Of a stretch of 64,000 nucleotides of DNA, positions 1-64,000 are shown one piece after another (position 1 is the first letter of the stretch; each line of letters starts with the position of its first letter). The position numbers and the translations under genes are program-made. The notes below the pieces were generated by a model. That model saw only the letters and a program-made list of their open reading frames with translations. It made no database searches and was not told the origin of the DNA. The stretch comes from Rugalucina vietnamica (taxonomy: Eukaryota; Mollusca; Bivalvia; Lucinida; Lucinidae): contig OZ024880.1 of NCBI GenBank assembly GCA_964017185.1, forward strand, positions 42,064,329 through 42,128,328, in the 5' to 3' direction.

Positions 1-70
1 GGACGTACGGATGGACGCCGGCTCGACTACTATAGGCTCACCTGTCAGCCTTTGGCTCGGGTGAGCTAAA
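1..70. repeat. Fragment of a dispersed repeat (ACGGACG type)
   Basis: This stretch (GGACGCCGGCTC ... GGCTCACCTG ... GGTGAGCT) shares its start and the following inverted GAGCC/GGCTC words with 20205-20275, which carries (ACGACGG)n followed by GGACGCCGGATCATGCC. It is probably the end of a repeat that continues outside the window. No gene is seen in 71-494. Confidence 0.4.
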
Positions 71-494
71 AATCTGAAAATACCCGAATGGCTGTGTTGT
101 TCATTATTTTTATCTCTGTATTCATATGTTTGAATATATTTTATCGCTTCAATTTCTATTGCTTAATTTGATTCAGTACGATAGCTTTCAAATTTGATTT
201 TAATGAAATATGTCACAAAAATGTTGCACTCCTTACACATATATGTATAACTTATTTATAAAGTTACATCATAAAATTTTGATTCAGATCAGGCCCGTCT
301 GGTTTACTTGTTTCGGTATATCACTCGATAATTTCCATGCATACAGGACAGTCTCACTGGGGTCTAAAGCCTCAAAATTGTCCGTATCCAAACAAGACGG
401 TTTGCTTTTGTTAATGTAATTCGGCAACATTCTTATCCATTTGCTCATACGAAGACTCGCGAATTGTAATGTCACTCACATTGTAAACCAGGAG

Positions 495-592
495 TCTTCG
501 GATCCCAGTGAGATGATCTAGTGGTTAAGCGTGGTAATGAAAAAGCGCTTTTAACCACTCGGTCACACTCGGCCATGGGGGCGTCTAAAGGA
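495..592 (-). repeat. SINE head fragment, tRNA-derived
   Basis: GTGAGATGATCTAGTGGTTAAG and CCACTCGG...GGCCATGGGGGC are the head of the tRNA-derived SINE seen whole at 3502-3772 and 24101-24340. The copy is short and diverged and no longer has recognisable ends. Confidence 0.5.
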
Positions 593-679
593 ATATTATA
601 TTAATTACGCTCCCCTCGGGTCCTAGCCAATGTTTAAGGAGTGAAAAATCATATTTGATCTTTATCTTATAAAATAAAT

Positions 680-914
680 GAGCCGCCTCGTGGGAAAACC
701 AACAATTTGCATATGCGAAAACAAAGGCGCAGATCAGCTTCGCGGTAACCGCGAAGCTGATCAGCGCCTTTGTTTTCGCTACTCGGATAGTACAATTCCG
801 ATTTCTACTTAAATCCGAAATTTAAAGCTTCTAGCTATTTTCTGTGCTTGTACAGGCCGGTTTGGGTCGGACCTGTTCGGAAACCACATTGTTGGTTTTC
901 CCACGAGGTGGCTC
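680..914 (+). mobile_element. GAGCC-end palindromic MITE, intact copy
   Basis: The ends GAGCCGCCTCGTGGGAAAAC and GTTTTCCCACGAGGTGGCTC are inverted repeats of about 28 bp, flanked by a 4-bp target duplication AAAT (676-679, 915-918). The centre is a near-perfect palindrome built on CAGATCAGCTTCGCGG. There is no coding capacity. This is the best preserved of about nine copies in the window. The superfamily is unassigned. Confidence 0.8.
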
Positions 915-1102
915 AAATACCTGTGTCACACGATATTAACAGTCTTTTATTAATGAAGTAGCCGTGTATTCATGTGGCAATTCGCGTGCGAAAATCATGT
1001 TTGATCCCTGAATTCTAAACATTAGATTAAGGAACTACGCTGAAAGGAAGCTTGAATTGTTTAAAACAAAGAAATATATAAAGCAATGTGATACTTTGCA
1101 AG

Positions 1103-1108
1103 TTTATT
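1103..1108 (-). terminator. poly(A) signal of the ZP gene
   Basis: AATAAA on the minus strand lies 54 bases beyond the ZP stop codon at 1162, a usual distance for a compact 3' UTR. Confidence 0.5.
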
Positions 1109-1161
1109 ATATTACTTGTATAAACAATAAACAGAATCACAGTCTTGCACTGGAGTCGCCA

Positions 1162-3501
1162 TTAGAAGGTGTAGAAGAACATGACTGCCATTGCATTAAA
1201 CAACCAGAAATTACCTGAAAGTAGAAATATAATGTATATTTAGAATTTGACGTTTATCCTAATTTTCCCCTCGAAATAACTTACTATAAATTCAAAATAT
1301 TGAAATGATTAAAAAAAAATAAGGTTTTTAATGTAAAAATGGAAACCATTAGTTTAATCTTCCCTCATGTACCTTGAGCAGACGTCTGTGGGCGGATTTT
1401 ATTTGAGCCTGTGCGTGAGAAAACCAACAATTTGCATGGGCGAAAACAAAGACGCAGATCAGCTTCGCGGCAACCGCGAAGCTGATCAGCGTCTTTGTTT
1501 TCGCTACACGGATAGTACATTTCCTCCTCTACTTACTCCCAAATTTTCAAGATTCTGGGTTTCTTCTGTGACTGTACAGGCTGGTTTGTGTTGGACCTGG
1601 TCGGAAACCCAAATTGTTGGTTTTGTCATGTACAGGCTCATTTATAACGTGATCGCTCCTAGGGCTTGGTAACCACATTGGGGTAATAAGTCAATTTATT
1701 CACCCATCTACCCTTTTTGTATACTAAAAACTAAGTCAAGAGGGGTATATATTTGTTTTTAAACAAATTGTACTAATACAGTCGGTGAGCGAAATTAAGA
1801 ATATCAGAGAGTTTCAACTGTTAAAATTAAAGTACAAATATTCTATTGGCGTGATTTCTAAACGGGGATCACTTACCAATAGCTGAAGCAGCGCTGTTCT
1901 GAGTCGGTACAATGTGCATAACGCTGCCCGTAGTGAAGGTCTTCTCGTCTCCCTGAGGTGCTAGGGCACGGACACTTCGCTTTTTCACGCCGCATGACTG
2001 AAAGTAGAAAATAAAATATGAGCCGCCTGGTGGGAAAACCAACAATGTGGTTTCCGAACAGGTCCGACACAAACCGGCCTGTACAAGCACGGAAAAGAGC
2101 TAGAAACTTGAAATTTCGGATTTAAGTAGTAGAGGAATTGTACTATCAGAGTAGCGAAAACAAAGGCGCTGATCAGCTTCGCGGTCACCGCGAAGCTGAT
2201 CTACGTCTTTGGTTTCGCCTTTGCAGATTGTTGGTTTTTCCATGAGGCGGCTCATATGGGAAACGACAGTTAAAAAAATGAGACTTGGGAACTAATTTAT
2301 TTTTGTTCCTAATCCATGACAATGAACAGGACAATGTAGGTAACGTGGAGTCTCCTGTGTAACCATTGTAGTTATTATATTATTTATTGTGGCGCAGATT
2401 TGAAAATGGATATCAAAACATTCTTTGGATCAGAACATACATGAAAAGTCTTTTTAACTTGTGGATCACGACTAGTTTAAATCAATCTTGTGTCCAAATG
2501 CAAACTCACAATATCACAAGCGGTGGAGCCACTGGGACACAGCTTCACTGTACACTTGAAAAATACGTCATCGCTGTTGTAGAACTTGAACACGTACAGG
2601 TTTACGTAGTAACGTTTGATGAGAGGAATGCTGGTGTCAACGCTGTCGAAATCTGCGCCCAGAATGTCAGAATCCTGACTACAGCTGTAATGCATGTGGT
2701 TTGGCTGATTAAGTCAACATTTTTACGTTGATTCGAATAGTGAGGAGTCAACCGGAACATGTAAAAGGCCACAACCATTCTTCATTTTTTTTTTTTCTTC
2801 TTGGTCTTACTGACAACTAAATTTTTTCTAAAAAGTTGCGGAAAATGGGGAGAAAAAAATTAAGTTTGTTGATTGTCAATTTTCATGGCACATCCAATGC
2901 ACAACAGTTCAAATATAAAATATTAGGAAATATCTGCAAGATATTCAACAAAATAAAAACCGGAAGTTCCAAAATGTCAAATGTAAGCAACAAACATCTT
3001 TCAATCGGGACTATTATATAATAATAATAATAATTATAATAAAAATAAACATTCTAAATATTCTTAAAATGTCAGCGAAAGTGACTTATCCTGGCATGAC
3101 ACTGTAAAATATTTAGATTATCAAATCACTAAGCCGAAATCTTCGTGAAAGCGTGATACGGTCTACCTACCCATCCAAAACCAGTTGTTTGCTGGGTGAG
3201 CCACTGGCAGATGTTCCAGAGTAGGCCCAACAGGTGGGGGAGGCACTGTAATCACCTAGAGAAGAGTGGTCCTCATTGTATAGGGCAATTTAGCTATCAA
3301 ATGGGAAAACCAACAATTTGGGTTTCTGGTCAGGTCCAACAGACTGACCTGTACAGTCACAGGAGCAGGCTAGAATCTTGAAGTTTCAGATTTAACAGGA
3401 GGATTTGAACTACATGTGTAACGAAAACAAAGGCGCTGATCAGCTGTGCAGCTAGTGCACAGCTGATCTGCGGCTTTGTTTTCGCCTATGCAAATTGTTG
3501 G

Positions 3502-3537
<36 letters not shown>

Positions 3538-6250
3538 ATTGTTTTACGTCCCTTTCAAGCTTTTTCACTCATATCGAGACGAATCAATCGGTAGGTGGGG
3601 CGAAAACCGGAGTACCCGGGGAAAAACCACCCGACACACCCGCAAGCAGAACTTGGCTTGTCCCACATGTGACTGGTGCCCCGAGCGAGGCGCGAACCCA
3701 CAGCGGTGAGATGATCGAATGATTAAGAGCACTGAAGTCAGCGACCTTAACCACTCGGCCACGGGGGCCGCCTTGTTGGTTTTCATGCAGGGGCTGAATT
3801 TTTCACTGATTTACAGGGATTATAACTATACATGTCCCGATTGTAATGTTGAATACCGTAAGGGCACCCCACTAACCTTGGGACCGGGCGAGAGTCCCGT
3901 TTGTTACTCAATTCAGTTATCAATTAAAATCTTAAGCACTATTTCTTAGTATCTATGTTAATGTTGTATTTGACAAGTTCTGGCACCTACAAAGCACCGT
4001 ACTTGCAAAACAAGAATGACGCGAAATATTTTTAGTCAAGGCGCCTTACTTGGGATATCAATGGTCCAGTAGATTTCTGCTCCTACCAGTTCCTCGTAGA
4101 CTTCTGATCCCAGCTGGTCGGGTTCTCTCAGAGCAGAGGAGATCGCGAATGACGGTGTAACAGCGTCCTGGGTGGTCACTTCGAGGCTGAAATTTGCATG
4201 GCAGACCGATATTTTAGTATTGAAAGTTTATGAAGGTTAACGACTTTTCAGTTATTGTAATGTATTGTACCAGTCATTTGTATGTCCGGTCCGCTATTCC
4301 CCGGCCCCAGAGGAACCGTGGATAGAAAGGACTGGTGCATTAAGGCACGTCTTATCAGAAAGGAGGCTAGGTTGTGCCATTAACTCAATGTTTGCTTAGA
4401 ATATAGACAAACTACTCTTTACATTAGTGATTTCGAATACAAATGTATTTTTCTGACTACTTACGTAGCACCAAGTAGGTTAGATACGGTTCTATCAACA
4501 CCGGAGTCTGGGATATCCGCACATTCAATCTCGTAGGAAATATAGTCATTGCTCCCGAATGTTTCCACACTACCAGAACGCTGGGAGAAGAACGCTACGA
4601 TCGTGTTGTCCTGCAAGTAGGAGCTTCGTTTTAAAAATGTATTTTGACATGCTTTTGTATGATAATTTAAATTTTTGGTAGAAAAATAGCATGCTGGGTG
4701 GTTTAACATGCCAGTTAGCATCAGGAAAAAATGTCCGTGTAATATATACCTTCTTATACCCCACTTTTGTATAGTAAAATTGGTGTATACAGGGATATAC
4801 CTATTTCTTATTTTTACATCGAAACAGATTGTGGGTATTCGTTAGAACCGCCTTGGTTCTAACGTGTACCCACAATGTTTTATAGCAAACATTTTAAAAT
4901 ATGCTTTCAGTGAATTTTTTTTACACCAAAAGAAATCTATATTTTGCATGGGACTTTGGTGAGTTGACGTGTTCTGCAGAAAGACAGCACTGTACCCAGT
5001 TGGGTTCGAACGCAAGACCTCTCGATTCGGATTCTTGTAGCCATCGTGTTTTCCTAATAACATTACGAAAATACGGCCATGCAATATACAGAAAAAAAAT
5101 TTTGGTTGTAAAAATGAAAAATTTCACTGGAAAAAAAGAAGATATAAGAAAATATATAATAAGAAAAATAGGTTTACCCCTGCAAACCCCAGTTTTAGTA
5201 AATAAAAGTGGGGTTTAGGGGGGTATTTATTGCACGGACATGTTTTCCTGATAAACTGCTCAAAATCAGTTACACCACCGCTGAAATTTCTCAACAGACT
5301 TACTGCAAAAACCTGCAATTTTGGTTTTTGATAATTTTTGACTGAATAAACGTTTTTGGATGCAATTTTCAGCAATTCAGCTTGAATTATTCTTCTAATG
5401 GTTTGATTTTTATTCATTTCAGAAAGTTTTCTTACAATGACATGTTGTCAATTTATTTATATTGCACTGGTATTAAATTAATTACTGAACGCTCTAGCTC
5501 TGTATATGTTCTCATTTTCGACCATAGGTATGCGTTATCAGTTGTTTGGAGAAAACTTTGTATATCAAAAGTATTGTTATTTATTTCTTCGATTATTCAT
5601 TGCTTAGTCACAGTATGGACTGTTTTCTGCACTATGCAACTGCTTTGATCTTGTAAAGCAAATAACATTTTGTTTACCAGACTAAGTGCGATTTTTTCCA
5701 CATTTCAGAAATTGCTGCTTTTACTTCATTTAAGTCTTTAAATCTATAGACTAGATAGGTCTATAAATTTAAAGACAGTCTTTTTAAAGACTGTGTGTTT
5801 TATGTCGGCTAATAAAGGTATATAATTCTCGCTCACCTGACTACATCCCGTGATTAAGCTGACTCCGCCGCTGGTAGAAACTGAGCATTTTACAGCCGAG
5901 GACGAGCCCTCGTCCTGGACGGCAAAACAGTGGGAGTAGGAGAGTGGGTGAGTCACCTCGACGGTACCATTTGGATAACATGCTGGAATTAAGGATGACA
6001 TTAAATCATTTAAATAGTTTTACATAATTTTGAATCATTCTCCAGGCCATTATTTGATGTAATCTGTGTTAAATACAGATATATTTAGAATTCAACTATT
6101 CATATCCATGAAGAAGCTTAATCCCCGGACAGTCTGGCATTAAACCTTTTCTAAAAATAAAGCAAAATCACACTTACTGTGAACTAGATTGAGTACTCCA
6201 CCACCAAGTGCTAGCTGCGCCACGATAGACAGAATAATGAAAAACAACAT
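1162..6250 (-). CDS. ZP-domain secreted or membrane protein, complete 8-exon gene
   Basis: Exons, in transcription order: 6250-6178, 5982-5837, 4610-4465, 4186-4050, 3255-3171, 2684-2510, 1997-1877 and 1214-1162. All junctions are GT/AG with matching phases, and the total of 936 nt gives 311 residues plus stop. Residues 1-20 form a signal peptide (MLFFIILSIVAQLALGGG). Cysteines 26, 43, 57 and 71 and the EIEC of exon 3 fit a ZP-N half. Exons 4-6 read as ZP-C: YWTIDIPSDYSASPTC, then LVLDGCSQD, FKFYNSDDVFFKC and KLCPSGSTACDISC. GVKKRS at about 258-262 is a furin-like site of the kind that follows ZP modules, and the last 17 residues are hydrophobic (WLFNAMAVMFFYTF). ZP proteins polymerise outside the cell into matrices or coats; the partner here is unknown. 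Similarity to a named family member cannot be judged by eye. Confidence 0.85.
1405..1639 (+). mobile_element. GAGCC-end palindromic MITE
   Basis: Same family as 680-914, with a diverged outer TIR (GAGCCTGTGCGTGAG / CATGTACAGGCTC), the same central palindrome, and target duplication ATTT on both sides. It lies in the last-but-one intron of the ZP gene. Confidence 0.8.
2020..2253 (-). mobile_element. GAGCC-end palindromic MITE next to a ZP exon
   Basis: TIRs GAGCCGCCTGGTGGG and CATGAGGCGGCTC with target duplication ATAT. The element ends 22 bp upstream, in gene sense, of ZP exon 7 (1997), so it sits directly against the polypyrimidine tract. Confidence 0.8.
2815..2995 (-). mobile_element. Fragment of the TTAAGGATGTTCGC element
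   Basis: Reverse-complement similarity to the 5' part of the nested element at 31799-32751: ACATTTGACATTT, CGGAAC/TTCCGGTTTTT, GAATATCT and CCATTTTC appear in the same order. Both termini are missing. It lies in a ZP intron. Confidence 0.5.
3298..3797 (-). mobile_element. GAGCC-end MITE split by a SINE
   Basis: TGGGAAAACCAACAATTTGG at 3301 begins a MITE copy that runs through the central palindrome to CAAATTGTTGG at 3501. The copy resumes after the SINE with TTGTTGGTTTTCATGCAGGG. Its near end lies about 42 bp upstream, in gene sense, of ZP exon 5 (3255). Confidence 0.7.
3502..3772 (-). mobile_element. tRNA-derived SINE inserted in a MITE
   Basis: On the minus strand the element starts with GGCGGCCCCCGTGGCCGAG, a Ser/Leu-tRNA-like A box (TGGCCGAGTGGTTAAGG), and a B-box-like GGTTCGCGCC. 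It continues through a body with GTGTCGGGTGG and ends AAAGGGACGTAAAAC followed by a poly(A) of over 30 bases. The target duplication TTGTTGG (3495-3501, 3773-3779) is MITE sequence, so the SINE is the younger insertion. Confidence 0.75.
4267..4348. mobile_element. Short GTACCAGTC inverted-repeat element
   Basis: The ends TGTACCAGTCATTTGTA and AGGACTGGTGCA match the TIR of the GC-rich MITE at 44887-45304, with most of the interior missing. It is in the ZP intron between exons 3 and 4. Confidence 0.45.
4719..5252. mobile_element. Foldback element, CATCAGGAAAA ends
   Basis: CATCAGGAAAAAATGTCCGTG at the left is matched by the inverted CACGGACATGTTTTCCTGAT at the right. The inside holds ATTGTGGGTATTCGTTAG / CTAACGTGTACCCACAAT, a long hairpin around AGAACCGCC, and CCCCACTTTTATTTA words. 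Related copies are at 18395-18640, 48690-48830 and 52274-52556, with a scrap at 30643-30680. Part of a second copy seems to start at 5058. The rest of this intron (5253-5836) holds nothing I recognise. Confidence 0.6.
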
Positions 6251-7163
6251 ATCGACTTTCAACGAACTTCCAACCACCACAGTGCCAGTAACACCCTGAT
6301 TCTCCTATGAATGACAAACTGGCAAAACATTTGGCTTTTATACCCCAAATTACATCAGTATTCACGTGTTGCACGAACAGCACGTGGAGTGAGTGAACTT
6401 GCTACGCATATGTAAGAAATTGTATTTATGCGACCATAAGATGCATATGTGGGTTTTAACGAGAAATCTAGGTTCACGTTTCATCTGGTATTTCTTTTGA
6501 CATGTTTGTGATTGGCGTTATTATGCATTTTACGATTCCATTCAGAACGCTGGATATTACGCTTATGCAAACTGCGAAACTTGAGGTCTACACACGTGCA
6601 TGAACATGTATTAATGACAATGTTCAGGCACGTTTATGAATGCAAGTGCTTAGAAAAATGTTACTAGCAATACTAACTCAGCCTTTTGAAAAACTGACGG
6701 CGTGATAATTAAGAACTTGACACGTCTATAAAACACAAGAAACATTATTTTGCAATAAACAGGAACTGAGAAACTTGATATGTTTGCATGAAATGAGCGC
6801 ATGCACAAACAAAGACGTTGGGAGTCCGTGTAGAAAAAAGATCATAAACAAGCAATATAAAAACAATTTATAAAATACAACTGGTTACTGGTATTCTCAA
6901 CCTCCACACCCTGGGGTTTTGCAATGATTCAATACAGTTTCCTCCTTTATACGTTGGTTGATCTTTATTCAGTCAATTTGGCATCGTGTCCAAAACGTGT
7001 ACCGCTTTGAATCAAAGAAAATTGCAAACCGATGCAAATATAACAGGTTGCAAGCAGCTGTGGATGCTTTGGAATTCAACCACTACTGTCTTGTAAAATA
7101 TGACTTAAAACAGAAAAATGTTGAAGACCTTATGGACCAAGTCAATTTATCTTCTCATCTGCA
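6251..7163. other. Head-to-head intergenic region
   Basis: Upstream of both the ZP and the lectin-receptor genes. Apart from the ZP TATA box I see no clear feature. An ATG at 6924 opens a short hydrophobic frame (MIQYSFLLYTLVDLYSV, then NLASCPK) that resembles a signal peptide and could be the missing first exon of the receptor. Its donor is poor and it does not join in phase to any exon found. Confidence 0.3.
6336..6342 (-). promoter_or_regulatory. TATA box of the ZP gene
   Basis: The minus strand reads GGGGTATAAAAGCC about 86 bases upstream of the ZP start codon. Transcription would begin near 6307, leaving a 5' UTR of roughly 55-60 bases without an intron. The match to the metazoan TATA consensus is good; the start site itself is inferred. 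Confidence 0.55.
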
Positions 7164-7400
7164 CCCAGTTGTTCAAAATTAACGATGTCGTTAGTTAACG
7201 ATTCGTTAAAATTTCAAATGGCAATATTACAAATACACTGCTATTTTTGTTGAAAAAATGTGAGAATCCTTTGCATTGCAAAGGATTCTCACATTATTTC
7301 AACAAAAAATAACATTGTATTTGTTTTTGAAGTTGTTATATAGTTAACAAATTGAGGGCTTAACGACATCGTTAAGCTAACGAAGTTTTGAACAACTGGG
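7164..7400. mobile_element. CCCAGTTGTTCAAAA foldback MITE
   Basis: The ends CCCAGTTGTTCAAAATTAAC and AGTTTTGAACAACTGGG are inverted, followed inward by inverted AACGATGTCGTTA words. The centre (about 7245-7310) is a near-perfect hairpin around GTGAGAATCCTTTGCA. Non-coding. The following 7401-7971 holds a T-run at 7530-7562 and otherwise nothing I can assign. Confidence 0.7.
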
Positions 7401-7527
7401 CCCTGATTGTTAAACCTTTCATGTAAATCCATCTGACGTCTGTGTTAAAAGCTGAGTATGAAGGGTGGTGAATCGCGATAAAAATCGTTTTCCGTTCACA
7501 TGCTTGCAACATATGAAAGTCAATCAC

Positions 7528-7562
<35 letters not shown>

Positions 7563-7971
7563 CAAGTAAGATTTATTGTTCACATGCCAGTTGTTGGTCA
7601 TACAAGCGAGTAGTAGTCCCGGACTCCTCGTGCAAACAGGTGAGACGGATGGTGAAATGTAACAGGTTGGACATATGTCCCGATCTGGGTATTTTATATT
7701 GTTCTAGGTATACTGATTAAAACTGCTGTTTATGCAATACGTACTTTCAGAGACCAGAACGATGGCTGTGGATTGACACGTGTTATAAAAAAAAATAAGC
7801 AATGTTTGAATTGAAAAAGTGCATTTATTGAATGTCTGACCATTAATACAAGAAAAATGAAAGCAAATTAGCATAATGGCATTAATATTTTGTAAATGAA
7901 AAGACTCATTTGACAATTCTGAGCGAAAGTAAGCGCCAAGCATAAAAGGGGCTGACGGCAAGCCCAGAAGC

Positions 7972-8024
7972 TGCACAGCTGATCAGCGCATTTATTTTCA
8001 CCACACGGATAGTACTATTGCTAT
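7972..8024 (+). repeat. GAGCC-MITE remnant
   Basis: CTGATCAGCGCATTTATTTTC and CACACGGATAGTACTATT are internal words of the GAGCC MITE family. Both ends are lost. Confidence 0.5.
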
Positions 8025-8047
8025 GAAGAGCATGAACAAAGTTGTAT

Positions 8048-8289
8048 TACCTCCGGGCCTGGTGTCGAGGTTATAAAACTTTTTTTCAGGCTCATCTCAG
8101 ATGAGCATGAAATTTCAACTGCTTATAGATGATGAAAATAGTCAAAATTAGTGGAAAATTCAGGTTCAAAATTCAAAAAATAGTAATTTATCCTGCTCAT
8201 AAACGTTAAAATGCCAATAATTTAACATTTATAAGCGAGATAAATTTTAGTCTCAGCTGAGTTGAGCATGAAAAAGTTTTATAATCTCT
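8048..8289. mobile_element. Inverted-repeat element (TTATAAAACTTTTT ends)
   Basis: GAGGTTATAAAACTTTTTTT...GCTCATCTCAG at the left mirrors CTCAGCTGAGTTGAGC...AAAAAGTTTTATAATCTC at the right. The inside is AT-rich and non-coding. A partial relative is at 8735-8830, just before receptor exon 1. Confidence 0.55.
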
Positions 8290-8524
8290 GGGCCTGGACG
8301 CTAGCTCGAAATTAAGCGTTAGACTCTGTCTCCATATGCAGTGGATGACACAGGTTTTCTATGACACAGAACCTGCTGAAGCAAATTATTTTCGGTCTCT
8401 GTAAGTATGCAGTGGGTGGTTTACTGTATACTAGTATATTACTGCCATCAACCAAAGTGCCAGTAATATTTCTCCGGTCTAACAAAACAGCGATTAGCTA
8501 AGGTAAAGTGTATATTCATTTAGG

Positions 8525-8735
8525 TACTTATACCAAGAAAACATATCGTAAGCCGAGTGAGCAGCTATTCCCCAATAGGCGGCCACTCAGTTACCCGAAC
8601 TGAAATAAAATATGAAAACGTACATAAGGCTCAAACAGCACAAAAATTCGACCCCAAAACACAAAACAATTAGAACCACAACAGAAGTATCGCATTCGAA
8701 CGATCGGTAATATAAAATTACTGGGGATCACTTAA
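8525..8735 (-). mobile_element. Naiad 3'-tail fragment
   Basis: Reverse complement of the tail sequence of the downstream Naiad element: GGTACTTATACC, TAAGCCGAGTGAGCAGCTAT, GGCCACTCAGTTACC and AGAAGTATCGCATT occur in order. It is one of five minus-strand tails in the receptor gene. Confidence 0.65.
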
Positions 8736-8847
8736 AAGGATAATAAAACTTTTATCATGTTCAACCCAGGTGAGCAGAAATATATATCCTGCTTCAAAAT
8801 ATTAAAATGACGGGAATTATTGGCATTTTAACATTTTTTTTTTCCAG

Positions 8848-9264
8848 AACTGGATATTTGTGAAGATCAACCAGACAAAGATCCACTCCAAGTTGCGCTC
8901 TGATGATTGGTGGATTGGGCTTAACAACAGAGAAAACGCCGCCTACTGGGTGTGGGCGGACAATATGGAAAACAAACCGAATGTCTTGTAAGTACAGACA
9001 ATATGGAAAACAAACCAAATGTGCTGTAAGTACAAACATCACCAACTCCAAAATATGCATATGTTATACGTAAATGCATGTCTCATTGATTATATCGAAA
9101 TTAGTATCATTATCTGTTCACATGTGTTATTTTTGACAGGCCGTGGAAGCCTGGTACCCCCAACAACATAGGTGGCAACGAACGCTGCGCAGTTGTGAAC
9201 AAAGGCTTACTGAACGACGCTCCCTGCGCAGCTCAACACTACTTTGTCTGTTACAGATACAGGG
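8848..9264 (+). CDS. CTLD1 (C-terminal part)
   Basis: Exons 8848-8987 and 9140-9264. It begins NWIFVKI and has [28 protein letters not shown] and YFVCY. The Ca-site motif is TPN instead of EPN or QPN, and LND replaces WND, so sugar binding by the classic site is doubtful. The N-terminal half with the first two cysteines was not found upstream; that region is filled with repeats. Confidence 0.85.
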
Positions 9265-12200
9265 GTACGTTACATCTCGGGGCCATAAAAGTTGAGCCGT
9301 AGTTATTTTGTGTCATATGCTTTTATTAGCATTAAAATCACGACGTCTGATTATACATGTATGATTTAAACTTCTGTTATCCACTTTCAAATATAAGCAG
9401 TCGAGAACTACATTTACGCAGGTCGAGAACTACGTTTACGCAGAGACATATACAGATTCATCTCAGATTTACGTTTTCATTTTTTAAACTAATACGCGGT
9501 TATTGACCCGTGCAGAGTACATGCCTGTCTCCGCATATGATGGAGCTGTTTCAGTTGTAGAACGAAGCTACATGTGTTTAACACTTTCTGAAAATCGAAC
9601 CGCTTTGCTCACAAACAGTTCTAAGTGTTTTCTAAGTTTACTCGCTAGCCGAAACCGCGGTATGACCCATCTCTTTTCTTGTCAATATTGCCATTGCTCT
9701 TAAAGGATCTCAGTTTTATTGGAAAAGGTCCCTCAGGACCTTTTCCACAGTGTTTACTTTGAATATGACGAAAATTCTACCCATGATCGACTGCTCTTTC
9801 TCAATTACGCGTTTTGTCACATAAAGCGCTTAATAAAAACTAGTGAACCCGTCTATACTGACTAGACAGTTAACCGCAATCAATTAAATTTATCCATTTT
9901 TGACACTCCCCGTCAAATAGCGGTAAAATCTAGCAAGCAGTCTCGATCGTGGTGACTGCTTATCATAGCGCATCTAGGTTTAGATCGTAGATACCCTGAC
10001 GAGGGGTACAGAAACTATAGGAACTCTATATGGCTGACTTTAAGTCCATTACATCGGTCCCATGGGTCTGTTTCTGGTAGTGTGGCTGCAGGTAAAAATT
10101 CAGAACTCTGTCACAAATTGACTGCACTGCAAAATGGTTTTCTACACATCGACATATTGATTGTAATCATGTTCCCTTTAGTATTGGCTTTGGTTCCATA
10201 ACATCAGAAATTTTGGTCAATGCCTTGAGTGACAGATACACACACTCGTCAAGCGTTCATAACAAGAAACGACATTCATGTATAGGAAACGAAACTGAAA
10301 CATATGAGAATCGAAATTAATGACAAACCAGAGAATCAACAACACTGAAATCTAGAGCAAAAGAAGTCTCTTATAACAAACGGCTGCTGACCTTTTCATT
10401 GGTTTCTTTTTAAAGAAGCCAACTTGTTTTTATTTGCTATTACTGCAGCTGGTGTTGTGTCGTGTGGCGACCCTTACATCACCCATAGTGCAGAATATAT
10501 TCTCCTTTTGGTCCTTTGAGATCATTGAGGGAAAGAAATTCATTATCGGTTTAGATTCATTTTCTAAACGACGTTTTATATATTTAGCTCTGTTTGGATA
10601 ATACTAGTCTTTGTACCGACTATCTTGTTGAAAGTTGCTTAATTACAGTATTTCTCTCTGACTCCAATTTGCCACATTTAAAGCCCGGGGAGGGCACTCC
10701 CTGGTAAGCAGTGTACCGATGCGTGATCAAAGGATTGTTGAACATACCCTAAACAGTGTGATCGACATTTAAAATTTGACCCCCCTTTTCACTGTGTTTG
10801 CTTTAAAATGTGACCCTTTCCACTGTGTCCCGTCAAAAAGTACCCCTTTCCACTGTAGTCAACTAAAACACTGGAATGCAATAATTCTTTTATAACCACG
10901 TGAAGATGCTATATGTGTAATATGCAAACAATCTGCCTGATGGCTTCAGAGAAGTAATTTTAAAATATAGACAGACTACAGTAACGGAAGATGGATGCCA
11001 GGTACCTGCCTATCCTATAAGATCACCTTTGAGACTTTGGCTCTGTTGGGTTAAAATGCTTAAAAATGTGGAACTGATATGATCATAAACAAACATTTGG
11101 TCATGCAATCAACACATGAAATAGCTAAAGTTACAAATAGGCATTCGGTTCGGTTCGGTTCGGCGACACGGACACAGAATTTTGAAAGAGAAGTTTTTTT
11201 TCTATTATTTTTCGAATTTCCCATTGTTTTTGTTTGTAAAACTTCCCGACTTTAGGTCAAGAAGTTTGGGACCTGCAATTTCTCATTGTTGGTCGCTGTT
11301 TTCCCCCAAATTAAGAGTCTAAGCATCGATTTTCTTAGTCGTGCGATTCGCGCCAAAACGATTCGTACTTTACTTGAAAATTTCTTTTCTTGAAACTTTT
11401 TGGCCTGAGAGCTGACAAGCTTTTGGACCAGAATTTGTTCAAGCTTCATTGACAGTGACATTGAACGGTTCTAGCAGGGCTGCAACGATCTGTCATAAAA
11501 TTTAAAGAATCTGAATAGTTTTTCTGGTTTGACCTTCCCCCACCCACTTTTTTTTTCATATTGTGATTGAAGGTCTTTTTGTTTAATCATTTGAATTGGA
11601 ACTCATGGCTTCAGGTTTTGTCGGTCCAACTGTGGGGCGGTTGACTTGTCGGGGTGGAAAAGAGCTGGTATGTTGTTTCCATACACCGAAGTCTTGTCCG
11701 CTGCTCCTCAGGTTGGCTTTGTTGTTGGTTTTCGGGCTCTGTGTTTGGAAGTGGACAACATCAGGAGATATTTTAGATGCGAACCAGGACTGTAGTATAG
11801 GATTTGGTAAATCAGTTGGTGGAATTGCTCAGAGCTTGGCTCTCACAAGGAAAATTGGTAACCGAAGAGGCTCCGAAGGATTACGCAGTTTCAATCCTTC
11901 AAAGGGAACAAACTTGTTGATTCTTATTATTTTGGCTGGAGATAAAGAAATGAACCCAGGCCCCAGGTTCCAGTGCCGCACGTGCAAGAAGTATTGTAAG
12001 GCGGCCGAGAAAGCAGTTAAATGTGAAGATTGCGAGAAACGCTTCCATGCGTCTTGCGTAAATCTTGGTCCCGTTGAGTTACAAAAGATTGAGTCGGGTA
12101 ATGATTCTTGGTATTGTTCAAACTGCAAAGCTGAGTGCAGCCTATGCAGTGGTGCTGTTTTGAATTCCCATAAGGCTGTCCAGTGTGACAAATGTGAAAT

Positions 12201-15200
12201 GTGGGTGCACAATAACTGTTCTTTTATGTCAGACTCAGAGTATGAAATGATGCAAAACTCAAACTGTACATGGATTTGTCCAAAATGTGACTTTTTCAAT
12301 TTCTCAGACTCTTTTTTCAATGAACAGTTTAACTTGGAAAGTGAAAATAGGTTTGACCTACTTGCAAGAGGTCATGAAAACAAGTCCACTGAAACCTTGA
12401 ATAGCAAAAACAGTTTTATTAGTGGTCTGAAATTTTCCAGTATCAACATAAACAGTATAAGAGGAAAAAAACTTGAGTTGTTGGCCTTCATTGATTTTCA
12501 TCAATCGCAGATTTTGGCGATTCAGGAAACAAAAATTGACAATTCCATATTAACGTCTGAATTATTTCCGGAATCTTTTCCATACAGCGTGTACAGAAAG
12601 GATAGAACCTTAAATGGTGGTGGTGTTATGCTTCTTGTACACAAGGACATCCCACACATGCCCCTCACAGAATTGGACAATGACTCAGAGTCAGTTTGGG
12701 TCAAACTTTTTGTAAATAAGAAAACTCACTTTGTGGCTAGCTGGTATCGACCACCTGTCGATGGTCATTTACCAGTATCGGACAATGGAAATGACTTATT
12801 GAATTCACTGGAAAAGTTTGACAATTTATTTAGAGAACAGCTTGACAAAATTAAAAATATTAATAAAGGCAACAAACCCCCCTTAATTCATGTTTTAGGT
12901 GATTTTAACTTTAGAGATATTGTATGGCCGGACAGACTCAGCAAATCTGGGTCATCATTGAGTCAGACGGAGGGTCAGATTTTGATAGATATCATGAATG
13001 ACCATGGTTTGGAACAATTAGTCAATTTCCCCACCAGAGAAAGAAATACTTTGGACTTAATTTTGACCTCTCTTCCTGGTCAGTTTGTAGACATTCATTC
13101 CCCGGATAAGCTCAGTGATCATGACATTGTTTCTGGCACATTGAAAATTGCTATCCCCCCTATAAAGAAACCTAGGAGAAAAGTGTATCGTTATCAGAAA
13201 GGTGATTATGAATCTATGAGAGCAGAAACACTTAAATTTGCAAAGGAAAGATACTTCAACGGTTACTCAGATACTCGGTCGGTCCAGGAAAATTTCAATC
13301 TCATTACATCGTTTATTCAGGAATCGGCAGATAAACATATCCCCTCAAAAACTAGTCGCTCAGTTTCCTCTGTCCCTTGGATAACACCCGAAATAAGAAG
13401 GAAGATTCGCAGAAAAAATGCAACTCATGCAAAAGCTAAAAAGACTGGTAGTGCAAAATTTAGATCTAAATTTGAATCTTTACGGAAAGAGATCAAAGCT
13501 GATATCAGGAAGCAGCATGATCTTTATGTGAACAACTTGGTAGGAGATGTTAAGGCTAATCCTAGAGATTTTTACAGGTACATAAACAGTCAGAAAAAAG
13601 ATACCCAAGGTATTCCCCCGTTGAAAAAGAGAAATGGAAGTGGAATAGCTCAATCTGAATTTGAGAAGGCGGAAGAATTTAATGGTCAGTTCTCGGATGT
13701 TTTCACTAAAAGTGAATACAAACAGGTCCCTCTTATGGATAGATCTGCCCCATTCATGCATGATATTGTGGTCACAAAGGAAGGGGTGACCAAACTTCTC
13801 AAAAGTCTAAACCCGTCTAAAGCCTTAGGGCCTGATGAGCTTCATCCCAGAGTCCTAAAGGAACTGGCTATGGAATTAGGGCCGGTATTCGCCCATCTCT
13901 TCCAGCAGTCAATTGATACAGGTGAAATTCCTAAAGAATGGTCTCTTGCTAATATTTGCCCCCTGTTTAAGAAGGGCGACAGGTCACTTGCCCGCAATTA
14001 CCGCCCTGTTTCTTTGACATGCATTCCTTGTAAGCTTCTTGAACATATTGTATGCTCAAATATTATGGCCCATCTTGATGATTATGAACTCCTGTCGGAC
14101 AGGCAACACGCATTTAGGAAATGGCATAGCTGTGACACTCAGTTGACTACAGTGATAAATGACTGGGCCAAAATCTTAGACAAAAAAGGCCAGGTCGACA
14201 CTTTTATACTCGATTTTGAAAAGGCTTTCGATACTCCTCCCCATGAACTCATTAAAAGCAAATTGTTCAGCTATGGAATAGGTGGAACAACACTGAATTG
14301 GATAAATGCTTTCCTTTGTTTCAGACAACAAAGGGTAGTGGTTAATGGTATTAAATCGGATTGGGCTCCAGTTGTGTCGGGTGTCCCTCAGGGCACCGTT
14401 CTCGGCCCCTTGCTGTTTTCCTTGTATATAAATGACATCTCAGCAGACATTGAGTCTGAAATAAGACTCTTTGCTGATGATTGTGTTTGCTATCGTGAAA
14501 TCAAGAATGAAGAGGATACATTGAAACTTCAAAGAGACATTGATCGCCTAGGCAGTTGGGCTAGAAAATGGGGAATGAGATTTCAACCCGTCAAATGCAA
14601 CATGATGCAGCTGACAAATAAAAGGTCTAGTAAGATACAGGCTAACTACACCCTTGAGGGCACTTTACTGGAAAACGTTGAAAGCATAAAATACCTGGGT
14701 GTAACTATCACAAATGATTTGAAATGGAATACTCATATTTCCAATGTTTGTACAAAGGCTAACAGAACTCTCGGATTCTTGAGGAGAAATTTGTATTCTT
14801 GTCCCCCAGATGTGAAAGAAGCAGCTTATAAAGGACTGGTGCGGCCGGTCTTGGAATATGGAAGCTCAGTTTGGGACCCTCACACTCATGGCCTCCAGGA
14901 AGAACTGGAAAAGGTCCAAAATCGTGCGGCAAGGTTTGTGACGGGAAATTATGTTTTTGAAACTGGGAGCATGACTGGCATTTTAGGTCAACTGAAATGG
15001 GAATCTCTTAAGAAAAGGAGGAAGGATAGTAGACTTATATTGCTATACAAAGGTCTAAAGGGTAAAGCCAGAATACCCACAGATGACCTTATCCCAAAGA
15101 ATAGGCGTTGTAGAAATCAACACTCTTTGGCTTTTCAGATACCTTCAGCTAGCAAAGAAGGGTACAAAAGTAGTTTCTTTCCACAGACTATCAGGGACTG

Positions 15201-18200
15201 GAATGACCTCCCTGATTCACTTGTCTCCTCTGCTGAAATGTCTGATGACTGTGTGTCCAAGTTCGCTTCACTCGTGCGTTCAAGGGACTAATTTCCCCCC
15301 CATCCGAACCCCCTGGTGAAATAATGTCATTTGGCGTGTCACCAGTAAACTATTCAGATTCAGATTCAGGCAACATACAGGTACAATAAGAAAAGATGGT
15401 AAACCTTAAAATGCACATACAAAAGAAATTGTCATCACTGAAACGAAAAACAGACTAACCACAGAGGAAGTATCGCCTTGGAACTGTCAGTAATAAAGTA
15501 TTGGGGGTTTAAATTGTTTCAGGGCTTTCAAGCTTTGCCCTCAGCATCTGAATTTGTTCAAATGTACACAGAAAATTGACACAAATATATATGAAATAAT
15601 GGTTGGTTGGTTAATTTTGTGTTTTGTCCCACTAAACAGCTAAGGTAATATGGCGATAGGAAATTAGTTTAAGTCTTGTACGAAAAACTGGAGAAGCCTG
15701 GAATTGACCCCTGGTTTACAAGGCAAGCAGCTTTCCCACTACACCACTAGGCTTCTATACATACTTGAAATAAATCTTGATATAGTAGATAAATACCAAG
15801 CACTTACATATAGCAAGCATTATGGAGAGCAGGGTACAAAAGACATGATTTAATACAAACCATTTTTATTTGTATGAACTACTCAATTAGCAGAAACAGT
15901 AATTTCTATTGAAGCAACACACATTGTTGAACAGAAAGAGAAAATCATATCTTATTCCTTAGGTTTTAGACATTTTAGTCATTTCGGCCCAAAACATATC
16001 GGCCAAGGACGCCTGGGTCCACCCCTTTTCACAGCGTTTTAGCAGAATTGTAAAAAACATACCCTTTTTCCACAAAAACGACATTTTGCCTACCCTAAAT
16101 GATGTCAGCGCTGCGCACTGCCCTTCTTGAAAAAAAGTACCCTTTCTCATCGTTTTTTTGATCACGCATCGGTACACTGTTTACCAGGGATTGCCCCCCC
16201 CCCGGGATTTAAAGGGTAACTGAAGAGGCTTAAATAGCCGAAACCGCGGTATGGCCCATCTCTTTTCTCATTAATATGCTGCTCTTAAAGGATCTCAGTT
16301 TTATTTTTATTTGCTATTACTGCAGCTGGTGTTTGCGTGTGGCGGCCCTAAAAAGTCTCCACGTACATCATCCATAGTGCAGATTATATTTTCCTTTTGG
16401 TCCTTTGAAATCAGCTAGGGTATTCTGAGAAATCAGAAATCAGAAATATATTCTCCTTTTGGTCCTTTGAGATCATTGAGGGAATGAAATTCATTATCGG
16501 TTTAGATTCATTTTGTAACCAACGTTTTGTATATTTGACTCTGTTTGGATAATACAAGTCTTTGTACCGACTATCCGGTTGATCCGGCTAAATTACATCT
16601 CTCTGGCTCCATTTTGCCAAATTTAAAGGGTCACTGAAGAGGCTTAAGAAGCCGAAACCGCGGTATGGTCCATCTCTTTTCTCATTAATATGCTTCTCTT
16701 AAAGGATCTCAGTTTTATTTTTATTTAACAATTAGATGTTTACGTGGGGTTTTCAGGCTCTTAAAATAAATCATTTGAAAATCTGTTGCAGCAACACGTT
16801 TGTTTTTACTTTTGCATATACTGGAACATATTTTATTACATGTTTAGATTTCAGTGGTATACATGTTTCTTATTTCTCCTTCAAAACAAATAATTGAGCC
16901 GCGTCATGAGAAAACCAGCAATGTGGTTTCCCAACAGGTCCGACACAAACAGAGGTGTACAAGCACAGAAGATCGCTAGAGACTAGAAATTATGGGTTTA
17001 GAAAGTAGAGGAATTGTACTATCCGTGTAGCGAAAACAAAAGCGCTGATTAGCTTCGCAATTACTGCGAAGCTGATCTGCCTTTGGTTTTGCATATGAAA
17101 ATTGTTGGTTTTCCCATGATACGGCTCTTTTTTTTTGTACTCTTACTTGTAGCCACGATCTATGTTTTGTGCAAAAAATAAGAAAAATGTTCAAAACATT
17201 AAATGAAAATTCATTGTATTTTTTCACACCTGATAATATTGTTTGTTGCATAGGCTTGTTTTCGTAGGTATACCTCTGGCATGTGATAGTGACAACGGAT
17301 GGCAGTCTTTAAATGGACAGTGTTACAAGGTCTACACAGCTAAGGCCAGCTGGTATAACGCCAAGTAAGCAAGATACACTTTTATATATCTTGACAATTT
17401 TCATCCGTATATCATATATAGCTTTCAAGTTAATGTCAATCTTGTTTCAGTTTTTCTCCCAGACATTCGTACAGAGTCTTCCAAATACTACACTAGTTTT
17501 TGCGTTTTCCTCTATTGCTAACCAAAAGGCGACATAGCTTCAAACGATTCATCTTAAAGCTGTGTACATATTATGCTTACATATATTTTTTCTGGTTTCT
17601 GTATTAACAAACTGTGTTGGTTTCCAGGCAACGATGTGAACGTGATGGCGGTGGCATGGTTACCATAGATACACAGAATACCGAAATGTTTATGCATGAC
17701 TTTGCTATATCCTATAAACAACAGCTTTGGATTGGACTGTATACGGTGTTGGTAAGAAAACCTAGGTCAAGCAGATTAATACTAAAAACAAACAAACAAA
17801 CAAACCAAAAAAAAAAAAAAATAGGCTATTTTTTCTTACATTTTTTTTTTATAAAACGGGACAGTTACAGTTGGACTATCACAGCACAACCAAAGTAGCT
17901 CGAATGATATACTACAAACCCCAAACTCAAATCTAAATTCGCGTATTTCTATTACTATTCCAACAAACTGTTCGCAAGCGAATTGTTTACATGTCTGTGG
18001 TAGTGGTGGATACTTTGTATGACAAAATGATGCCCATATTTTATCAAGGATGCTGTTCAGGTACTGTAAATGAAAAGATGCTGGATTATGTTTCAAAATT
18101 ATTTATTTATTTATTGTTGCTATTGTTTCCTTTGTTTTCCAGCAACCTGGTAATTTTGTTAAGTGGAACTGGACTGATGGTATAGATCACTTCACTAACT

Positions 18201-21200
18201 TCTGGCATAGCAATCCTATCGTAGATAGGTAAAAGGGTTATTACTCATTTATACGGAACACTTCCCATGCACCACACAGAGAATTTTAATTTTTAAAAAT
18301 GAAAACATTTAGATGAAGATTGTTTTAATATTGACGTATTTTTGCTCAAAATTTGATGGTGGGTACTCGTTTGTGTACAGTTGGAAATGAAAACATATGC
18401 CATATTTGCATCAGGAAAACAGCTCCGTGCTACGTATACCCCCTTAAACTCCCTTATTTTTAATAAAAAAAAGTAGGGTTTGCAGGGGTATATCTAATTT
18501 TCTTATTTTTGATCCAAAACATAGATTGTGGGTATTCGTTAGAACCGCCTCAGATGAATTTTTTTTTCTAATGGAATTTTCAATTTTTACAACTGAAAAA
18601 AAAGAAAATCTTCATATTGCATGGTCAAGTATTCGTAAGTTAGTTATTCTCTCTATGTTTGCTATAGTTTGGTCAAGTAAACAAGGATAGTATTTTAACA
18701 TTATTCCATGTTTCAGTGCTCATCGGAATAGTTCTTGTGCGGCAGTATCTAACACAGTATCAGATGTTAATGCCTGGACAGTTCAACCATGTTCTCGTCC
18801 TAAAGCGTATGTTTGCAGCAAGCCGGAAGGTAAAACTTTCAGCTACCTCCGTAGATAACTATTGCCGACACACTTTGTGATAACAATGGCAGATGTTTGT
18901 TGCTATCCATGGGCCAATGAGCTAGACAGACCATCTACAGAATTTGATAAAAGTTGCCGTATACGGCATTTAAAAAAAAAAAACATATAACAAGAACCTC
19001 GGCATTGAATCCTGGTGGCTAGAAACAACGAATCGCTTCCAAGGATCAGAGATGATGAAAGTTATACCCCCATTCCACTGGACGGCGTTTCCACTACGTT
19101 CATGGCGTTCTTAAAAAACTTGTGAAACGCCGTGGAAGCGCCGTCATGTAAAAAAAAAGGAAGAGTCTATTGACAGACGTCTGTCAATAGCAAATACTCG
19201 GTAAATGTGCTATTACCAGACGTCTGTCAGTAGCAAATTTTCGGTGAATGTGCTATTACCAGACGTCTGTCAATAGCAAATTTTCGGTGTATCTGCTATT
19301 ACCAGACGCCGGGCAATAGTTAATTTGGCGACTTATTTGGCAGATTGCTTAAATAGTTTTATAGTTGTAAATCAGCTGGTCAAGATGAAGCCATTGTAAT
19401 AATTCTTGAACCAATCGGAAATCTAATGCAAGAGACTGAGAACGACCTGTGTGTGTACTCAGTATTATGTTGATAATACGGACTAAAATCAGTCACACTT
19501 TAGTGTATAAGCCAAACGCACACCGGGCGTGTTGACACGATTGTAAAATCCAGCGTACGTCAGGAGCACGTCAGAGACACGTTAGAAATGCGATACATGC
19601 GCGTTTTGTACGCTTGGTGTACGTTGATATATGTCGCTGTAGGTCGGTGCGTGTTTCACGCGTGTTTGGGCTCAAAGGATTTTTAAGCATGTTTAAATTT
19701 TCTCGAAGCCCGGCATGTCGCGGGCGTGTGTCTTATACGAATAAGGTCCAAGCGCGTTACATGCGCGTAGAAGACGCTTTGAACGCGTTTGGTACACGTT
19801 CTATGAACGACAGTGTACTACTGCGTTTACACTATGTTCCCGGCGGCCACGGCAGCCACGTTTCAGACAACCGTGATCAAAACGGGATAAACGTGAGGCA
19901 ACGCAGGGGAACGGGATAGGCAAACGTAGCACGCCGGGATAACCGTGGACACCGTGGCAAATGTTTTGACAGTTTAAAAATCCACCACGGCAGTCACGGC
20001 GGAAATGAGAAACGTAATGGGCCGTGATAAAACGGGCTGAACGTAACACACCGTGACAGAACGTAACAGTACGTAGCGAAACAATAGTTAACAATAGAGA
20101 CCATGCGCTGCACTATGCCATTGAAGGAGAAATAAAATCCCAAACTTTTTTAATCAACTCTGCGGTCGGTTGTTCGTATTTCAAAGGACTTATTGTTATA
20201 TAAAAGGCACGACGACGGACGACGACGGGGACGGACGCCGGATCATGCCTATATTATAAGCTTACTTTGAGCCTTCGAATGTCCACAATTACGATGGTAT
20301 AGAGACATCGTAGCTAAATAGCAAAGGTGTCATTAGACGCGCATGCCAATCTACACCTACCGCGATAATTCACACCAGGGTCTCTCTTCTATAGACAGAC
20401 CTTGTTCTTAACAAAAGATGCTCTGTCACCTTCTAAAATATTCCAGAATTTTTATACATGTACTCGCAATACATTTAAAATAAGCATAGCCGTGGGTCGG
20501 TACCGGTCAAAAAGCATTTTATTTTTCATTTATTTTTCTTTGCTCTCTAAATACGTAATTGTATTTATTAAAATTGTAATTCTTCTCAAGATGTCGCAGT
20601 TTCTTAAAGTTTGGTGTATATAATTACAACAAAAAAATACTGTCAAGAGAAGGAGAAGGTGTGAAAGGAGAAGTGTTTGCCATGCGCACTATAAAAACAT
20701 TTTAGGGATATTCTAGTTTTTATGACACCTGAGTCGGGCCACAAAAAAAGACAACACACATTTAAAATTGTTTAAAATATACAAACGAAAACAAAAGTGT
20801 GGTTTCTACGCAGCTTATTGACAACAATTGCATTACGCACAATTTCAACTTGAGCAGTTTTTCGATAGGTTTCTATAAACTTGGATTAATTGACTATGCG
20901 GTTCATCGTAATTTGCAAAAGTATATCAATATGCCTCAAGGCGTGAAAAGAGAAGTGTTTGCCACGCGTACTATAAAAACATGTTAGGGGTATTCTAGTT
21001 TTATGACACCTGAGCCGGGCCAAAAGAAAACAAAAGTGTGGTTTCTACGCAGCTTATAGCCAACACCCCTCATCTCACTAATATTAAGCATTATTGCGTT
21101 GTTTATCCGGGTTCTCAACTTCCATTAGATGTGTCTGTCAGTTTCGATTTCGAATCGACCATAATGCGGTTTTTTTTTTAGTTTGGACACACATGCACGC

Positions 21201-24200
21201 CCGCGCACCAGCACACATTTCCAAATACTCAGATTTGGTCATATTTTATGTTCGCGCTTGATGAACAATGATTTGTTAAGATTTGCCGAGTGAAAATAAC
21301 TTCTTTTTTTCATAACTCAACTGATACATTTGAATTTAACCATACCGACAAAATAAGAAACGCAATGGTTCCAAGGTGCACGGAAACATATTCTATCCAT
21401 CTTTTATCCTCATTGTTGTTCAAACATGGGCTCTAAAGGATTGACAGCTCTTCTAACATTTAACCGCATCTTGAATAAAAACATACACGTGGTCGGGTGG
21501 GAATGTGGGCCCCTGCCCATTGGGGCCTAGCAGAAATAGATTGGCTGCTTGTGCCTCCAGGCAAAGCTTCTAATCTACTGACCGACCATCTGATTACTGG
21601 ATAACCGCTTATGTCTGAGCCTGCCCTGGAAATGTGGTATAGTCAAACCACCCATACTTATAAACCTTATTGGCTTAGTTCGGTGCATGGTTATAATTAT
21701 GAAGCACATCTTGAGTGTCATGACATCCTAATGTTGGGTAAAAGTCCCATGAAATGGAGGCAACGTCCCGACATGACCATTGCTGTTAACAGGGACGTAA
21801 AGCATCAACTCAAACAAACAAACAAACAAAAACAAACATGCATACTGGAGATAAAAGCTTATAAACCATGAAAAGCTTTAAGCATAATATGAAGTGTAAC
21901 GATCATGGTCGATCAAATTAGAGATTTTATAGACGAAAACTTTTGAATCATCACATCCATACGTACGCTCAATATGAAATTCACGAACGAAAATAGATTT
22001 GAATTTCTGGACAAAACTGTTTTTCTTAAAATGAAAAAGTAACTTCAGCATCATAGACGCTCGTTTGCACACACTCACACACAAACACACACGTGAGAAA
22101 TTTTGTAAGTTCAGCATTTCTCAAAAAAAACAAAAAAAAAAAAAAACAAAAAAAAAAAACAAAAAAAAAAAAAACAAAAAAAAAAAAATGCATTGAGTTT
22201 ACATGTATCTGTGTCTCTTACAGGTCTCGTATTTCTTTTTCTACATCCGGCATCCAGGGTTTTATCAATAAGTTAACAAATAAAATTATTCGGTGGGCAT
22301 TGTTCATGTAAATGGGATATGATGTGTCTGTCAGCAGCAGAAAGTCGGTAAATTTGCTATTACCCTGGGCGTCTGTCAATAGCAAATTTACGGATTTTTT
22401 GCTGCTGACAGACGTCTGGTAATAGCACATTTACCGAATATTTGCTATTGACAGACGTCTGGTAATAGCACATTTACCGAATATTTGCTATTGACAGACG
22501 TCTGTCAATAGACACTCCGAAAAAAAAAAAGGATTCCCACGCTTTTAGTACGCTTCTAGTACGCTTCGACTACGTTCTCGCTGCGCTAGCGACGTTCTTG
22601 TCGCGCTACTACAGCGCTTCTACGGCGCTTTAGGAATCCCCAAGCCGCATCAGCTACGCTTCCACGACGTCGAGGGATTTCTGTCTACGCTTTGCCTACG
22701 CTTACTACGTTCCTGCTGCGTCCTTTCTACGTTTGGAGCTCAGACACTGCGTTTCTGTTGCGTTTTGTCCATGAAAACTCAACAAGTTAAGATCTTTTTC
22801 ATCATTGGACAAATAGTCTTCAAAGAAGATGCAGCGTATGGTGCCAGTATGGTTCAATTGTCGGAGGCTGGATGGCAGTACTAGTAGCGTTTGCATTTCT
22901 TCCCTTTCGAGATGGCATTTTCTTTGATGTGGATTGCTTAAATTAACATTTAACAATGAAGACAATGCTAAAACATGTGACCCTGGTTGGCACGTGCGTG
23001 CTGTAAATCACAATGAACGTAGCTCAAACGCCAAGAGCGTAGTAGAAGCGTAGTGGTAACGCAGTCAAGACGCCAAGAGCGTAGTGGAAGCGTAGTGGTA
23101 ACGTAGTCAAAACGCCAAGAACGTACTGGAAGCGTAGAAGAAGCGCGTTGGTTGATATTGGTAATTTGGTGGAATCGTAGTGAAAGCGTGAGAAGCGTGG
23201 CAAGGACGTACATAGCGTAGAGGGAGCGTACTGGGATCGCGGACAAATATCGCTACGCTTTTACTGCGATGCTGCTACGCTTCTTCTACGTTATGCACGC
23301 TACGGCTACGATACTGCTACGCTAATGCCGTTCTTACTACGCTTTTACTACGCTTCCACTGCGTTTCGAGTCCACGGCGTTTTCTCTACGTTTAAGTTTT
23401 AAATTTTTGAGCAGGGTCAAAACTTTCAAATTTGGGTGGCGTTCAAGGCGCTACCAGTACGTTTCTACTACGATCAAGGCGTTTCGACTACGCTTCTGGC
23501 GCTCTCTCTACGTTTCACGGTATTTTATGCCCATATTTGGAAACGTAGTGGAAACGCCGCCCAGTGGAATGGGGGTATTACATATAATATCGATTTCCAC
23601 AAAATCATGAGGATACTTTTCTTACACTTAAACAATTTCTTTCTGATTGCGCCTTTTCCTGATCATTGCCTATTTGTACCCTTTTGATATGTTTTAACTT
23701 AGGAACATGTTTTCCCGGCTGGGTAGGCCATCAGACATGGTGCTATCAGTTTAATGTTCAATACCGACTCTCATTCACTGCAGCCAACAAATATTGTACG
23801 GACCAAGGCTCGGAGATGCTCAGATACGCCCGGTAAGATTATCAATAAAGCATATCTATCCCGAGGTAGGTGTGCAGTCTTACGGAATTGGACTAGGGGT
23901 CGAACCTAGCTTCTATAAGTGAACCGACGCACAACAAAGCTAACAGTGTCTTGTAAGTACGCATCAGAGAACCAGGATTTGACAGTTTTGCATTTGTTAT
24001 AAAAAACGTATATCCAAATGATGTGGAACTAGTCTTGAATATACGAGCATATGTTTTAAAAAGCGACAAAGTAAATTCAAGTTTAACTCATTCTGAATAT
24101 TGTTTTTAATTCAGTTTTACGTCCCTTTCAAGATCATTTCAGCTCATATGAGACGGGCCAATCAGTAGGTGGGGCGAAAACGGGAGAACCCCGAGAAAAA

Positions 24201-27200
24201 CAACCTGACACACCCGCAAGCAGAACTTGGCTTGTCTCACATATGGCCAGAGCGGGGCTCGAACCCACACCAGTCACAGCGGTGAGATGATCGAGTGATT
24301 AAGAAACAGCGCTCTTTACCGCTCGGCCACGGGGGCCGCCCATTCTGAATATAAGGGAATGTAAAAATAGAAGGCATATAAAACTCGATGTTGTGATACA
24401 GCGTTGATTTGCTTATTTCACGTTTTCAGCTCCAGTACGGTTTTATTTCTGAGAGGTTATCGGCAAGAAATGATTGATAGCGGAGCCAGTAGTTTCTGGA
24501 TAGGAGCATCAGGTCAGGCGATAAAAGCGGTTTTTAACAACAACAAAAACAGCATACACTGTTTAAGAAATCTTATTTTGGTCGCTGGACCAAATCGAAT
24601 TACTGAACAAGGTGTATCGCACCTCAGGTAGATTTTTTCAGTTTAATCTTTCAAATAAGATTCAATGACTTTTAGTTGTCTTGAAGGAAGCTAAAAAATC
24701 TACACTCAATCGGATATGCATATCATGTTTGGCGATTGATCATAAATCTGTACTGCGAGGCTAAACAGTTGGAAAGTTTTTATATCTGTTAGGCACATAG
24801 GTGAAGGTGTGATGCAAACATAACCATTTATAACATACGCATCATATTTAATTCAGTAACATATATCGTTCAATAGATAACAATGTTAATGGCGGACCAT
24901 ATAAATGGAGGAACGGGCAGAACGTTACGTACAAGTATTGGGCTGCCGCACATAACAAACCAACAAATACTCCAAATAAAACAGATTGTGCTTACGTTAC
25001 CACAAGTAAGTCACTTGACATCCAAAATTGTTAAAAATATAAACTATTCTATTTTCAGACGCCATGCAGTAGCTACAAACACGCGCTTTAATTGACAGAT
25101 ATTAAATCTTACCTACCCGTTTACTAATAACAATACTAAAGCAGAAGTTTTTTTATCATTCAAATAAATTGTTATAGAGTATTAGCTCATGTTTTGTATC
25201 ACCCCATAATTTGATATTTTCATGTTGGATGGAAGCTGTTTAATATGGGGACGGTTATGACCGAACAGATTTCACGCAATAATTGCAGGTGATAGATATG
25301 GAAAATGGCGAACAACTGCTAACTGTGGATCTACGAGAGCTGTTATATGTCAAGTGAGGATGGATCAGTCTATAGTAGCTGTACCGAAAACACCGAGACG
25401 TAAGTGGCCAACAAAAGGAAGCGGGGAATTTTAAACATGCATGAAGTGAAATGGTAAAGCATACAATGACTGTGACTGTTGTTTGATATCAATAGATTTG
25501 ACATAAGCTATTATCTTAAAAGCATTTTATCAAATGTTTTACTCACAGAAGGAGGCCTGGAAATTTATATTATACACGCTAAACCGAAAAAATTGGGATT
25601 TAAAGAGTGACTTTGAGAACTTAGGAAAGTAAAAGCTCCAAGTCTGAGTAAGAGTTTGAAACAACAACTACAATTTCTATATCATGATTTTATAAATGCC
25701 TCTTGCGAATGTAGAAACAGCTACAAAATCAAATATTTTTGTAAATTTATTTATCTTTTACTTCCAGCGTATTACGGTTGTTCAACTAACTGGCATCTGA
25801 ACAGTGGGAAATGCTTTAGAATATTTGATCAGGCCTCTGACTGGGTAACAGCCAGAAGTAAATGTCAGGCTACCACTGGGGCTGATCTAGCTGTGATCAG
25901 GTCGCAGACAGAACTGAATTTCGTTAACCGTAGGTAGTCTTTACTAAACTCCAACTTGCGTTCACATGTCTTCAAGTTGCAACAGCTCAGTGTTGGTTGT
26001 TTGGTTTAGGGTTTAACATCTTATCAGCTGCTTATGTAATTTGAAAGGGGACTTCTGTTTAAAGTCTCAGTCGATAGACTAAAGACGCCCAGGCGACACG
26101 TGGTTAACAAGGCAATTGAATTTCACCCATGGTACGGGGTCTGTCCCAGAAATACGTAGACATTTGTGATAAAACAGTAATTTGTCGGCAGATTTTCATG
26201 AAATTTATATGATCTGTCTGCATACATCTAAGAAACATTTCGTACAAATATGGATGAATTCACCCCTTACACAACAGATTTATATGCATTTATTCCAAGG
26301 GGGGTAGGTGTCTACGGCGCACGTCAAAAACACTGTTTTGAAATTCATCAAGATCAAATTCAACAGTTACTGTAATTGCGAGTTGAGGTGCTATTACGCA
26401 ATTCTAACTATCAGTTGCACGAGTAATTATGTAAGATAAGTTTTTGAAAATTTGAAATAATTTCCACCGTCAGCGTTGATTTTATAGAAGTTTTCTTAAA
26501 CCTACTGCAATTATTTTATTGGAAAATAGTGACGTAATGTAATATTTGCGGCGCAAAATTAGACCTTCCCCAAGCTTTTCTTTCCAGTTAAGTATATTAA
26601 ACAAAATTAATTTATAAAATCAACCTTGTATTGTGTCATTAATTATCCTGTGATGATGCTGTATGCATTTTTTCTTTAAATATTCTAAATGTTCGCTTCT
26701 TATTGTCATTTTAAACAAGCGACATCTTTTTGTTTTATTTCAGTCTAAAATAAAATTAGCGTTTCCTCATATAAAATGAAACTGATCATGCTATTTTTTC
26801 TACTTATCATTTATAATTTAAATTATTGACTATAATTTTAACGTAAAAGACTTAATCAATGCTTAGATGACAATATTTATCACCATTACGGCTCTAATAA
26901 GGAGACTGCACACAAAACAATTAACCTACCCTCCACAAAGACGTAGCAAAATAATTTTCAACGTGCGCCGTAAACGCCGACACACCATCATATAAATCGC
27001 CATAACTTTTGCAATTTGTAAGCGATTGAACTAATATTTTCACAGATTGCTCAGTACAAATGTAGTTTAAAAGCAAGAACACATCTTAAAATTTCAACGA
27101 ACCGTTTACGTAATATTGGACATCTTTATGATTTCCCGGGACAGACCTCGTATAAAAGGCGAATGACTTCTACACCAAAATTGTAGCTTAAAAGCAATGT

Positions 27201-30200
27201 AATTTTCACGTATAGTTTGTTGTGCGGAAAGCAAAGTATTAAATATGCAAACTTTCGGTTATTGTGTAATTGCTTCCAATCAAGTCGTAATAGATGTTAT
27301 TCGCAGTAACTGATGAGCGCCTTTGTTTTCGCTACACGGATAGTACAGTTCCCCTACTTTCTATATCCAAAATTCCAGCCTCTAGCCATCTTCTGCAACT
27401 ACACAGGCCGCTTTGTGTCGGACCTGGTCGGAAACCCCGAAGCCCGTTTTCTCGCGTCGCGGCTCATTTTATATGCCTTAAAATACCAGATATGGCGAAG
27501 AGTGGTGTCCAATACTGGCTTGGTTTGAACGACAGGGCAACGGAAGGTATCTATGTATGGAACGATGATACAGTGGCGGTAAGTTAAACATGTATCGGAT
27601 AGGAGCCACCTCGATAATAAATCAGCATTTTTATACTCTGGTTCAGCCTGATGCGTAACATGCTGTAAAACCAACACAAAGTCTGCTTCAGAATAAATAA
27701 AATGGTGAATCCTCTTTTGAAGGAAAAAGACAAGGATCAACCGCACGTGTCTGCTTTTCCGCTTGCGTAAAAACTCTTCAGGGTGCCTTGATCTTGGACC
27801 GTGCCACATCTGTGGCTATACTGTTTAGTGTTTGTATAGAAGTACATGTAACATTCCACAAAAAGACGCCAGACTTAAGTGGATTTACATGTATGTGGCT
27901 TTGATTACAAATAATTTTAGGTTAGGATTACCTCTTCATATATTATTTCCAGGATATTCATTTATTTGGAATGTCGTCAACACCATGTATTTTCTTTTAA
28001 TTATGATCCAAAGAAGAGTGTTCAGAGTACCTAACAAATCTATTAACACATCATCTATTACCTTCAATACCTCTGTTTACAGGCTACTTACTTAGCATGG
28101 GCTCCCCATCAACCCAACAACTACCACAATGTAGAAAACTGTGTGGCTCTTGACAAGCGCCAGTGGCGTGACCTACCCTGTGACTTTCAGAAGTCATTTA
28201 TCTGCTCGAAAGATCCGAGTGAGTACCTAGTTTAGACCAACATGTAGCTAAAAGCTTGATGTTGTTGCAGACCTATTATTAAAAGGTACAAGTAGGCAAC
28301 GATCTATTTTTGGTTTGGTCCCATCTATAAAAGGAACTGTCATGTTGGTCTGATTTTGACAGGTTCATTCTTGTTTTGTATGTGTGAGCAAGCGAATGAA
28401 ATAATTATGTTGTTATTTGCCTTACGGAAAATTTCAAGATGGTTTTGCATTCATTAAAACCGCTAGATGTCTGTTGATCTCAGATACGAATTTATGAAAT
28501 TAAAGTTATATGATACGGTTGCAAGATCACATAAAATGAAATAACTATAGACGGATGACAAAAGTTGATAGTGACGATAGAAGCTCTGAAGAGCATTCGA
28601 GTGTAAGGCCTTTGGATTTCTTCAAAAGGTACAAGTAGGCAATGATCAAGAAAAATGTGCAATCAAAAAAAAATTCCCACTCCAAAACCCGAAGTGGGAA
28701 AATCGAAATTGACAATTAGATACTTGTAATAAAAACATATTGTAAGCCGAGTGAGCAGCTATTTCCCAATAGGCGGCCACTCAATTTCCTGAACTTAATT
28801 AAAATCTGAAAAAGCACATAAGGTGCAAACAGCACAAACATTTAACACCAATACATAAAACAATAAGAACCACAACAGAAGTATCGCATTGGTATAAGAA
28901 TGTATTTGTAAGTTTGCAGATATCTGTTTTCCATTGGACCTTCGTACATGTAGTTCAGTGAGGCGTAAGGTTGTGCATGCATCTGTTTCATCCATTTTAC
29001 TTTATTTGTTCCAGATACTATTTTACCGCCACTTTCAACTACACCAGCGAGTATGTACTTTACATCCAACTTCTACACGTTAAGCTATATGGCTATTTAC
29101 CGTCAACTCCGGCTAGCTTTAACAATACCAATGGACTATTTTAAGGCAATATTTTTATCCAAAACTGTTTAACTGGCAATCTACAATAATTAATATTGGG
29201 AACTGTTTTAGGAAATATCAATCTGAAATTAGCATCAATGAGAAATGATGGCATTCAAAACATCTCAGTTTCTTTTACATGCGATCGAGAATCTGACTTA
29301 TTACGCTCATAAGTGACACTTGAACCTTTATAATAAGGGAGTATGTCTTTCTTCAAGCAAATAGTATAATGTACAGATGTCTATGCTGGTTTTAGGCTTT
29401 TGTTTCACGTGCGTGTTTCACAGGTTTTATCTTAAAAAGATGCAAGTAGGCAAAGATCAGGAAAAGGCGCAATCAGAAAAAGATTCCCACTCCAAAAACC
29501 GAGGTGGGAAAAAACCAAACTAACAATCTGGTACTTATACCATGAAAACGTTTCGTAAGCCGAATGAGCAACTATTTTCCCAGTAGGTGGCCACTCAGTT
29601 ACCTTAACTAAAAATATGAAAACATACATAAGGCGCCAACAGCACAAAAATAGTTTAAACACCAAGAAATAAAACAAAAAGAACAAAAACAAAAAGAACC
29701 ACCACAGCAGAAGTATCGACTTGGAACGATCAGCAACACAAAGTTGTCTCATTTTCAGCTGACTGGACAGTGAAGTGTGGACTGGGGTGGCAAAGTAACC
29801 CTGTCACACCCAACTGTTATATGTTTGTGGACCAGCCCCTGTCATGGCTAGATGCCCTAAATCAGTGTAAACAATATGGCGGCGATCTGGTTGCTATAGA
29901 AACATTGGAAGAGCAAAACTATCTCGCAGGTGAGTTGATGTACTCAAATATACATACCCAGTTATGTTTTGCCCATTATTATTTTTATTTCAGTTTTACG
30001 TCTCTTTCAAGATTATTTCAGCTCACATGAGACGGGCCAATCAGTAGGTGGGCGAAAACAGGAGAACCCCGAGAAAAAACACCTGGCACACCTGCAAGCA
30101 GAACTTGGCATTATTAATGGTCATTCATGAATTGCGAAGGATTTTTGTGTTTCCTTGATGTTCTGCAATTGGACTAAATATGGGAGGTGTACTCACTTCC

Positions 30201-33200
30201 TGATACAGCGATGCATAACCTTGAAAATCCAATTATAAGTATTTTCATAAAGCATCTTCACTCATGTTTATAAAACCTACCAAAGCAAAAGCTTCATTGG
30301 TTTTATTATGAGTACATTATGGCAATAATTTCTGCTTATCATCCCAAACTTCGCAGCAACTTTGTTATTAGCCTCATAAAAGGAAACGCTGCTTCTTTTG
30401 TAGACACGACTCAAGCAATATTTTGTAACTGCTTTGGGTATATTTTGGCTGCTGCCTTTATATTTCCAGCTACACTACAAACGATGAATTCTATAGCTAT
30501 GTGGATAGGGCTGAATGACCGGGGGACAGAGGAACTCTGGCGCTGGTCTTCAGACAAACCGTACGCCTACCTTAATTGGGCGGCAGGTATAGATAACGAA
30601 AGCACGCCCATGGAATGTATAGAATTGTTTCAGCTCTGTAAATATAGATAGATCGTGGGTACATGTTAGAACCGCCAAAATTTATGTTAAATATAGTACA
30701 AACAATAGAAAATGATCACGTTATCCTGGTGTGCAGTCACTGTGGCCACATCATTCTGGGAATGATACACTTCATTCTGACTTTTCGCATTAAAACAATA
30801 TCCCAACCAAGATTTCCCATTACGGAAATATGTAATTTTAAAATCATATGCCTAATGATTTTTTTTCTTACTTTAATTTAGGAACTACAATCTGATATTA
30901 ATTAGACATTAAAGTAAAGACTTTGACCGTGCTGGTTTACCCCGAGTGATGAAGTTTTGTTATACATTTTGTTACGAATGTACTTACTTGTTAAACATTT
31001 CTTTGTTACGAAAATACTTGCTTATTAGACATTTTCTTTGAAATACTTGCTTATTAGACATTTTCTAGTGTCATTTGAAGCATGTGGAAATCTTGCTTAC
31101 CATAATAGAAAGTGTGATTAATTAAAACTTAATGATTGTGTTTGAATACTTCCGATGATCGTTTCTTCTGTACAGGGCAGCCTGGTCGCAATGGTGAGGG
31201 GACTGATTGTGTAGCAATGTATACCAGTACTGCACAGTGGGACGATTTAGAATGTCAACAGAGAAATGGATATATCTGCGAAAAATTAGGTAGATTTTCA
31301 TCATGATGTAAATTCTAATGTGTGATGCATATACGTTCGGCAAAGAACAGAGGGCTTTCAAAGGTTAACAGAAATATGTTTGTCTCAATGAGTCTTGAAT
31401 GTTTCAATCAAACACAATCGCAGTAAGCAGTATAAGGGTTCCCACGGGCTCTGGAAAACGTGGAAAATGGCTGAAAAATGCAATGCATGGAAAAGTCATG
31501 GGATTTAAAAAATGATGAAACATCATGCCAAAATCCCGGAACTTTGTTATGAGATGCCTTTTTGGATGTCAGTGACACTCATTGTTTTCCTCGCTCGCTT
31601 CGCTCGCTCGACAAGTTGATAAATAAATTTCTGATTTTCAACAAGACATTTCAAATATTTTTTCTCCATCAGAAAACAAAATAATACATAGAAGCAAATT
31701 AATTTTGCAATATAATTATCTGTGTTTGCCTTTTATACAGTGTTATATGGCAAAAATGAATAAAAAACAGAAATAATAAACCTGGAAAGGCCTAGGGATT
31801 TAAGGATGTTCGCTGCTAACATTTGACATTTCGGAACTTCCGGTTTTTCTTTTGTTGAATATCTCGTAAACGGTTGCAAATATTTTCCTAATATTTTATA
31901 TTTGGATACATATTGATGATATGCATTGAATGAGCCATAAAAATTGTCAATCTAAGGAACTTCATTTTTTCACCCCATTTTCTGCAACTTTTCAGAATCT
32001 TTTAGTTGTCAGTTAAATTTAGGGGGTAGGGTAGATTAAACATGAATGTGACACATCTTCAAATTAATTGCACCAGTTCGATGTTTATTTTAGCAGCAGT
32101 ATATATGTACATGGTCTTCTAAGCCAGTTTTTCTGTCTTTGGTGTGCTAGTTTTAAAATTTTGGGTGGTTTTATGAAATAGGCTTCAAGAAACAAAACAG
32201 CCGAAAAACGGCTCAAAATGGCGATTTTCAAGTTGTTGGTTCTCTGTTATATGCACACTACCTTATAAATTTCATTCCTTTATTCGAATAATACTTCAAA
32301 GCTCTATGTTGTGTGAAAATACAAGAAAAAGTTTGAATCTACAAATATGGGTTTGGCACATTTCAAACTATTGATTTTTTCCGACTTTTCAAGTATGGGG
32401 GTAGGGTTGGAAAACGACTCGTAAAATTTTGTTATCCACTTCAAGATGCAAATTTTTCTATGCATTTGGTCCAGAACAGTCTTCATTACGTAAATATTAT
32501 GACTTTTGAAGGCAATCTAGGTGTATTTTTGTTCAAGACAGGTTTGTTTCAAAAAATAAAAAAATAAAATAATTTTACTAAATTTAAAACATGGTGTTCA
32601 GAAGTCTCATTCAGAGGCATGTAGCTTGAAAAAATGCACACTACCCTATACTTATTTTGTTTTCAAATGTCTTGTGTTGTATTTTGGAATCAAAAGAAAG
32701 TGGTTAGAAGAAAAGTTTGAATACTTTTTCATTGGCAGCGAACATCCTTAAGGTCTGATATCGGCCTCATGCGTTGGTAAAAATTGAATTTTGGAATTGC
32801 AAGGAAAAAAGTAGTGCAAATAGCAGGTATAGGTCCCTGCTTACAAAATCTAGCACAACTATCAAATTCAAATTGCACATGTTGCCATGGCAACGCTCCA
32901 AAAGGCATAGAAATGCCACTTTTTGCAATTTCGGGTCTATTTTTCACAATTTATTATCATTTTCAACTACCGGCCCACGAGACGAACAATTTCTTATTAT
33001 GAAATAATTATGAAATATCATCCAGAGATATTGTATGCAAAGTATCATTTTGCTCGTCGTGTGGGCCGGCACTTAAAAATTTTAAAACTGTGTTTAGAAA
33101 TGGTCAAAAATAGACCAAAACGTCCAACATGTGCTCTATGTGCTCTATGGTTCTTCTGCGCGTTGCCATGGCAACGCTATAGGATAAATGAAGTACTTGT

Positions 33201-36200
33201 TCTGGTTTTTAAAAGACGAGACATATGGCTGTTTTTAGGAACAGGTTTCTCACCTAAATTCCAACATGTTTTTTAGCAAATTCTGAGGCCAAATACAGGC
33301 CTTAAACGCCCAAGGCCTTTAACACCGATCATGGAATTATCATGGAAAAGTCATGGAATTTTACTTTTTACTGTCTTTGGGAACCCTGTATACTGCTTAG
33401 ATACTCAGTCAATCATACTCGAAAACCTGTTTAAGTCTAATACTGAAACCTTTATTCCACCATGTATCAGTAAAGTGACTGCAGAACAATGGATGATGCT
33501 CAATATCGTCAAAAATGACATTCATGTTTTGGAATCAACCCTGGGCCTTATTTGTCTTCTATCGTTTACCACTGACACAGTATTTGGATACTTCCAGGTA
33601 TCAACCCTACTACGCACACGCCACCGAAAACAACTAAGGCAATTCCAGGTAAATATTGAGGAAAAAACATAGTATTTTCAGTTAAAAATTATTGACTGGA
33701 TATTACTTTCAACTTTAGCTATCATTTTATAGTAAATAACGCCTACCAACACCGCGTTTTGCATGTGAACGTCAGCAGAAATTAGGTTACGTTACAAATG
33801 GGAAGAGTACAGGTTGCAAAAAAAAAAAAAGTACCCTATCGAAATCCTGCTTCATTCAATTCGACAAAAAAAGCTTTTCATTTGAGCCACAGCATGTGAA
33901 AACCAACAATCTGCATATGCGAAAACAAAGGCGCAGATCAGCTCCGCAGTAACTGCGAAGCTGATCAGCGCTTTTGTTTACGCTACACGGATAGTACAAT
34001 TCCTCTACTTTCTAAATCCAAAATTTCCAGCCTCTAACCATCTTCTGTGACTGTACAGCCTGGTTTGTGTCAGACCTGGTCGGACCCAAATTGTTGGTTT
34101 TCTCATGCACAGGCTCATTTGTTGTTCCAGCTGGCATGACGCTTGGCTGTAAAACAAGCTGGAAGCCATACTCTGACTACTGCTACCTGTTCCAACGAAA
34201 CCACGTGTCTGGTACCGCGGCACAAACACTCTGTCACAGTCATCGGGGTCAGCTGGTCAGCATCCATGACAAAAATGAACAGGATTTTATAACAGCCAAT
34301 GTCTGGCATGATGGTGAGAGCTTACTGTGTGAATATACCTCCCATTTTAACTATTGTTTTCTTGAAATGCACATTTAACCTTACCAAAAATGTTGAACTT
34401 GTTAGTGTACATTGTATTTATTTCAAAGTCAAAGCTAGGTAATCACGAGCCAGGCACTGCGGCACAACACTCTGTCATGGTCATCGAGGTCAACTAGTTA
34501 GCATTCATGACAAAAATGAACAGGATTTTATTACACCCAATGTCTAGTATGATAATGAGGACTTATTGAATGTTAATGTACTTAGCGTCAATGAAAAAAA
34601 TACCAATAAATCAGGTTCAATTAACACACGGCAATATTTGATTCTTTCTGAAAAGAAAACTGTCGGTGCTTCAGCATTCATTTTAATATTCATGGCATAA
34701 AATGCCATCCATCATTGCTATTGAATAAAAATTAAAACTGAGATCCTTTAAGAGCAGTGAACACATTAATGAAAAAGTGGATGGGCCATACCGCGGTTTC
34801 GACTATTAAAGTCTCGTCAGTGACCCTTTAGATTTGGCAACATGGAGCCAAAGAGAATAACTGAAATTTTGCAACTTTCAACAAGGTAGTCGATACAAAG
34901 ACTAGTATTATCTAAATGGGACCAAACATTGGTTAGAAAATGAATATTTTATGAAAACGGTGCTCATCACAGCCGAAACGATTATGGGCAGTCCTGGACA
35001 AATGTCAGAAATTTTCATTAAAATGTATGGGGAGAATTTTAGTACATGTACCACGTAAAAGTATAAGGTCCTCAATTCCGGCAGTTGATGAAACATTTAA
35101 ACCAATTTGGTGACGTTTTACCTGTGGGTGTTAGATGCATAAGAAGACATGACGACTTATGAAAATAAGGCTTTCTAGTTCTCAAAAATTTCGAAAATCA
35201 CAAATTGCACGTATTGCACGTGCACCATAGTTCCAGGGTTAGTGGAACTGTTGAATGCCTCTTAATCAATTTGCTGTTGACCAGAATGATGAATGAAGCT
35301 AAAACTTTTAAAAGAAATTTTATATTAGTCAAGATTTTAGCCTGATTGTAACTTTTCATTGACGCTGTGTATATATTTCATCTCGCATATAATTACTGCA
35401 GAGCTTTAAAGAGAAAAATCTGGAGGTGTTCCTATGTCCAAATTATAGACTCGGAGTTTGACAGTGGAAACGATTAATGGATGAAATGATACAAAAATAT
35501 GCATATCGAAATATAATATTTATTGTATTCCCAGGGATCACCACTTTTTATCATCATTTGTCCTTTTTCAACTATACCACCACGCGAACTTTATGCACTG
35601 TATATTTATTTATTTATTTTGCAAATTTTCCATTGCCATTATAGTTTTCTTTGATTCGCGAGATGGTACTCTGCGTTAAAGCTTATGTAAGCTACTGTAC
35701 TATTAGCGAGATCGGAATTAGCGAATTAGGTTATCGCGAACATTCCAGAACTTTGCGCAAGTTTTATTTTATCTAGGGAAAGCGCCATTTGACACGGTCT
35801 GGATAGGCTTGAGTGACCTGCAGCTCGAGAATCGGTTCCAGTAGAGTGAGCGAACTTTGTGCAAGTTTTATTTTATTTTATCTAGGCAAAGCGCCATTTG
35901 ACACGGTCTGGATAGGCTTGAGTGACCTACAGCTCGAGAACCGGTTCCAGTGGAGTGAGCGAACTTTGTGAAAGTTTTATTTTGTTTTATCTACATGTAG
36001 GCAAAGCTCCATTTGACACGGTCTGGATAGGCTTGAGTGACCTGCAGCTCGAGAATCGGTTTCAGTGGAGTGATGGCACTGATGTGACCTATACAAACTG
36101 GCAGACCCAGGAACCCAATAACCTTGGGAACGAAGACTGTGTCGAGGCTCGTATCAAGGTTAGTCAAACATGCTTGTTACTTACTATCAGTCTTATTACG

Positions 36201-39200
36201 TACGTATTAATGTTACTTTAATGTATTGCTATTTTTTCAATCGTGAACCTTTATTTTACTGATATTACCTATACCAACTGGCAGACTCAGGCACCCATTA
36301 ACCTACGGAACGAGGAGTGCGTTGAGGCTCGTATCAAGGGGCAGCAAAAATGTAATTTTTGTCTTTCTCTCATTTTTCTTATTTTTAAAAAGAAAAATTA
36401 TGTATATTGCAGGCAAAGGAGGACGACGTTTAATGAATTTTAAAAAAAAGTAACAACAATGATAGGGAACTGGTGCAGGAGGAGCGAAAGCCTCACTAAA
36501 AGTACACGTAGACAAACAAAATTTCAAACAGTATCTTCCATTTATATCTTATCTTTATAATAAAATATAATTGTTAGATACTTTGAAAGCAGTAAAACCA
36601 TTCAAAGAGAGGTGGGCCATATTGTACAATTTCGGGTAATGAACCTTCATCAGTGACCCTTTACAAAACTGGCAGCGAAAGCCAGACATTCATGATTGCT
36701 GCAATTTCAAGAATTTTCACCAGTATAGTCTAAGTCAAAGACTAGTATTCCCAAAGGGGCCAAAATATTCAAAATTCTGATAAGATGATGATTCTTAACG
36801 TACAATATATTTGAAATACTCCAAATATCTTCTTTGATCTCAAAGGATCAAAAGAAAAATATAATCTGCACTATGTATGATGTACGGGGAGACTTTTTAT
36901 GGCCGCCACACGGCACAACACCAGCTGCAGTAATAGCAAATAAAATATATAGAGGATATTTGCTTTTTTGAGGTGAATACCAAATATATTTCATCGAGTG
37001 AGTTGAAAACATCAGAATTTTCACGAGTGCGCAGCACGAGTGAAAATTATTATGTTTTCAACTCACGAGATGAAATATACTTGGTATTCACCGAAAAAAA
37101 AGCAAATTTTCTTTTTATTTTATACAATGCACAGGCATTTTCCAATGCACAAGGTAGGAGGTGAAAATGCAAAAACAAAAATTTTTTGAAAACACAAATA
37201 ATTTTGATACCACATTGTTCCTTATGTTCTAACTAAGAAAATGAATACCCACACTTTATGTTTTCGTTCATAAATAACGGAGTTATAGGCGTTTGAATTT
37301 CTGAAGTGAGACACATTTAATGACGTCAAGTAAATGGAAACGTCGGAAGTAATCCAAAAAATCTGACGTCATTACAGTGACGATATAGGCTGATATCAGT
37401 CACTAGTGACTTTTGATATCAGTGAGATTTGATATCAGTGAAATTTCATATCAATGAAAATACCAATTTTATCAAGTTTTGATGATACATTGGGTTTCAC
37501 TGAAAAGTATAAAATAAAATTGTAGATCCTTCGAAACTGAGCAGTAAAGGTGGGCCATATTGTACAATTTCGGGTAAAGAACCTTCATCAGTGACCCTTT
37601 ACAAAACTGGCAGCGAAAGCCAGACATTCATGATTGCTGCAATTTCAAGAATTTTCACCAGTATAGTCTAAGTCAAAGACTGATATTCCCAAAGGTGCCA
37701 AATATTCAAAATTCTGTTAAGATGATGATTCTTAACGTACAATATATTTGAAATACGCCAAATATCTTCACTGATCTCAAAAGATCAAAAGAAAAACATA
37801 ATCTGCACTATGGATGATGTACGGGGAGACTTTTTAGGGCCGCCACCGCACAACACCAGCTGCAGTAAATAAAATATAATTGTTAGATCCTTCGAAAGCA
37901 GTAAAACCATTCAAAGAGAGGTGGGCCATATTGTGCAATTTCGGGTAATGAACCTTCATCAGTGACCCTTTACAAAACTGGCAGCGAAAGCCAGACATTC
38001 ATGATTGCTGCAATTTCAAGAATTTTCACCAGTATGGTCTAAATCAAAGACTAATATTCCCAAAGGGGCCAAATATTCAAAATTCTGTTAAGATGATGAT
38101 TCTTAACGTACAATATATTTGAAATACTCCAAATATCTTCACTGATCTCAAAGGATCAAAAGAAAAATATAATCTGCACTATGGATGATGTACGGGGAGA
38201 CTTTTTAGGGTAGGATAGGAAAAATGTGTATAGGAAATGTCGTTTAGAAGAAAAGGGACTACACCTGTCCACTGAACGGATGATGCTCTTCATTCCCGAT
38301 GAAAGAGAACTTTGTTGACCCATGCCTATTCACCAAATGGTGTAATACAATAATTTCTGTTTCAGGACGGAACGTGGAACGACGAGGCATGCTCATCTGT
38401 AAGAGCCGGTTATATCTGTAAAGCTCCTAAAGAAGCGGTGTCAGCCACTCAGAATCCGTACCAAATAGGATGTCCATTGGTAAATGCATCTGTAGTTGTT
38501 TGTATGTGTAGAGCATTGTTAAATGATCATCCGTTTTTGTCTATACAGACCCTACCTTAAATCGCCCTTGTCAGTCGGACCCGGGATCGGACCAAAGTCA
38601 CCGTGTACGCATGTTAATCTGGATCTCTTCTCATCATATTAATCAAGGATTCACAATATAAGTGTATTTAAGCTAAAGCTGGTTTACAATGTATGACGAA
38701 TGATAAGCACGCGTTCAATAAAAGCCTATTTCTAGTTTCACTAAAACTCTGTCTGTTTCCAATTATTTATGACTAGACTCTACGGAATAATTTGCATAGT
38801 TTTGCAAAATGTATCTGACCTAAAATATATACATGCATATTTTATGTGCAAACATTGTGGTTTGTACACCTATTGTACCAAAGGTGGCTTTGAATGTGCT
38901 AAGATGTAATATAAAATGAGGAAGGCTAAAAATACCTATTTCGTATATTGTGTTTCGCAAAATGTATGTACATGTATCTGACCTAAAATATATACATGCA
39001 TTTTTATGTAGATGCAAACATTGTGGTTTGTACACCTATTGTACTAAAGGTGGGTGGCTTTGAATGTGCTAAAATGTAATATAAAACGAGGAAGGCTAAA
39101 AATACCTACTAGTTTCGTATCTTGTGTTTCGCAAAATGTATGTATCAGACCTAAATATATATACCTGCATTTTTATGTAGATGCAAACATTGTAGTTTGT

Positions 39201-41174
39201 ACACCTATTGTACCAAAGGTGGCGTTGAATGTGCTAAAAAGTCATATAAAACAAAGAAGGCTCAAAATACCTATTCCTAATATTGTGTTTCCAGTACTCA
39301 CTTGGCTATGGCCCGCTGTGTTACAAAATGTCTTGGAGGGCTGCAGTAAAATGGACTGATGCTAGAACTTCTTGTAACAAGACATACCATGGCAGTCTGG
39401 CTACTGTTAATGATAGGTGGGAATATTTTATGTAGACTTAATAATTTTAAATACCCATAATCTGCTTTCTCTATCATACCCGAATCAGATTAGTATGCTG
39501 GTGAAAAGCCAAATTGACATTAGCACACCAGAGAGATGGAGCTTGACCGGATGGGATAAAGGAATAGAAGAAATACAATGTACATATCATTTAGAAACTT
39601 TACCTGGCATCCCTGGTCCACAAAAGCCCATACATGTACAATCACAACATATGGAGTCTTTCTATGAGAAACCGAATATGTCCTTTTGTGTCTCCTTGCA
39701 ATACCTAGGACGTATATTTCGCAGCATTTATAACAGTTCCTGTTCATGAGATACTGGAATTGGGACAATAATTGTGGAACTTTTTTCATACCCAAGTATA
39801 ATGATTGACCTAAGGTTAGCGGAGTTTCTAGTATGCTGTCTCAAACTAAACCATAGCATTACCCCATTAGTTCGGCAAAAGTTATCCACACAAGTGGAAG
39901 TTAGCGGGTTTTTTTTTCGCAGGTACATCCAGGCATTCCTGTCGAGTCAATTGCTGTACAGGACGGGGTATTTCTGGCTAGGTCTATCAGACACTGCTAA
40001 GACCGGGACTTACGCCTGGGATAGTGGGGATAATGTGATGTTTACGTACTGGCATAACACACATACCGGTAAGATAGAGTCGACTATTAATATGATCTAA
40101 GTATTCAACAGCAGGTCGTTATACAGAAAGCTTATGAAATGTAAATGTAGGCAATGATCAGGAAATGACGCAATCAGAAAGAAATTCCCACTCCAAAAAC
40201 CCGAGATTGGAAAAAAACTAAATTAAAAATCAGGTACTTATACTGAGAAAACATATCTTAAGCCGAGTGAGGAGCTTACCCAAACTTAGCTAAAATATGA
40301 AAACGTACATAATGTTTTCTAACAACACAAAGATTCAACACCAAGAACCACCACAGAAGTATCGCCTTAGAACGATCAGTAATGTAAAATACCTGGCGGG
40401 CTTATACTATTTTAGTAAAATAATTTTACAGGACTAACCTCACCCTCAGCTATGGTTCACAACATTTAGTTAGTTGTTCGGTCTTCGTGGTTAATCTCTA
40501 ACTCATCTATGAATCATCAAGGACAAACACATAAATCATGATAACGTCCAAGTTGAATCGAAAACGAGGACTCACAGATTCAAGAAATCAACTTTTCATG
40601 AGCCGGCCTGCTATTATTGATGGGTTTCGAAACAGGCCTGTATGGTACTTCTGGTTTATATAAACAAACCGATTTTAAAATAATATTTTATTTTATCACC
40701 ACAGGCAACGAAAAGTCAACGTGTGTTGCGATGCGAGCCGATCAACCTATTGGTCTGTGGGAGAATCTTAACTGTACCCAGAAGGGCAACTACATCTGTC
40801 AGTTTCCACGGACCGGAGGGTTCTCCACCGTACCCACAACTCCGACCCCCTACCCAAATGTCCCCTGTCCGTTCGGGTGGTTTGCTGTACAAGGAAACTG
40901 TTACTATGTACGTTAGCAATAATTGGAAAACTTTATTGGGCAAAGGTTTATAGTACCATTTCTTCTTGCTGGCTTCCGTTACTCTTGAATTTATCTCAAA
41001 TAGTGCTGGCAAAGGACCAAAACAAATGCACAATGATATACCAACGGAAGGGTCAGGGAAAGCCACAATAAAATGATAAAATACCATAGCCTATCCCAAG
41101 TACATTGTACCCGGAGAAAGAGGGGACAACTTTGGACAAAAAGGTGCATGTACATTATGAACACTATGGTAGAA

Positions 41175-41219
<45 letters not shown>

Positions 41220-44200
41220 GAGAAAATTCTCCCACCAGAACACAGCAAACAACAGAAAAGGCAACGCGATATGACATACTAATACCAAATCCAAATAACA
41301 TCTACTTAGATAACACAAATCCTTTAAGAATTACAGACCTTTAATTGTTTATGCCTAGGCATTTTCTCAGAAGACGGACATGCGAACTTGGATGGACGCT
41401 GCTGCACACTGCAAAAACCTAGGAGGCGACTTGCCCAGTTTCCATAATACACTGAACGACTCTTTCATCAACAGTTTTGTCAAGTATGTCAGTTCCATGT
41501 GAAATTGAAACTAATTGTTTATTATATATTGCTTTGGTGCTGTTAATTTTAAAGCATGGAGTAGTGACACTTCCAGAGGAAGAAACAAATAAAACAACCC
41601 TTATTCCATAAAATGGCCCATATCTCTACAAGGAAAAATGCATTGAAAACATTTTACGAAGGGGATACTTAAATGCCTTTTGTTTAGAAATGACCCCTTT
41701 CCAGATTTATTCTCTAGCTTAGACACACAATACACAGAAACTATCTGTAATTATTTCATGGTTACTGTATTACTTAATTTTCCAGTGCCAAAGAAGGGGC
41801 CCGGCAGACATTTTGGATAGGGATCAACGACAGAGATAATGAGAATGGTAGCATTTAGTTTGACTACCAAACCAATTTTATATCAGTATAGGGTTTTCGG
41901 GAGGTTTTGTTTTTTTTAAATGTAATTTACTGACCATCGAACGTCTTACATTCTGAGCATTTACTGCATAGATAATAATACTACTACTACTAATAATAAT
42001 AATGGTATTTTAAATCACCGTTTGATCACTGTATTTTCTCACTTGGATTACTGTACATACTAACTAACACATTCGTCTTTTAGATCTACATGTACTCACT
42101 TCTCATAAAATGTTCGTTCGAGGGCTACATTTTGTCTTTGATTGTATCAGTCACTGGTCACTAAACCCTTTACTATTGTTATGATTTAAGGCTATGTTTG
42201 GAGCGATGGAAGTGCCGTAGATTATACAAACTGGCTTAAGGGAGAACCTAACAACGCCTACGGGAGCGAGGACTGCACCTTATACTTAACTGACAGGCAG
42301 GGTTGGAACGATATGAATTGCTATGCTACATATAACTACATTTGTGCCATTCCAAGAGGTAGTGTTACAATTGTTACAAGTGAGAAAACCAACAATTTGG
42401 GTTCTGGTCAGGTCTGACACGAACCGGCCTGTACTGTCACAGAAGCAGTCTAGAAACTCAAAGTTTCAGATTTCAGAAGAAGAAGGATTGTAATATCCGT
42501 GCAGCGAAACCAAAGGCGCTGATCAGCTTCGCAGTATGTAGATTAAACAAACTGGAGGAAATGGGTGGGGCAAGTAAAAGCTAATGTATGGACCCAGACC
42601 CCAATTAATTTTACTATATAGTTTAATCATTTGTTATGCCTCCTACCTTTCTTACTGACATTTCTGGCTTTGTTTTGAAGCTTTTCTGCAAGCTAGCAGG
42701 GCATGCCAGATGTTTTAATCAAGTTTAAAGTATATCGTGACCTGCTCGTTTTCAAGCTATTTTAACTTTAAAGACACCCATTATTTCGTTTATTTTGACG
42801 AGATATTGCAATTATACATTGAAGGGAGCTCTTACAATAACAACGATGCTGTTTGATGCTTGGTTAAACGTATCATAGTCTTGGAGCTATTCAAAAAGTC
42901 AACCGACCCCCTACTTCAATAAGTCCAAAATAAGACAAATTTGCCTCTCTACATGGTAAAGATACAGCCACTGAATTAATTCAAAGCATTGGCGCATCAC
43001 CAATTCTGGTATCGTTTTGTTAAGTACTATGACAGGAAAGGTTAGATAAGGCAATTCAGTGACCTTGACCTTTGACCCTTGACCTTTATGATAGTCACAA
43101 TTCTACACTTAAAATTGGATTTTTGCACCAAAATTACCTATTCTTCACAAAATAACGGGTAAAAGCTGTGACCTTGACCTTCAATTTGTCTGTTTTGTAT
43201 ATTGTTCTTTTCATTTTAACATTATGATGCACTATCATGGTGAGTTTAACATTATTACACCAGAGAACGAGAAAAACTTGAAAATCATTAATGATTACAT
43301 TATACATTATAGGGGTCATAACTGCACCTTGTTGACTACTCAGAGGTGTTTGGAACCACTACTGATGCAATGGGTGAGGTTTGGTCCAGTAGATTTCGTT
43401 AAAGCACCCAAGTCATTTCTTAGATAACAGTTCCAGTGCTGTTCTGTTGTGAAAAATCTTTATGTTGTCTGTTTATTGATCTGTTTGTATGTGCATTTTT
43501 ATGTGAATTTTTCTATTTTAAAATTCGAGGATGGCCAGTTTCTGTCTGTTCCGCCTTGGGCTTCAGATGTGAAATCATGAAGAGATACAAAGGGGGTATT
43601 GGTTCCTGAAAACACACTTTCATTTCAGTGTCGAAACAGGGAGCACGCCTGAAGGTGATATTCTCTTTAGGGCAGAGACCTCTAATTATCGTTCCCATAG
43701 ACTCCCATTGTAATTTGTCCCAAAACAATACTCATTCTTAGGCTTCACAGCTTATAGTGGACCCCGACACATTCAGCAGACGAGAGATCGCCCCAGGCCG
43801 TGTACAAGTGCAGCAAAAAATAGGGCGTTAGCCAGCATTCAAGGACGGTACTTTTCGCTGTTTAGGGACACCCCAAAATCGCTCAACAATGAAAAAATAA
43901 TTATTCAAAAATAACTACATCCGCAATTTGGCCATAGCATGGCGAAACAGCAGCCGATTAAATAGAAATATATAGCAAAATATTCAAGAACGACCATACT
44001 ATCATGTGACAAAAGACATTTGATAGATACGCATTTATGACCAATGGTAGGTAGCGTTACATCTTAAATTTGCCGCGGTAGATCTGCCCACACTTCGGGC
44101 CATTCACAGGCAACGTTACATTTACTGGTCTCTGTCCTTTTCAAATAGGACTATTGGTCTGATGCTCGTGCGCCGTGTTTATTAGCACTAACATGAGGGA

Positions 44201-47200
44201 GGTAATTCGCCCCCAGTATTTTACCAAATAAACAGATACATGGACTGTTCTAACATTTTCTGAAAGCTCATGCAATGGTCTATTCAGAATGCTACAACAA
44301 GCAGAGTGTTCACATAAACTGGCAGTCTTACACCCCAGTGAATGGGGGAACTACTTTGTGTGAAAGTATATCCGGATCGTACAACGAGTCAAGGGAAGTA
44401 ATTGTGATCTGATTCGGTATGGAGTGATGAAAGTGGCGTAGTTTGAACAAACTTGAGAAAGGAGGTGGATCAAGTAAAACCTTATGTATGGAGGGATGGA
44501 AGTGCCGTACATTAAACAAACTGGAGAATGGGGATGGGGCAAGTAAAAGCTATGGAAGTGCCGTAAATTAAACAAACTGCAGAAAGGGGATGGGGCAAGT
44601 AACGGGCATGGAAATGAATACCGTGTCCTTTACTACGTAGACAGCCACGGGTGGAATTTATGTAATGTACAAATGTTGTTTTCAGTAATTATTTCCGATT
44701 CCAGGTTCAACGCTACCACCCGCGACGGTCATACCAACACCTGCAAGATGTAAGTCTATGAAACCGTTGCAGGAATAACTTTTTCATAAGCAAAAGTCGA
44801 TCGTAACCATAGACTCAATGATTTGAGCGTACTGTATTTACTGTACTTTTTTAAGTATAGCTCGTGTCATTTTTATGTAGATTTAATGCACCAGTCATTT
44901 GTATTACCAGCTCCCCTAGGGCCGGGGAATAGCGGGGCTTTTAACTTTTCAATTTTTAAAGCCCGGCTAAAAGCCCCGGCTCCCCGGAGGCTGACAATAA
45001 TGTGGAACAAAAGCTGGGAGTTGTCCTGATTAAACAGAAACATGAGAGAAGGGCTTCAATTTATGCATGTAAATGTTTAGGTGAATTTGCTAATTAAGTA
45101 AGTACCATAAAAGTAATTAAAGTTAAAAATACCATTTACAACTAATTTGAATTAATGTTACCGTGTATTAGCGAGAAATTAAAACCCCGGCACATCCCCG
45201 GCACTGCCGGGACACATCAGAGGCTAAAGCCTGGCACTTAAGCCCCGCTGTGTCCCCGCTATCCCCGGGCCTAGTGGGGGTCGGGGGTGCAAATGGCTGG
45301 TGCATAAATCATTGTCATTGTATTCATGCAGCTGACTGTATGTGTTTAAACTTTTTGTGGCTTCTTTATTTTTTCACAAATTGTGTTGTTATTCGGGCAT
45401 TGAGACTAAAAGGCTCCATCAACGATAATCTGATAACCAAATCTTTCTTCGACTTATTACTCACTTATTTTACGTCCTGTTTGAAAAGCCAATCTGTGTG
45501 GAAGCGATCCAAACTGGTATTTCTTCAACAACAACTGCTACATGTTGAACCCCGTGTCCGGACCCAACTCCACCCTGAACTGGTACGACGCCAACAGCTA
45601 CTGCCAGGGACTCGGGGCACAGCTGGCCAGCGTACATAATAATGATGAAAATCACTATATATATGGCATAGTGAGTAGCTTAACCCTTTCAATGAATGAA
45701 TAATGGATTCACCCATCATTATCATTTGGGTGAGTCCACTTTCATTTTAGGGGCTTCAGGTGTGATTTTAAAATTTTATTCCATTGTTCGACGAATTTCC
45801 TCTAAGCAAACAGAATAGCCCCAGATGGGACGCCGCGTTTTGCGGCGTCACATCTGGGGCTATTCTATTTGCCTATGTCCCATAAAAAGAACGCCAGGCT
45901 GATATGAGTTAAAACGTTGCCCACTTGTGACGAATGAACGTGTCCTTCATTTTCATATGGATTAGTCCACTTTCATTGTAGGGACACCAGGGGTAATTTT
46001 TTGGGGAAAAAAAGACATTTCATTTTCCGATGAATTTGCCTATGTCTCACATACATGTATATAAATGTACTAATATATGAATCTAAAAAAAATAATACCA
46101 GTCACAACCATTTTCCAGCAAAGCTTATTTACTGAACATCACGCCTTGTTAATGCGATTTATTCCAACTATTTCAGACTAACTTACGAGATATAACTAAC
46201 TACTGGCTGGGTCTAAACGAACTTGGGTCCAACGGTTTTGAGTAAGTACAAATAATCCGTCGTAAATACATGCTGTTCGAATGGTCTGTGCAAAGTTGTT
46301 ACAAGACAGGTATGTACATCCAACACTCTTTCATCTGCTATGCGTCGGTCGTTCTCATGTGCGTTGGCCAGTATCTCTTGGTAACCGGTCTGGTTTTGTA
46401 TTTTCTACAACTATCACTTATATAGTCGTTTGAAACAATGCTGTTAAATGTTTTCGGACTTAAAACAAGTTCTTGTGCGTTTAGATGGACCGATCAGACA
46501 CCACTCGGATATACTATGTGGGACACCAATGAACCCAATGACTACAATGGGGCAGAACTCTGTGTAGAGATGAGAGACTTTAGAGCAGGTACATCACTAA
46601 TTTATTATAAAAAAAACTATCCATCCCTTCATTGTTGCCTTGTTTCCGAATTGGTACTATTTGGTTATAAACGTTCATTATATTTGTTACATTGTATTTT
46701 CTGATTTGTATTGTTGTGCTCAAGGGCATTGGCCTACATGTATTTAATAACTTTTCTTCTTCTTCTTCTTCTTTATAATTAACCCCTCATTACGCAGTGA
46801 AGTTTCACTAGTCTTATATGTTTGTTCGAATTGATGATTAATACCCCGGTCAACAGCTATGGTCATGTCGGTACGTTGCCTCCATTTTATAGGACCCATC
46901 GTCAAGATATCATGACATCCAAAATGCGCTACGACTATAAATGTTACCACCCAAGATGTAACGATGGATTCACTAAACCACTTGTCTTTATTTCACAGAA
47001 AGTGATACATTTATTTCACTGAAATTGGTAAATTTATTTGGTAAAATATGACATTGGCTTAGCATAGACCTTTTAGATGCTCTCTTCGGTGGGATGAACA
47101 GACACTGGGACAGAAATATGCCCTGTCCGATGCCGAGCCCGACGACCATTTCGAGGAAATCCAAATACAGTGCTAAGGTATTTTATGTTCGATTTCCATC

Positions 47201-49365
47201 TGATTTATCTGTGTATTTATCTTGTTTTTGTTTGTATTTCAGCTCGTTGGAATGACGAGAATTGTGGAATGAATAGGGGCTATGTATGTAAGAAACCAGT
47301 CACTGGAACCGTGGTTATCCCTTCCCCATCGCCCTACCCACCTGGGGGATGTGCCAACGGGTTTACAAGAGTCCCTGGCGGAAGTAAGAAGGAACTTACG
47401 CAATTATTATCAAAAGGGAATTAAAATTATAATTATGGCGTGGTTTAAATTATGCGTTGAATCCACGATAGTCCAACACTTGAACGACATGTTTAGATAA
47501 TGTATCGTGCTTGTGTGGATTCACTATGTGTTGTCTTAATACTAAAATAGCTCAAATAAGATAATACCGTTCCCTTCTGATAGTTTGCCATTCATTCGGT
47601 CAAATACACAATGACAGAGTCGTCCACTGAGCGAACCACTTCCCATTCATTTGACCTTGTTTTGCAGGAAATAAATGTTTCTACCTGAATCATGATTTGT
47701 TAAACTGGACCACAGCACGTGATCATTGTCAGCGGTTTGGTGTGGGCTACAACTTGGCTAGCATTGAAGATATTTTTGAGCAAGGTCAGTAGTTGATTCA
47801 AGCGTCACGAAATCTCTATCTATCTTCATACACCGAGTCGATCAATTTCTGATCATCATCTCAGGTAATTTCTTGACCTTGAAAATAAAAAAGGATATAG
47901 TTGATGTTTTTGTTGTATTTTCCATATTGTTGCGGGCGTTCACGAACGCCCGCATATATATACGTTGATGCAAACACACATCAATCCGGAAATGACGGCA
48001 ATTAGACCGATCCCACTGTTGCTCCCGCATCATCATAAGTCAGTACCTGGCGAAAAACGAGTAGGAAACCAACCATAATGATACATGCTAAGACAAAAAA
48101 TAAGATCGTGAACGAATTATTTCGGAATTAGACCGAACCCATCATTGTTTCCGCGTCTTCATCCACAAGTCCACAGATGGCGAATAATGAGTGGGGAACC
48201 AAATCAGCTGTTCCAAGAATTGAACATAATGGCAATTGATTCCATGAGTTAACATTATTATTATTGTGAAAGATGATAAAAATAATCCAAAATTACTGTT
48301 TTGATTTAAAAAAAAAAAGGCCATTTAAAAGTTTTATTTTGAATGGTCAGAAAACCATTGCTATCTTGAAGCCCAATATATTTTGATAAAATAATACTTA
48401 TTTATTTGGAGTTTTTCTGATGATACATGTATTAAAAGCGAAGCATAGTAAGGTCTATCTATGCTGCGAAGATGAAGTTAGCGGAAGCGGATCAACTCGG
48501 CCTGATACCAACTCGGCTCCTGAGTCAACTCGGTCCTGTGTGTACTTGTTCTAATATTTGACTATCCTTTTTTTTCTGCACACCAGGAACCAGGAATTAA
48601 AGCACATATGTTGAATAGGGTCAGCTTTCATCCTATAACTAGGGCTAAACGCCCGCAAGCTTTTTGAAAAAGCTAATACTTGTTGGTCAAAACATTGATT
48701 GTGGGTTCTCGTGCAAGGCGGTTCTAACGATTACCCATAATGCATGTCTTAGATTAAAAACAGTTTTACTATGTAAAGGTCGGGGTGAGGGATATACATC
48801 TCATGAAAATGGTTTCCATATGTACACTGTTTAAAAGAAAACATATTAAGAATTGGTGCTTATTTTCTGAGGCCAGATTAGACGAACTGTACGTCCTTTA
48901 GTTATTCTTGAGTTTATATATTCTATATTTCTTGTGTAATAAAACCCACATATGTTTCGTTGTTAAACAGATTATTTCATGGCCATGACTGCCAAGGAAA
49001 CTAGCCCCTTTTGGATAGGGCTGAGTGATAGAAAGTCCGACAACTTGTTCCTTTGGTCTGACAATGCCCCTGTAGTCTACACCAACTGGGATAGAGGCCA
49101 ACCCCCATCTACAGACAGTAAACTTGTATGTAGAAACCACAGAGAAACAATAGAACCAACGAAGTTACTGTCGATATATCCACATTTCAACATTGCTTGC
49201 TTGCTTTTACCGGAATAACAGTTTCCTATCTGACGCTTTAATACGATAACCACACCACCAAGTGAACACAAATAGTTGTCCGTCAATGTTTCAGTCTTTC
49301 ATGTAGACAAAACGTAAAAAGGAAAAATAAAACACACTAAAATGCTCACGATCTATCCCACAACA

Positions 49366-49432
<67 letters not shown>

Positions 49433-52400
49433 CGCTATCATATAAGACGTCTAGTGAAAAATGCCAGAAATCAATACTTAAGTACAGACCTTTGTGTTTT
49501 TAAATACAGATCTGTGTGTTCCTAAGCATAGATCTGTTTGTCCAAAAGTACAGATCTATGTGTTCTTAAGTACAGATCTGTTTGTCCACAAGTACCAATC
49601 TTTGTGTTTTTGACTTCAGAAAAACTGTGTGATTGCCAAGAATAAGAAAGGGCATGAGGGAAAGTGGGCAGACAAACCGTGTAGCAGTCTGTTTTACTCT
49701 CTGTGCCAATCCAGACAAGGTAAAAACCATAACTTACCCTATATATGACAAATTGACTTGCCCATCATTATCATTGGGGTGAGCATTGTCTTGTTAGGGG
49801 CATAAGGAGTGATTTTGAATGTGTATTCCATTTTCCGATGAAATTCCTCCGAGCAAACAGACTAGCTCTGCGACGTCACATCTTGGATTATACTATACTA
49901 TTTATCTATGTCCCATAAAAAAAAGTCGCTAGGCTTATATGAATTAAGACATTGTCAGAGTCTTAAATCCTTAAAAATATTTTCTTCTTGATATTAAAAT
50001 TTGAACGAAATAAAATAAAAATGTTTGTAAATGGTTCTTGTCAGTAGTAATTTTCCTCAAGATTTCCTTTACCTTTACGAAAAATTGCTTTCTCCATTTT
50101 TCAGACCCTAACCTACCGATTTATCCACCACCCTCTAACTGTCAGAACGGATACCAGTCTTACCAGCAATCCTGCTACAAGGTTGTTAATGATGGTAAGT
50201 GCACTACAAAATGCATGAATGAATGAATAATTTTGTTAAAGTGTCACCACTGTATACAGATATAGTATTCAAAGAAATGTTCATTTTAAACAGTGCCAGC
50301 CTTTGAAGACTTACGAGACACTGATGAAACATTGAATATATCATCAAAAATACGTAGGTCATTCAAAAAGTAATGCAATATGTAGCATATTTTTGTGCAT
50401 TTTTATTTTACAGAGGTAATGTTTTTAATTTCTGAAAGTTTGATTCAATCTGCATTCAGGAAAATAAACATCAACTAAATCGGACCATACACTTAATGTT
50501 GCTTAGCAACCATAGAATGGCAGCGAAGGTGTCGTGGCCGCGAAAACCACTTTTCAAAAATTGAATAAATAAACATAAAGTTTTGGTATTTCTTTGGCGG
50601 TGTTTTAAACAGCTACCTATATACATGTTTGTGTAATGTCGCCTTAGCCAAAACTTTCTAGGCAACTACAATGTTCATACAGGCCCACGCGTGTCAACTG
50701 TTGCTTAGCAACGCCAAAACCTATGCGATTTCGGTTTAATGCATTTTCCATAGATTTTGGTTGCTAGGCAACGAAATATGTTATCTGAGATTTGCATTTG
50801 ATAGCAAGTAGTTTTAAAAGCGTCAATAGCAGATACAAGTAGGCGTATAAATATTCCATTTAAAAAACTAGATGTCAAATTGTAGCAGAAATTTTATCTC
50901 TACCCCCATTTTTCACCCTTCGATTGAGAAATTTTAGTCATTTTTTCAACTTTGATTGAGTGTCATTTAAAATATATCAATCAGATTGCATTATCTTGAA
51001 CTTTAAATGCAACTATTTCAATTTCGGTATAAGAAAATAAATCAAATACGTTTAGTTTGGTTTTCCTGTCACCATGGCAACGGTTTTAAGAGTCGTGGCC
51101 AAGTGCCTTTACACAGTGTTCTATTGTTGCTAGGCAACAGAAAGTCGAGCATGTGACAAGGTGTTGAACTGTCTCGCAGAGGGCGAATTGAATTTATGTT
51201 TCCCGAAAGCTAAATCAAACATAAGTAACGTGTTCAAACAAAAAAATATGGTCAATATTGCATTACTTATTGAATGACCCTCGTGTATATAAAACTACAC
51301 ATAATGTTCTAACTTTGAACACAATCACCCTTATGTTCTTAGTATGTTCTTAGATCTTATACTGCAGGAGGGGGTCAAAGAAAAATCGAACTCAGTAAAT
51401 GTAGACCGCCCTTAGAAATCGGTTACATGTATTTTGTCCCATCAAATGAATTAGCTTCTCTTGTATTTCATTCATATTCGTATGGTAAACAGTGGGCTGG
51501 GCTTTTTAACTGTATTTATATAGTTTTACGTATGTGAAAAATAAACCATACTGAATCATGTATTCTTGAGGTAATGCCATCTCAGGAACCCATATGTGAA
51601 GCTATATGACAAGCCGTTTTTGCAATGTATGTCACATAATAAAACTTACATTTACTAGAAAAGGTTGGTGTACATCTCTACTAAGAGAGCCTTTTTTAAG
51701 TGGCAGCATGTAATATATCGTGTCTGTCAAATACTGCATAGGGAGAATTTTGGCATATCTGCTAGACCAAGTTTCTGTTCCAGTGGCGTCATGGTCTGAT
51801 GCGAGGACCGCATGTAAGAATGACGGTGGTAATCTTGTCTCTATTTCTGATATCCACGAGTCGGGATTTGTTGTCACCCTGGCTGGGCAGAGTTCGCCTT
51901 TCTGGATTGGACTATCTGATGAACGAGTATGCATGCTTGTTATTTATTCTGTTACTCATTTTTTTCGCATTTATAGACAACACAAGTAAGTTCATTATGA
52001 ACCACATTGCTCAATGAAGTAAAATACACACGTTACTATTATCGTCTAAGTTCTTATCATTGCAAGCAAGTTCGAATGGCCGCGGTGTCTCTCACATGCA
52101 AGCGGCTAGGACTGTGTTGTTATTGGAAGAAAGAATACAAGTTCCAATTTACAAGACCGTTCAACACCTATATTTTAGTTTTATTGTCGTTATCTCATCC
52201 CTGTTCGTAATCTACTGTAATTTGCAATCTGTAATTTTATCTGCCCTTATCATGATACTGTAAAACTGACCAATTCATTACGAAAACACGCCCGTGTAAA
52301 TTATATAAATTTTTCTATAGTTGTAAAAACTGAAAATTTTCTGCAGAAAAAGTTTTATATTTTTCTTATTTTTGCTCAAAACATAGATTGTGGGTACACG

Positions 52401-55400
52401 TTAGAACCGCCTCGCCGAGGCGGTTCTAACGAGTACCCACAATCTATGTTTTGGAGCTAAAATAAGAAAAATAGGTATACCCCTGCATACCCCACTTTTG
52501 CTGTATAAAAGTGGGGTTCAAGGGGATATACATTACACGGACATGTTTTCGTGATGTTGAAAGAAAAATGCCCGAGATTAGTATACATCTTTCACTGGGG
52601 AGGAGTTAAACTAATCATTACGTATCTTAAAGGTCCACGGACTGTATGGTTGGTCCGATGGCTGGCCTGTGAGGTTCACGAACTGGGGTCGTCATCAGCC
52701 CTCCTACCCCGTCAATGGAGGTTGTGTAGTGACTACTGAGAAAGGGACTTGGATGGACAATGACTGTTCACAGAAATATCGCTATGTCTGCAAAATATCG
52801 TCAGGTATTGTTAAACCATTTATGGCGAATGGACTTTCTCATCCATATTATTTGGAGGAGCCCACTTTCATTGGAGTGATGTCAAATTTCAATTTCAGTT
52901 TTGGGTGAAATGCATGTATGCAAACATTAATGCCCATAAGACGCAGGCTTTTGTGGGTTAACTCATATAAGCCTGGCGTCCTTTTTATGGGACATAGGCA
53001 AACAGTATAGCCCCAGATGTGACGCCGCAGAACGCGGCGTCCCATCTGGGGCTATTCTGTTTGCTCAGAGAAATCTCATCGAAAAATTGAATAAAATTTT
53101 AAAAATCACTCCTAACACCCCTAAAAATGAAAGTGGACTCATCCAAATGATAATGATGGGAAAATCCATTCGTCAAATATGGGTTAATATGGATTCACGT
53201 TATTTTATTCCCATAATAACTTGCATCTTTTTCGAGTGATTCATTAAGTTTTTGTGCATTTTAGTTCATCCTGCCTCTACATTAAACCATTTAAAGAATG
53301 ATTATTAACTGAAATAGAAAGATTTTCAGCCAAACATTTGAAGTTCGAATAAATAAAGTGTTTACTTGTTAAACCCCAAAACACTTTCGACATCTCTTTG
53401 CATTACATAGTTTGGATCTGGAATATGATAGCGACTTACAAACAAAAGTTCACTATTAGATTTTGGAATGTATAGTAAGCTTTCTTTTGTTGACCATATA
53501 TAATAATTTTTATGCATATCTGATGTAAGCTTGAGGAATGCGTGCATCATGAGAGCGTTTTGAGAAAAATAAAGCCTCAGAAAATGTCATCCAGCTCAAC
53601 TGATTTATTTTTCCTCTCTCTCTTGAAAGCCCATTACTGAGCTTTAAATACATGTCAGTACATGTTTCATTTTCCAGCCACACCACCGGCTACAACCGCC
53701 GTGCCACCCGGGAATTGTTCGAATCCCAAAGCGATTCCCAACGGTGACTACTGTTACATTGCTTTTGAAAACCACGTGCGCTCGTGGCCGGAAGCAAACT
53801 ACGCATGTCAGAAGAACGGAATGCAGCTAGCATCGGTTCATTCTAAAGCTGAAATGGATTTTATCTCCGCCCTGATTTCCCAAGCAAACATAACGGATCC
53901 ATCAAATAAACCTAACACGTGGCTTGGTCTCTCGAAAGGCCCTGATGGTAAACGTTCTCCACATTTGTTTTGATGATGATTACATTGAATATAACTTTTT
54001 TGTATTTTCTTACCCCGTATTTAGTCAATGTATATTGGTTTCTAGATAAAACCGTTTTCAGTATGCAGAGAAAACGAGCACTGTACGTTACAATAATGGG
54101 CAGTTATTTGTTTTGCTTTCTATTTCTATTCTAGTCCGTTCATATCTCTGCTGGGAATTCCTGAATTGAAAGAATTTCATTTAAAGATGTATTTATTTGT
54201 GCTAAACTGACCCCTTTGCTACTTTTGTTTGTCATGTTGACAGGCTCATTCATGTGGTCTGACAATTCAGCAGTAAGTTTCTTGTACTGGAACCCAGGGG
54301 AACCTTCGGGGATAGGGAAGAATGGGCAAGTAGAGGAATGCATCGAAGTGTCTAGGACGAGTGGACAGTGGAATGATGTTGACTGTTTTTATACAAGAGG
54401 ATATGTGTGTAAAGCATCTAAAGGTAACAAATAGGTCCTGTCAAAATGTTTGACGCAAAAAAACCGACTAGGCAACTAAGTCTGGCTAAAATCAGATTCC
54501 GTAAAGCTGAAAAGACTATAGAAGAGGAAGGCTCTTATTAAATTACATAAATATCATTGACGTAGTGCCCATATGAACGGACAATAATCCGCTTGCTGGG
54601 CTCATTTTCACAAAATACCCTTGCACAATAAAATCAGGGACCGCGGCTCAAACCTTTGACAGATACTTGTAATTAAATCGACATGAACATTGGATTTGCA
54701 TATTTGCATTAATTTCTTGTTTTAATAAATTCATTGTCTTTAGTTTTTCAGACTACAGCTGCCACTGGGAGCCAGGTCACAGTTCCTGTAAACCCTGTCA
54801 CACAACCAGTTCAAACCAACCCACCGATTCAAACGAATCCACCTGTACAAACCAACCCACCGGTCCAAACCAACCCACCAATTCAAACTCAGCCTCCTGT
54901 TCAAACCAATCCGCCAGTTCAAACAAATCCACCATTCCAAACATACCCACCTATCCAAACTAACCCACCAGTTTTAACCAACCTTCCATTTCAGACATTT
55001 CCACCTTTTCAAACATACCCTGTGTTTACTCAGCCTAAAGTTACGTATACGCCCGGACCAGCAATAACAGCCAAACAACAGCAGCAACAACAACGTTCCC
55101 CGGGACAAAGTAAGAACTTGTTCGGTTTCGTCATTAGAGATTAAAAATGAGCATCAGCCATTAAAACACTAAAGATCGTGCTTTATAAATGTTTTAGCGT
55201 CATTACCAATTGTGAATGAAATGACGCTTAAACAATAATTAATTGATAAGACAGTTTCAAAGAAATCCATTTGTAGAAACAGATTCCAAAGTCTAAAAGT
55301 AAAATGAACCACGCTAACAGGCATTAGTCAGAGTCAAGTAAAATAGCTACTAGCCAACAAAAATAGTACTTTGAAACTGCCAACAAAACGATAACAGAGA

Positions 55401-55965
55401 AAATAAACTTGAAATTAACAATGATAACTGTTTTCCCACAGGTGGTTCAAGTGGTGGTCTGTCAGGTGGTGGCATTGCAGGAGTTGTGATAGGATATCTC
55501 CTAGTCATAGTCCTAGCAGTTCTAGTCATAGTGATACTAGTTCGGTGAGGAGTCGTATAGTCACCAATATAACATTTTGACCTTTTTTCCCCGCAGGTGG
55601 TTCAGCTGGTGGTCTGTCAGGTGGTGGAGTTGCAGGTGTTGTGATAGGATCTCTCCTAGTCATAGTCCTAGCCGTTCTAGTCATAGTGATACTAGTTCGG
55701 CGGGGAGTCGTTAAGTCACCAATTTAACATTTTGACCTTTTTTCCCGTAGGTGGTTCAGCTGGTGGTCTGTCAGGTGGTGGCATTGCAGGAGTTGTGATA
55801 GGATCTCTCCTAGTCATAGTCCTAGCAGTTCTAGTCATAGTGATACTAGTTCGACGAGGAGTCGTTAAGTCACCAATACTTCACCGGGATAATCTGGGGT
55901 TTGACAACGCTCTGTATGATGCTAAAGGGGACGTCAATTTAAGTTACGGTGTTGGAAAGGCATGA
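8848..55965 (+). CDS. Multi-CTLD transmembrane receptor (mannose-receptor type), 5' end missing
   Basis: 42 exons join in phase to 5,640 nt (1,879 residues plus stop), and the single frame across all of them strongly supports the model. Order: twelve CTLDs, a Pro/Thr stalk with QTNP repeats, a transmembrane helix, and a tail of about 37 residues with FDNALY. FxNxxY is the internalisation signal of the mannose-receptor family, so an endocytic pattern-recognition role at the cell surface is likely (inferred). CTLDs are mostly joined at phase-1 introns, some through short Thr/Pro linker exons. No ricin-type or fibronectin-II domain is seen, unlike vertebrate MRC1, which also has only eight CTLDs. 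The first exon found starts in phase 0 in mid-CTLD1; the signal peptide and upstream half-domain are unlocated. Coordinates of each domain are given in the following entries. Confidence 0.88.
9640..9722 (+). repeat. CCGCGG-repeat fragment
   Basis: TAGCCGAAACCGCGGTATGA, CCCATCTCTTTTCT and CTTAAAGGATCTCAGTTTTAT match one end of the repeat family seen whole at 16207-16735. No other feature is visible in 9265-10384. Confidence 0.5.
10385..10682 (+). mobile_element. CCGCGG-repeat, left piece, split by an insertion
   Basis: Contains TTTGCTATTACTGCAGCTGG, TTGGTCCTTTGAGATCA and AAGACTAGTATT-type words of the CCGCGG family. It breaks at CCACATTTAAA (10682) and its continuation is at 16207, on the far side of the 5.5-kb insertion. 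Confidence 0.6.
11460..15369 (+). mobile_element. Full-length CR1-like LINE
   Basis: The 3' UTR after 15291 is only about 75 bases and ends in an ATTCAGATTCAGATTCAGG microsatellite, a common LINE tail type. The 5' boundary is not certain; 11460-11595 precedes the start codon and I see no target duplication. Confidence 0.7.
11596..15291 (+). CDS. CR1/jockey-like LINE protein with 2A peptide, 2 PHD fingers, EN and RT
   Basis: One intact frame of 1,231 residues. Hydrophobic segment at 34-51; a 2A-like motif GDKEMNPGP at 115-123 (consensus DxExNPGP); PHD-type Cys/His clusters at 127-177 and 181-231; an exonuclease-endonuclease-phosphatase (APE-type) domain with [14 protein letters not shown] (about 434) and SDHD (about 507); and a reverse transcriptase with [30 protein letters not shown] and the catalytic FADD at 959-962. 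APE-type LINEs nick the target and copy their RNA in place. The 2A would separate the N-terminal 122 residues by ribosome skipping. The intact frame suggests a young, possibly active copy. Confidence 0.93.
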   Translation: MELMASGFVGPTVGRLTCRGGKELVCCFHTPKSCPLLLRLALLLVFGLCVWKWTTSGDILDANQDCSIGFGKSVGGIAQSLALTRKIGNRRGSEGLRSFNPSKGTNLLILIILAGDKEMNPGPRFQCRTCKKYCKAAEKAVKCEDCEKRFHASCVNLGPVELQKIESGNDSWYCSNCKAECSLCSGAVLNSHKAVQCDKCEMWVHNNCSFMSDSEYEMMQNSNCTWICPKCDFFNFSDSFFNEQFNLESENRFDLLARGHENKSTETLNSKNSFISGLKFSSININSIRGKKLELLAFIDFHQSQILAIQETKIDNSILTSELFPESFPYSVYRKDRTLNGGGVMLLVHKDIPHMPLTELDNDSESVWVKLFVNKKTHFVASWYRPPVDGHLPVSDNGNDLLNSLEKFDNLFREQLDKIKNINKGNKPPLIHVLGDFNFRDIVWPDRLSKSGSSLSQTEGQILIDIMNDHGLEQLVNFPTRERNTLDLILTSLPGQFVDIHSPDKLSDHDIVSGTLKIAIPPIKKPRRKVYRYQKGDYESMRAETLKFAKERYFNGYSDTRSVQENFNLITSFIQESADKHIPSKTSRSVSSVPWITPEIRRKIRRKNATHAKAKKTGSAKFRSKFESLRKEIKADIRKQHDLYVNNLVGDVKANPRDFYRYINSQKKDTQGIPPLKKRNGSGIAQSEFEKAEEFNGQFSDVFTKSEYKQVPLMDRSAPFMHDIVVTKEGVTKLLKSLNPSKALGPDELHPRVLKELAMELGPVFAHLFQQSIDTGEIPKEWSLANICPLFKKGDRSLARNYRPVSLTCIPCKLLEHIVCSNIMAHLDDYELLSDRQHAFRKWHSCDTQLTTVINDWAKILDKKGQVDTFILDFEKAFDTPPHELIKSKLFSYGIGGTTLNWINAFLCFRQQRVVVNGIKSDWAPVVSGVPQGTVLGPLLFSLYINDISADIESEIRLFADDCVCYREIKNEEDTLKLQRDIDRLGSWARKWGMRFQPVKCNMMQLTNKRSSKIQANYTLEGTLLENVESIKYLGVTITNDLKWNTHISNVCTKANRTLGFLRRNLYSCPPDVKEAAYKGLVRPVLEYGSSVWDPHTHGLQEELEKVQNRAARFVTGNYVFETGSMTGILGQLKWESLKKRRKDSRLILLYKGLKGKARIPTDDLIPKNRRCRNQHSLAFQIPSASKEGYKSSFFPQTIRDWNDLPDSLVSSAEMSDDCVSKFASLVRSRD
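15370..15515 (-). repeat. Decayed Naiad tail
   Basis: AGAGGAAGTATCGCCTTGGA and TGTCAGTAATAAAGTA resemble the minus-strand Naiad tail (AGAAGTATCGACTTGGAACG, ATCAGTAAC). Strongly diverged. Confidence 0.4.
15600..15760 (-). repeat. Second tRNA-like SINE family
   Basis: The minus strand begins AGAAGCCTAGTGGTGTAGTGG, an A-box-like start, then CAGGGGTCAATTCCAGG, a B-box-like stretch. It then passes into a body with CATATTACCTTAGCTG and GTGGGACAAAACACAAAATT. It differs from the SINE at 3502. Confidence 0.4.
16207..16735 (-). mobile_element. CCGCGG-repeat, two overlapping copies
   Basis: GCCGAAACCGCGGTATGG and AAAGGATCTCAGTTTTATTT occur twice (16240 and 16650), with a TTTGCTATTACTGCAGCTGG end at 16310 between them. 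It looks like one complete element of about 400 bp plus the continuation of the copy broken at 10682. Other copies are at 34736, 36555, 37508 and 37871. Confidence 0.6.
16896..17127 (-). mobile_element. GAGCC-end palindromic MITE
   Basis: TIRs GAGCCGCGTCATGAGAAAAC and TTTTCCCATGATACGGCTC with the family's central palindrome. It lies 140 bp upstream of CTLD2 exon 1. Confidence 0.75.
17268..18829 (+). CDS. CTLD2
   Basis: Exons 17268-17364, 17628-17751, 18143-18228 and 18717-18829. Motifs: [18 protein letters not shown], then [37 protein letters not shown] and YVCSK. There is no EPN/QPN and no WND, so it is predicted not to bind Ca-dependent sugar at the primary site. An 8-kb intron full of mobile elements separates it from CTLD1. 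Confidence 0.88.
18395..18640. mobile_element. Foldback element copy (CATCAGGAAAA ends)
   Basis: CATCAGGAAAACAGCTCCGTG, GTAGGGTTTGCAGGGGTATA, and AACATAGATTGTGGGTATTC then GTTAGAACCGCC match 4719-5252. It is in the CTLD2 intron. Confidence 0.55.
19500..20100. repeat. Degenerate CpG-rich word arrays
   Basis: First part: variants of GACACGTT, GCGTACGTC and CATGCGCGT after GCACACCGGGCGTGTTGACA. From about 19820: variants of CACGGCAGCCACG, AACGGGATAAACGTG and CCGTGGACACCGTGG. Neither looks like a gene: the frames are short and on both strands the words, not codons, repeat. Confidence 0.5.
20640..21065 (+). repeat. Direct duplication of about 130 bp
   Basis: GAGAAGTGTTTGCCATGCGC, ACTATAAAAACATTTTAGGG and TGTGGTTTCTACGCAGCTTAT at 20668-20820 recur at 20950-21060 with minor changes. 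Confidence 0.65.
21490..21835 (+). repeat. SINE-like repeat with (CAAA)n tail
   Basis: The part from GGCAACGTCCCGACATGACC onward ends in AACAAACAAACAAACAAA and recurs in reverse at 46805-46930 (CATGTCGGTACGTTGCCTCC). It is interspersed, so it is a dispersed repeat. The head is unclear. Nearby are an (AC)n run at 22070-22095 and an A-rich (CAAAAAA)n run at 22120-22190. Confidence 0.45.
22540..23520. repeat. 1-kb array of degenerate CTACGCTTC words
   Basis: Dozens of variants of TACGCTTC, TACGTTC and GCGTAGTGG, first in one orientation (22540-22760), then reversed (23020-23240), then forward again (23260-23520). The same words form the outer TIR of the composite element. Confidence 0.65.
23620..23695 (+). 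repeat. Naiad tail scrap, plus strand
   Basis: TTTCTGATTGCGCCTTTTCC, TGATCATTGCCTATTTGTAC and CCTTTT match the Naiad tail terminus. It lies within 10 bp of the CTLD3 first-exon acceptor. Confidence 0.6.
23703..25399 (+). CDS. CTLD3
   Basis: Exons 23703-23832, 24430-24512, 24877-25005 and 25289-25399. Motifs: [45 protein letters not shown] and AVICQ. The long WIG loop lacks EPN and WND; probably structural or non-sugar binding. The domain ends in a short Pro-rich linker. Confidence 0.85.
24101..24340 (-). mobile_element. tRNA-derived SINE, full length
   Basis: Same family as 3502-3772, with head GGCGGCCCCCGTGGCCGAG and B box GGGTTCGAGCCCC. The target duplication is 12 bp, CATTCTGAATAT at 24089-24100 and 24341-24352. 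The poly(A) is almost gone, so it is older than the copy at 3502. Confidence 0.8.
25768..29050 (+). CDS. CTLD4 plus linker exon
   Basis: Exons 25768-25929, 27490-27578, 28083-28218 and linker 29015-29050. Motifs: [54 protein letters not shown] and FICSK. QPN suggests galactose-type specificity, but WRD replaces WND. The linker reads [12 protein letters not shown]. The acceptor of 27490 lies 24 bp beyond a truncated MITE. Confidence 0.86.
26133..27152. mobile_element. Non-autonomous element with TACGRGGTCTGTCCC ends
   Basis: TACGGGGTCTGTCCCAGAAA at the left and its inverse TTTCCCGGGACAGACCTCGTA at the right, beginning with TA, as in mariner-type elements (inferred). About 1.0 kb, AT-rich, no transposase frame. 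Confidence 0.6.
27299..27465 (+). mobile_element. 5'-truncated GAGCC MITE beside CTLD4 exon 2
   Basis: Begins in the central palindrome (GCAGTAACTGATGAGCGCC) and runs to CGTCGCGGCTC at 27465, 24 bp before the exon at 27490. Confidence 0.7.
28626..28910 (-). mobile_element. Naiad 3'-tail fragment
   Basis: GGTACAAGTAGGCAATGATC, ATTCCCACTCCAAAACCCG, TAAGCCGAGTGAGCAGCTAT and CCACAACAGAAGTATCGCAT, in order, match the reverse complement of 62700-63014. Confidence 0.75.
29438..29745 (-). mobile_element. Naiad 3'-tail fragment beside CTLD5 exon 1
   Basis: A nearly complete tail unit, from GCAAGTAGGCAAAGATCAGG to GGAACGATCAGCAACACAAAG, with ACATAAGGCGCCAACAGCAC inside. It ends 13 bp before the exon at 29759, so its edge adjoins the polypyrimidine tract. 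Confidence 0.8.
29759..33648 (+). CDS. CTLD5 plus linker exon
   Basis: Exons 29759-29929, 30470-30586, 31176-31289 and linker 33598-33648. Motifs: [60 protein letters not shown] and YICEK. The linker is Thr/Pro-rich ([16 protein letters not shown]). If intron 30587 onward were retained, the frame would continue with CTLD-like residues to a stop near 30649. Confidence 0.87.
29975..30111 (-). mobile_element. 5'-truncated SINE
   Basis: CAGTTTTACGTCTCTTTCAAG through GCAAGCAGAACTTGGC; the tRNA head is missing. ATTATTA flanks both sides. Confidence 0.65.
31421..33403. mobile_element. Inverted-repeat element (hAT-like ends) with nested insertion
   Basis: TAAGCAGTATAAGGGTTCCCA at the left is inverted at the right (TGGGAACCCTGTATACTGC, TTA). 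Inner words GGAAAAGTCATGG occur near both ends. AGGGTTCCCA-type ends recall hAT elements (inferred); no clear 8-bp duplication and no transposase are seen. Confidence 0.5.
31799..32751. mobile_element. TTAAGGATGTTCGCTGC element nested in the previous one
   Basis: TTTAAGGATGTTCGCTGC and the inverse GCAGCGAACATCCTTAA bound about 950 bp of AT-rich non-coding DNA. A fragment is also in the ZP gene (2815-2995). Confidence 0.6.
33894..34116 (+). mobile_element. GAGCC-end MITE, 14 bp from CTLD6 exon 1
   Basis: TIRs GAGCCACAGCATGTGAAAAC and TTTTCTCATGCACAGGCTC, target duplication ATTT on both sides, central palindrome present. The next bases, ATTTGTTGTTCCAG, are the acceptor of exon 34131. Confidence 0.8.
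34131..38430 (+). CDS. CTLD6, mannose-type site
   Basis: Exons 34131-34313, 36001-36158 and the first half of 38366-38479. Motifs: [58 protein letters not shown] and YICKA. It has the full EPN plus WND set expected of a Ca-dependent mannose/GlcNAc binder. Tandem partial copies of its exons lie in the neighbouring introns. Confidence 0.9.
34440..34556 (+). pseudogene. Decayed second copy of CTLD6 exon 1
   Basis: CGGCACAACACTCTGTCATG, GTCATCGAGGTCAACTAGTT and ATGACAAAAATGAACAGGAT repeat the 3' two thirds of exon 34131-34313. A base missing in the CGGCACAA(A)CACTC stretch, the in-frame TAG and the lost acceptor show it is dead. Confidence 0.8.
34736..34925 (+). repeat. CCGCGG-repeat copy
   Basis: ACTGAGATCCTTTAAGAGC, GGGCCATACCGCGGTTTCG, GTCAGTGACCCTTTA and TACAAAGACTAGTATTATC match the family. 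The following 34926-35756 holds no feature I can support. Confidence 0.6.
35757..35997 (+). pseudogene. Two extra tandem copies of CTLD6 exon-2 acceptor and 5' half
   Basis: Each unit of about 110 bp contains CAAGTTTTATTTTATCTAG, the acceptor, and the exon start (AAAGCGCCATTTGACACGG ... GGTTCCAGT.GAGTGAGCG). Exon-like parts are 35777-35845 and 35886-35957. Both run into a stop and lack a good donor. The functional third unit starts at 36001. Confidence 0.85.
36257..36345 (+). pseudogene. Partial copy of CTLD6 exon-2 3' half
   Basis: TATACCAACTGGCAGACTCA, CCCATTAACCTACGGAACGA and GTTGAGGCTCGTATCAAGG repeat the 3' part of 36001-36158 at about 85% identity. EPN has become APIN-like, and the donor is changed to AAGGGGCAG. 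Confidence 0.8.
36555..38215 (+). repeat. Three CCGCGG-family copies and a large palindrome
   Basis: Copies at about 36555-36950, 37508-37870 and 37871-38215 share CATTCAAAGAGAGGTGGGCC, AACTGGCAGCGAAAGCCAG and CACAACACCAGCTGCAG. The last two are about 95% identical. Between the first two is an inverted repeat at 36971-37101 (GGTGAATACCAAATATATTTC mirrored by ATACTTGGTATTCACC) with arms of about 60 bp. Confidence 0.7.
38431..40803 (+). CDS. CTLD7
   Basis: Exons: second half of 38366-38479, then 39295-39416, 39923-40068 and the first half of 40705-40907. Motifs: [62 protein letters not shown] and YICQF. The EPN segment is shortened and WND is WEN, so classical sugar binding is unlikely. Confidence 0.87.
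38807..39294 (+). repeat. Three tandem units of 150-180 bp ending in the CTLD7 acceptor
   Basis: GACCTAAAATATATACATGC, TGTGGTTTGTACACCTATTG and CGAGGAAGGCTAAAAATACC recur three times. In the first two units the end reads ATTGTGTTTCGCAAAATG; in the third it reads ATTGTGTTTCCAG and is the functional acceptor of exon 39295. Confidence 0.8.
40140..40590 (-). mobile_element. Naiad 3'-UTR and tail fragment, the longest in the receptor gene
   Basis: GTAGGCAATGATCAGGAAAT at the left; at the right CTAACCTCACCCTCAGC, TTAGTTAGTTGTTCGGTCTTC and GGACTCACAGATTC, the reverse complement of the Naiad 3' UTR up to the QSV-like start of that UTR. Confidence 0.75.
40804..44749 (+). CDS. CTLD8, mannose-type site, plus linker exon
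   Basis: Exons: second half of 40705-40907, 41359-41483 (or from the AG at 41370), 41786-41847, 42191-42358 and linker 44705-44749. Motifs: [66 protein letters not shown] and YICAI. EPN plus WND is complete. Two in-phase acceptors 12 nt apart (41359 or 41371) allow an AFSQ insertion. The linker is [13 protein letters not shown]. Confidence 0.87.
41179..41218. repeat. (CT)n microsatellite
   Basis: About 20 uninterrupted CT units in the first CTLD8 intron. A second (CT)n tract of about 30 units is at 49369-49428. Confidence 0.95.
42379..42536 (-). mobile_element. 3'-truncated GAGCC MITE
   Basis: GTGAGAAAACCAACAATTTG through GGCGCTGATCAGCTTCGCAG; the second arm is lost. It begins 20 bp after CTLD8 exon 4. 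Confidence 0.65.
42537..42602 (+). pseudogene. Decayed copy of CTLD8 exon 4
   Basis: GTAGATTAAACAAACTGGAGG followed by GGGGCAAGTAAAAGC resembles GTAGATTATACAAACTGGCTT of exon 42191-42358. The same shortened unit recurs at 44440-44620. Nothing recognisable lies in 42603-44280. Confidence 0.6.
44285..44625 (+). pseudogene. Array of decayed CTLD8 exon-4 pieces
   Basis: ATGGAGTGATGAAAGTGGCG, ATGGAGGGATGGAAGTGCCG (then TACATTAAACAAACTGGAG) and TATGGAAGTGCCGTAAATTA repeat the exon's [12 protein letters not shown] region three times in tandem, each followed by GGGGCAAGTAA. Stops and lost EPN codons show they are not functional. Confidence 0.75.
44887..45304. mobile_element. GC-rich MITE, TGCACCAG ends
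   Basis: TGCACCAGTCATTTGTATTA and the inverse GTGCAAATGGCTGGTGCA, followed inward by CCGGGGAATAGCGGGGC and its mirror GCCCCGCTGTGTCCCC. Related to the short element at 4267-4348. Confidence 0.7.
45489..47290 (+). CDS. CTLD9, mannose-type site
   Basis: Exons 45489-45670, 46177-46241, 46485-46588 and the first part of 47243-47383. Motifs: [57 protein letters not shown] and YVCKK. EPN plus WND is complete. The acceptor of 45489 (TTGAAAAG) has a weak polypyrimidine tract. Confidence 0.87.
45690..46060 (+). mobile_element. GGCGTC palindromic MITE and a partial second copy
   Basis: ACCCATCATTATCATTTGGG, AGCAAACAGAATAGCCCCAG, then a hairpin GATGGGACGCCGCGTTTTGC / GGCGTCACATCTGGGGC and CTATGTCCCATAAAAAG. 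A partial unit follows at about 45940-46060. Other copies: 49755-49950 and 52808-53190 (reverse). Confidence 0.7.
46805..46930 (-). repeat. Copy of the 21490-21835 repeat
   Basis: CAACAGCTATGGTCATGTCG, GTACGTTGCCTCCATTTTAT and AAGATATCATGACATCC are the reverse complement of the 21720-21800 part. Confidence 0.55.
47291..49719 (+). CDS. CTLD10
   Basis: Exons: second part of 47243-47383, then 47668-47784, 48971-49125 and 49620-49719. Motifs: [63 protein letters not shown] and SLCQS. It is QPP/WAD rather than EPN/WND. A Pro-rich linker ([11 protein letters not shown]) precedes it. The acceptor of the last exon lies inside a minisatellite. Confidence 0.87.
47930..48830. repeat. CTLD10 intron with hairpin and foldback scraps
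   Basis: GCGGGCGTTCACGAACGCCCGC-type palindrome at 47932-47953, two diverged copies of ATTAGACCGA(T/A)CCCA...GCATC...(TCA) words at 48000-48180, and a foldback-family piece at 48690-48830 (ACATTGATTGTGGGTTCTCG, AGGCGGTTCTAACGATTACC). No gene. Confidence 0.4.
49484..49619 (+). repeat. Minisatellite running into the CTLD10 last-exon acceptor
   Basis: Six units of 22-24 bp of the form TACAGATCTGTTTGTCCTTAAG. The last, TACCAATCTTTGTGTTTTTG followed by ACTTCAG, supplies the polypyrimidine tract and AG of exon 49620. Confidence 0.8.
49755..49950 (+). mobile_element. GGCGTC MITE, centre deleted
   Basis: GCCCATCATTATCATTGGGG, GAGCAAACAGACTAGCTCTG and TATGTCCCATAAAAAAAAGTC match 45690-45925 but most of the hairpin is missing. 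Confidence 0.6.
50105..52804 (+). CDS. CTLD11
   Basis: Exons 50105-50194, 51784-51926 and 52633-52804. Motifs: [67 protein letters not shown] and YVCKI. QPS/WMD is a weakened sugar site. A 935-bp mariner-type element and a foldback element fill its two introns. Confidence 0.88.
50351..51286. mobile_element. Non-autonomous mariner-type element
   Basis: TACGTAGGTCATTCAAAAAG and TAATGCAATAT are inverted at the right as AATATTGCATTACTTATTGAA and TGACCCTCGTGTA. This GGTCATTCAATAAGTAATG start is known from mariner-type elements. Inside there are several GTTGCTAGGCAAC / GTTGCCATGGCAAC words but no transposase. Confidence 0.65.
52274..52556. mobile_element. Foldback element, best-preserved copy
   Basis: CATTACGAAAACACGCCCGTG and the inverse CACGGACATGTTTTCGTGATG as TIRs. 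The centre ATTGTGGGTACACGTTAGAA, CCGCCTCGCCGAGGCGG, then TTCTAACGAGTACCCACAAT is an almost perfect long hairpin. It lies 76 bp upstream of exon 52633. Confidence 0.75.
52808..53190 (-). mobile_element. GGCGTC palindromic MITE, reverse copy
   Basis: GACATAGGCAAACAGTATAG, CCCCAGATGTGACGCCGCAG with its mirror, and CCAAATGATAATGATGGG. It has outer arms as well (GGCGAATGGA ... TCCATTCGTC), so this copy looks complete. Confidence 0.7.
53678..54423 (+). CDS. CTLD12
   Basis: Only two exons, 53678-53947 and 54244-54423, against three or four for the other domains. Motifs: [72 protein letters not shown] and YVCKA. EPS plus WND may still bind Ca. It is the membrane-proximal lectin domain. Confidence 0.88.
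54744..55109 (+). CDS. Stalk exon with QTNP hexapeptide repeats
   Basis: After a Thr-rich start come about twelve hexapeptides of the form P-x-Q-T-N-P ([18 protein letters not shown] and variants), then a Q run and SPGQ. Such Pro/Thr repeats usually form an extended, O-glycosylatable stalk (inferred). The near-identical DNA repeats imply recent slippage and probably length polymorphism. Phase 1 at both ends. Confidence 0.85.
55442..55548 (+). CDS. Terminal exon copy A: transmembrane, almost no tail
   Basis: First of three tandem copies (period about 155 bp) of the last exon, with acceptor TTTCCCACAG. It encodes the Gly/Ser leader ([11 protein letters not shown]), a helix [20 protein letters not shown], then VR and TGA. 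Spliced in place of the third copy it would give a receptor without an endocytosis motif. Unusual Tyr in the helix. No transcript evidence; it may be an unused duplicate. Confidence 0.5.
55597..55727 (+). CDS. Terminal exon copy B: transmembrane, short tail
   Basis: Second copy, acceptor CCCCGCAG. Same leader and helix ([20 protein letters not shown]), then [10 protein letters not shown] and TAA. The basic stop-transfer residues are present but the FxNxxY motif is lost. Phase 1, so it is interchangeable with copies A and C. Confidence 0.5.
55751..55965 (+). CDS. Terminal exon copy C: transmembrane and full tail
   Basis: Third copy, acceptor TTTCCCGTAG. After the helix comes [17 protein letters not shown], then [17 protein letters not shown] and VGKA, stop TGA. 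FDNALY fits the FxNxxY internalisation motif of mannose-receptor-type tails (FENTLY in vertebrate MRC1). This is taken as the main 3' end of the gene. Confidence 0.85.
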
Positions 55966-56092
55966 CGTTGGGAATGACACAAAAAAATCGTGACATTTTG
56001 CAACTTACACGTACATCACAGAAAATGTTTTGAACTCTGTTTTAGCAGGCCATAAGATTTTATCACAAATACGTTTAGGAATCGATGCTATT

Positions 56093-57405
56093 TACGAGGG
56101 GTGTTCTTTAATACTTGTCATTTGCTTGATTATTTTTCTGTGGACAATCAATGAGAATGTTGTTCATACGTGGTGAAAGCCCGATCTGTTCTGCTCACAT
56201 TGGTATCAAAATTATTGCTGTCCGACGCACGGTTATATAGTAATCGCATTTTAAAACAGGGTACAGTAATGACACTGCGTTAATTTTCAGTTAATTTACA
56301 ATATGTTATTTCGGTCCCTAGTATAGAAAAGGCTATAACTTTCGCAATAGTATATACAGGTCCACTTTTATTTTACACATTATGTTGTCATTCATATGAG
56401 CAACAGAAAACACTTTTGTAGGATATTTTTATTTCGACTTTATGGAGTTATTGCTCCTGCTTTATGACGTCATAATATTTTTAATATACGTCATTCAAAA
56501 ATCATCGCACAGGTAACACCTTTTCGTAATTTTAAATTTTGTCAATTGAATTGTGTGGTGAATATCTCAAATTGATAGTTATCTCAAGTTTGTCTGAAAT
56601 GGTCTAAATGGACATTCGCTGTAAGTTACTATACAGGCAATTTAACATTTCCTTCACATATAAGGTGGAGCAGGTGCTTAATTTCTAAGAGAACTGTCCG
56701 TCTCTATCATAATAGAAACACTGTCAAATTTCACGATTGAATACGTCAACCAAAACGCTTCCAGAACTTGTCAAGTAAATAGATTTTTTTAAATTGTAGT
56801 AGTATTTGCTATTATTGTGGTATGGACAGCTCTTCCACTGACATTTTGTGTATCTTTCAAACTGTTATTACTCATAAACCAAGATTTTAGTGGATAGATA
56901 ATCCAAAACTTATATCAATGGAATCAGCAAAGATCTGACACGAAGCAGCATTAACATTTTGGATGAGTCATAACTGGACAGGAAATTATTAGGCTCTGAA
57001 ACTTCTATTCCGACGTTCATTCAATTTATCAACACGTAAAAACTGGCATAGTACTATGTTTACAGCTCTCGTAAAACTTGTAATTTCTCTTTTAGGAAAA
57101 TAAATTTTCACCTATGCGTTTGCAAGGTAATGGAGATCCCACAGGTATACAATCGTGATTCTAACCCTTTTAATTCAAACATTATACTGTTTATTGGGAC
57201 AGGATGAAGAAGGTATTTGCAGTGTCATAAGGGTGCCCCTCTTGAGAGTCTCAGTTTTCTACGATAAATTGCACCGTCCAAAAATGTTTGGTGATTTCAA
57301 TATCGCAAAGAACCCATCTATAATTACCAAGTCTTTTTGCTCTGGTACAGATGCTGGTTTAGGAGAAATTTAGTCAATGACAAGAATTAAAGAACACCCC
57401 TCGTA
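56093..57405. mobile_element. Mariner-type element just after the receptor stop codon
   Basis: TACGAGGGGTGTTCTTTAAT and ACTTGTCATT are inverted at the right (AATGACAAGAATTAAAGAAC, ACCCCTCGTA). CGAGGGGTGTTC is a common mariner-type start. 1.3 kb, no convincing transposase; a 72-residue frame at 57155 resembles nothing I know. It may fall within the receptor's 3' UTR. Confidence 0.65.
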
Positions 57406-59580
57406 GTACAACATGAAATAAAAATAAAATAAACGAAAATTTTACGATGCTGCCATTTGAGCTGCAATATCCGATTTTACTTAAAACATTTTGCCTAAAC
57501 TGAGCGTCATGGTGTTTTACTAAATCGGTTGCATAAATGGAATTTTGAGCAATAGTGCTAGTATTAAAAAACTAGTAAAGAAGTAAAATGCTGGAAAAGC
57601 TACCACCTGATTTAAAGAACGTTGTTTAAACCTTGGTGTGGATTTTCCCTAATAGGCAGCCATCCAATCGATGAAAAAAATCTTTAGATGGCAAAATGGG
57701 GTAGAAGCTGGCATCCATGCTGATATTGTTCCTAGACATGTACTATGACATATAGGGGTGGATGCCAAGTCTGTAAATCGCCCTAGGTCTCAGAATTAGG
57801 TCAAAGGTCAACTGGGTGCAAAATAACAAGAAAATGTATGAAAACTCTTTTCAGTGTCATTCCTTTGCTGTATTTTCCACAAAATTTCACCAAACTACAT
57901 TATATACACTTATTATGTATGTGGCATTTACAACATAACAAATAAAAGTGCTAAGCACTTGTCCTAGCAAGGTTAAAGGTTATTTCAGTGCAAAATTACG
58001 AAGATATTCCTAAAATTCCCCGGGAGCTAATTTGACCTACCTTGACCCCCATGACAACTTTTCATGGGTGCCAAATCATTAATTTGGACCCCAGAAATGC
58101 AAACATTTTTTTGTTCTCAAAGTTTAACTCTTTTGCACAAGAAAATATGCATGATTTCCATGGCAACCCGTCGACGTGATTCTTGAGCATAAGGGTGGGC
58201 ATACAAACTTGGTCATATCTCCGCTGTTACTTGTCCTAGACCACTGAGCATGGCCTCATTTCAAAGCTAAGACATTGCCCTTTCATCCAATGGTAAGTAA
58301 TGCTAGTTATCTAATTTGCACATTCATGAATTTTAATGAAAACATTGAAAATGACGGAAAAATCGCTAAAAATCTATAAATAAACTAATTTCAGGCCCAA
58401 ACAATCATTGAGACACTTTGTTATTAAACCAGTAATGTCATTTCACAAATTTATTGATTTCATGTGCCTAAATGAAAATTATCTCATTTGCATATTCATG
58501 AATTTTAATCAAATGTCGAAAATCGAGTAAAAACAAGGGGAAAACTATAGCCATTGCAAGGTTTTTGCCTAAATGAAAATTATCTCATATGCATATTCAT
58601 GAATTTTAATCAAAATGTCGAAAATCGATTAAAAACAAGGGGAAAACTATAGTCATTGCAAGGTTTTTGATGGGTTATATGATCTATCTTGTATCTCTGA
58701 AACGAATTCTCATGGCTGCCAGTGTGGTCAGAGGGACCGCCTAAATGCCATAAAATATTGTCCTCAACAATAAACACATTTGCATGATGTAAATTTACAT
58801 AGTTTCCACCTCAACCTCTAGTGTAATTCTAAAGAATAGGATGTATTCACAAAAATATTCATATACCAACAAAGGCATGCTCTAGAATACTATAATTGGT
58901 GTGATAGTGATGCATGGTCCTGGCAATTTAACCTCAATAGCTATTATTCAAATCACTGAATTTGCTTATTGATGGAAATAAATAAAACACACAAGAAATC
59001 AGAGAAACGCTGTGGAAAAAATAGGGGGTATACTTACAAAATCACTTAACCAGAGCGGTTAACAAATCCAGGTTGCTTTAATAAGTATCAAATGGATGCT
59101 TTGGCAATGCACTATGACCCTCAAGTCTGATATAAGAATGATCTGATTTTCAATTTCATGAATTTTAATGCAAACTTCATAAATGGGATTCGAAAGTGGA
59201 AAAATTAAACGGGTAAACCTACAAAATGACTTGTATCTCGGCACCCAAAAGCCCTAACATGCTGAAAATGGCATCAAATGATTGCTAGTGCAATATTATA
59301 CCACCCTGTACTACAATTTGATGAATATTAAAAAAAACTTTCAAATTTAGAGGAAAATTATGTAGAAATTGAGGCGTTATACATAGAAAATCACATGCCT
59401 TCTATCAGAGATCCATTTGAAGAAACACTGAACATTATCTATTTAGAAATGTACTAGCAAAATGAGCTATCTACACAGATGTCCAAAATGTTTTTTTTTA
59501 AAAAAGCCAGGTCTTGTTTATATTGGTTAACTTTAGATAACTTGATGGAGTATGGTTCAAGATTCTTGTGTTACAAAATA
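57406..59580. other. Intergenic AT-rich region, no gene seen
   Basis: A tandem duplication of 101 bp lies at 58466-58566 and 58567-58668 (CCTAAATGAAAATTATCTCA ... ATTGCAAGGTTTTT). ATTCATGAATTTTAATCAAA-type words also recur at 58325 and 59155. An AATAAAA cluster at 57417-57431 could serve as the receptor's poly(A) signal. Confidence 0.5.
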
Positions 59581-59763
59581 CCAACTCTAACTACCACAAC
59601 TCTTCGATACCGTATTGAAGGTCATTAGTTGACCGTCACTCGTATCTCGTTGTATAAGCGATTCTTACGTTTCTATCCATGGACTTGTATTAGACATGGA
59701 CCTGAGGTGTGGTTTTCGGTTATACCTTTTTCTTTCATTCGAAAGATTTTGCATTACGATTAA

Positions 59764-61654
59764 GTGCATTATTTATTCTATAACCGGTATGAGTGTCGCG
59801 CTCCTTTTGGCAGTATCAACACAATACTCCCAACTATGACTATCACAAAAATATTAGGAATTACATTAACTCCCCTTAGGTTGCATGCCGCGTCTACTGT
59901 ACGGATTCCTCATTCAACTAACAATTTTCAAAATTTATTACCTACTGTAAGGGTGACACCTCTTAATTTATTTTCGGCATCTACTGTTAATCTACACGGA
60001 GCTTCTAATTCTAATATGTTTCGTAATAATCTTCAGATTAGGTTATCTCCACTCAAATCACCAATTTTACGTAAATATATTAATCCGTTCAAGAGACCTG
60101 GAATGTACCCTAGTATTTCTAAGTGCAATGCCAAAAAGTGCAACTGTTGCAATCATTTATGCTCTAAGACTACTACCACTTCATCTGTGAATGGTAGGAC
60201 ATTTTCAGTGGTTAATGATTCTGATTTAGACTGAAAATCAATGGATCTTGTATATGTTCTTACTTGAAATAGTGTCAATGAAGGCCAAGACAAACTTCCT
60301 ACGATGTATTGGTTACCTAAGCTTCACAAAAGACCATACAAAGCTAGATTTATTGCAAATTCTAGCTCTTGTACTACCAATGAACTTTCTAAATTATTAA
60401 CTTCCTGTCTTACTGCTATCAAATCTCATGTTATAAGATACTGTGAGACAGTGTATGAAACTTCAAATAAAAATTGGCTTTTATCAATTAAAAATTCTGG
60501 TGAGGTGCTCAGTAAATTGAAGTGTAGAGGGTTCCGTGCGACAAGCTTGTCCACATATGATTTTTCTACTCTGTATACAACATTACCACATAATCTAATA
60601 AAAGAAAAACTTCTGGATTTGATAGAGTGGACCTTCAAAAGGGCATTAAAAAACTATGTTTCACTTTATTTGGCATGTAATGACAGAAGGGCTTTTTTCA
60701 CTTCCTCTGACCAAAGTCGGTATACACTTTGGTCATGTCAGAATGTATGCGACGCCTTATCCTATCTCCTTGATAATATTTATATTAGATTTGGAACCAA
60801 GTTATACAGACAAATTGTTGGAATTCCGATGGGTACAAATTGCGCACCTCTCGTAGCTGATTTATTTTTATACTGCTACGAAAGAGATTTCATGGATTCT
60901 CTTAACCATGATAATCAAGCTGATGTTATCGAGGCTTTTAATTCCACATATAGGGTACCTCGATGACCTTTTGAACATTGACAACCCTTATTTTGAAGGT
61001 ATGGTCAATCAAATTTATACACCTGAACTTCAGTTGAACAAAGCCAATATCACAGATACTGAAGCCCCCTTTTTAGATCTACATCTTTCTGTTGCAAATG
61101 GATTTGTTTCTTCTAAAATCTATGATAAGCGCGATGACTTTGATTTTGATATAGTAAATTTTCCTTTTTTGGATGGTGACGTTCCTCGTCGTGCTTCTTA
61201 TGGTGTATACATTTCGCAACTTATTAGGTTTGCTAGAGTCTGCAATCATGTTACAGACTTCAACGCTCGAAATAAATGTTTAACGGCAAAACTTCTCCAA
61301 CAGGGCTATCGGTATCATAAACTTCGAAAAACATTTTCTAAATTTTATCGTAGACACTATGAATTGATTTCCAAATATAATGTTGGGTTAAAGACGCCTT
61401 TAAGTGAGGGCCTTTCGGAACCTGAATTTTATGGTGACTTGGTTTACAAATTTAAGAAACTTCAAGGAATTAATGATTTTTCTTTTCAGTTCAGAAAAAT
61501 CATAACACGTTACAGACGTATAGGTTATAACTTGAATGTTATGCGACAGTCTGCATGCTTAGTTTTTAACCCAATCATGGTTGATAACTATGCTGCCTTC
61601 TTTAATTGCACGCCGGTGGGTCAGGCGTCAGACTCTATGATGGCCCCGACATAA
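59764..61654 (+). pseudogene. Naiad protein: Cys motif, GIY-YIG start, RT; in-frame TGA codons
   Basis: Frame 1 runs from 59764: basic N-terminus, KCNAKKCNCCNHLC, VNGRTFSVVNDSDLD, TGA (60232), KSMDLVYVLT, TGA (60265), then NSVNEGQDKLPTMYWLPKLHK of the RT fingers. In the family both TGA positions are cysteines of the nuclease start (C..S.d.VY.lxC), so they fit selenocysteine. About 250-300 residues, most of the nuclease, are missing between VYVLT and the RT. RT motifs: STYDFSTLYTTLP, GIPMGTNCAPLVADLFLYCYE and YLDDLLNI. One extra G near 60953-60955 shifts the frame just before YLDD. The last frame ends ...SDSMMAPT at 61654. This copy cannot be active. Confidence 0.8.
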
Positions 61655-61696
61655 AGCTATTCATTTTAGTTGGTTGGGGCCGGAGCTTCTTGTCTG
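61629..61696 (+). promoter_or_regulatory. Candidate SECIS element, first copy
   Basis: Helix I CAGAC 61629-61633 with GTCTG 61692-61696; quartet side ATGA 61637-61640 facing GGAG 61682-61685; helix II of ten pairs, 61641-61650 with 61673-61682 (TGGCCCCGAC with GTTGGGGCCG); unpaired AA at 61653-61654, 12 bases after ATGA; mini-helix AGCTA 61655-61659 with TAGTT 61667-61671, as in form-2 SECIS. The 3' side is GGAG rather than the usual KGAW. The AA is also the end of the TAA stop codon. A SECIS directs UGA recoding to selenocysteine. Confidence 0.65.
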
Positions 61697-61984
61697 TTGC
61701 TTGGCCCACCGGGGTCCAACTGGTGTTTTTCTTTTGCTCCGGAGTTAGTAGGTTATTCGGCGCCCAGGGATCTCCATCGTCGGGCAGCTTACTCAGTCTG
61801 TGAGTCCTGGTTTTTGATTCATCAGGATGTTTATCATGATTTATTTGTTTGTTCTTGATGATTCATTGACTAGTTAGAGATTCACCACGAGGACCGAATA
61901 ACTAACTAAATGTTATGAACCACTGCAGAAGCTGAGGGTGAGGTTATGGCCATGTAAAACCGGTTTAAGCCCGCCAGTAACTTT

Positions 61985-62395
61985 GTGTTACTGATCGTTC
62001 CAAGTCGATACTTCAATGGTGGTTCTTTTTGTTTTATGTCTTGGTGTATAAATTTTTTTTGTGCTGTTGGCGCCTTTTCTAAATTTTATCGTAGACACTA
62101 TGAATTGATTTCCAAATATAATGTTGGGTTAAAGACACTTTTAAATGAGGGCCTTTCGGAACCTGAATTTTATGGTGACTTGGTTTACAAATTAAAGAAA
62201 CTTAAAGGAATAAATGATTTTTCTCTTCAGTTCGGAAAAATCATAACACGTTACAGACGTATAGGTTATAACTTGAATGTTATGCGACAGTCTGCATGCT
62301 TAGTTTTTAACCCAATCATGGTTGATAACTATGCTGCCTTCTTTAATTGCACGCCGGTGGGTCGGGCGTCAGACTCTATGATGGCCCCGACTTAA
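61985..62395 (+). pseudogene. 5'-truncated second Naiad 3' end
   Basis: After GTGCTGTTGGCGCC of the first unit, coding sequence restarts abruptly at FSKFYRRHYELISKYNVGLK and reads to the same SDSMMAPT stop. It is a truncated tandem copy. The upstream [13 protein letters not shown] reading is first-unit 3' UTR, not protein. Confidence 0.75.
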
Positions 62396-62437
62396 AGCTA
62401 TTCATTTTAGTTGGTTGGGGCCGGAGCTTCTTGTCTG
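62370..62437 (+). promoter_or_regulatory. Candidate SECIS element, second copy
   Basis: Offset by exactly 741 bases from the first. All paired bases are kept; the only changes in the 68 bases lie near the apical AA (CATAAAG to CTTAAAG), with no effect on stems. Confidence 0.6.
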
Positions 62438-63216
62438 TTGCTTGGCCCACCGGGGTCCAACTGGCGTTTTTCTTTTGCTCCGGAGTTAGTAGGTTATTCG
62501 GCGCCCAGGGATCTCCATCGTCGGGCAGCTTACTCAATCTGTGAGTCCTGGTTTTTGATTCATCAGGATGTTTATCATGATTTATTTGTTTGTTCTTGAT
62601 GATTCATTTACTAGTTAGAGATTCACCACGAGGACCGAAGAACTAACTAAATGTTGTGAACCACTGCAGAAGCTGAGGGTGAGGTTAGGTACCTGTAAAA
62701 CCGGTTTAAGCCCGCCAGTAACTTTGTGTTACTGATCGTTCCAAGTCGATACTTCTGTAGTGGTTCTTTTTGTTTTATGTCTTGGTGTTTAAAATTTTTT
62801 GTGCTGTTGGCGCCTTATGTATGTTTTCATATTTTTAGTTAAGTTAAGGTAACTGAGTGGCCACCTATTGGGAAAATAGCTGCTCATTCGGCTTACGATA
62901 TGTTTCATGATATAAGTACCTGATTGTTAGTTTGGTTTTTTCCCACATCGGTTTTTGGAGTGGGAATCTTTTTCTGATTGCGCCTTTTCCTGATCTTTGC
63001 CTACTTGTACCTTTTTATGTATGTTTTCATATTTTTAGTAAAGTTGAGGTAACTGAGTGGCCACCTATTGGGAAAATAGCTGCTCATTCGGCTTACGATA
63101 TGTTTCATGGTATAAGTACCTGATTGTTAGTTTGGTTTTTTCCCACCTCGGTTTTTGGAGTGGGAATCTTTTTCTGATTGCACCTTTTCCTGATCTTTGC
63201 CTACTTGTACCTTTTT

Positions 63217-64000
63217 CTAATGCAGGCTCTACTCCAGCCAGGCGTGAATCTTTGCATGTAGAACGTATTATTTTAGCTGTCAAATCCTTGATGTAGTGAT
63301 TTTAGAGGAATACTCCGGAAAGACAAAATATGTCCTGTCTTTTTAAGACCATCAGCAATTTGCATATGGAGGAAAGGGGCTCTAGCATGATGTACGTTAA
63401 CACTTTTAAGTAAAATTGACCTTGATTACAAACAGTGCAGTGCACCATACCCAGACAATGAAAGTCGGATGCCACTGACAAGCATTACAGAAACCTATCG
63501 CCAAAGCGGCCAATACCACTTCCATTCTGCAATGGCAAATGTGCAACCCTACCTCATATAACACGAATTAATGTGAGGCCCAAAGTAGAATACTCTCCTA
63601 CCAGTACAGGTAAACACACAAAAACTGAACCAACAACATTAACTTGTTCCCAAATCCAACATCCACAAATATTACAAAACTAAGCCCAAAAGATTTTGTA
63701 CATAGTTACTAGAAGATGCAAGTCTTATCTTTAGCATCCACACCCACCCCTGTCTCTAATTGTAATCATAGGTAAAAGTTGACCTGTTACATTAGGTGAT
63801 TAACTTTAAATGATCAACCCAATAGATAAGAGAATGTCCAGTCGAATACAACATCAAAAGAAGTAAACATGGTAAAGTAGAGATTCGTTGACGGATTGAA
63901 ATGGTAGCGGAATATATTATATTGTGTTCTCAGGTATAATGCACATTTGTACTGGTTTGCTCTACAAGTCGGCTCTTACAGCCATGTAGTAGTGTTGGCT
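63217..64000. other. Intergenic, nothing recognised
   Basis: From CTAATGCAGGCTCTACTCC to the window end I see no frame over about 60 codons with a known motif, no inverted repeat and no repeat shared with the rest of the window. Confidence 0.5.

Follow-up and report, generated by a model that had tools for sequence, protein, structure and literature searches.

Candidate selenocysteine codons in a Naiad-type Penelope-like retrotransposon of Rugalucina vietnamica

A damaged Naiad-type copy and its tandem neighbours

The window (the whole 64,000-nucleotide stretch of DNA that was analysed) contains part of a Naiad-like Penelope retrotransposon with two in-frame TGA codons (60232-60234 and 60265-60267). 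The frame 59764-61116 is open if TGA is read as a residue. Between the first ATG (59836) and a frameshift at about 60945-60960 these two are the only TGAs of the window copy, and five more occur in its frame, all downstream of the frameshift. The features of the locus are listed below, with a full-length relative from the same genome (L012) as the reference.

59585-60271, + strand: 5' part of the window copy with leader, N-terminal region, Cys-rich motif (SKCNAKKCNCCNHLC) and GIY-YIG start; 98.98% identity to L012, element ORF nt -179 to 507
59836-59838, + strand: first in-frame ATG of the element ORF, codon 24 when counted from the frame start at 59764
60232-60234, + strand: TGA 1, candidate selenocysteine codon at the first Cys column before GIY-YIG; Cys in a Penelope-like element of the same genome with C-terminal GIY-YIG
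60265-60267, + strand: TGA 2, candidate selenocysteine codon at the second Cys column by the same comparison; U-x10-U corresponds to C-x10-C
60271-60272, + strand: junction at which about 1.4 kb has been deleted from within the element; the flanks match L012 ORF nt 507 and 1924
60272-61654, + strand: reverse transcriptase and C-terminal part, frame-shifted at about 60945-60960 by a net gain of one base
61629-61696, + strand: SECIS of the first copy, Rfam RF00031 (SECIS_1), 37.4 bits, gathering threshold 35
61652-61654, + strand: stop codon TAA of the element ORF, in the SECIS apical loop, placed by the frame and the L012 alignment
62075-63018, + strand: second copy, 5'-truncated, head to tail after the first; 97% identity to L012
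62370-62437, + strand: SECIS of the second copy, RF00031 (SECIS_1), 39.0 bits, gathering threshold 35
63015-63219, + strand: third fragment, of the element 3' end; 98% identity to L012

The 5' part of the window copy ends just behind the second TGA (60271), and the deletion removes the rest of GIY-YIG, the linker with a third TGA (UxC motif) and the start of the reverse transcriptase. Among the 46 matches listed (40 of 3,934 candidates scored), the junction was spanned by the window's own match only. Further downstream, the window copy shifts frame where intact copies read SRYLDDLL, and it has 1,385 bases there in comparison to 1,384 in most full matches. Thus, the window copy is dead, being both internally deleted and frame-shifted.

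The element is a Naiad-type Penelope-like element, predicted to encode a single protein of about 1,077 residues with an N-terminal GIY-YIG endonuclease, a CxC linker and a C-terminal reverse transcriptase. The GIY-YIG opening, at approximately ORF residues 118-225, was matched to a PF01541-found endonuclease of the same genome, and the reverse transcriptase, at residues 643-873, to that of Penelope-like elements; the endonuclease precedes the reverse transcriptase in the ORF, as in Naiad. The CxC linker motif and tandem copies with 5' truncation (pseudo-LTRs) are known Naiad features. The linker motif reads UDCKDSKYVYQPAGHIVTGNL in L012, where the CxC motif begins with the third TGA, and CDCKDSK in a sister sequence (L046). 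Tandem, 5'-truncated copies were found both in the window and at L012. A Pfam search of the element ORF detected no GIY-YIG or reverse transcriptase domain and yielded one sub-threshold match, to an unrelated family, while phmmer against the PDB returned one chain of an unrelated bacterial protein (E 0.078), which was taken as chance. The domain calls therefore rest on pairwise matches. A search for relatives in viral contigs produced three pattern stretches, none of which was confirmed.

Genomic copies and the cysteine columns

The genome was searched (1.09 Gb, 47 contigs), 29 stretches were fetched from it, and the first 20 of these were read for the frame. L012 has a frame of 1,101 codons with TGA at codons 3, 156, 167 and 460 (0-based); up to its terminal TAA, it contains neither TAA nor TAG. 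Its first ATG is at codon 24; the codon-3 TGA, for which the window copy has TTA, precedes this ATG, and the other three follow it. The two TGAs counted in a preliminary description of the locus are thus present, but the element has a third, which the window copy has lost with its deletion. In five of these 20 copies (L009, L012, L015, L017 and L018) the frame stays open across the three sites until the terminal stop; one of the five, L009, is 5'-truncated yet has all three sites. Most of the other copies among the first 20 are truncated before the sites.

The preliminary description had asked whether TGA is fixed across aligned copies and had regarded TGT or TGC in other copies, or scattered stops of all kinds, as speaking against selenocysteine. 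The fixation was borne out: in the 29 stretches, sites 1 and 2 were each TGA in 10/10 rows, representing 8 distinct places since two pairs overlap, and site 3 was TGA in 16/16 rows from 14 distinct places. Neither TGT nor TGC occurred at sites 1 and 2 among the copies whose letters were read there; at site 3, TGT was found in the sister L046. New stops in the fetched copies amounted to three TAA, one TAG and no TGA, all of them private, in 75,755 aligned bases (five rows below 95% identity left out, some stretches overlapping), so that no scatter of all stop kinds was seen. However, since the element copies diverge by only about 0.4%, the fixation of TGA among them is weak evidence when taken alone.

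A genome search with residues 151-508 extended these counts. Among the best 114 of 3,309 candidates, 113 matches had three TGAs and one had four; neither TAA nor TAG was present in any of these 114 scored matches, and none had fewer than three TGAs. These are counts without positions, and the identity of the three sites follows from the copies that were read; being a best-of list, it is biased to intact copies. The query sequence had Cys in place of each TGA, and an otherwise equal copy with a Cys codon would outscore a TGA copy.

The element family is young and high-copy, and its tandem places are about 4,228 bases apart in the genome searches and at L012. Older relatives of the element 3' end (72-90% identity) occur in the window at 29433-29745, 28624-28892, 40137-40578, 8522-8724 and 23634-23685, and the element lineage has therefore long been present in the genome. 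By extent, all of them begin downstream of the SECIS; no SECIS was detected at gathering level in older pseudo-LTR fragments across the whole window, nor up to E 10 in 39500-42500 and 28000-31500. Three further stretches of 34-41 bases (36879-36919, 37816-37854 and 16336-16369) match the stretch between the L012 tandem units at 93-98%.

The cysteine columns were identified from related endonucleases. The PF01541 search of the same genome scored 150 of 451 candidates, all but two listed without a stop, and the letters were read for 7 of the 150 listed matches (L039-L044 and one inside L045). Three of these, L041, L042 and L044, have long frames and are Penelope-like elements in which the endonuclease follows the reverse transcriptase; the reverse transcriptase of our element matched theirs with tblastn E values of 2e-8 to 5e-8. 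In L044, KCRRSNCGLCPYI and NTPMDCSVKNVVYMIQCRGC align to KCNAKKCNCCNHL and NDSDLDUKSMDLVYVLTU of the element with Cys at both candidate columns, and the one-against-one comparison of L044 NTPMDCSVKNVVYMIQC with NDSDLDUKSMDLVYVLTU gave an E value of 4e-7. Both TGAs of the window copy are thus placed, as had been claimed, at the Cys columns that open GIY-YIG. While the reverse transcriptases are related and the GIY-YIG opening of L044 is alignable, these three elements differ from ours in the position of the endonuclease and in having Cys rather than the candidate selenocysteine. Cys-type Penelope-like elements with C-terminal GIY-YIG hence coexist in this genome with the putative selenocysteine-type family. 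L045, considered as a Cys-type Naiad, was rejected because it represents the downstream part of an element that probably has its endonuclease at the C terminus.

At the third site, the comparison is provided by L046, which has 96% DNA identity to the element family and TGT at site 3, and this marks the site as one of Cys/Sec exchange. The 13 differences comprise 7 synonymous ones, 5 amino-acid changes and the Cys/Sec exchange itself; the synonymous share (7/13) compares with 21% expected without selection. With a generic Naiad linker as the query, 150 of 1,825 candidates were scored; two of these matches start at the first Cys, namely L046 (C1:77689349 region) and a second candidate Cys-type Naiad at C1:43064227.

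The SECIS, the stop codon and the host machinery

The SECIS-like hairpin noted earlier at the 3' end is an Rfam SECIS_1 match above threshold. What had been described as a single hairpin is present, but the window holds two, because the second, 5'-truncated copy follows the first head to tail. The fold consists of an AUGA core, a helix of ten or eleven pairs and an apical A-run, and is topped by a mini-helix; in the first SECIS the AUGA core lies at 61637-61640 and the apical AUAAA at 61651-61655. The folding energy of the first was -25.7 kcal/mol (z -3.4; 1/200 shuffles as good) and that of 62361-62451, which includes the second, was -40.1 kcal/mol (z -4.45). The exact SECIS opening was found in 20/20 stretches. 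In the whole genome, 16 SECIS_1 matches reached E ≤ 0.001, with 39.3-46.2 bits, among 150 scored of 42,234 candidates; at 37-39 bits, the SECIS of the element falls short of E 0.001 at this scale.

The first SECIS contains the stop codon, and it starts in the coding region and ends outside it. It does not, therefore, lie wholly in the 3' UTR, as it would in a eukaryotic selenoprotein gene. Such an overlap with the coding end is unusual and might hinder the SECIS. A stop codon UAA inside the SECIS apical loop is a feature that is not known to have been described. One RNA segment could in this way have two jobs, with terminating ribosomes opening the SECIS that the upstream UGAs need, which would amount to a built-in brake on transposition; we consider this unlikely, though if it were true, not only selenium but also translation itself would limit selenocysteine decoding and, with it, the output of endonuclease and reverse transcriptase.

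With respect to the host, the tRNA-Sec search gave two matches above the gathering threshold of 47 (79.0 and 71.2 bits) and 22 weaker ones below it, and control genomes also responded weakly in this search. The two loci above the threshold are C14:44653333-44653418 and C15:11181428-11181513; the first match was read as tRNA-Sec (tca) by ARAGORN. SepSecS (PF05889) gave no first-look candidates in an exon-by-exon search of the genome, the control being detected in three genomes. Short exons may be the cause of this miss, and since the exons were searched one by one, it is weak counter-evidence to the selenocysteine reading.

Selenocysteine and the alternative readings

Taken together, the sequence evidence makes selenocysteine coding the best reading of the TGAs, with a probability of about 0.94. 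What carries weight is the length over which the frame stays open, the placement of the sites at Cys columns, the SECIS and the sister with Cys, and the tRNA-Sec matches also support the reading put forward in the preliminary description. The UGAs lie at Cys columns with the frame open on both sides, and in the genomic sequence, and presumably in the transcript, the SECIS stands at the end of the same frame. An intron cannot well hide the TGAs, because the copies would arise by reverse transcription and they keep them. The element would thus very probably be a selenium-dependent jumping gene, and we are just as confident that it has three selenocysteines, two at the paired cysteines opening the endonuclease (U-x10-U) and one at the first Cys of the CxC motif (UxC). 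According to this model, the transcript would be translated and the host selenocysteine machinery bound to the SECIS would decode all three UGAs. Failure of decoding at the first UGA would leave a short N-terminal peptide without endonuclease or reverse transcriptase, and the activity of both enzymes, hence transposition, would depend on the selenium supply. The selenocysteines probably take over the function of the cysteines, be it in metal binding or in structure.

The TGAs could alternatively be ordinary nonsense mutations that a single dead master lineage happened to acquire and that were then spread by copying in trans. The window copy is indeed dead in other ways, and at about 0.4% divergence a shared defect would look fixed. 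However, a dead lineage does not account for three TGAs that follow the ATG in 1,101 codons without an internal TAA or TAG, that occupy Cys columns and that are accompanied by an above-threshold SECIS where this frame ends, nor for the at least 114 copies that keep the region. We regard this origin as highly improbable.

No more probable is that the UGAs are read through in another way, by a near-cognate tRNA or by regulated readthrough, with a graded ratio of short to full product and an incidental SECIS. UGA readthrough is known in viruses and some genes, and the unusual position of the SECIS over the stop codon would fit with its being incidental. However, three successive readthroughs would leave almost no full-length product, and Trp or Arg at the Cys columns would be expected to do harm. 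Moreover, apart from the two SECIS, no Rfam match in the 64 kb reaches gathering level.

Random decay, already thought unlikely in the preliminary description, is ruled out by the 1,101-codon frame together with the Cys columns. Random sequences of the same make-up (first-order) carried on average 24 TGA and 46 TAA or TAG codons per such frame, and the fewest TAA and TAG in 2,000 of them were 25, as against none internal in the element. The probability that three one-step mutations to TGA all hit Cys codons is about 0.01, from a tally of 31/139 candidate codons that counts the three sites themselves as Cys.

Comparison with known systems and further observations

Selenoprotein-coding Naiad Penelope-like elements reportedly occur in clams and spiders. 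This kind of element is already known, the clam and spider families preceding ours, and it is this kind to which the element would very probably belong. Among the titles listed in literature searches, none concerned selenoprotein retrotransposons. The published families likewise have an N-terminal GIY-YIG, a CxC linker and a C-terminal reverse transcriptase, several in-frame UGAs at Cys positions, and tandem copies at very high copy number; our element has three sites and a SECIS that spans the stop codon. Animal host selenoprotein genes share with it the UGA and a SECIS in which an AUGA core is combined with an apical A-run. In contrast to these genes, the element is mobile, would place three selenocysteines in one enzyme and has a SECIS that begins in the coding region.

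A retrotransposon in need of selenocysteine would tie its mobility to the selenium supply of the host, and the element suggests that selenocysteine can replace paired cysteines in a nuclease. The near-identical young copies, the sister with Cys at site 3 and the overlap of SECIS and stop codon make it possible to test directly the switch from Cys to selenocysteine and what it costs.

The presence of a twister ribozyme in the pseudo-LTR was considered but is not supported, as the candidates at 61962-62026 and 62703-62766 scored 23.3 and 20.2 bits against a gathering threshold of 67.2 (twister-P1). Three older relatives in the window have a readable twister core; one of them retains CCAAG, and the other two have CTAAG and CGAAT instead. 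Genome-wide, 20 twister-P1 matches were found at E ≤ 0.001 (62 scored of 67,343 candidates), none over the cut-off and none in the window, the best having 60.8 bits (C10:37891829-37891887).

Another, distinct GIY-YIG element is located at C15:425918-437860; its tandem units measure 3,893 bases, and its open frames have 964 codons. Searches for molluscan haemocyanin and for spidroin yielded no hits in the genome, but neither did they in any control, and they are therefore uninformative. In addition, C1q domains scored over the cut-off in 150/150 cases genome-wide (the best 150 of 516 candidates); a C1q expansion of such kind is known from bivalves.
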